The notes under the pieces: model-generated
Seen by the model: the letters and a program-made list of their open reading frames with translations, nothing else
Database searches by the model: none
What the model was told of the DNA's origin: nothing
Shown: positions 1 through 31,494 of the stretch, in pieces
Layout: each line of letters opens with the position of its first letter
Position numbering within the stretch: the first letter of the stretch is position 1
Program-made: the position numbers and the translations under genes
IMG/VR virus record: IMGVR_UViG_3300008113_000828
Coordinates: 1 to 31,494 of that record
Reading direction: 5' to 3' (one strand)
From: a virus
DNA length: 31,494 nt

Positions 1-109
1 GTTTAATAGTCTTTTCAACCTGTAGTAGTATCAGCAATAAAAATATTTCTGTACAACAGTGCCCCTGCTACAGTCCTGCTAATACTGCTCTGACCAGCAC
101 TTTTACTAT

Positions 110-125
110 TGTGATGTAACTCACA
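110..125. promoter_or_regulatory. CRP/GlxR-family operator-like palindrome
   Basis: The bases read TGTGATGTAACTCACA: perfect TGTGA and TCACA arms around six bases with TA in the centre. This agrees with the actinobacterial GlxR consensus TGTGANNTANNTCACA and with the related E. coli and mycobacterial CRP consensus. Its centre is 117.5. A -10-like TACTAT at 165-170 with no recognisable -35 element would place a start near 177, about 60 bases downstream, as in class I CRP-activated promoters. The binding site is well matched; the promoter is a guess. Confidence 0.55.
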
Positions 126-182
126 GAATGCAAAGCATTCGGAATGGCTGTTTGAACGGGTTAATACTATATAGAGAGTATT
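126..182. repeat. Two short inverted repeats next to the CRP-type site
   Basis: GAATGC at 126-131 pairs with GCATTC at 135-140 around an AAA loop. AATACT at 163-168 pairs with AGTATT at 177-182 around eight bases. The first abuts the CRP-type palindrome. They could be operators, RNA hairpins or part of a packaging site; no T-run follows, so they are not intrinsic terminators. Confidence 0.4.
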
Positions 183-195
183 TACTATTACAGTA

Positions 196-242
196 GCAAG
201 TCTCTTAAAAGACTTGCGTTACAGACTGTATCTACTGTCTGT
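196..242. repeat. Tandem hairpins upstream of the tRNA
   Basis: GCAAGTCT (196-203) and AGACTTGC (210-217) form a perfect 8-bp stem with a 6-base loop. Immediately after, ACAGAC (221-226) pairs with GTCTGT (237-242). ACAGACT recurs at 259-265. No T-tract follows, so termination is unlikely. RNA processing ahead of the tRNA or a packaging-protein binding site are possible roles. Confidence 0.45.
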
Positions 243-295
243 TACAACTGACTGTAAAACAGACTATTGCAGATGGGTAAATACTGCCCAAACCT

Positions 296-368
296 GTCTC
301 TTTGGCTCAACGGATAGAGCGTCGGTTTACGAAGCCGAAGGCTGGAGGTTCAAATCCTTCAAGGGACA
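296..368 (+). tRNA. tRNA-Arg (anticodon ACG)
   Basis: A full 73-base cloverleaf can be drawn by eye. The acceptor stem is GTCTCTT (296-302) with AAGGGAC (361-367). The D stem is GCTC/GAGC (305-308/317-320). The anticodon stem is TCGGT/GCCGA (322-326/334-338) around loop TTACGAA, placing anticodon ACG at 329-331. The T arm is GGAGG-TTCAAAT-CCTTC (344-360), and A368 is the discriminator. CCA is not encoded. ACG (inosine at the wobble position) reads CGT and CGC; CGT is a frequent Arg codon in the phage genes here, so the tRNA plausibly boosts late translation. Confidence 0.93.
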
Positions 369-387
369 CTATAGATAGGACAGTTAA

Positions 388-969
388 TTGACTTTTCAAA
401 AGGGGTCTAATAACCCAAAAAGCGGGGCATTAGCCGAGGCAAAGGCTAAAGTTTTGGCCTTGGTAGCAGAGGGTATGTCGCCTAAAAAGGCGATGGAACA
501 GTTGGGCAAAAAGCCCGATACCATCCGAATCTGGATGCTACGAGATAAAGAGTTTGCCGCAGATTTAGAGCAGGCTTTGCAGGATGCAAAGTCAAACTCA
601 ATTAAGGCGCTAGGTATCGCAAAGGAGGAAATTACTTTTCCTCAGTTTAGCGAGATGTTCCTAGACCAACGGGTGTTTCCACACCACATGGACTGGGTAG
701 ACCTCCTAGAGGATAGGGTTCCGTCCTGGCTCCACGATAATATGATTTATGAGCCTGGGGATAAAACCCGCCTCCTGATTAACGTACCACCAGAGCACGC
801 CAAAAGTACGGTCATAACCGTCAACTACTCAACTTATCGTATCGCCCTCAACCCTAACATCCGCATCATTGTGGTTAGTAAGACGTTGAACAAAGCACGC
901 GAGTTCGTGTACGCAATCAAGCAAAGACTAGTATGGGTGGACAGATTTACGGTGCCCGTGCTGACCTAA
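388..969 (+). CDS. terL: Terminase large subunit, N-terminal part (HTH plus Walker A), frame-disrupted
   Basis: This frame holds the first half of the DNA-packaging ATPase. Residues about 15-68 look like a small-terminase-type helix-turn-helix (AEGMSPKKAMEQLGKKPDTI). The ATPase domain follows, with the Walker A-type loop PPEHAKST at residues 134-141 and the usual IRIIVVSKT strand. After AIKQRL (to about 930) the frame leaves the family pattern and ends in an unrelated tail. The ATPase continues in another frame starting near 933. The start is TTG at 388, seven bases after AGGA. Family members usually have about 90-100 residues between Walker A and Walker B; here about 60 can be traced, so 40-55 residues and the frame have been lost. 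An assembly deletion or a defective genome is more likely than programmed frameshifting, since no slippery heptamer is seen. Confidence 0.8.
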   Translation: MTFQKGSNNPKSGALAEAKAKVLALVAEGMSPKKAMEQLGKKPDTIRIWMLRDKEFAADLEQALQDAKSNSIKALGIAKEEITFPQFSEMFLDQRVFPHHMDWVDLLEDRVPSWLHDNMIYEPGDKTRLLINVPPEHAKSTVITVNYSTYRIALNPNIRIIVVSKTLNKAREFVYAIKQRLVWVDRFTVPVLT

Positions 970-2126
970 TTATCCTAGATGACTGCATCACAACCGCTAA
1001 CGCTCATGAGTATGAGAAGCAAATTGACTGGCTACAGAAGGAAGTTATTACCCGTTTGGGTAAGAACGGTAAGTTATTAATCGTTGGGACGAGAATTGCC
1101 GCACAGGATTTCTATAAAGAGTTGCGTGACCCGAAGTATTGGTCGGGCGGTAAGTGTCCTTTTACGTACATGGGCATGCCTGCTGTTCTGGAGTATAGTG
1201 AAAAGCCAGATGATTGGGTTACTCTTTGGCCGAAGTCAGACTTACCATGGGACGGGGATGAAGACACCCCAGACCCAGACGGACTCTACCCAAAGTGGGA
1301 CGGACACGCACTTGCCAAAAGACGCGGAGAAGTAACCCCTACTACTTGGGCATTGGTTTACCAGCAGGAGGATGTCGCAGAAGATTCCATCTTCCCACCC
1401 GCGCTGGTTCAAGCCTGTATCAAAGGAACACGTAAGCGTGGTATCTTGAAACCAGGCGCGGTGGGACATCCGACTCAGGTTGAGGGATACACCATCATAG
1501 GCTTTGACCCTGCTATGGCAGGTAACGCTGCTTTTGTTGCTATTACCTACAACAGGTCAGATTCTAAAATATACGTTTTAGACTGTATAAACATGAGCGA
1601 CCCAACTCCACAGAAGATTCGTAACACAATCGAAGAGTTGGTTCTAAAGTACAAGCCACAAGAGTTTCGAGTTGAGATTAACGCTCACCAGAAAGCCTAC
1701 TCTCTGGATGATGATTTGCGTCAATGGCTATCTTCCTATGGAGTACGCCTTGAAGCGCACCATACCAACAAGAACAAGTGGGATACAAACTTTGGTGTTG
1801 CATCTATGTCAACGTTATTTGGAACCATGCGAGACAACAAGTTCCAAAATAACAACACTATCGAACTAGCATCAACTGACGCATCAGAGGGTATGAAAGC
1901 CTTGGTGCAACAGTTAATTACTTGGAAGCCAAATACCCGTGGCAAGACCGACTGCGTTATGGCGCTGTGGTTTGCGGTTATTCGTGCTAGAGAGTTTATG
2001 CAACAAACTTCTTACATGAAGCGATACACCGAAAACCGCTGGGCAACAAGAGCACAGATGAACAGACGTGTGTCAGTTAATTTAGATGAAGCCTTTGCAG
2101 AGCAATGGGCTGAGAACTACGGATAA
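933..2126 (+). CDS. terL: Terminase large subunit, C-terminal part (Walker B plus nuclease), frame-disrupted
   Basis: This frame resumes the packaging motor just before Walker B. MGGQIYGARADLIILDD is typical of actinophage and related terminases, with LIILDD at residues 12-17, and coupling motif LLIVGTR follows. The second half is an RNase H-like headful or cos nuclease. Likely metal-binding acids are the D in IIGFDPAMAG (about residue 191), the E in RVEINAHQ (about 247) and the D in KTDCVMALWFA (about 339). No Shine-Dalgarno precedes ATG 933, so independent translation is doubtful. It probably represents the 3' part of one gene with the frame at 388-969. The portal gene starts eight bases after its stop. 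Confidence 0.85.
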   Translation: MGGQIYGARADLIILDDCITTANAHEYEKQIDWLQKEVITRLGKNGKLLIVGTRIAAQDFYKELRDPKYWSGGKCPFTYMGMPAVLEYSEKPDDWVTLWPKSDLPWDGDEDTPDPDGLYPKWDGHALAKRRGEVTPTTWALVYQQEDVAEDSIFPPALVQACIKGTRKRGILKPGAVGHPTQVEGYTIIGFDPAMAGNAAFVAITYNRSDSKIYVLDCINMSDPTPQKIRNTIEELVLKYKPQEFRVEINAHQKAYSLDDDLRQWLSSYGVRLEAHHTNKNKWDTNFGVASMSTLFGTMRDNKFQNNNTIELASTDASEGMKALVQQLITWKPNTRGKTDCVMALWFAVIRAREFMQQTSYMKRYTENRWATRAQMNRRVSVNLDEAFAEQWAENYG

Positions 2127-2134
2127 GGATAATA

Positions 2135-3874
2135 ATGTTATCAATCGAACAGGTTGCAGCGAGAGTTGACTCTCTTAAGCACCGCTCCGCAGAACGCGAT
2201 GGTCGTCACCAAGACGTGCTATCTGTTCGCAAGGGAAACATTTCTGAAGTTTATCCAGAGTTTTTTCCAGAAGGTGTAGACGCAAACGTAGTTGCAAACT
2301 TTATTGACATTGTTGCCCGTGACCTATCAGAGGTGATGGCACCATTGCCAGCAGTTAACTGCTCTGCTGTTAACGCTGCAAAAGACCAGGCTCGTAAGTT
2401 TGCAGATACCCGCACACGTATTGCTAGCAATTATTTTTTCCATTCAGATTTACAAGTACAGATGTATACAGGCGCAGACTGGTACATCACATTTGGTTTC
2501 GTCCCATTCATTATTGAGTTGGACGATGAAGCAGGTATACCGCGTATTCGCATAGAAAGTCCTATCGGGGCTTACCCAGAGTTTGACCGCTATGGACGCT
2601 GTATTGCCTTTGCTAAGCGTTACTCACTATCACTTGGAGAATTGGTTAGCCAGTTCCCTGAGTTTGAATACCAACTGTTGGGCCGTGATGGTTACGACCA
2701 GAACCTCAACACACAGATGGATATCATCCGTTACTACGACAAGGACCAATCAGTAATTTTTGTTCCTTCACGTAATAACTTAATCTTGTCACAGGCTAGA
2801 AACCCTATTGGCAAGATGATGGTAGTAGTAGCACGCCGTCCTTCTGTAGACGGCGAAATGCGTGGACAGTTTGATGATGTTCTTGGCATTCAGTTGCTTC
2901 GCAATCGTTTTGCATTACTTGCAATGGAAGCAGCAGAGAAGTCAGTTCAATCACCAATCGTAGTTCCAGGCGATGTACAGGAGTTTGAGTTTGGTGGGGA
3001 TGCGGTTATCCGCACTAACTCACCAGCAGGAGTGCGCCGAGTCGAACTCCCAATTCCAGCAGGTGCATTTACAGAACAGCAAGTTTTACAACAAGAACTT
3101 CGTACAGGTACACGTTATCCAGAATCTCGTACTGGAAACCTAGACGCATCAATTATCACGGGACAGGGTGTTCAGGCACTCATGGGTGGTTTTGATACTC
3201 AGGTTAAATCAGCGCAGGCTATCTTTGCCTCTGCACTAAAGAATGTTATTTCTCTTTGTTTTGAAGTTGATGAGAAGTTCTATAACTTCCAGAAGACTAT
3301 TCGTGGCGTAGATGCTGGAGCACCATACGCTGTTGACTACTTACCATCAAAGAACATTAAGGGTGACTACTCAGCAGATGTTCGTTATGGAATGTTGGCT
3401 GGTCTTAACCCAGCGCAGGGTCTTATTTTTATGTTGCAGGCCCTTGGTGGCAAGTTGATTTCAAAGGACCTCGCTCAACGCGAACTTCCATTTGGAATTA
3501 ACGTAACTCAAGAACAAGAGAAGATTGAAGTAGAAGAAATGCGTAACGCATTAGTATCTTCACTACAAGCAAGTGCACAAGCAATTCCACAGTTAATTGC
3601 TTCAGGCGGGGACCCAACTACTATCGTTAAGCAGATTGCAGAAGTTATTACACTTCGTCAGTCTGGTAAGTCTATTGAAGACGCTATTAACGAAGTATTC
3701 GCACCAGAAGAATTACCTGCTGCTGGTGCACCTACGGTTGAGCAACCGTCCCCTGCTCCCGCCGCGCCAGCAGCAGGCGCTCCTCAAGCACCAGCATCAC
3801 TTCAATCTTTATTCTCTAGCCTAAGTGCTAGTGGCAGAGCAAGTGGTGGAGCAAGAACTGTAACGCGACAATAA
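2135..3874 (+). CDS. Portal protein
   Basis: At 579 residues directly after the terminase, this is the expected portal: the dodecameric ring through which DNA enters and leaves the capsid. The sequence has the portal flavour of long helices and beta segments (NVVANFIDIVARDLSEVMAP, GADWYITFGFVPFIIELDD, ESPIGAYPEFDRYGRC). The last 60 residues or so are rich in Pro, Ala and Ser and likely disordered. AAGGATAATA before the ATG serves as ribosome binding site. No frame damage is seen, unlike the preceding terminase. The assignment relies on size, position and general character, not on a catalytic motif. Confidence 0.8.
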   Translation: MLSIEQVAARVDSLKHRSAERDGRHQDVLSVRKGNISEVYPEFFPEGVDANVVANFIDIVARDLSEVMAPLPAVNCSAVNAAKDQARKFADTRTRIASNYFFHSDLQVQMYTGADWYITFGFVPFIIELDDEAGIPRIRIESPIGAYPEFDRYGRCIAFAKRYSLSLGELVSQFPEFEYQLLGRDGYDQNLNTQMDIIRYYDKDQSVIFVPSRNNLILSQARNPIGKMMVVVARRPSVDGEMRGQFDDVLGIQLLRNRFALLAMEAAEKSVQSPIVVPGDVQEFEFGGDAVIRTNSPAGVRRVELPIPAGAFTEQQVLQQELRTGTRYPESRTGNLDASIITGQGVQALMGGFDTQVKSAQAIFASALKNVISLCFEVDEKFYNFQKTIRGVDAGAPYAVDYLPSKNIKGDYSADVRYGMLAGLNPAQGLIFMLQALGGKLISKDLAQRELPFGINVTQEQEKIEVEEMRNALVSSLQASAQAIPQLIASGGDPTTIVKQIAEVITLRQSGKSIEDAINEVFAPEELPAAGAPTVEQPSPAPAAPAAGAPQAPASLQSLFSSLSASGRASGGARTVTRQ

Positions 3875-3888
3875 TCTAAGGAGGGGAC

Positions 3889-4461
3889 ATGACGACTCTT
3901 GTAGCAATTCAAGGTAATGGTTGGGCAGCAGTTGGTTGTGATTCCCGTTCATCTGGTGATGATGGTCGTCTTATGCAACTTGCTACTCATAAGATTATTG
4001 AAAATAACGGTATTTTAATTGCAGGCTCAGGGGCAAGCCGTGGCTCAAACATTCTACAGTTTGGCTGGAAAGCACCTAAGCCACGTGCTACAGATGACTT
4101 AGATGTATTCATGACGCAGACATTTATCCCACAAATGCGTAAAGTATTTATGGATTCTGGTTATGACATGAAAGAGGACGGGGATGCAGCAGCACATGAT
4201 TCACAATTTCTTGTTGTCGTTCGTGGAGTTATTTATCCTGTCTTTGAAGATTATTCTTGGGACCGCGACACTCGCGGTATTTACTGTTCTGGCTCTGGCG
4301 CTGATATTGCTTTGGGTGCCATTGAGGCTTTTGCTGGAAGTAGAAAATCATTTACGCCAAAAGTGGCAGAACTAGATATTCGTATGGCAATTAACATTGC
4401 ATCTCGCTGGGACATTCATACTGCTGAGCCAGTCGTAGTGAAAATACAGCACGCAAAATGA
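3889..4461 (+). CDS. Ntn-hydrolase (HslV/proteasome-beta-like) peptidase, candidate prohead protease
   Basis: The 190-residue protein starts MTTLVAIQGNG. Removing Met would expose Thr as an N-terminal nucleophile, as in HslV (TTIVSVRRNG) and proteasome beta subunits. Other expected elements line up: Asp18 in GCDSR, Lys35 in LATHKII, a glycine-rich turn LIAGSGASRG, and a second CSGSGADIALGAIEAF segment matching the HslV GSG loop. Length is close to HslV (about 175). It follows the portal after AAGGAGGGGAC, where many phages encode the capsid maturation protease, and no S14, S49, S78 or U35-type protease is seen nearby. Proteolysis in head maturation is therefore inferred. Interference with host proteolysis is an alternative. 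The Ntn fold is well supported; the role is not. Confidence 0.75.
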   Translation: MTTLVAIQGNGWAAVGCDSRSSGDDGRLMQLATHKIIENNGILIAGSGASRGSNILQFGWKAPKPRATDDLDVFMTQTFIPQMRKVFMDSGYDMKEDGDAAAHDSQFLVVVRGVIYPVFEDYSWDRDTRGIYCSGSGADIALGAIEAFAGSRKSFTPKVAELDIRMAINIASRWDIHTAEPVVVKIQHAK

Positions 4462-4727
4462 GCAAAGAGTTTAGAGACAAAATAGAAGAAGCGCTAAAAA
4501 TCCTTGTAGATGAGGATGAGAAGGGGACTAACTACATCTGCACTAACTGGTTATTAATAACCGAATGGGCAGACTACGAAGGGTCCCGCTATTTACACAC
4601 AGAAGTTAGTGAAGCCATGACTCCATGGAATGCCTATGGCATGATGAAGATGGCTCAAGAATATAACAGCGAAGTGCTAGGCACTAAGGCTGAAGTTATT
4701 GATGATATGGAAGAGGATGAAGAGTGA
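4458..4727 (+). CDS. Small acidic hypothetical protein
   Basis: This 89-residue protein overlaps the Ntn-hydrolase gene by ATGA, so the two are probably translationally coupled. It is acidic, ending in a run of Asp and Glu. The core ICTNWLLITEWADYEGSRYL and MTPWNAYGMMKMAQ suggest a small compact fold of two or three strands followed by helices. I do not recognise a function. Coupling to the peptidase makes a partner, inhibitor or minor head protein reasonable guesses. Confidence 0.7.
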   Translation: MSKEFRDKIEEALKILVDEDEKGTNYICTNWLLITEWADYEGSRYLHTEVSEAMTPWNAYGMMKMAQEYNSEVLGTKAEVIDDMEEDEE

Positions 4728-5140
4728 CAACAGCACCAGAAAATCGTGGCGGTTATCGTAAACCATCTAACCCAGCACCAGCATCAGGACCTGGCGCTCT
4801 TGCACAGCGCACAGATGGCGGGCCAACACAAGCAGCAACTTACATTCCAGGTCTTCCATACGGCCAAGGTCAGCAAACATACAATAATCAAACATCAGCA
4901 CCTATGGCTGGTACTCCTTATGATGCTTTGCCTATGCAGCCAGTATCTTTAGATGCACCAACACAATATCCAGATGAGCCAGGAACTGCAGGTATTGACC
5001 GTGGTCCTGGAGGCGGTTCAGAACTTCTTGCTGGAATGCCAAAGTTAAGACCCAACCCAATGGACACACTCAAGAAAGTAAATCTCTTTGATGATTCTGG
5101 AGAAGCAGAATTAATCTTAATGAACTTCTTCAATAGTTAG
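4724..5140 (+). CDS. Pro/Gly-rich, probably disordered virion-region protein
   Basis: A 138-residue protein from a GTG start that overlaps the previous stop (GTGA), with an AAGAGGATGAAGAG purine stretch upstream. The first 105 residues are rich in Pro, Gly, Gln and Ala and should be disordered. The last 25 residues (MDTLKKVNLFDDSGEAELIL) could be a short helical binding peptide. There is no catalytic motif. It sits between the candidate maturation protease and the giant virion gene, so a minor structural or linker role is possible, but no function can be named. Confidence 0.65.
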   Translation: MTTAPENRGGYRKPSNPAPASGPGALAQRTDGGPTQAATYIPGLPYGQGQQTYNNQTSAPMAGTPYDALPMQPVSLDAPTQYPDEPGTAGIDRGPGGGSELLAGMPKLRPNPMDTLKKVNLFDDSGEAELILMNFFNS

Positions 5141-5148
5141 GAAACTAA

Positions 5149-8100
5149 ATGCGCGTTTTAAAACCTATAGTCGCAGAAGCATCTCCTAACCTTTATTCAG
5201 CGGCTACGCGAGCAAATCTTTTGCCTGAAGAGCAGAACCAACTAGAACAAATGAGTTGGGCTGTTAAGAAAAATAAAGAACTTACTCGCATGAACTCAGC
5301 AGATGCACGTAAGGCATTTGAAGGTTTAGACCCAGACGCGCAAGAGGGCTTAAAGTTTTTCTTTGGAGATGCAGACTATATGCAGGCACCACCAGATTTT
5401 GGTGACCGCGCTATTGGTGCATTGAAGTTTACCGCCAAGACAATTACTAGCCCTTTGATTGCAGTGTTTAAAGTTGCTGGTGCATACAACCGTGCGATTA
5501 ATACACCATACTTGGTGAGCCGTCAGGTAGCACAGGGTGAGAATATCTTTAGTGCTAACGTCTGGTCTGATGCTTGGAACGGCACAGATGTCTACGATAA
5601 TGGTGCTTTAAAAGAAGCAACAGACCGTTTTGGTAAAGCAAACATATACATTGCAAAGGGATTGTTAGCAGGTAAGCGCCCAGGAGAAATCCTTGAGTCC
5701 TATGGGGAACTAACTCCAGAGATTGCTAAAGCCTTTGAAGAGGCGTTTAACGAGCCAGAAAAGTTTAGGCAAGTTCTAGATGCAACTAAGTATGCTCAGG
5801 TTTCTTTAGGACGTGACGTTGCACGTATGCTAGACACCAAGCCACCAAAGAATGGTGCGCTTGCTGGTGACTACATTGACGGAACTACCAAGAACATTTC
5901 TGGTGTTATTGACTTTATCTACCAAATAGCAATTGACCCACTAACGTGGATTACTGGTGGAACAAGCAAGGCTGCAACCCGTGGTACACAGTTAGCAGAG
6001 ATGGTAACTAACGCTGCTCAGTCAGGAAATGTTGGCTATGGAGTAGCACGTGTCTTTAAAGACAAGGGTGTTATTCAACTATGGGACAAGCAACTAGGAC
6101 CAGCCATTGAAAAGTTGGCCAATGCAGAGACTGTTGCAGAGCGTGCAAGTATTCGTCGTTCAATTGGCAAACTAGCACCTGGTTACAATAGCGATGACGC
6201 TATTGTTTTTCTTGAGAAGAATAAAGTTTTTGATGCTGAGTCTGCTGAAAAGATTTTTAGCGATGCAGAAAACACATACTTGCTTTTGTCAGGTCGTGTA
6301 GATGGTATTACCTATCGCCGCAACGGTATTGCCGTTGCTCGTAACAATCGCCGCTTGAGTGATGGGTTTAACAACTACCTTGACTCTGTGTTTAACAAAA
6401 CAGTATCTAAGCAGAGCATGGAAGAGTTTAACGCCAAGGGCGAAGAAGCATTTAAGATTCTTGTTAAGTCTGGTGAAAACTCAGACAAAGCATTTAATCC
6501 AAATATTACAGACCTATTTAAGATTGAAGATGACATCAAAGGTCTGAAGCGTTTTGCGCTTAAGGCTGGTCGTCTTGCTGCTCGTAACCCAGCAGGTCAA
6601 CAGATTCTTATTGGTGATGAAGCGGTCAAGACTATTGATACTGTAAGACTTGTTGCACGACAGGTTGTTAACAGAGACATGGCAGATTTTATTGCCCAGA
6701 AGTTTTTACAGTCATCTGAAGATGAGCAGGTTGTTATTGTTCGTAATTTGTATGCCGCTGTAATGCAGCGTGCAGGTCTTGCAGGAGACCCAAATGGCGA
6801 GAAGTTAATGCACGATATTCTTAAGAGAACTCTTAATGAGCGTGCTGGCTTTACAACCACAGTTAAGACTGAAATTGATGACGCTTTTTCTGGCGTAATG
6901 AGCAAGAATGCTGTTAAGTTTGAGAATGAAACACCATTGCTTGCAGGTTCTTCTGCAATTCAGCCTTCTCAGTTAGCAGGAGCCATTGCTCCGCTACCTT
7001 ATGAGCAGATTGCTATTGAGGCAAACTCAATTCGTTCTAAAAAGAACCTTATAACTGCAGCAATGGGTACACCAAACAGCAAACTTGCTAAAGACTTTGT
7101 GGATTTTTGGTCTATCTTTACATTGTTCCCACGTCTAGGTGTGCGTTCAGCCATTGATGAAGGCTTTATGTATGCTTTAACAGCGCCTACACGTAATCTT
7201 CTTGATTATGCTAAGGGTACTGGGCGTAAATTAAACAAGTCTGGTATTGCATATACAGCATCTCGGTCCTCACAGGGACCAATTGCTGAACTACTTAGCA
7301 AAACATTTAAAAAAGACCCAGCAGATTTACTTGGCATTGAAGCACGCAATGAAATTATTGAGTCAATTGCTAAGCGTGAAGGTGTTTCTATTGCAGAGGT
7401 CAGCCACCTTAAGATTAATCAGGAGATTGCAGATAGAGCATCTATCTTTATTCGTAATCTAGACCCCGCTGAGCGTGACTACTGGACACAGGCTATGGTC
7501 TACCATCCAGATTTGCTCAACTCAATGGCACAGTCTGTTGCTGCACGTACATCTCTTGGCGGAAAACTAGACCAAGAGATTGTTGCTGAACAGTTAAACA
7601 TCAGTAAGTTGACTGAGGCATTAAACATAGTTGGTAAAGAAGCAACTGGTAAGCGTTTCCAGTTTGGTAAGTACCAAGAGATTGAAATTGATAAACTTCG
7701 TGCAGCAGATGACAACTTTGTTACCCTTGCTCACTACGATAACTGGTATATCCGCTTTGCTACTCCACGCCAGCATGGCAAGTTAGAGTTGCCAGGACCA
7801 TACCGCGTATCTCCAGCAGTTGCTTTCTTTGCAAACAATGGACTAGAAACTCCAGATGATTTGGTACGTGCAGTAGACGGAATGATGGAACGTCTTGGCA
7901 TGGCTAAGGACAATGACTTCTGGAAAGTATCAGACCAGGCACAGCCAGCGTTAAAGAAGTTCCTTTCATACTTTGGTGACACTGTTTACTGGCGACAAAA
8001 GGGTCTTGGAGACGAAGACATTGCTCGCATTTACTTTGAGCGTATGTTGATGGATATGCGTGATAACTTCCACGGTGGTCCACGTCTATACAACAAAGAT

Positions 8101-10227
8101 TTAATTGATGCTGTTAAGACAAACTACGAAAAGTTGTTGATTACTCAGGATGAAACTGGTCGTGCTATTAACGACAAGTGGATGAAGGCAGCAAACCAGA
8201 TTGATATTAATCAGTTTGCTGATTTAACAAAGGGTTTCCAGCCAACAGGTTATATTAATACCCGTGTTGAGTTTCCAGATTTTACAGATGTAGAGACAGC
8301 ATGGAAGCGTGCTGGTAACGGCATGATGGAACTAATGGACCGTCAGGTTAACGGTATCCTTCGTAGCCCTGTTGTTGGTGTTTCATACCTGCATCTTCGC
8401 AAAAAGTATGCTGGTCTTGAGCGTGAGTATGCAGATAACATTATTGCAAATGCTAAGCGTAATAATCCTGATAGTTATTCATTGCCATGGCAGGTGCAGC
8501 AACTAGAGCGCCGTGCTACCGAAATGGCAGAGAAGAAGTTCACTGAACTTGCTATGGATGAAGCAGCAGATACAGTATTAAAGTTTGCTGATAACCCAGG
8601 AATCCGCTCTAACTTTGCCGTATCTGTTCGCACAGTTGGTCGTTTCTATCGTGCAACTGAGGACTTTTATCGCCGTATTTACCGCCTCAAGGATGTATCA
8701 CCACAGGTTCTATACCGTATGCGCCTAGCGCATCTTGGCTTAAATGCTAGCGGTATGTTCTATGAGGACAGCGAAGGTGCTCCATACATCATGATGCCTA
8801 TGGATAACATTATCTTTAAGGCAACAGATACAACTATCCGTACCCTTACAGGCAATACAGATAGCGAATACAAGCAACCTTTGTTCAATGACTTTACTAT
8901 GAAGTTAACTTTGGCTAACCCTTCTTTCTCACCAGATGCAGGTTTGCCTACATTCTCTGGTCCTATTGCAGCATTAAGCGCTATTGGTATCCGCAATTTG
9001 CTAGGAACTGTTGATAGCCCTGCTATTCAAAAGGTTGGACAAGAGATTGACAACATGGCCCTTGGCCCAATTGGAGACAATATTGATATTGCTAGAGCGA
9101 TTATCCCGTCTTCTCTTCTCAAGATTTACCAAACCTTACCCGTCAACGAAAAGTCCCGACAGGAAGTAACAGCAGCACAGCAGGCAATTGCATACAATGC
9201 TGCTAATGGTAACTATCTAGAGCCTAATGCAACAGATGAAGAGAAGTATAAGTACCTAAAGAACATCCGTATTTCTGCACATAACGTGATGGTTATGCGT
9301 TCAGTACTGGGTCTTATCTCACCAGTTGCTCCAACTATGCAGGAGTCAAAGGGTGTTCCTTCTTACCTTCTAGATGTTGGTATCACAGGACTACGCAATG
9401 AGTTCTGGGATATCTATGAATCAATCTACAAGAAGTATGGGGATGATGTTCAAGACCCATACGAGCAGGCACTAGTTATCTTTACTGGTAAGTATCCAGG
9501 AAAGATTGCTTACACAGTAGCCCGTGATACTAAGCAGACTAAGGTTCTTATCTCTAAGACTAACGATATGAAGAACTGGTCTTTGGGTAACAAGAAGTTT
9601 ATTGATACCTATGGCGAAGCAGCCTACATCTTTGGCCCACATACTGGTGACTTTAATGCTGGTGTGTATAACTGGATGCAGTCATCTGGCTTGCTAGAAG
9701 ATAAGAAACTAGAGCAGTACTACGATGATGTTTTAGTTGCTGAAGATAAGCAAAAGTACTTTGATATTGCATCATGGGAAAAGGCTCAATTAGCAACAGA
9801 GACACGTATCTCTGAGCGTAAGTTCATTATTGATGCTTCAACTAATGCACGTAAGCAGTTGCTTGCTTCTAACCCACTACTGCTAGGTGCTATTACTGGT
9901 GGCGGTAATGAGATTGCTACAGAAGAGCGCATGCTACGTAGCCTAAAGCAGGTTGTTATAGACAACTCTGATGCAGTATCTACTGGAACAAAGATGAAGT
10001 TAAAGGTTGCTCTACAGGCAATGGAAGACTTTATTGCCCTTGCTAATGATGAAGAAGTAAGAGGGCTATACAACGCTTCACAGATTAAGCGTGATACACG
10101 CAATAGCGTTGAGGCACTGCTTGACCAATTGGGTAGCCAAGACTACGCAATTAAGGAAGCAACTAAGGCAATATTCAACTCAATCTTGAAGTACTATTCA
10201 AGAGACACTTATAGCGCGAGGGTATAA
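5149..10227 (+). CDS. Giant 1692-residue putative internal virion / ejection protein
   Basis: The largest gene in the window encodes an Ala- and Lys-rich, mostly helical protein without signal peptide. An early segment, DFIYQIAIDPLTWITGG (around residue 255-270), resembles a phrase I associate with large internal virion proteins of podoviruses. I see no Walker, zinc, lysozyme or protease motif that I can trust. AGGAAACTAA precedes the ATG. Its stop overlaps the next start (TAATG), and the four genes up to 13797 are chained in this way. Size and coupling fit proteins packed inside the head and ejected into the cell, like T7 gp14-16, but the position between portal and capsid is unusual for that group. 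A non-ejected core or inner-coat protein is an alternative. Confidence 0.6.
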   Translation: MRVLKPIVAEASPNLYSAATRANLLPEEQNQLEQMSWAVKKNKELTRMNSADARKAFEGLDPDAQEGLKFFFGDADYMQAPPDFGDRAIGALKFTAKTITSPLIAVFKVAGAYNRAINTPYLVSRQVAQGENIFSANVWSDAWNGTDVYDNGALKEATDRFGKANIYIAKGLLAGKRPGEILESYGELTPEIAKAFEEAFNEPEKFRQVLDATKYAQVSLGRDVARMLDTKPPKNGALAGDYIDGTTKNISGVIDFIYQIAIDPLTWITGGTSKAATRGTQLAEMVTNAAQSGNVGYGVARVFKDKGVIQLWDKQLGPAIEKLANAETVAERASIRRSIGKLAPGYNSDDAIVFLEKNKVFDAESAEKIFSDAENTYLLLSGRVDGITYRRNGIAVARNNRRLSDGFNNYLDSVFNKTVSKQSMEEFNAKGEEAFKILVKSGENSDKAFNPNITDLFKIEDDIKGLKRFALKAGRLAARNPAGQQILIGDEAVKTIDTVRLVARQVVNRDMADFIAQKFLQSSEDEQVVIVRNLYAAVMQRAGLAGDPNGEKLMHDILKRTLNERAGFTTTVKTEIDDAFSGVMSKNAVKFENETPLLAGSSAIQPSQLAGAIAPLPYEQIAIEANSIRSKKNLITAAMGTPNSKLAKDFVDFWSIFTLFPRLGVRSAIDEGFMYALTAPTRNLLDYAKGTGRKLNKSGIAYTASRSSQGPIAELLSKTFKKDPADLLGIEARNEIIESIAKREGVSIAEVSHLKINQEIADRASIFIRNLDPAERDYWTQAMVYHPDLLNSMAQSVAARTSLGGKLDQEIVAEQLNISKLTEALNIVGKEATGKRFQFGKYQEIEIDKLRAADDNFVTLAHYDNWYIRFATPRQHGKLELPGPYRVSPAVAFFANNGLETPDDLVRAVDGMMERLGMAKDNDFWKVSDQAQPALKKFLSYFGDTVYWRQKGLGDEDIARIYFERMLMDMRDNFHGGPRLYNKDLIDAVKTNYEKLLITQDETGRAINDKWMKAANQIDINQFADLTKGFQPTGYINTRVEFPDFTDVETAWKRAGNGMMELMDRQVNGILRSPVVGVSYLHLRKKYAGLEREYADNIIANAKRNNPDSYSLPWQVQQLERRATEMAEKKFTELAMDEAADTVLKFADNPGIRSNFAVSVRTVGRFYRATEDFYRRIYRLKDVSPQVLYRMRLAHLGLNASGMFYEDSEGAPYIMMPMDNIIFKATDTTIRTLTGNTDSEYKQPLFNDFTMKLTLANPSFSPDAGLPTFSGPIAALSAIGIRNLLGTVDSPAIQKVGQEIDNMALGPIGDNIDIARAIIPSSLLKIYQTLPVNEKSRQEVTAAQQAIAYNAANGNYLEPNATDEEKYKYLKNIRISAHNVMVMRSVLGLISPVAPTMQESKGVPSYLLDVGITGLRNEFWDIYESIYKKYGDDVQDPYEQALVIFTGKYPGKIAYTVARDTKQTKVLISKTNDMKNWSLGNKKFIDTYGEAAYIFGPHTGDFNAGVYNWMQSSGLLEDKKLEQYYDDVLVAEDKQKYFDIASWEKAQLATETRISERKFIIDASTNARKQLLASNPLLLGAITGGGNEIATEERMLRSLKQVVIDNSDAVSTGTKMKLKVALQAMEDFIALANDEEVRGLYNASQIKRDTRNSVEALLDQLGSQDYAIKEATKAIFNSILKYYSRDTYSARV

Positions 10228-11279
10228 TGGCAAAAATTACAATTCCTGCTCCACCAGAAGATATTCAAGAAGAGTGGACCCGCGCCCGTGTTGGTAACAA
10301 AAAGTTTGTATTTAATAAAAATACAGAAAAGTGGGAAATTGTTTCTCCTAAAGAAGTTAAAGGTTATCATATAACTTTTGCTTCTTGGGCTTCAGGTAAA
10401 AAGTCTTTTGATAGCAAAGAGCAGTTTATTAGTAGTAAAGTAGAAGACAAAACAGTTTCTAATGAAGCACAAGTTGAAAATCTTTTTGCTGGCGCTAGTA
10501 TATCTGTTGATGGTGGACAAACTGTAGTTCAAGTAATTGACCCAGAAAAGAATACGCCTTATCAAGCCTACCTTTACACAGAACCTGCCGTAAAGGAACG
10601 TCCAAAAATGACCAGCGCTCCTGGTCCATCAGAAATTAATGATTTAGGAAAGCCTTACTTTTTAGACCAAGGCTCTCAGTATGGACGTACCGATACAGTC
10701 CGTGATATGTATCTAAGCCAACTGCTAAAGCAGTATGGTAACGATAAGGCTAAGGTAGCGGCAAAGTTACGCAGTGCTGGATATCTAACTAAGTCTAAGG
10801 ATGTTACCTCAGAGGACATTCTTGTAGCCCTTGATAGAGCGGTATCTGCCTACACAGTAGAGCAGACAACAGCATATAAGTTTGAGGGTAAAAGGACTCT
10901 AGATACTTTAGATGAGTTCCTTTCCAAGAAAAAGGGTACTGGTGGCGGTACTACTAAGACCTTTAGAGATGCAACAGTCTTTGGTGAAACCCAGGCCCGT
11001 AAAGCGGTTAACGCTATGTACCAACAGTTGCAGGGTATTGATGCTACAGATGAACAGTTTGAGCAAATCTTTCCGCTTATTCAAAAAGCGCAAAGAAAAA
11101 ATCCAGATGTATCTACAACTACATACGATGCAGAAGGTCAAGCAGTAAATAGAGTAACAAAGACTGGTCTTGATACACAGCAGTTCTTATTTGAACAGTT
11201 ATCACAAACAGACGAAACAAAAGCAAATCAAGTACTTGGTTACTTTGATGTCTTTAAGAGAGTAATGGGAGTTCAGTAA
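10227..11279 (+). CDS. Putative virion protein, part of the giant-protein gene chain
   Basis: A 350-residue protein, start overlapping the giant gene's stop (TAATG). The N-terminal 110 residues have mixed strand character (NKKFVFNKNTEKWEIVS, VDGGQTVVQVIDP). The rest is charged and helical, with a Gly/Lys-rich hinge near residues 232-243 (SKKKGTGGGTTK). No enzyme motif was found. Shared operon position with the giant protein and two helical neighbours suggests an internal or head-tail-junction component. I do not recognise the family. Confidence 0.6.
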   Translation: MAKITIPAPPEDIQEEWTRARVGNKKFVFNKNTEKWEIVSPKEVKGYHITFASWASGKKSFDSKEQFISSKVEDKTVSNEAQVENLFAGASISVDGGQTVVQVIDPEKNTPYQAYLYTEPAVKERPKMTSAPGPSEINDLGKPYFLDQGSQYGRTDTVRDMYLSQLLKQYGNDKAKVAAKLRSAGYLTKSKDVTSEDILVALDRAVSAYTVEQTTAYKFEGKRTLDTLDEFLSKKKGTGGGTTKTFRDATVFGETQARKAVNAMYQQLQGIDATDEQFEQIFPLIQKAQRKNPDVSTTTYDAEGQAVNRVTKTGLDTQQFLFEQLSQTDETKANQVLGYFDVFKRVMGVQ

Positions 11280-12286
11280 TGGCAGATACAACTACAATTG
11301 CTGGTATTGCTGCTGCTTCTGGACAGACTTCAGCAGAACTTGCTAATCCAGGGTTTGCTGCAATCTTAAAGAAGGCTCAAGAAAAGTATGGTTACATTGA
11401 CACTATCTTTTCAACTGACGATGAATTAAGAGAGTTTTTAATCCGTGCTGTTAACAGTAACATGTCTGACCAGCAGTTTGAAAGCGAACTAACTAGCAAA
11501 AAGTGGTTTATCCAAAATGCTGACACAGTTAGAGCACGTGACTTCTTTCGCCGTCAGTATGAGAATCTAGTCAAAGGACTAGACCCGAATGACCCAGAGT
11601 ACGATAAGAAAATTAAGGCTGCTGCTGGAAATACAGACTATGCCCGTGGCCTACAGACTGCTAAAGATAACCTTGAGTATCAGTTAAACAATAAAGGTAT
11701 TTCTTATACAGCAGCAGAACTTAATACTTGGGCTAAAGATATTTATGACTCAGCCAATGAAAAGAACACTGCTTATATTTCTAAGTACCTTAATGCAAAG
11801 GTTAGTTATGGAACTGGCACCCCAAAGGGTGCAGTTGCTACTAATGTACAAGACTTAGATGACTATGCCAATGACTATGGTTTTCAGTTAGATAAAGACT
11901 TTACCAAGGCACAGGTATCTTCATGGATGCAACGCCTTGATAGAGGTGAAAGTCTTGACGCTATTAAGGCTGAAATTAAACAGGCTGCATTTGTTGGACA
12001 GACAGAACAAGTGCAAAATCTAATGAAGCAGGGTCTTTCTCTTCGTACAATTTATCAGCCATACGTTAATCGAATGAACTCTAAACTTCAAAAAACAAAT
12101 GCAACCATGGAAGACTCATGGATGCAACAAAATATGTTTGATGAAAAAGGAAACCTACGTCCAGTTTGGGATTTTGATAGAGCATTAATGCAACATCCAG
12201 ATTTTGCATTTACCGATGAGGCTATAGAAAAGTCAACAAGTACGGTTTTACGTATCTTGCAAGACTTTGGATTGCAGGGTAGATAA
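11279..12286 (+). CDS. Helical putative virion protein
   Basis: A 335-residue, almost wholly helical protein coupled to both neighbours through TAATG. Residues about 30-90 contain YGYIDTIFSTDDELREFLI followed by AVNSNMSDQQFESELTSKKW. I recall this kind of small repeat-like unit (ELR..L..A....F...L..T.W) from structural proteins of other actinophages. A similar helical theme occurs in the C-terminal half of the next protein, so the two may be distant relatives. There is no catalytic motif. An internal virion or ejection role is inferred from context only. Confidence 0.6.
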   Translation: MADTTTIAGIAAASGQTSAELANPGFAAILKKAQEKYGYIDTIFSTDDELREFLIRAVNSNMSDQQFESELTSKKWFIQNADTVRARDFFRRQYENLVKGLDPNDPEYDKKIKAAAGNTDYARGLQTAKDNLEYQLNNKGISYTAAELNTWAKDIYDSANEKNTAYISKYLNAKVSYGTGTPKGAVATNVQDLDDYANDYGFQLDKDFTKAQVSSWMQRLDRGESLDAIKAEIKQAAFVGQTEQVQNLMKQGLSLRTIYQPYVNRMNSKLQKTNATMEDSWMQQNMFDEKGNLRPVWDFDRALMQHPDFAFTDEAIEKSTSTVLRILQDFGLQGR

Positions 12287-13797
12287 TGGCTAGATTAGAT
12301 AGAATGATGGTAGATGGTGGTGGAATACCAGCATCATATATTCCTGAAGATTCAACAGCAAAAAATGCTGTGTCAAATGCTCCCGTAACTCAACCTGTTG
12401 AAACGGTAGACGCAAGAATTGCTCTTAGTAAACTGCAATCAGGTCGTCCTTTAACAGATGATGAAAAGCGTCAACTAGGTTTGCCAGTTGCTTCTACACC
12501 TGCTGTAATACCTACTGAAATAAAGTGGGTAAAAGCAAAAACTATTAATACAGCAAATGGTCCAGTAGATGTAGATGCAAATGGAGTTGCAGCAGATGGG
12601 TCAAGACCAGTTGCAGTAACTACACAAACTGGCAATAAAATCCCATCGGGATTTACACCAGGACCTTTTCCTAAAGAATTAGAACAATTTTTTGGTTCAT
12701 CTGAAGGTGTATTGGGTTATAGAATTGAAACTGTTACAGATAAAAATGGTAGAACATACAATCAATTATCTGTAGCAACTGGACCTAATTCATCTCAAAC
12801 ATATGGTGCATCTTTTGTAAAAGACGCTAATGGAAAATATGTAACATATTCTCCACAAGGTGGAAATAATAATAACAATGGTAATAATAATGCTTCTGAT
12901 AGCAATGCAGCAGCAACTAAGTATGCTGCAGATTTAGCAGCAGCATCAGAAGCAGCAGCAGTTAAGTCACAAAGACTATCTGCTTGGGCTGTTTTAAAAG
13001 CAGAGTTTGACAAGTATGGTCTAGGTACATTGGCTGATGCTGTTAAAGAAATGATTATTAATGGTACTCCATCAGCGCAAGCAACTATGATTTTACGTGA
13101 ACGTCCAGAGTATAAGGCCCGCTTTGCTGGCAATGAAGCCCGTAGAACTGCTGGGCTAAATGTCTACGATGAAGGTACATACTTAGATTTAGAAAATACA
13201 ATGGCTGAAATCTTTACAGCCTATGGTCAAAAGGCTCTTATGGGTACTACCCGCGAACAACAGCAGGCTACCTTTGCCAAGTTTATTGGCAACACTATTG
13301 CACCAACTGAGTTAAAGCGCAGAATGGATATTGCTTCTACTCTTTCTAAGTCAGATAATAATACTATTAAAGCAATTAAAGAACTTTATCCTATGATTAA
13401 CGATAGTGATATTTTCTCATACTTCTTGAATCCAACAGAAACTTTGCCTAAGTTAGAAACTAAGGCTCAGGCTGCATCAATTGGTGGAGCATTCTTAGCG
13501 CAAGGACTCAAGATTAATTCAGCATCAATGGAAGAGTATGCAGCCCTTGGTATTAGCCGAGAACAAGCACAACTTGGTGCTGCTCAAATTGCTAGCGTTC
13601 TTCCACGTGCTGCTCAGTTACGTGCTTACGAGAATGGCACATATACACAACAACAGGCTGAAGATGTTTACTTACGTCAGTCAGCAACTGCTAAAAAGGA
13701 ACTTGAAGACCTTGCTAAGTTAGAGACTGGCCGCATGAGCGGTGCATCTGGAACTAGCAAAGTATCTCTTAAGTCAGCAAGCAGAAACATAATCTAA
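12286..13797 (+). CDS. Putative virion protein with Asn-rich linker
   Basis: A 503-residue protein and the last of the chain of four coupled genes. The N-terminal 200 residues are extended and rich in Thr, Pro and Val, ending in a run of Asn and Gly (NNNNNGNN) and an Ala-rich helix. The C-terminal 290 residues are helical (WAVLKAEFDKYGLGTLADAV, IAPTELKRRMDIASTL). The Asn run looks like a flexible linker between two domains. The basic tail (VSLKSASRNII) could contact DNA. The function is unknown. The next gene lies beyond a structured 118-base gap, so this protein ends the translational chain. Confidence 0.6.
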   Translation: MARLDRMMVDGGGIPASYIPEDSTAKNAVSNAPVTQPVETVDARIALSKLQSGRPLTDDEKRQLGLPVASTPAVIPTEIKWVKAKTINTANGPVDVDANGVAADGSRPVAVTTQTGNKIPSGFTPGPFPKELEQFFGSSEGVLGYRIETVTDKNGRTYNQLSVATGPNSSQTYGASFVKDANGKYVTYSPQGGNNNNNGNNNASDSNAAATKYAADLAAASEAAAVKSQRLSAWAVLKAEFDKYGLGTLADAVKEMIINGTPSAQATMILRERPEYKARFAGNEARRTAGLNVYDEGTYLDLENTMAEIFTAYGQKALMGTTREQQQATFAKFIGNTIAPTELKRRMDIASTLSKSDNNTIKAIKELYPMINDSDIFSYFLNPTETLPKLETKAQAASIGGAFLAQGLKINSASMEEYAALGISREQAQLGAAQIASVLPRAAQLRAYENGTYTQQQAEDVYLRQSATAKKELEDLAKLETGRMSGASGTSKVSLKSASRNII

Positions 13798-13802
13798 TTC
13801 CT

Positions 13803-13882
13803 GACACGGACCTATCGGCCCCGTGCAGTGTATAAGACCGATAGTAGGAGCCAGCCAGTTTCCCCGAACTGAACTGTGGCCT
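13803..13882 (+). promoter_or_regulatory. Structured leader ahead of scaffold and capsid genes (possible H-type pseudoknot)
   Basis: CACGG (13805-13809) pairs with CCGTG (13821-13825). The loop of that stem contains CTATCGG (13812-13818), which is perfectly complementary to CCGATAG (13838-13844) downstream. This is the geometry of an H-type pseudoknot with stems of 5 and 7 bp, a 2-base loop and a 12-base loop. A further hairpin follows: CAGTT (13856-13860) with AACTG (13867-13871) around TCCCCG, possibly closed by GCCA (13850-13853) with TGGC (13877-13880). It is the only long gap in the head region and lies just before the most highly expressed genes. RNA processing or translational control is plausible. 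A pause or terminator element is an alternative. Confidence 0.5.
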
Positions 13883-13915
13883 GCGAACTAACAACGAATA
13901 GAAGGGTGGGTTGCT

Positions 13916-14389
13916 ATGAGCAACAACTACTGGGATGACGAAGACGATGAACTAGATACCGACCAGAACCTTGGTGGCGATGACTTAGTAAAAAAGTTAC
14001 GCAAAGCCAAGCGAGCAGATGAGAAGCGTATCAAGGAACTTACTGAGCAACTTGAGGGTTTAACCAAGGTGCAGCGTGAGCGTACAGTCAAAGAAGTCCT
14101 AGAACAAAAGGGAGTCAATCCTAAAGCAGCACGTATTATCCTAAAAGACTTAGATGATGTTAACGAGGAGACAGTTATGAACTGGCTCGATGATAACGGA
14201 GACTTGTTTGGATATACACGTGATGAACAAGAACAGCGTATTACTGAGGTAGACCGTGCGACATTACGTCAGCAGGACATTATTACTCAGAACGCTGGGA
14301 CTCCATCACGGGCAGAAGATTTAGAAGCACGTTTAGGCGGAGAGTTTAACTCTCAAGAAGAACTTATTGCTTTCCTTCGCTCGCAATAA
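13916..14389 (+). CDS. Scaffolding protein
   Basis: A 157-residue, highly charged protein directly before the major capsid gene, the usual place for a scaffold. The N-terminus is very acidic (DDEDDELDTDQN). Residues about 24-60 form a probable coiled coil (LVKKLRKAKRADEKRIKEL). Helical segments with acid patches follow, ending in FNSQEELIAFLRSQ. Scaffolds guide capsid assembly and are then expelled or degraded, which would give the Ntn-hydrolase at 3889 a natural substrate. GAAGGGTGGG precedes the ATG. The identity is based on position, charge and coiled-coil prediction. Confidence 0.75.
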   Translation: MSNNYWDDEDDELDTDQNLGGDDLVKKLRKAKRADEKRIKELTEQLEGLTKVQRERTVKEVLEQKGVNPKAARIILKDLDDVNEETVMNWLDDNGDLFGYTRDEQEQRITEVDRATLRQQDIITQNAGTPSRAEDLEARLGGEFNSQEELIAFLRSQ

Positions 14390-14402
14390 TTTTCCGCTCC
14401 TA

Positions 14403-14418
14403 GTCACTTGGAGGTGAC
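14403..14418 (+). promoter_or_regulatory. Hairpin presenting the capsid-gene Shine-Dalgarno
   Basis: GTCAC (14403-14407) and GTGAC (14414-14418) form a 5-bp stem. The ribosome binding site GGAGG (14410-14414) lies in its loop and first stem base, six to nine bases before the ATG at 14424. Such a loop could display the site for strong initiation or modulate access. The stem is short, so chance is possible. Confidence 0.35.
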
Positions 14419-14423
14419 AACTC

Positions 14424-15377
14424 ATGGCTAATGCCTATACATCAACAGGTTCCTCTACTCTTGGAGGTACAGTAGGTGCTGCAGGTCTAGTACAGAAGGC
14501 GTATGACCGTCTACTAGAGTTCGCTCTCCGCTCAGAACCCCTAATTCGTTCTGTCGCAGATAAGCGTCCTGCTAAGCAAGCAATCCCAGGTTCAACAGTA
14601 GTTCTACAGAAGTACGTTGACCTTTCAGCGGCAACAACCGCATTGACAGAAGATGCTGACCCAGATTCAGTAGCACTGTCAACACCAACATCAGTTACTA
14701 TCACTCTTAACGAGTATGGTAACTCAGTACTTGTTACACGCGCTTTGGAACTCTTCAGCCTTGCTGATGTAGACCCAGCAATTGCTAACATTATTGCATT
14801 TAACCTTGCAGATTCTATTGACTCAGTAGCAATGACAACATTGCGTGGCGGTTCAAACGTAATCTACGCAGGTGCAACAGCAACTTCAACAGCAACAATC
14901 ACAGCAGCAGCAACACTATCTTCAGCAAACATCCGCAAGGCTGTTGCTAAGTTGCGTGCTGGTAAGGCAGTTGCTCGTAAGGGTTCACTATACTGGTGTG
15001 GTATCCACCCAGAAGTTTCACACGACCTACGTGCTGAGACAGGTTCAGCAGGATGGCTTCTTCCAAATCAGTACGGTTCTTCACAGGACCGCATCTGGTC
15101 TGGTGAGATTGGAACATACGAAGGTGCATACTTCGTAGAGTCATCTCGTCTATACAACGCTACAGACGGAGCATCATCTGCTCGTAACTACCGCACAATC
15201 ATTGCTGGACAACAGGCAATGGCTGAAGCAGTGGCAGAAGAGCCACACGTAGTAATCGGACCAGTAGTTGACAAGTTAATGCGTCATCGCCCAATGGGTT
15301 GGTACGGCGTACTTGGCTTTGCTCGCTACCGCGAAGAGGCACTATACCGAATCGAATCAGGTTCATCAATCGCTTAG
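14424..15377 (+). CDS. Major capsid protein, N4-gp56-like family
   Basis: A 317-residue shell protein. The order of signature segments fits the N4-gp56/HK97-fold group: an early helix (AYDRLLEFALRSEPLIRSVA), a strand pair with a Thr-rich turn (PGSTVVLQKYVDLSAATTAL), TEDADPDS, then TVTITLNEYGNSVLVTR-like strands (residues about 85-105), and ADSIDSVAMTTLRGGSNVIY. The C-terminus carries DKLMRHRPMGWYGVLGFARY. It follows the scaffold with its own strong ribosome site and should be the most abundant late protein. No separate decoration protein is obvious nearby. Confidence 0.85.
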   Translation: MANAYTSTGSSTLGGTVGAAGLVQKAYDRLLEFALRSEPLIRSVADKRPAKQAIPGSTVVLQKYVDLSAATTALTEDADPDSVALSTPTSVTITLNEYGNSVLVTRALELFSLADVDPAIANIIAFNLADSIDSVAMTTLRGGSNVIYAGATATSTATITAAATLSSANIRKAVAKLRAGKAVARKGSLYWCGIHPEVSHDLRAETGSAGWLLPNQYGSSQDRIWSGEIGTYEGAYFVESSRLYNATDGASSARNYRTIIAGQQAMAEAVAEEPHVVIGPVVDKLMRHRPMGWYGVLGFARYREEALYRIESGSSIA

Positions 15378-15414
15378 TTGATTTGTCCGTGAAGGACCAG
15401 CAGGTAGACATCGT

Positions 15415-15624
15415 TTGTTTCATTTCTATAAATTAGATAAAGGAATAACGGTTGTTAAAAGCGGCGGGACATACTCAACTACACGGTATTTATTAGATGA
15501 CCAATTAGATGACTATCAAGAAATCTACCTTGGCGGAAGAAACCATATTGTTTCTGAAGCAACTAAAGCCGCTTTAATTGCAGGTGGCATTGGTGTAACA
15601 GAGGCTAACTTTACAGCAATATGA
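15415..15624 (+). CDS. Small head or connector-region protein
   Basis: The open frame runs from 15382, and the only usable start seen is TTG at 15415, with a weak CAGGTAG upstream, so the start is uncertain. The product has 69 residues: a beta-rich half (HFYKLDKGITVVKSGGTYST) and a small C-terminal part (IYLGGRNHIVSEATKAALIA) resembling small structural domains found after capsid genes in actinophages. The next gene overlaps by ATGA. The role may be head completion, but this is only from position. Confidence 0.5.
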   Translation: MFHFYKLDKGITVVKSGGTYSTTRYLLDDQLDDYQEIYLGGRNHIVSEATKAALIAGGIGVTEANFTAI

Positions 15625-15935
15625 GTTTACATAGAAAGCAAACGCATCCAGAGTATGTTGAAGGATGTTTTGGTTGCAAGGTTCTAACCCTTGAACTAGG
15701 GGTTGGAGACGCAGCAAGAGACATTCCAGATAAGAAATGGAATGCAGAACTACAAGCATATCGAGATGCTAGAGCACAAGGCATACAGCCTTCTGGCACA
15801 AGAATGCAAGATATAGAAGCAGCACACACTGCATCAGAAACTTTAGGCAAGGCATACGATGCAGATACTATGCCTAAAGCAAAAGACATCAATAAAAAAA
15901 CCGCTGAAGTAATGAAAGAGATAGGACAAATATAA
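15621..15935 (+). CDS. Hypothetical protein with N-terminal His/Cys motif
   Basis: A 104-residue protein coupled upstream by ATGA and downstream by TAATG. The N-terminus, SLHRKQTHPEYVEGCFGCK, holds two His and a CxxC pair that could bind zinc. The rest is helical and polar (KKWNAELQAYRDARAQGIQP, then EAAHTASETLGKAYDAD). I recall similar proteins in other actinophage late regions but know of no defined function. A minor virion or DNA-contacting role is possible given that it leads into six basic proteins. Confidence 0.65.
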   Translation: MSLHRKQTHPEYVEGCFGCKVLTLELGVGDAARDIPDKKWNAELQAYRDARAQGIQPSGTRMQDIEAAHTASETLGKAYDADTMPKAKDINKKTAEVMKEIGQI

Positions 15936-16111
15936 TGCCAAAAGTAGGAAACAAGAAGTTCCCTTACACACCAGCAGGAAAGAAAGCCGCTAAGGCATAC
16001 GCCGCTGGCGAAAAGATGGAGTCCAAGTCTGAAAAGATGATGGAAATGAAAAAGGGTATGAAGAAGACTGCAAAGAAGGCTGCTATGAAGAAGATGGGCA
16101 AGAAGAAGTAG
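15935..16111 (+). CDS. Very lysine-rich small protein (58 residues)
   Basis: This gene, too short for a simple length filter, starts at the ATG overlapping the previous stop (TAATG) and ends TAG. The protein reads MPKVGNKKFPYTPAGKKAAK and onward; 20 of its 58 residues are Lys and 8 are Met. The opening PKVGNKKFPYTPAGKKAA is a pattern I associate with tiny proteins in short-tailed phages. The remainder alternates Lys and Ala/Met like a histone H1 tail. Binding and charge neutralisation of packaged DNA is the natural guess. It is the first of six consecutive small basic genes. Confidence 0.75.
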   Translation: MPKVGNKKFPYTPAGKKAAKAYAAGEKMESKSEKMMEMKKGMKKTAKKAAMKKMGKKK

Positions 16112-16113
16112 TC

Positions 16114-16335
16114 ATGGCTAAAAGCAAAAACTACCTTGAGAATCTTGCTAGCGAGATTAATCAAGCCTATCAAGCATGGCGTGCAGCAGATAATGCTTCT
16201 GCAGATGTACGTCCAGGAGCAGACGCACGTGCTATTGCTGCTAATAAAAAAGCAAGAGCAGAGCAAGGTCAGGCTTTTGGTGCGTTCTTTATGGGAGCAC
16301 GCTATGACTCTAAAGGAAAGCGAATCAAGGGATGA
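16114..16335 (+). CDS. Small basic helical protein
   Basis: A 73-residue protein starting two bases after the previous stop. It is helical and Ala-rich (YLENLASEINQAYQAWRAAD, ARAIAANKKARAEQGQAFGA) with a basic tail (YDSKGKRIKG). It is less extreme in charge than its neighbours, and may form a helical hairpin. The next gene overlaps by ATGA. The function is unknown; co-occurrence with Lys-rich proteins suggests a shared virion or nucleoid role. Confidence 0.65.
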   Translation: MAKSKNYLENLASEINQAYQAWRAADNASADVRPGADARAIAANKKARAEQGQAFGAFFMGARYDSKGKRIKG

Positions 16336-16499
16336 AGAAGTCAGCAAAGCATCCAGGATTTAAAGCGGTCCAAAAGAAGATTGCTAAAAAAAGCAATGTA
16401 TCTATGGAAGCAGCAGGTGCAATTCTTGCATCATCTAGCCGTAAGGCCAGTGCTGCTGCTAAGAAGAAGAACCCACGTTTAAAGAAGGTTAAAGGATAA
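16332..16499 (+). CDS. Small Lys-rich protein of the HPGFKAVQ type
   Basis: A 55-residue gene, coupled on both sides (ATGA at the start, TAATG at the end). The product starts MKKSAKHPGFKAVQKKIAKK, followed by a small helical unit (VSMEAAGAILASSSRKASAA) and a KKKNPRLKKVKG tail. Fifteen Lys and two Arg make it strongly basic. I recognise HPGFKAVQ..IAK...A.AILAS..RKAS..A...NPRLK as a recurring small phage protein pattern, without known function. Binding to packaged DNA is inferred. Confidence 0.75.
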   Translation: MKKSAKHPGFKAVQKKIAKKSNVSMEAAGAILASSSRKASAAAKKKNPRLKKVKG

Positions 16500-16777
16500 T
16501 GACAGACCCTAGACTAAAGCGAGCAGGAGTGTCAGGCTTTAACAAGCCTAAGCGCACACCAAATCATCCAACAAAATCACACGTAGTTGTGGCTAAAGAA
16601 GGCGATAAGGTCAAGACTATTCGCTTTGGTCAGCAGGGCGTTAGTGGTTCCCCAAAGAAATCTGGAGAATCAGCATCTTATCGCAAGCGCCGTGAATCTT
16701 TTAAAGCACGTCACGCTAAGAACATTGCCAAGGGCAAGATGTCAGCAGCCTACTGGGCGGATAAAGTCAAATGGTAA
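16499..16777 (+). CDS. Small basic protein of the RLKRAGVSGFNKPKRTP type
   Basis: A 92-residue basic protein, start overlapping the upstream stop. The segments RLKRAGVSGFNKPKRTPNHP, KSHVVVAKEGDKVKTIRFGQ and SFKARHAKNIAKGKMSAAYW form a pattern that recurs, as I recall, in many unrelated marine and freshwater phages. The centre looks like a short beta sheet and the ends are basic and helical. Such wide conservation implies a defined role, but none is known to me. Its place among five other cationic proteins favours DNA or RNA binding. Confidence 0.78.
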   Translation: MTDPRLKRAGVSGFNKPKRTPNHPTKSHVVVAKEGDKVKTIRFGQQGVSGSPKKSGESASYRKRRESFKARHAKNIAKGKMSAAYWADKVKW

Positions 16778-16956
16778 AGAAGAAGGTTAAGTCCAAAGTT
16801 AATGCTGCTGGTAACTATACAAAGCCAGCAATGCGAGCCGCTTTGTTTAAGAAAATTAAAGCAGGCTCAAAGGGTGGAGACCCAGGAGAATGGTCTGCCC
16901 GCAAAGCACAACTACTTGCAGTTGAGTATAAGAAAGCAGGCGGAGGTTACAAGTAA
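16771..16956 (+). CDS. Small basic protein of the KGGxPGxWSARKAQ type
   Basis: A 61-residue protein overlapping the previous gene by seven bases and the next by one. NAAGNYTKPAMRAALFKKIK is followed by a well-known small-virus signature, GGDPGEWSARKAQLLAVEYK, and a KAGGGYK end. I associate this signature with small basic proteins of phages and some giant viruses. The biochemical role is undefined as far as I know. Net charge is strongly positive. Co-transcription with the neighbouring KKW-type protein is typical of the places where I recall it. Confidence 0.78.
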   Translation: MVKKKVKSKVNAAGNYTKPAMRAALFKKIKAGSKGGDPGEWSARKAQLLAVEYKKAGGGYK

Positions 16957-17198
16957 TGGCACTTGCTAAGTCTCAACAGTCACTTAAGAAGTGGACCGCA
17001 CAGAAGTGGAAAACCTCTGATGGTAAGCCATCTAAAGGAAAGAAAAGATACTTACCAGAAGCGGCTTGGAGTGCATTAAGCCCAGCAGAAAAAGCAGCAA
17101 CCAATAAGGCTAAGGCTGAAGGTAATGCAAAGGGTAAGCAGTTTGTTAAGCAACCTAAATCAATTGCTAAAAAGACAACAAAGTACAGAAGCAAATAA
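16956..17198 (+). CDS. Small basic protein, DUF5872-like
   Basis: An 80-residue protein and the last of six tandem cationic genes. The pattern SLKKWTAQKWKTSDGKPSKG, then RYLPEAAWSALSPAEKAAT, then KGKQFVKQPKSIAKKT fits the family I know as DUF5872, found in bacteria, phages and large DNA viruses. The family name is from memory and unchecked. The conserved W, the YLP motif and the basic C-terminus suggest nucleic-acid binding. After it there is a 15-base gap with a strong ribosome site for the glycosyltransferase. Confidence 0.72.
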   Translation: MALAKSQQSLKKWTAQKWKTSDGKPSKGKKRYLPEAAWSALSPAEKAATNKAKAEGNAKGKQFVKQPKSIAKKTTKYRSK

Positions 17199-17213
17199 CA
17201 AAGGTAGGGGACA

Positions 17214-17933
17214 ATGCAAGAAACAATATCTATTGCTTGGTGCGATAACGGCAATGTAGACGGCAAGTTTATGCAGGGTGTAGCAGATGTACTACTTAAA
17301 TCAGGTATTACATTTGAAACCTCATTGCGTAGTCAGGGCAACCAGATTGCCAGACAGCGTGAAAAGGTAATTAACTACTGGTATGACCAGAACAAATCAG
17401 ACTGGTTACTTTGGGTAGATTCAGATGTAGTTATTAGTGTTGATAAGTTTAAACTACTGTGGGATAACAAGGATGCTAATGAGCGTCCTATTGTAACTGG
17501 AGTTTATTTTACAACAGATAATCCAGAAGACCCGCTAATGATTCCTATGCCTACGGTATACGAGTTTGGCGAGGCAGATGGCGTAGTTGGTATTCAAAGA
17601 ATCCACCCACTGCCAGAGAATAAGTTTATTAAAGTTGGTGCAGCAGGCATGGGATTTGTTCTTATGCACCGTAATGCAGTAACTAAGATTAAAGAAGTTT
17701 TGCCAGATGCACCGTTCTTTACTGAGGTAGGTGTTGGCAATACCTTTATGGGCGAAGACATTTATTTCTTTGCAGTATGTGATAAGGCAGAAGTTCCAGT
17801 TTGGTGCCACACTGGGGCAACAGTTCCGCACATGAAAAGATTTTCATTTGATGAGCATTACTACAAGGCATTTTTTGGTGCAGTAGAAAAGCCATCTAAT
17901 TTGATATTACCAAAACATCATCGAAAGAGGTAA
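17214..17933 (+). CDS. GT-A fold glycosyltransferase
   Basis: A 239-residue putative nucleotide-sugar transferase. The metal-binding DxD motif is present as WLLWVDSDVVI (D69, D71), after a typical N-terminal region in which a QIARQREKVI helix precedes it. A later GEDIYF acid pair and a His in TVPHMK could serve as catalytic base and metal ligand, as in GT2/GT-A enzymes. There is no membrane segment. It has a good ribosome site (GTAGGGG) and lies between head and tail genes, so the virion or its own DNA are more likely targets than the cell wall. Sugar and acceptor cannot be read from sequence. Confidence 0.75.
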   Translation: MQETISIAWCDNGNVDGKFMQGVADVLLKSGITFETSLRSQGNQIARQREKVINYWYDQNKSDWLLWVDSDVVISVDKFKLLWDNKDANERPIVTGVYFTTDNPEDPLMIPMPTVYEFGEADGVVGIQRIHPLPENKFIKVGAAGMGFVLMHRNAVTKIKEVLPDAPFFTEVGVGNTFMGEDIYFFAVCDKAEVPVWCHTGATVPHMKRFSFDEHYYKAFFGAVEKPSNLILPKHHRKR

Positions 17934-17936
17934 CAA

Positions 17937-18203
17937 ATGCCAGGTACAGCAGGTAGCACATTGTGTGCAGAGTTAAACAGGTTGGCTAATGGTGGTACTT
18001 ATCCTGCCCGTACTGCGTTTCTAGATGAGCAAGGTGCTGCTAATGCTTGGGCTGGTACTACTGGCAAGGGGTTGATTGGTGCTCTTAACTACAAAGTTAG
18101 TGCAGCACGACAACCATCTGCTTTCAAAGACTTAAATGGTGTATGTAATGAACTTGCTAGCACTACTGGCAAATCTGCGGTTGACGCATTAAGGACTCTA
18201 TAA
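17937..18203 (+). CDS. Small protein with internal repeat, tail or head associated
   Basis: An 88-residue protein immediately after the glycosyltransferase and coupled to the adaptor gene by TAATG. It contains two related units: LCAELNRLANGG then ANAWAGTTGKGLIGALN, and VCNELASTTGKSAVDALR. The repeated [N/C]xLAxTTGK..[I/V].AL pattern is Ala/Gly-rich. I recall similar short repeats in phage minor structural proteins. No enzyme motif is seen. Its gene context points to the head-tail junction. Confidence 0.6.
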   Translation: MPGTAGSTLCAELNRLANGGTYPARTAFLDEQGAANAWAGTTGKGLIGALNYKVSAARQPSAFKDLNGVCNELASTTGKSAVDALRTL

Positions 18204-19126
18204 TGACAGTAACACTTGACGCTTTAACGGATGAAGTGCTTATTAACCTTGCTGGTTATACCCTTCAGCAAGACCGCGCTACTCATCTTACTAGCGCAGT
18301 AACAGCATCTGCATCTACTATTGCATCTCCAATTATTCTTAGCCTTGGCTCTACTGAAAATGTAGGTAAAGGTATTCTTGAGATTGATGATGAGTTGCTA
18401 TGGGCAGATTCATTTGACCGTGTAGCAAGCACTGCAACTATCTCACCTTATGGTCGTGGCTATCTAGGCACTACTGCTGCTACACATACTGCTGGAACTA
18501 AGGTAACTATTTCTCCTACATTCCCACGCTTTGTTATTAAGCGTGCTATCCAAGACACTATTCGCGCAATTGGCGCAACTATCTTTGCTGTAGACCAAAC
18601 TACATTTACATATAACTCAGCGGTAACAACCTATGCTTTGACTGGTCTTAACATCCAAAACATTTTGACAATGCACTGGCAGTCAATTGGACCATCACAA
18701 GAATGGATTAGAGTTAAGCGTTGGGACTGGGACTCAAACCCAGACTCAACAACATGGGGTGCTACAGCACAAACTGTAACTATTGGAGACCCAATTATTT
18801 CTGGGCGAACAGTAAAGGTTACCTATGCTAAGGCTCCAGACACACTAAGCACAAGTGCTGAAACATCTTTTGCTACTCAGACTGGTTTGCCAGAATCTTG
18901 CCGAGACATTGTAATTCTTGGTGCAGCGTATCGTTTGCTTACATTCCTTGACCCAGCCCGTGCTACACAGGTTAGCCCACAGGCTGATGAGATTGATAGC
19001 AAGCGTCCATTTGGTTCTTCACAGAATGCAACTAAGCAACTGTATGCACTATACACACAGCGCCTTAATGAGGAAACTCAGGCGCAACAACAGCAGTATC
19101 CAATCCGCGTCCACTTCAGCCGATAG
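18203..19126 (+). CDS. Probable head-tail adaptor / connector protein
   Basis: A 307-residue protein. The N-terminal helix TLDALTDEVLINLAGYTL is followed by a beta module ending STATISPYGRGYLGTTAATH. Next comes PTFPRFVIKRAIQDTIRAIG, a helix pair typical of podoviral adaptors, then a beta section, and LPESCRDIVILGAAYRLLTF with a basic helical tail. Size and pattern suggest a T7 gp11-like or similar ring under the portal. The beta module resembles the N-terminus of the fibre encoded next, perhaps a shared docking fold. The start overlaps the previous stop. The call depends on pattern and context. Confidence 0.6.
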   Translation: MTVTLDALTDEVLINLAGYTLQQDRATHLTSAVTASASTIASPIILSLGSTENVGKGILEIDDELLWADSFDRVASTATISPYGRGYLGTTAATHTAGTKVTISPTFPRFVIKRAIQDTIRAIGATIFAVDQTTFTYNSAVTTYALTGLNIQNILTMHWQSIGPSQEWIRVKRWDWDSNPDSTTWGATAQTVTIGDPIISGRTVKVTYAKAPDTLSTSAETSFATQTGLPESCRDIVILGAAYRLLTFLDPARATQVSPQADEIDSKRPFGSSQNATKQLYALYTQRLNEETQAQQQQYPIRVHFSR

Positions 19127-19134
19127 GTTAATAA

Positions 19135-21177
19135 ATGACAACTAGAAAATACTCATCCCGCTCTCAGCAAACAACGCTGACTGGCGCACTTACTTCCTCT
19201 GGTACTAGTGCAACTGTAGTGTCGGGTTCAGCACTGCTTGGTGGTGTAACCATTTCGGCAGGCGAAACCTTTACAGTTGTTATTGACCCAGATACAGCCC
19301 TTGAAGAAATTGTAGATGTCACGGCGGTTAGCACTAATACGCTAACCATTACCCGTGGTATTGATGGTTCTTCTGGACAGGCTCACTCTGCTGGTGCAGT
19401 GGTTCGCCATATGGCAATTGGCCGTGACTATCGTGAAGCCAACACACACATTGAAACAGGAACTGCAGTACACGGGTTAACTGGTTCTGTGGTTGGTACA
19501 ACTGATACTCAAACTCTAACCAATAAGACATTAACTAGTCCAACAGTATCTGGTCTTACACTTAGCGACTCAAGTATTGTGTTTGAAGGCGCTACAGCAG
19601 ATGCTTATGAGACTACCCTTACAGTAACTGACCCAACAGCAGATAGAACAATTACTCTGCCTAACGCTACGACTACCCTTGTTGGTACAGATACAACTCA
19701 AACTTTAACAAACAAGACTTTAACAAGCCCAACAATTACTGGCACTGGCGCTATTGCTGGTACTTTTACAGGTAATCTTACAGGTAACGTAACTGGTAAT
19801 GTATCTGGTTCTTCTGGCTCAACTACTGGTAATGCTGCTACAGCAACTGCTTTAGCAACTGCTCGCACATTCCAGTTAACTGGAGATGTAGAAGCAAGTG
19901 GAGTTACTTTTGATGGTACTGGCAACATAAGCCTAACTACAGTAATTGGTACTGGCGCTATTGTTAATGCAGACGTTAACTCGTCTGCCCAGATTGCATA
20001 TAGCAAATTGGCTTTAACTAATGGTATTGTTAACGCAGACATAAACGCATCTGCAGCAATTGACAAAACAAAGATTTCTGGAACTGCAATTACAGCAGGT
20101 GACACAGGAACCGTAACATCAACAATGATTGCAGATGGAACAATTGTTAATGCTGATATCAACTCATCAGCCGCAATTGACTGGACAAAGATTGCTCCAT
20201 CATCAACTGTATCTGCTACAGAACTTGGATACCTAGATGGTGTTACATCTGCTATTCAAACTCAAATTGATTCTAAGTTAGCAACTGCTACAGCAGCAAG
20301 CACATATGCTCCCTTGGCTAGCCCAGCCTTAACTGGTGTTCCTACTGCTCCAACAGCAGCAGCAAATACCAATACAACTCAAGTTGCTACTACTGCATAT
20401 GTTCAGACAGAAATTGCCGACCTAATTGCATCCGCGCCTGGTGCACTAGATACTCTTAACGAGTTAGCAGCAGCACTTGGCAATGATGCATCATTCTCAA
20501 CAACTGTAACTAACAGCCTAGCAACTAAGTTGCCTTTGGCTGGTGGCACTATGTCAGGTGCCATTGCAATGGGAACTAATAAAATTACAGGTCTTGGAAC
20601 TCCTACATCTTCAACAGATGCTGCAACCAAGGCTTACGCTGATACAATGCTTCCACTTGCTGGTGGAACAATGTCAGGTGCTATCGCAATGGGTACAAGC
20701 AAAATTACTGGTCTTGGTGACCCATCATCTGCACAAGATGCAGCAACTAAAAACTATGTTGATACAGCAGCAATTGCTCCTAGCAACTTGACTGGTCCAA
20801 TCACATCTGTAGGTCCTGCAACTTCAATTGCATCTCAGACTGGTACTGGCACTAAGTTTGTAATGGATAACAGCCCAACACTTATTACTCCAGTGCTTGG
20901 CGTAGCCACTGCTACTAGCATCAATGGAACAACAATTCCATCATCCAAGACTTTGGTTGCTACTGACTCAACAGCATACGTAGTACCAAGCCAAACTGGT
21001 AACTCAGGTAAGTATCTGACAACAGATGGAACTACATCATCTTGGGGAACAGTTAATGCACTACCTTCTCAAACAGGAAACTCAGGCAAGTATTTAACAA
21101 CTAACGGCTCAACTGCAAGTTGGGCATCAATCGTAACCGACCCTACACCGTCAGTATTTATGCTGATGGGTGCCTAA
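19135..21177 (+). CDS. Tail fibre with tandem repeats
   Basis: A 680-residue fibre. Residues 1-95 hold a docking-type beta module (ITRGIDGSSGQAHSAGAVVR). LTNKTLTSPT units occur near residues 126 and 190. A Thr/Gly-rich shaft follows, with INADINSSAAID-type repeats, and at 466-545 there are two 40-residue units starting LPLAGGTMSGAIAMGT, 38 to 40 residues being common for fibre shaft repeats. The C-terminus has two QTGNSGKYLTT units. No chaperone or endosialidase domain is seen. It should bind at the tail base and reach the receptor. RBS: AGG ahead of the ATG, weak. Confidence 0.85.
   Translation: MTTRKYSSRSQQTTLTGALTSSGTSATVVSGSALLGGVTISAGETFTVVIDPDTALEEIVDVTAVSTNTLTITRGIDGSSGQAHSAGAVVRHMAIGRDYREANTHIETGTAVHGLTGSVVGTTDTQTLTNKTLTSPTVSGLTLSDSSIVFEGATADAYETTLTVTDPTADRTITLPNATTTLVGTDTTQTLTNKTLTSPTITGTGAIAGTFTGNLTGNVTGNVSGSSGSTTGNAATATALATARTFQLTGDVEASGVTFDGTGNISLTTVIGTGAIVNADVNSSAQIAYSKLALTNGIVNADINASAAIDKTKISGTAITAGDTGTVTSTMIADGTIVNADINSSAAIDWTKIAPSSTVSATELGYLDGVTSAIQTQIDSKLATATAASTYAPLASPALTGVPTAPTAAANTNTTQVATTAYVQTEIADLIASAPGALDTLNELAAALGNDASFSTTVTNSLATKLPLAGGTMSGAIAMGTNKITGLGTPTSSTDAATKAYADTMLPLAGGTMSGAIAMGTSKITGLGDPSSAQDAATKNYVDTAAIAPSNLTGPITSVGPATSIASQTGTGTKFVMDNSPTLITPVLGVATATSINGTTIPSSKTLVATDSTAYVVPSQTGNSGKYLTTDGTTSSWGTVNALPSQTGNSGKYLTTNGSTASWASIVTDPTPSVFMLMGA
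20530..20769 (+). repeat. Two tandem 120-base units inside the tail fibre gene
   Basis: Units 20530-20649 and 20650-20769 each encode 40 residues beginning LPLAGGTMSGAIAMGT and ending at AATKxYxDT. They differ at scattered silent and replacement sites, so the duplication is old and kept by selection on the protein. They form the shaft repeats of the fibre. Confidence 0.8.
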
Positions 21178-21193
21178 GCAAAGGATATAAACA

Positions 21194-21520
21194 ATGGCAA
21201 AGAAAGTACTTGGGCAAGTAAACCCATCTGCAACAACACTTACAACTCTATACACTGTTCCTTCTGCGAAGGAAGCGGTAGTCTCATCTATTTCAGTTGC
21301 TAACCTAACTGCAACTGCTGCTACATTTAGACTAGCAGTACGTCCAGCAGGTGAAGCAATTGCTAACAAGCACTACATCGGATATGACATTACAGTCGGA
21401 GCATCTGACTCAACAATCATTACAGTAGGTCTAACCCTTGCAACAACAGATGTGCTATCAGTCTACGCTTCTACAGCAAACGTTGCTTTCCAGGCGTTTG
21501 GAGACGAGGCTTCGGTCTAA
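21194..21520 (+). CDS. Small beta-rich tail-associated protein
   Basis: A 108-residue protein, all beta with alternating hydrophobic Thr/Val/Ala (TTLTTLYTVPSAKEAVVSSI, TAATFRLAVRPAGEA, DSTIITVGLTL). This looks like a small immunoglobulin-like or jelly-roll virion domain. GGATATAAACA precedes the ATG; the stop overlaps the next adhesin gene (TAATG). Placed between the fibre and the adhesins, it may be a decoration or fibre-joining protein. Confidence 0.65.
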   Translation: MAKKVLGQVNPSATTLTTLYTVPSAKEAVVSSISVANLTATAATFRLAVRPAGEAIANKHYIGYDITVGASDSTIITVGLTLATTDVLSVYASTANVAFQAFGDEASV

Positions 21521-22443
21521 TGTCAATCTCTAGTCTTAAGACTGGCGTAGTCTCTCCATCTAGTTTATTGTCTGGTAATACTGCGTTTAATGGACCTTAT
21601 GCTACGGGTGGAGCAATTACATCTGATGCTACCTATTGGTATCACGCATTTACTTCATCAGGAACTTTTACTCCTACTAGAGCACTATCTGTTGACTATC
21701 TTGTAGTAGCAGGTGGAGGTTCGGGTGGAGCAGATGGTTCTTCAAACTTTACGGCTTGGGGTGGTGGCGGTGCGGGTGGTTTACGCAGCGCAACATCACA
21801 ATCAGTATCTACTGCACAAACTGTAACCGTTGGTGCAGGAGGTGCTGGAGGTAGTGGTTCATACGGTGTTGGCGGAAATGCTGGAAGCAATTCAAGTTTT
21901 GGTTCTTTTGAATCAGCAGGTGGTGGCGGTGGCGCAAAGGCTTGGCACGCCAACGGCAGTGCAGGTGGTAATGGTGGTGGTGGTGCAGGTACTTATGTCC
22001 TTGCATCAACCTCTGGTGGCGCAGGAAATACACCTTCAACTTCACCCTCTCAAGGAAATAATGGTGGTGGTGGTTCTTACGGTGGTAGTGACCAATACGC
22101 TGGCGGTGGTGGAGGCGGTGCTGGTGCAGTTGGTGGAACTACAACAACTTCAACTGCTGGTAATGGTGGAGTAGGAAGTTCTGCATTTTCAACTTATGGA
22201 AGCGTTACAGGAACTGGACAAAATGTAGGCGGAACTTATTACTACGCTGGTGGCGGTGGTGGTGCTAGCCGAATTGGAACTCAAGGTTCAGGTGGTTCTG
22301 GTGGAGGTTCTGCTGGTGCTGGACTTCAAGGTTCTGGTGGTGCAAGCGCAAATGGTACTGCTAATACAGGTGGTGGTTCTGGTAGTGGAATTAGTGCTGG
22401 TTCAGGTGGTTCAGGTGTTGTAATTGTTAGATACGCAAAATAA
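21520..22443 (+). CDS. Glycine-rich adhesin 1
   Basis: A 307-residue protein with N-terminal tag SISSLKTGVVSPSSLLSGNT, then a beta domain (YHAFTSSGTFTPTRALSVDY) leading into a Gly-rich domain (residues about 65-300) with runs of four to six Gly. Such domains in phage adhesins, for example the polyglycine type II sandwich of phage S16 gp38, bind surface receptors; structural similarity here is inferred from composition. It shares its tag with the next two proteins, suggesting all three dock to the same tail site. The gene ends SGVVIVRYAK, as does its neighbour with a close variant. Confidence 0.75.
   Translation: MSISSLKTGVVSPSSLLSGNTAFNGPYATGGAITSDATYWYHAFTSSGTFTPTRALSVDYLVVAGGGSGGADGSSNFTAWGGGGAGGLRSATSQSVSTAQTVTVGAGGAGGSGSYGVGGNAGSNSSFGSFESAGGGGGAKAWHANGSAGGNGGGGAGTYVLASTSGGAGNTPSTSPSQGNNGGGGSYGGSDQYAGGGGGGAGAVGGTTTTSTAGNGGVGSSAFSTYGSVTGTGQNVGGTYYYAGGGGGASRIGTQGSGGSGGGSAGAGLQGSGGASANGTANTGGGSGSGISAGSGGSGVVIVRYAK
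21532..21545. repeat. Palindromic AGTCTTAAGACT box, copy 1
   Basis: AGTCTTAAGACTGG contains the 12-base palindrome AGTCTTAAGACT and encodes the SLKTG part of the adhesin tag. An identical 14-base copy lies at 22471-22484 in the next adhesin gene. Identity could promote recombination between adhesin modules, or simply reflect duplication. Confidence 0.55.
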
Positions 22444-22458
22444 TTCTAAGGAGTAACA

Positions 22459-23346
22459 ATGGCTATTAGAAGTCTTAAGACTGGAGCGTTCAGTCGCAGT
22501 CTCCTTGTTGGTAATGCTTTTTATAATCCCGTCCCACCAACTGTTGAGTATTTAGTTGTAGCAGGTGGTGGAGGCGGAGGCGGTGGCTACCAAGGTGGTT
22601 CAAACGCACAGTCAGGTGGTGGAGGTGCTGGAGGTTTTAGAACTGCATCAGGTTTTGCCGTTAGCCCAGGCTCTGCAATAACTGTAACTGTAGGCGCTGG
22701 AGGCGCTGCAGGTTCTGTAAATAATAACGGTGTTCAAGGTAGCAACTCTGTATTTTCATCTATAACTTCTACTGGTGGTGGTTATGGAGCCAATGGAAAT
22801 GGCGCTACTGGTGGTAGCGGTGGTTCTGGTGGCGGTGGTGCTGGATACGGCGCTATTGGTGGAACAGGTACATCAGGTCAAGGTTCTAATGGTGGTGGTG
22901 CTGCATCAGGTAATGGATATGGTGCAGGTGGTGGCGGTGGTGCTAGTGCTGCTGGTCAAACAACACTTACTTCTATGGGAAATGAAGGCGGTTATGGTGG
23001 AGCAGGAACTGCATCATCTATTTCTGGCTCATCTGTAACTTATGCTGGAGGTGGTGGTGGTGCTGGAAACGGAAGTAGTAATGGTGGTGCAGGAGGTGCA
23101 GGAGGCGGCGGTAAAGGTGCCTCTAGTGATGCTGGTGTAGAAGGAACTGCAAATACTGGCGGTGGAGGCGGTGGAGGACACGGTTATCTATCAAACAGTG
23201 GTAAGGCTGGTGGTTCTGGTGTGGTTATTATTCGTTATTCAGATTCTTATAATGCAGCATCTTCTACTACTGGTAGCCCAACTGTAACAACATCAGGTGG
23301 ATACCGTATTTACAAATGGACTGGAAGCGGGAGCATAACTTTCTAA
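22459..23346 (+). CDS. Glycine-rich adhesin 2
   Basis: A 295-residue paralogue of the previous protein, with a strong site AAGGAGTAACA ahead of ATG. The tag reads AIRSLKTGAFSRSLLVGNAF, then VEYLVVAGGGGGGGG opens a Gly-rich domain of about 200 residues. The end (SGVVIIRYS, then YRIYKWTGSGSITF) is a beta segment not present in adhesin 1. It is likely receptor-binding. Divergence in the Gly-rich loops between 1 and 2 would allow different host ranges. The next gene overlaps by TAATG. Confidence 0.75.
   Translation: MAIRSLKTGAFSRSLLVGNAFYNPVPPTVEYLVVAGGGGGGGGYQGGSNAQSGGGGAGGFRTASGFAVSPGSAITVTVGAGGAAGSVNNNGVQGSNSVFSSITSTGGGYGANGNGATGGSGGSGGGGAGYGAIGGTGTSGQGSNGGGAASGNGYGAGGGGGASAAGQTTLTSMGNEGGYGGAGTASSISGSSVTYAGGGGGAGNGSSNGGAGGAGGGGKGASSDAGVEGTANTGGGGGGGHGYLSNSGKAGGSGVVIIRYSDSYNAASSTTGSPTVTTSGGYRIYKWTGSGSITF
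22471..22484. repeat. Palindromic AGTCTTAAGACT box, copy 2
   Basis: This 14-base copy is identical to the one at 21532-21545, at the same place in the shared tag. The third adhesin gene has a diverged sequence at this point (no palindrome), so the identity of the first two may be recent. Confidence 0.55.
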
Positions 23347-24365
23347 TGGCTGTTATCAGTATTAAAAATAAAACTAAAAGTGGCTCACTGCTAATTGGTA
23401 ATGAAGCGTATATTCCAAATACTTTAATTGCAATAGGAAGTGGTTCTACTGGACAAACTGGTGGAATTATTTCTTATGATAATGGTTCTACTTGGACACA
23501 GTTTAACTTGCCAGTTGCCTCTGGTGCTAACATTCAAGCAAGTGGTGAGTATCTTGGCTATGGTAATGGTCTGTGGGTTTATGCTCCATACCAACAGAAT
23601 AACTTTTACACATCAACTAACGGAACATCTTGGACTTCAAGAACAGCACCTTATACGTCATTTAAATCTACATATGTTTATTACACACCATCTACTGGTA
23701 AATGGGTAGTAGGTACTATGTATGACAGCAATCGTTATGCTTACTCTAGTGACGGTTTAACCTGGTCTGGTTCAACAGTATCTAATGCAAATGTTCAACT
23801 TGCTGGTGGTTATGTTAGTGGTTATTATATGTTTCCACAACACAATGACCCTACTTTAAATTATGTTTCAACATTAGGTGGTTCATCTACTCTTAATAGT
23901 TCTGGTTCGCCATCTCCTTATTTTGGTGCAGCAGGTGTAGGTGCATATAATGGGACTACATTGGTATTTACTGGTAATTATGGTTCAACTAATAATTTTT
24001 GGTACTCTACTAATGGAACATCATTCTCATTAGGAACAATGCCAACAACTGGTTATTGGTTCGGTACTCAGTGTTATGGTTATGAGGTTGGAACCTATGT
24101 TGCTTCTGCTGGAGGAACTGTTGGAGCATCATCAACAAATGGTACAAGTTGGACACAGCGAACACATATTAGCCAAGGAAATACAGAAGGTTTAATTACT
24201 TATGGTAAATCTGTTGGTTTTGCAAAAGTTGTTTACAATGGTGGAGCAACATCAGTATTTGCTACATCACCTGATGGAATTACTTGGACAGCAAAGACAT
24301 CACCAAACATTTATGCGTGGACAATCCAGGCAAATCAAGCAAGAAACTACGCAAGAGGAGCATAA
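23346..24365 (+). CDS. Adhesin 3, repeat (beta-propeller-like) type
   Basis: A 339-residue protein starting at the ATG that overlaps adhesin 2's stop; a longer start at 23316 is rejected. The N-terminal tag AVISIKNKTKSGSLLIGNEA is the same in outline as adhesins 1 and 2. The rest is different: repeated units such as YDNGSTWTQFNLP, TSTNGTSWTSRTAP, SSDGLTWSGST, STNGTSFSLGTMP and SSTNGTSWTQRT, spaced about 40-60 residues. This S-x-[D/N]-G-x-[S/T]-W pattern is that of sialidase/BNR-type beta-propeller blades. Carbohydrate binding is inferred; no catalytic residues can be assigned. Confidence 0.75.
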   Translation: MAVISIKNKTKSGSLLIGNEAYIPNTLIAIGSGSTGQTGGIISYDNGSTWTQFNLPVASGANIQASGEYLGYGNGLWVYAPYQQNNFYTSTNGTSWTSRTAPYTSFKSTYVYYTPSTGKWVVGTMYDSNRYAYSSDGLTWSGSTVSNANVQLAGGYVSGYYMFPQHNDPTLNYVSTLGGSSTLNSSGSPSPYFGAAGVGAYNGTTLVFTGNYGSTNNFWYSTNGTSFSLGTMPTTGYWFGTQCYGYEVGTYVASAGGTVGASSTNGTSWTQRTHISQGNTEGLITYGKSVGFAKVVYNGGATSVFATSPDGITWTAKTSPNIYAWTIQANQARNYARGA

Positions 24366-24368
24366 TAA

Positions 24369-24665
24369 ATGCGATATGAAATAGATGATAACAATACAGT
24401 CAAAATCTATGATGACATCAACTCAGAACCATTCTGGTTACAACCTTGTTACCCTAATGGAGATACATTTGATTCAGTTGAAGAAGCAACTGCTTGGGCA
24501 GAACTTGCTGTAGCGTCCCAACTTGATGAGTCTGCTCCATTCCCACCTAGTGGCAAAGGACAACCTGGTTTACCTAAGCCAACGGCAGAGGAAATTCGTC
24601 AAGCAAAATTAGAACGTACTGGACTTTCTGTAGATGACCTTAAGATTTTATTAGGAATAAATTAA
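24369..24665 (+). CDS. Small fibre-associated hypothetical protein
   Basis: A 98-residue protein three bases after adhesin 3, with AGAGGAGCATAATAA upstream. It has a beta-rich, Trp-containing N-terminal half (EPFWLQPCYPNGDTFDSVEE), then a Pro-rich hinge (PPSGKGQPGLPKPT), then a helical tail (AEEIRQAKLERTGLSVDDLK). The layout resembles small fibre-assembly or tail-tip proteins that follow adhesins in other phages, but no family is identified. Confidence 0.6.
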   Translation: MRYEIDDNNTVKIYDDINSEPFWLQPCYPNGDTFDSVEEATAWAELAVASQLDESAPFPPSGKGQPGLPKPTAEEIRQAKLERTGLSVDDLKILLGIN

Positions 24666-24675
24666 AGGGGCAATT

Positions 24676-25047
24676 ATGGCACACTTTGCACAACTAGATG
24701 AGAACAATGTAGTCACACAGGTAATTGTTGTGGCTAACGAAGAACTACTCCTTGATGGGGTAGAGAACGAGACTAAGGGCATTATGTTTTGCAAGTCTTT
24801 ACTAGGTGAGGATACCCGCTGGGTTCAGACATCTTACAATGGCAACATCCGTAAGAACTATGCTGGTATTGGTTACACCTATGACCCAGTTGCTGACCAC
24901 TTCTTTGCACCTCAGCCATATCCTTCTTGGACTTTGGACACTGATGCTAAGTGGCAGCCTCCTGTACCATTTCCTACTGAGACTGGAAAGTTCTTTACTT
25001 GGGATGAGCCAACCCTATCTTGGGTTGAAGTAGTAGTACCTGAATAA
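24676..25047 (+). CDS. Conserved phage protein of the MAHFAxLDENN type
   Basis: A 123-residue protein opening MAHFAQLDENNVVTQVIVVA. The phrases WVQTSYNGNIRKNYAGIGYT and PYPSWTLDTDAKWQPP recur in numerous marine and freshwater phages, where I recall them near tail genes. It is Trp/Tyr-rich with beta segments ending in FTWDEPTLSWVE. The function is undefined; association with tail fibres is likely by position. AAAGGGGCAATT precedes the ATG. Confidence 0.72.
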   Translation: MAHFAQLDENNVVTQVIVVANEELLLDGVENETKGIMFCKSLLGEDTRWVQTSYNGNIRKNYAGIGYTYDPVADHFFAPQPYPSWTLDTDAKWQPPVPFPTETGKFFTWDEPTLSWVEVVVPE

Positions 25048-25078
25048 TTTAATTTAACTTTCAACTAAAGGAGATACG

Positions 25079-27082
25079 GTGGCAGGCAGAGATATTACCG
25101 ATGGCCGCGATACGCGGTCTATTGCAGTAGATGTTGGTGTTGTATCTAGTACAGCAGTCTGGCAGAACACAGACATTGCCTATGATATAGCCATCTCTGG
25201 ATTGCCATTTATCTACGCAATTAGTGATGCTCGTCCGTACATCCGTCAAACTGCTCCGTTTAAAAAGGACCAGTTTGATAATCAGAATGAGCCAGGAGAG
25301 CAGTCGCTTACTGGCTGGTGGATTCGTAGCCAATCTTCTTTTCATGGTGGAGATGGGATTAACTTCTTTGACCCAACTTCTAATGATGAGTTTGGGCATT
25401 ACCGATTTGCAGATAGCAAAGGTGTTAATATCTGGACTAAAGGACAGGTAACACTACTAAAGAACTGCACTTCGACTCACATAACTACTGGCGCAATAGC
25501 ATCTAATGGCGTAGTTCAACAGCATTTACGTTCTATTAAATGGAATACAACTAAGGGTGTATTACTGCTTGATGAGTATGATGTAGATAAAATTGCTGCT
25601 GATGGCACAGTAACTCACTTTGTTGATTACAATGCAGGTGCTGGTGTTTATCCTGTCTATGCTGTTTGTGATGATGGTAAGAACGCATATTGGGTAACCA
25701 ATGCTACTGCTGGTGGTACTACCAAGTTAACTGTTTATGGCAAACCATTGACTGGTTCTTCCGCTAGTACTGCAGATGAGTTTAAAATATTTGATAATAG
25801 CCAAATTATTACCAATGCTGTTATTGAATATGTAAAGCAGCGTCTCGTTATTTGTGCAGATAATAAAGTGTATGAGTGCGCTACTAGTGCATCTTCTACA
25901 CCTACATTGCTATACACACACCCATCTTCTACTCATACTTATACATCCATAACAGCATCTGGTTCAGCCATCTACCTTGCAGGATACAACGGTATCCAGT
26001 CTGTTATTGAGAAGTTTACTCTTTCAACTACTGGCACAATGCCAACATTAACATCATCTATTGTTTCGGCAGAAATGCCGACAGGCGAAGTTATCCACAA
26101 GATTTTCTACTATCTTGGATACATGATGATTGGTACTAACAAGGGTGTTCGTGCTGCTGTAGTTAATGACCAAGACGGGTCTATTAACTATGGTCCATTA
26201 ATCTTTGAATCAACCCAACCTGTCTATGACTTTGCTGCACGGGATAAGTTTGTTTGGTGTGCAGCATCTGTGGCTGGAGAGCCTGGGTTAATCCGTATTG
26301 ACTTGTCTACTGAGATAGAGACACTACGTTTTGCCTATGCTAATGATGTCTATGCTGATGGTGTCACTGGTTACAAGACTACTGCCTGTGCATTTATTGG
26401 CAATGATGACCCAGCAGTTGCAGATAGAATTACATTCTGCACAGCCAATAACGGAACATCAGATGGCACAGTCTACATAGAAGATGCAGCCACACTACGG
26501 GCATCAGGTTACATAACAACAGGTAACATCAGATACTCAACACTTGAGCCAAAAAACTTTAAGCGTCTTCTTGGGCGCGGTGACTTTACATACGGCTCAA
26601 TGACTTTGGAAACAGTAGATAGAGATGGCACAGAGTATGACCACATCTCATACGATTCTACTATTAACCCAATTGAAGTAACTACTTCTCAACCTGCTGA
26701 GGCACAGGAGTATGTTTCCTACAAGTTTATTCTTTACCGTGACGGCACAACATCTAGTCTTGGACCTACATTCAAGGGCTATCAAGTTAAAGCAACCATT
26801 GCTACACCACGGCAGAGGCTTATTAAGTTTCCTGTATTTTGTTTTGATATTGAATCAGACAAGTACAACGTACTTAAAGGCTATGAAGGAAAAGCATTTG
26901 AGCGTATTCAAGAACTAGAAGAAGCAGAACAAAGCGGAGATATTGTTACATGGCAAGATTTAACTACAGGAGAATCACGTCAAGTACAGATTGAACAGGT
27001 ATCATTCACACGCATGACACCACCAGACCGTAGGTTTGATGGATTTGGTGGAGTCATTGACATCATTGTTAGGACAGTATAA
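25079..27082 (+). CDS. Large beta-rich tail protein (candidate nozzle or minor tail protein)
   Basis: A 667-residue protein from GTG 25079, with AAAGGAGATAC upstream. Residues about 100-460 form repeated beta units (VKQRLVICADNKVYECATSA, GVRAAVVNDQDGSINYGPLI, DKFVWCAASVAGEPGLIRID) that suggest a propeller-like fold. The C-terminus has RMTPPDRRFDGFGGVIDIIV, which I recall from minor tail proteins of actinophages. No tape measure or tail-tube gene accompanies it, so a nozzle below the adaptor of a short tail is one reading; a minor protein of an otherwise unseen long tail is the other. It is coupled to the holin-like gene by TAATG. Confidence 0.6.
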   Translation: MAGRDITDGRDTRSIAVDVGVVSSTAVWQNTDIAYDIAISGLPFIYAISDARPYIRQTAPFKKDQFDNQNEPGEQSLTGWWIRSQSSFHGGDGINFFDPTSNDEFGHYRFADSKGVNIWTKGQVTLLKNCTSTHITTGAIASNGVVQQHLRSIKWNTTKGVLLLDEYDVDKIAADGTVTHFVDYNAGAGVYPVYAVCDDGKNAYWVTNATAGGTTKLTVYGKPLTGSSASTADEFKIFDNSQIITNAVIEYVKQRLVICADNKVYECATSASSTPTLLYTHPSSTHTYTSITASGSAIYLAGYNGIQSVIEKFTLSTTGTMPTLTSSIVSAEMPTGEVIHKIFYYLGYMMIGTNKGVRAAVVNDQDGSINYGPLIFESTQPVYDFAARDKFVWCAASVAGEPGLIRIDLSTEIETLRFAYANDVYADGVTGYKTTACAFIGNDDPAVADRITFCTANNGTSDGTVYIEDAATLRASGYITTGNIRYSTLEPKNFKRLLGRGDFTYGSMTLETVDRDGTEYDHISYDSTINPIEVTTSQPAEAQEYVSYKFILYRDGTTSSLGPTFKGYQVKATIATPRQRLIKFPVFCFDIESDKYNVLKGYEGKAFERIQELEEAEQSGDIVTWQDLTTGESRQVQIEQVSFTRMTPPDRRFDGFGGVIDIIVRTV

Positions 27083-27294
27083 TGAACACACCCCAATGGG
27101 CAGGCTTAATTGTATCTATTATTGCAATTGTATCTGCATTTGCAGGTGCTGTTAGATGGTTGGTTAAGCACTATTTGTATGAACTAAAGCCTAACTCTGG
27201 TTCAAGTCTAAAAGATTCTGTTATTCGTTTAGAAGAAAAAGTAGAAATCCTGTATCAGATGATGCTACAGAGGGGAAGAGATGAACAACGATGA
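27082..27294 (+). CDS. Holin-like single-span membrane protein
   Basis: A 70-residue protein with one clear N-terminal membrane segment (WAGLIVSIIAIVSAFAGAV, about residues 6-27) followed by basic residues and a short coiled coil (LKDSVIRLEEKVEILYQMML). The start overlaps the tail protein's stop and the stop overlaps the endolysin start (ATGA). Position and topology fit a holin or antiholin that times lysis. The family is not identified. Confidence 0.7.
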   Translation: MNTPQWAGLIVSIIAIVSAFAGAVRWLVKHYLYELKPNSGSSLKDSVIRLEEKVEILYQMMLQRGRDEQR

Positions 27295-27791
27295 AGCCTG
27301 TTGCCAAGAAAGCCACACCTGCCGCTATTGCTGTCCTGCGTCAAGCCACAGCGATTTCACCATTGCGTATGAAAGCCAGCGATGGACTTCTGCCGTCGAA
27401 CGCTCATCTGAAACAGAGTCCAACCAGCGACCATAATACTGGACTTGCTGTTGACCTGACGCACGACCCTAAGAATGGAATTGATTGTGCTGACATTTTT
27501 GAAAAACTTAAAGAAGATAAGCGTGTTAAGTATCTTATCTTTAAGGGCAAGATATGGTCTAAAGAAAAGGCTAAGCAAGGAAACAGACAATACAGTGGGA
27601 GTAATCCTCATAATAAGCATCTACATATTTCTATTAATGCCGCTTGTTCTGCAGATACTTCTCCGTGGTTCTGGTGGTTAAACCAACCAAAGATTGTTAG
27701 TCAGGTAGTAGCAAAGGTGCTACCAGTACCTGCGAAGAAAGCATATAAGACTGAAGTTTGTACCTGCTGCAAAGTGCACGGGACAAAGTAA
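27291..27791 (+). CDS. Endolysin, M15-type zinc peptidase
   Basis: A 166-residue cell-wall peptidase. SDHNTGLAVDL gives His48 and Asp55, and NPHNKHLHISI gives His110 and His112: the H-x6-D and H-x-H zinc set of D-Ala-D-Ala carboxypeptidase and L-Ala-D-Glu peptidase relatives (M15 or hedgehog-type fold). It would cut peptidoglycan cross-link peptides. There is no signal peptide, so release needs the holin. The C-terminus EVCTCCKVHGTK carries three Cys and a His, perhaps a small metal site or surface anchor. Holin-like genes lie on both sides. Confidence 0.85.
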   Translation: MKPVAKKATPAAIAVLRQATAISPLRMKASDGLLPSNAHLKQSPTSDHNTGLAVDLTHDPKNGIDCADIFEKLKEDKRVKYLIFKGKIWSKEKAKQGNRQYSGSNPHNKHLHISINAACSADTSPWFWWLNQPKIVSQVVAKVLPVPAKKAYKTEVCTCCKVHGTK

Positions 27792-27809
27792 TCCTATAGG
27801 AGGAATACA

Positions 27810-27995
27810 ATGGAACAATTCAAGCAAGTTGCACTCACATGGTTCCGTGCTGCTGCTGCTGCAGCGGTTGCACTCTACCTTGCAGGTGAGACAGACCTTA
27901 AGACTCTAGGCATGGCTGCTATTGCTGGTGCTGCTGGTCCAGTCCTAAAGTGGCTAGACCCATCTGCTGCAGAGTTTGGACGCGGCTCTAAGTAA
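27810..27995 (+). CDS. Second holin-like small membrane protein
   Basis: A 61-residue protein with a strong ribosome site (TAGGAGGAATACA). Two Ala-rich hydrophobic stretches (FRAAAAAAVALYLAG and LGMAAIAGAAGPVLKWL) are separated by a short polar turn, giving a probable helical hairpin. The end AAEFGRGSK is typical of holin-like proteins in actinophages as I recall. It is the last rightward gene before the terminator. With the holin-like protein at 27082 it could form a holin/antiholin pair. Confidence 0.7.
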   Translation: MEQFKQVALTWFRAAAAAAVALYLAGETDLKTLGMAAIAGAAGPVLKWLDPSAAEFGRGSK

Positions 27996-28005
27996 CCTTA
28001 TTTAA

Positions 28006-28021
28006 GGGGCCTAGCAGCCCC
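28006..28021 (+). other. Small GC hairpin after the lysis cassette
   Basis: GGGGC (28006-28010) pairs with GCCCC (28017-28021) around CTAGCA. No T-run follows. It may assist the larger terminator 14 bases on, protecting the transcript's 3' end. Confidence 0.4.
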
Positions 28022-28034
28022 ATAGACACAAGAA

Positions 28035-28075
28035 ACCCCCAGAACTGGTATCTCTACCAGCGCTGGGGGTCTTTT
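28035..28075. terminator. Bidirectional intrinsic terminator between converging transcription units
   Basis: ACCCCCAG (28035-28042) pairs with CTGGGGGT (28063-28070). Inside, after a small AA/CG internal loop, CTGGTA (28045-28050) pairs with TACCAG (28055-28060) around TCTC. CTTTT (28071-28075) follows on the plus strand. On the minus strand the stem is followed by TTTCTTG. It sits between the last rightward gene and the last leftward gene, whose stop begins two bases away. Confidence 0.9.
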
Positions 28076-28076
28076 G

Positions 28077-28457
28077 TCATTTACGCATGTAGTTAAGTAT
28101 ATCTTCAACCTTAATAAGGTAGCCCTTACTAGGGTTCGGAGGTATGTTGCAGGTAATGGCTCTTCCCCTTGCCGTTACTACTTGCTTTAGTACCTCCGTT
28201 GGTACTAACAGGGTTGCCCCCTCCAGAACAAAGGCCCAATACTGAGCCTTCGTGCTGGACAATCCTGATAAATACCAATTCTCGTTGTTGTGTGACCAGC
28301 ATACTGTCTCGATATATAAGTTGCCAGTCTCTTTCCATTTTAAATCTGTCTTTACTTCTACTGTAGTACCACCTGTTAACAGTTGTTCTACTAATCCTTC
28401 ACCTTCTTGACCTACCTTTAGGTCTAAGTCAAAGTCAGATAACTTTGCTGTACTCAT
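28077..28457 (-). CDS. PD-(D/E)XK-type nuclease-like protein
   Basis: A 126-residue protein. FDLDLKVGQEGEGLVEQLL supplies an early acidic helix; TVEVKTD gives the E-x-K core (E34, K36). GNLYIE and LSSTKAQYWAFVL follow, as in small phage-encoded PD-(D/E)XK proteins. A metal-dependent DNA nuclease is expected: recombination exonuclease, host-DNA degradation or Holliday-junction cleavage. It starts ATG after GGGAGATAC, overlaps the WhiB gene by 23 bases and ends against the terminator. Specificity cannot be read from sequence. Confidence 0.7.
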   Translation of the reverse strand: MSTAKLSDFDLDLKVGQEGEGLVEQLLTGGTTVEVKTDLKWKETGNLYIETVCWSHNNENWYLSGLSSTKAQYWAFVLEGATLLVPTEVLKQVVTARGRAITCNIPPNPSKGYLIKVEDILNYMRK

Positions 28458-28725
28458 GTATCTCCCATGCTAGACCGACTGGTGTAGGAATAATATTTAG
28501 TTTCTTTCTTAACTGACTTCTGTGTCTAGGTGTAGTGCCTGCCCAGTATCCTTGCACTGAATTATGTAGCGCATAATCAAAACACTGCTGCTTTACTGGA
28601 CATCCAGAGCAAATCTTTTTAAGTAGATTTGCTTCTCTATAACCTGGCTCGCTATCTTCGCAGAACCACATCTCTGTATTAGTTCCTAAGCAGGCTGGTG
28701 TATCTGTCCATTCTGGGTAACTCAC
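28435..28725 (-). CDS. whiB: WhiB-family iron-sulfur transcription regulator
   Basis: A 96-residue protein with the four cluster-binding cysteines of WhiB proteins: C12, then C39-x2-C42-x5-C48 in ICSGCPVKQQCFDYAL. The turn motif usually GVWGG appears as GYWAGTT, followed by a basic tail (PRHRSQLRKKL) that binds DNA. C22 is extra. WhiB proteins are essentially restricted to Actinobacteria and their phages, so this is the best host marker here. Known family members bind the principal sigma factor's region 4. It starts GTG with AGGAGG seven bases upstream, right after the FmdB-type gene. Confidence 0.93.
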   Translation of the reverse strand: MSYPEWTDTPACLGTNTEMWFCEDSEPGYREANLLKKICSGCPVKQQCFDYALHNSVQGYWAGTTPRHRSQLRKKLNIIPTPVGLAWEIHEYSKVI

Positions 28726-28887
28726 TTATCCTCCTGTTGAGTAGAAACCTGTGCCGTTGAACTTGATGGCTGGTGCTGACCATATACGCTGCATAGTTTC
28801 ACCGCAAGTACCACATGCTGGCGGAATATTCTCGTTAGTTTCCTGCACTTCTGTGCAAGCATTGCATTTAAAATCATATAGTGGCAT
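28726..28887 (-). CDS. FmdB-type zinc-ribbon small protein (53 residues)
   Basis: This short gene fills what would otherwise look like a gap. The ATG at 28887 overlaps the upstream stop (TAATG) and the TAA is at 28728-28726. The product opens MPLYDFKCNACTEVQE and has two pairs of cysteines, C8-x2-C11 and C25-x2-C28, then a short TMQRIWSAPAIKFNG tail. PLYDFKC plus CxxC, CxxC and a tail ending FNGTGFYSTGG matches the FmdB regulatory zinc-ribbon pattern. The molecular role is unclear even in bacteria. WhiB follows directly. Confidence 0.85.
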   Translation of the reverse strand: MPLYDFKCNACTEVQETNENIPPACGTCGETMQRIWSAPAIKFNGTGFYSTGG

Positions 28888-29132
28888 TAGATAATCCCCT
28901 CGTTTTGTGGGTAAGGGAGTGTGACCATTGAGCCACAGTTAACGCACTCTCCATCAAGGAAATAAAAGCATAGTTCACCTTGGTCAAATGCAACAAGCGC
29001 ATGAAATACATCCCCTCCACATACGCAAACATCTCCAATAGGTTCTCCTCGCAAGTCCATAGCGTGCGAGTAATCCGTTGGGTGTAGTAACTCTCGGATT
29101 TCTTTGACATTATCATTCTCCTGATTCGTCAT
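28887..29132 (-). CDS. Cys-rich hypothetical protein
   Basis: An 81-residue protein. GDVCVCGGDVFHALVAF and FLDGECVNCGSM contain two CxC/CxxC pairs separated by about 25 residues, which suggests a zinc ribbon or rubredoxin-like knuckle. It begins at ATG 29132 (GTG 29135 is one codon earlier), overlapping the sigma-like gene, and is coupled to the FmdB-type gene by TAATG. No function is known. It forms a trio of metal-binding proteins with FmdB and WhiB. Confidence 0.7.
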   Translation of the reverse strand: MTNQENDNVKEIRELLHPTDYSHAMDLRGEPIGDVCVCGGDVFHALVAFDQGELCFYFLDGECVNCGSMVTLPYPQNEGII

Positions 29133-29694
29133 CACTGATAGCCCGCTGTACTTTCATGCGGGCACCATCAGGTGTTGTCTTTAGTTCTTCACCCAACTTA
29201 CTCCACTCGCAAGATTCTGTACTAAAACGAGTCTTAAGAATAAATTGTTTTGCCTCTGACAATCTGTAGTAGGCTGATGCTATATCTGACCTGAGCACTA
29301 GCCAGTTGTTGGTGTCTGTGCTTTCACCCTTACTGAACTTAAAGTTTAGGTCTTTAATCTTAGATGGGATTTCATAGGACTCTGCAATGATTGATGGCAG
29401 GAATGCCTCAATAACTGAAGCGTCATAGTAGTAAAGGTCAAGCAACTCATAGCCAACCGTCCGTGCCTTTTCGCGTTCACAATAAGTAATTGCTTTATTA
29501 CGAAGAGACTTGGCTATGAGTTTGTCTTTGTCTTTTTGTGGCAGGGCTGACCATTCTTTGTATTTAACTGGATGGGTAACAAACCATATCCACAATACTT
29601 GTTGGATATCTTGCTGGTCTGTCATAGGGTATTTGCGTTGGTATTCGGCAGCAATTGCCACAACCATCTGCTCATACTCATCTAGGTAGTCCAC
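29113..29694 (-). CDS. Sigma-70-like / DNA-binding regulator (weak similarity)
   Basis: A 193-residue protein with two helical halves. Residues about 25-110 (DQQDIQQVLWIWF, then AKSLRNKAITYCEREKARTV) are reminiscent of sigma region 2. Residues about 140-188 (RLSEAKQFILKTRFS, then WSKLGEELKTTPDGARMKVQ) look like a region 4 helix-turn-helix. An ECF-type or phage sigma would redirect host RNA polymerase. The region 2 match is poor, so it may be a divergent sigma or a simpler regulator. GTG start after GAGGG. WhiB, a sigma partner in actinobacteria, is encoded three genes downstream. Confidence 0.6.
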   Translation of the reverse strand: MDYLDEYEQMVVAIAAEYQRKYPMTDQQDIQQVLWIWFVTHPVKYKEWSALPQKDKDKLIAKSLRNKAITYCEREKARTVGYELLDLYYYDASVIEAFLPSIIAESYEIPSKIKDLNFKFSKGESTDTNNWLVLRSDIASAYYRLSEAKQFILKTRFSTESCEWSKLGEELKTTPDGARMKVQRAISDDESGE

Positions 29695-29695
29695 G

Positions 29696-29986
29696 TTAGC
29701 CCTCTGTTACGCCTTCCCATTGTCGCCTTTGCACCAATAGTCCGATTATTGCATAGTTTGCTAGGTCCATAAAGGTATCTTCAATACTTTCATAGTTGGG
29801 CGTGTCTTGTTTTTTGTAGTAAAGATTTTCTAATCGTGCCATCTTGTCGTGCATTCGCACAAGCAGCCCGTTCATTGCACCGCCTGGAGCATTGGCTATG
29901 TTAAATGGGCCGTAGTCTTGATGCTTGCGTATCATAATAATACGTAACTCATTAAGAATATCTTCAAAGTTATTCAGGTCTTTCAT
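29696..29986 (-). CDS. Nucleotide-modification-associated domain 1 (DUF1599-like) protein
   Basis: A 96-residue helical protein. MIRKHQDYGPFNIANAPGGA, NGLLVRMHDKMARLENLYY and YESIEDTFMDLANYAIIGLL match the Nmad1/DUF1599 pattern, with K/H/D residues before a metal-binding E/D pair resembling MazG-like all-alpha nucleotide hydrolases. It may process nucleotides during phage DNA synthesis or base modification. ATG 29986 follows AAGGAGATACTCA, a better start than TTG at 30013. It overlaps the upstream gene by 17 bases. Confidence 0.8.
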   Translation of the reverse strand: MKDLNNFEDILNELRIIMIRKHQDYGPFNIANAPGGAMNGLLVRMHDKMARLENLYYKKQDTPNYESIEDTFMDLANYAIIGLLVQRRQWEGVTEG

Positions 29987-30284
29987 TGAGTATCTCCTTA
30001 GCCTGTTGCTCAAAATCTATCATTGCTTCTTGGACCAATACTTCTTCTACTATCTTTTCTCCATGCCCCTCATGGGCTGAGACAAGCACTGCTGCCAGCA
30101 TGGTTAGCATCTGGTTGGCTTTATCTTTATCTATTTTATTCATAACCCAAACATCACGCAGGGCATTGAGAATATCTAGCCCCTGCTTCTCAGAGATTGG
30201 TATTCCCATGTATCTAGGATTGTCTTTGATAAAGTCCCAGATATCCTCTCCGTTATTCAGAAAGACATTTTCGGATTCGTTCAT
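29970..30284 (-). CDS. Hypothetical helical protein
   Basis: A 104-residue acidic, helical protein (EDIWDFIKDNPRYMGIP, then GLDILNALRDVWVMNKIDKD). It overlaps the TOPRIM gene's stop by 32 bases and the Nmad1 gene's start by 17. The ATG has an AGGAG sequence about 12 bases upstream. Nothing identifies a function; its place between primase and nucleotide-related genes suggests a DNA-metabolism role. Confidence 0.65.
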   Translation of the reverse strand: MNESENVFLNNGEDIWDFIKDNPRYMGIPISEKQGLDILNALRDVWVMNKIDKDKANQMLTMLAAVLVSAHEGHGEKIVEEVLVQEAMIDFEQQAKEILNERPE

Positions 30285-30882
30285 TAATAAACTCCGCTCC
30301 TTCTAGCATTACTATGCTATTGACATCATGCCCTTCTGGCATCTGAACTATATTAACATTACCTAACTCTCGGCTAACCTTCTTGCCGAAATCCATACCT
30401 GCTGAATCACCATCTGCTAAAACAATTACGGTATCAAAGTCATCTAATATCTTGGAGTAAAATGGTTTCCAGTTGTTAGCACCTGGAATACCTACGGCTG
30501 GATGCGTAGTCTTTACGCTGACTGTGATGCAGTCAATTTCACCTTCTGTTACACAGATATAATCTGATGCAGTAAGCACTGTCTGTGCATTGAACATACT
30601 GGTTTTAGCACCTGGCATACCCATATACTTTGGGTCAATATCTCCCAGTGTTCTAAACCGAATGTCTACTACACCTGATGGTGTTATGTAAGGTATGGCT
30701 AGTCTGCCAAGATACTGTTCATGACCTGGAAGAGCGTCCTTTACCACTCCAAGATGAAAGCGTTGCGCCTCTTCTACCGAGAGATTGCGTGTTGACAGAT
30801 ACTCTGTTGCTAGATGAATCTGACTGGCGTACTGGTGCGTTGCCTGCAAGAGAAATTGTCTGTGCGAATTTGATAGCCTCAC
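30253..30882 (-). CDS. Primase TOPRIM-domain protein
   Basis: A 209-residue protein. LATEYLSTRNLSVEEAQRF is the usual region before TOPRIM in DnaG-like primases. GVVDIRFRTLGDIDPKY, then CVTEGEIDCITV (E113, E115) and VIVLADGDSAGMDFGKK (D157, D159) are the catalytic and metal motifs. It would synthesise RNA primers with the zinc-finger protein encoded upstream in a different frame; the two overlap by 164 bases. GTG 30882 follows an AGGAGGGAGG sequence with eight bases of spacing, so separate translation is well supported. A +1 frameshift fusion is the alternative. Confidence 0.85.
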   Translation of the reverse strand: MRLSNSHRQFLLQATHQYASQIHLATEYLSTRNLSVEEAQRFHLGVVKDALPGHEQYLGRLAIPYITPSGVVDIRFRTLGDIDPKYMGMPGAKTSMFNAQTVLTASDYICVTEGEIDCITVSVKTTHPAVGIPGANNWKPFYSKILDDFDTVIVLADGDSAGMDFGKKVSRELGNVNIVQMPEGHDVNSIVMLEGAEFINERIRKCLSE

Positions 30883-31099
30883 GATATGTACCTCCCTCCT
30901 TGTAAATAATTAAATCGTATACATCTCCACCCACACCACAAGCATGACACTTGAATCTGTTTTCTTCAAAGTTAATACCTGCTGATGCATGACTGTCATT
31001 ATGGAATGGGCATTTGATTTTGCGCCAGCCGTGTCCCTCAGCAGGAACGGCTGCGCCTATGTGCCTGAGATAATCCGCAATACTATGCTTGTCTACCAC
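30719..31099 (-). CDS. Primase CHC2-type zinc-finger protein
   Basis: A 126-residue protein. C30-x2-H33 in KCPFHNDSHAS and C51-x2-C54 in RFKCHACGVGGDVYDLI form the primase zinc ribbon that recognises template. YKEGGTYREAIKFAQTIS is the usual helix after it. The last 40 residues (from about 87) are Ser/Arg/Gly-rich and overlap the start of the TOPRIM gene in another frame, so they may be low-constraint sequence. GTG start after AAGGA, overlapping the resolvase gene by 17 bases. Confidence 0.83.
   Translation of the reverse strand: MVDKHSIADYLRHIGAAVPAEGHGWRKIKCPFHNDSHASAGINFEENRFKCHACGVGGDVYDLIIYKEGGTYREAIKFAQTISLAGNAPVRQSDSSSNRVSVNTQSLGRRGATLSSWSGKGRSSRS
30891..30900 (-). promoter_or_regulatory. 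Very strong internal Shine-Dalgarno for the TOPRIM gene
   Basis: Read on the minus strand this is AGGAGGGAGG, eight bases before GTG 30882. It lies inside the zinc-finger reading frame, where it encodes part of YKEGGTYREA. It favours separate initiation of the TOPRIM protein; it could also stimulate frameshifting. Confidence 0.75.
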
Positions 31100-31436
31100 G
31101 CATCGCGTCCTTTATTAAATCCAGCCATACTTTGGCTGGCATTGTGCAATACCATTCGTCAACATTTTTAGTTCCTTTTTTCTTGTGGAGAACAACACCT
31201 GTCCATCCTCCATCGTTTTTCATTTCAACTTCTAGTTCTTTTAGCCAAGCACTTAGGTCTAATTTAATATGGTTCTTAACTTCAATAGTTACTCCGTTAA
31301 CACCCGCAATGTCACCTCTGTCGAGGTGGCTGCCTGCAAGTCTGCGTTCTGCATATGGAAAACCATTTTCTTTTAGCCAGTTAACTGCTGGGATTTCTCC
31401 GCCTTGTGTACCTTTACGCTTGGCTGCACTACTCAC
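31083..31436 (-). CDS. Holliday-junction-resolvase-like PD-(D/E)XK nuclease
   Basis: A 117-residue protein with the archaeal Hjc-type layout: an early GGEIPAVNWLKENGF helix (E14), HLDRGDIAGV (D42) and VTIEVKNHIKLDL (E52, K54), then a helical stretch and a beta edge (WTGVVLHKKKG). It would cut branched DNA during replication, recombination or packaging. It starts GTG, overlapping the upstream stop (GTGA), after GAGGGAATAAT. It overlaps the zinc-finger gene by 17 bases. Confidence 0.82.
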   Translation of the reverse strand: MSSAAKRKGTQGGEIPAVNWLKENGFPYAERRLAGSHLDRGDIAGVNGVTIEVKNHIKLDLSAWLKELEVEMKNDGGWTGVVLHKKKGTKNVDEWYCTMPAKVWLDLIKDAMRGRQA

Positions 31437-31494
31437 ATTATTCCCTCTTGTTGGTATCTGACTGCTACATCTTCTAAGTACATAGAGTCTGGGT
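31433..31494 (-). CDS. 3' end of a leftward gene running off the window
   Basis: An open frame enters from the right edge and ends TGA at 31433, overlapping the resolvase start (GTGA). The visible C-terminus reads PDSMYLEDVAVRYQQEGIM. This is too short to identify. It is likely a replication gene given the operon. Confidence 0.6.
   Translation of the reverse strand, partial: PDSMYLEDVAVRYQQEGIM

Follow-up and report, generated by a model that had tools for sequence, protein, structure and literature searches.

Introduction

Proteasome homologues borne by phages, PPH and AAH, are already known, and in several records they are annotated as HslV-like. A 2021 survey that described both found no AAH in actinobacterial phages, no AAA+ partners co-occurring and no gene context hinting at their function, and its list has no HslV for Actinobacteria (PMC8665760). 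The same survey linked the long acidic pore loop of BPH to independence from an unfoldase and included a protein ligase, connectase, in the proteasome-like family (PMC8665760).

Here we describe a gene of this kind, for an Ntn-hydrolase, in a 31,494-nucleotide viral sequence (IMG/VR record IMGVR_UViG_3300008113_000828), which as a whole we refer to as the window. An initial annotation, made from the letters of the window, had assigned the product to the position of the capsid maturation protease, with an acidic scaffold as its substrate. We propose a revised reading, in which the gene probably encodes an exchangeable accessory proteasome-like threonine hydrolase of freshwater actinophage, held in a slot between the portal and structural genes.

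Source phage and gene neighbourhood

The source phage is a freshwater actinophage, which fits the WhiB-like and sigma-factor-like genes in the window (Table 1). Its nearest cultured relatives, with a portal ~70-74% and a major capsid protein (MCP) ~82-84% identical to those of the window, are phages E7 and F5 of the freshwater actinobacterium 'Ca. Planktophila' (PMC10202952); the Streptomyces Beephvirinae come next (portal ~41%, MCP ~52%). In both E7 and F5 this slot holds an Ntn enzyme that shares only 27% identity with that of the window. The MCPs of E7 and F5 are ~400 aa long, with an insertion near residue 250 (E7: L088 17567-18757) that is absent from the 317-aa MCP of the window. Relative to contigs L001 and L002, which are otherwise 100% identical to the window over its first 3000 bases, 148 bases are missing from the large-terminase gene at 930/931; this gap, either an assembly error or a deletion, splits the terminase into overlapping ORFs (388-969 and 933-2126), which form a single ORF in at least one relative (G002).

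The Ntn ORF opens with an ATG at 3889, 14 nt downstream of the portal stop and behind a strong Shine-Dalgarno sequence, and the gene does lie right after the portal, as first described. A Shine-Dalgarno-like motif is found upstream of the slot homologues in 228/228 cases. The gene is packed tightly between the portal and structural genes and is therefore probably expressed late. Further along the window, 5149-10227 encodes a 1692-aa protein with no family match, a candidate internal virion protein; in many relatives whose portals are 70-77% identical, this protein shares only 23-45% identity. The product of 27291-27791 contains a SDHNTGLAVD...HLHIS pattern, is M15-type peptidase-like with no Pfam match, and may be the endolysin.

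Table 1. Positions, in the window, of the Ntn-hydrolase gene, its predicted active-site codons and the genes discussed with it.
Feature	Position	Strand	Basis
Portal protein, bordering the variable slot on the left	2135..3874	+	PHROG 104, 4.4e-25
Shine-Dalgarno AGGAGG ahead of the Ntn ATG	3879..3884	+	Sequence; AAGGAGG in full
Ntn-hydrolase gene, proteasome/HslV family, 190 aa	3889..4461	+	Family match, profile, AlphaFold2, fold search
Thr2 codon, predicted nucleophile once Met is removed	3892..3894	+	Thr 228/229, Ser 1/229
Asp18 (Asp17 of the mature enzyme)	3940..3942	+	229/229
Lys35, catalytic lysine equivalent to Lys33	3991..3993	+	229/229
Gly48, equivalent to oxyanion-hole Gly47	4030..4032	+	226/229
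Gly135-Ser136-Gly137 loop	4291..4299	+	Both Gly 229/229
89-aa acidic protein, ATGA overlap with the Ntn stop	4458..4727	+	
138-aa protein, bordering the slot on the right	4724..5140	+	PHROG 8200, function not assigned
Putative scaffolding protein, taken as substrate in the initial annotation	13916..14389	+	Position directly before the capsid gene
MCP, N4-gp56 family	14424..15377	+	TIGR04387, 125 bits (cut-off 60)
WhiB-like regulator, actinophage marker	28435..28725	-	PHROG 472, 1.7e-17
Sigma-factor-like protein, also found in Planktophila phages E7 and F5	29113..29694	-	PHROG 354 'sigma-K factor', 1e-9; PMC10202952

Family, fold and active site

By sequence and predicted structure, the protein is a proteasome/HslV-type Ntn-hydrolase of group I (HslV/BPH/AAH-type). 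It matches PHROG 1040 (peptidase HslV family) over its full length at 1.5e-20. Taken as a single sequence it scores 18.4 bits (0.0017) against Pfam Proteasome, under the cut-off of 22.4, and 13.2 bits against the HslV equivalog, far under the cut-off of 157.75. For a profile of nine members of the phage family, the matches are B. subtilis HslV (1.4e-15), BPH (1.3e-12) and proteasome beta (~1e-7), which argue that the likeness is not due to chance. The AlphaFold2 model, computed from 40 sequences comprising the window protein and its relatives on viral contigs, has a pLDDT of 89.5 and a pTM of 0.87, and its top PDB folds in Foldseek are BPH (5ovs, 2.8e-11) and HslV (1.2e-10 to 1e-8), with proteasome beta subunits also among the best matches. 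The Ntn fold that had been supposed from the letters is thus borne out by structure prediction and comparison with HslV. Furthermore, what characterises group I of the proteasome-like enzymes is present, namely the beta-sandwich fold, in the model, and the N-terminal Thr/Ser, Asp17, Lys33 and Gly47.

We detected 235 homologues and counted residues over 229 of them. Thr2, Asp18, Lys35 and the GSG loop, on which the first assignment had been based, are near-invariant across this set, and position 136 of the G-x-G loop is S or T in nearly all. The start codon stands at profile position 1 in 235/235 detected homologues, so that removal of the methionine would expose Thr1; methionine aminopeptidase characteristically removes Met before Thr. 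The gene is under purifying selection (dN/dS 0.09-0.19 in 11 pairs), and the homologous stretch at window residues 90-105 is an acidic loop, with a median charge of -3. Judged from its conserved residues, the enzyme is very likely active. Families of this fold do include inactive members, such as the proteasome alpha subunit, and an inactive protein that only binds would have such a precedent, but essentially invariant active-site residues over 229 sequences together with purifying selection make this extremely improbable.

A variable slot after the portal

Where the gene is present its place is fixed, as it directly follows the portal in 66/66 W-type and at least 147 E-type carrier loci with complete context. 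Between the portal and the 138-aa gene the content of the slot varies: Ntn may stand with the 89-aa gene or with no such gene in recognisable form, the 89-aa gene may occur by itself, or a different, acidic protein of 74-79 aa takes their place. The last of these fills the slot in 8/9 of the Ntn-less loci considered below, is also found in L204, and is never found together with Ntn. It stands just after the portal, in place of Ntn, in L202, L206, L208, L231, L240 and others. A quick tree of portals implies at least 11 changes of slot type or presence, four of them of presence alone. In L016 and similar loci the Ntn is 93% identical to that of the window, beside a portal of 76% identity and, after the 89-aa gene, a gene of ~41%, a pattern that speaks for exchange. 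The slot enzymes fall into three lineages. These may go back to one origin or to separate acquisitions of the slot genes; the tree is compatible with both, and the AU test does not reject a single clade (p 0.47). One alignment, A1, was too diverse for use in locus searches.

The 89-aa gene bears on the possibility that the Ntn protein is a specific processing enzyme or a connectase-like ligase devoted to one partner, such as this neighbour. The family includes connectase (PMC8665760), and the 89-aa gene, whose start overlaps the Ntn stop, is inherited together with Ntn in many loci. It accompanies many, but not all, Ntn-bearing relatives, with no 89-aa-family neighbour detected beside Ntn in L051, L061 and L078, and once it stands without Ntn (L184); moreover, the model has no connectase-type helical insertion between strands 3 and 4. 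We therefore consider a dedicated ligase or processing enzyme quite unlikely.

Head maturation

Had the enzyme matured the head, packaged in the prohead and removing the acidic scaffold, it should be present wherever its capsid system is. Among 66 portal-seeded loci with complete context, Ntn is present in 57 and absent in nine, the portals of the nine Ntn-less relatives being 84-87% identical, and profile searches of the whole records of these nine loci found no Ntn elsewhere. (At L177 and L199 Ntn had seemed absent beside the portal, but its open frame starts within the portal gene.) Compared with the Ntn-bearing G010, the Ntn-less G002, whose record of 39.9 kb is about full length, and G003 show 97% identity in the MCP and 84-85% in the scaffold-like protein; likewise, Ntn-less G001 compared with Ntn-bearing G012 and G011 gives 92-93% for the MCP and 76-81% for the scaffold-like protein. 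Such near-identical heads without the gene point to an exchangeable extra gene rather than a head-maturing enzyme. In Streptomyces Beephvirinae-type loci with complete portal context Ntn is absent in 71/71, and three complete Beephvirinae genomes contain no PHROG 1040 match anywhere. Furthermore, among carriers the Ntn is 27-34% identical to that of the window, beside scaffold-like proteins of 63-68% and MCPs of 76-93%, a divergence not expected of a protease whose substrate is conserved. The putative scaffold itself is assigned from its place, its composition and a weak PHROG 648 match (0.02), and its likeness to the Streptomyces phage counterpart is remote (hhalign E 5.7e-5, probability 66).

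Two observations do favour a maturation protease, the fixed place after the portal in all carrier loci with complete context and, as the initial annotation had correctly noted, the lack of any other recognised prohead protease among the window ORFs scanned. Nor was a substitute recognised in the Ntn-less G002, where ten proteins, mostly without counterparts in relatives, gave no protease in Pfam and seven gave no protease match among PHROGs. The capsid class offers an explanation. In phage N4, residues 1-46 of the capsid protein are described in the mature capsid (PMC11768535), and for an N4-type MCP that keeps these residues the missing prohead protease leaves no vacancy to be filled; by analogy, absence of a prohead protease would be normal in the N4-gp56 capsid class. 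Residues 24-273 of the 317-aa window MCP align to 11-277 of TIGR04387, an alignment in which a large additional domain at the N-terminus would not fit; by sequence, the MCP has no match among solved structures. Between TerL and the portal, the Ntn-less G002 encodes a 457-aa protein with no family match (L344 16516-17889).

On presence and absence together with capsid identity, we reject the role in head maturation that had been claimed for the Ntn enzyme, and consider it highly improbable. A facultative version, in which the enzyme would trim scaffold or internal proteins in the prohead of carriers and relatives manage without it, is very unlikely. That the protein is an accessory hydrolase and not an obligate head protease can be held with good confidence.

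Homologues outside the slot

Homologues in other phages lie in an early or nucleotide-metabolism context and not beside head genes. The homologue is found near WhiB in DSL-LC01, at the right end in Arthrobacter phage Hum25, beside thyX/mazG in Pumpernickel, beside thymidylate synthase/DHFR in Geobacillus E3, beside dCMP deaminase in XacN1, beside DNA ligase in Tunturi_5 and, in VpV262, on the opposite strand before the late region. With this distribution, the Ntn-less Beephvirinae and an MCP of the N4-gp56 type, the supposed departure from the known protease types, head maturation by a threonine protease, is not supported.

The same distribution bears on a virion-associated protein that would enter with the internal proteins and have its targets among host proteins as infection begins. 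The gene does lie between the portal and large genes of internal-protein size (5149-13797), in the same packed run, but the protein has no targeting feature and its homologues elsewhere stand among early genes, where packaging is not needed. An ejected enzyme is thus unlikely.

Weak cellular relatives are mostly on Rhizobium/Sinorhizobium plasmids, with two on Streptomyces plasmids, and two peptide-pattern scans of bacterial genome contigs found no Ntn relatives. A distant relative was seen in the nif cluster of Sinorhizobium fredii pSfreGR64b (L365 4001-4546), between nifQ and iron-sulfur assembly/nifS genes, and proteins like it are encoded on many rhizobial plasmids.

A model for the slot enzyme

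We propose a model for the accessory hydrolase that most reasonably fits these observations. The enzyme would be made with the late genes, and removal of the initiator methionine would expose Thr1. Its subunits may then self-assemble into an HslV/BPH-like ring and work with no dedicated HslU, an unfoldase-free mode for which the acidic loop and the likeness to BPH both count. Late in infection, such a ring may degrade peptides or unfolded proteins of the host or of defence systems, turnover of host or defence proteins being a tentative guess at the substrate. The activity would give a dispensable advantage in growth, and head assembly would not depend on it. Against this model, the presence of Ntn in 57/66 loci suits a role tied to the late genes better than random cargo.

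What is added here to the known phage-borne homologues is more than 200 related loci with Ntn in a fixed gain-and-loss slot of freshwater phages. Two carriers, E7 and F5, are cultured and have an actinobacterial host, where the 2021 survey had found no AAH-bearing phage. A claimed new capsid protease thereby becomes a testable case of a phage-borne proteasome-like enzyme, and the presence of the slot enzyme in cultured E7 and F5 makes its function accessible to deletion and virion proteomics.

Comparison with known systems

The prohead proteases of the S14, S49, S78 and U35 types lie near the portal in many phages, as does the window Ntn, but their folds are different. The members of PHROG 1040 elsewhere are found in early or metabolic regions, whereas that of the window stands beside the portal. 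HslV shares with the window protein the fold, the N-terminal Thr, the Asp, the Lys and the GSG loop, although the window protein stays under the HslV equivalog cut-off. PPH is likewise a phage-borne group I homologue, but at ~140 aa it lacks helix H2, whereas the 190-aa window protein has two helices in its model (50-58 and 71-89). The best structural matches are to BPH (5ovs, 5ovt and 5ovu; TM 0.72-0.76), and the window loop is acidic at the expected pore position, yet identity is 18-21%. Finally, AAH is, like the window protein, a compact, phage-borne member of group I with catalytic Thr/Asp/Lys; the plasmid relatives found here are only ~20-32% identical, and it is the window enzyme that has a fixed slot in actinobacterial phages.
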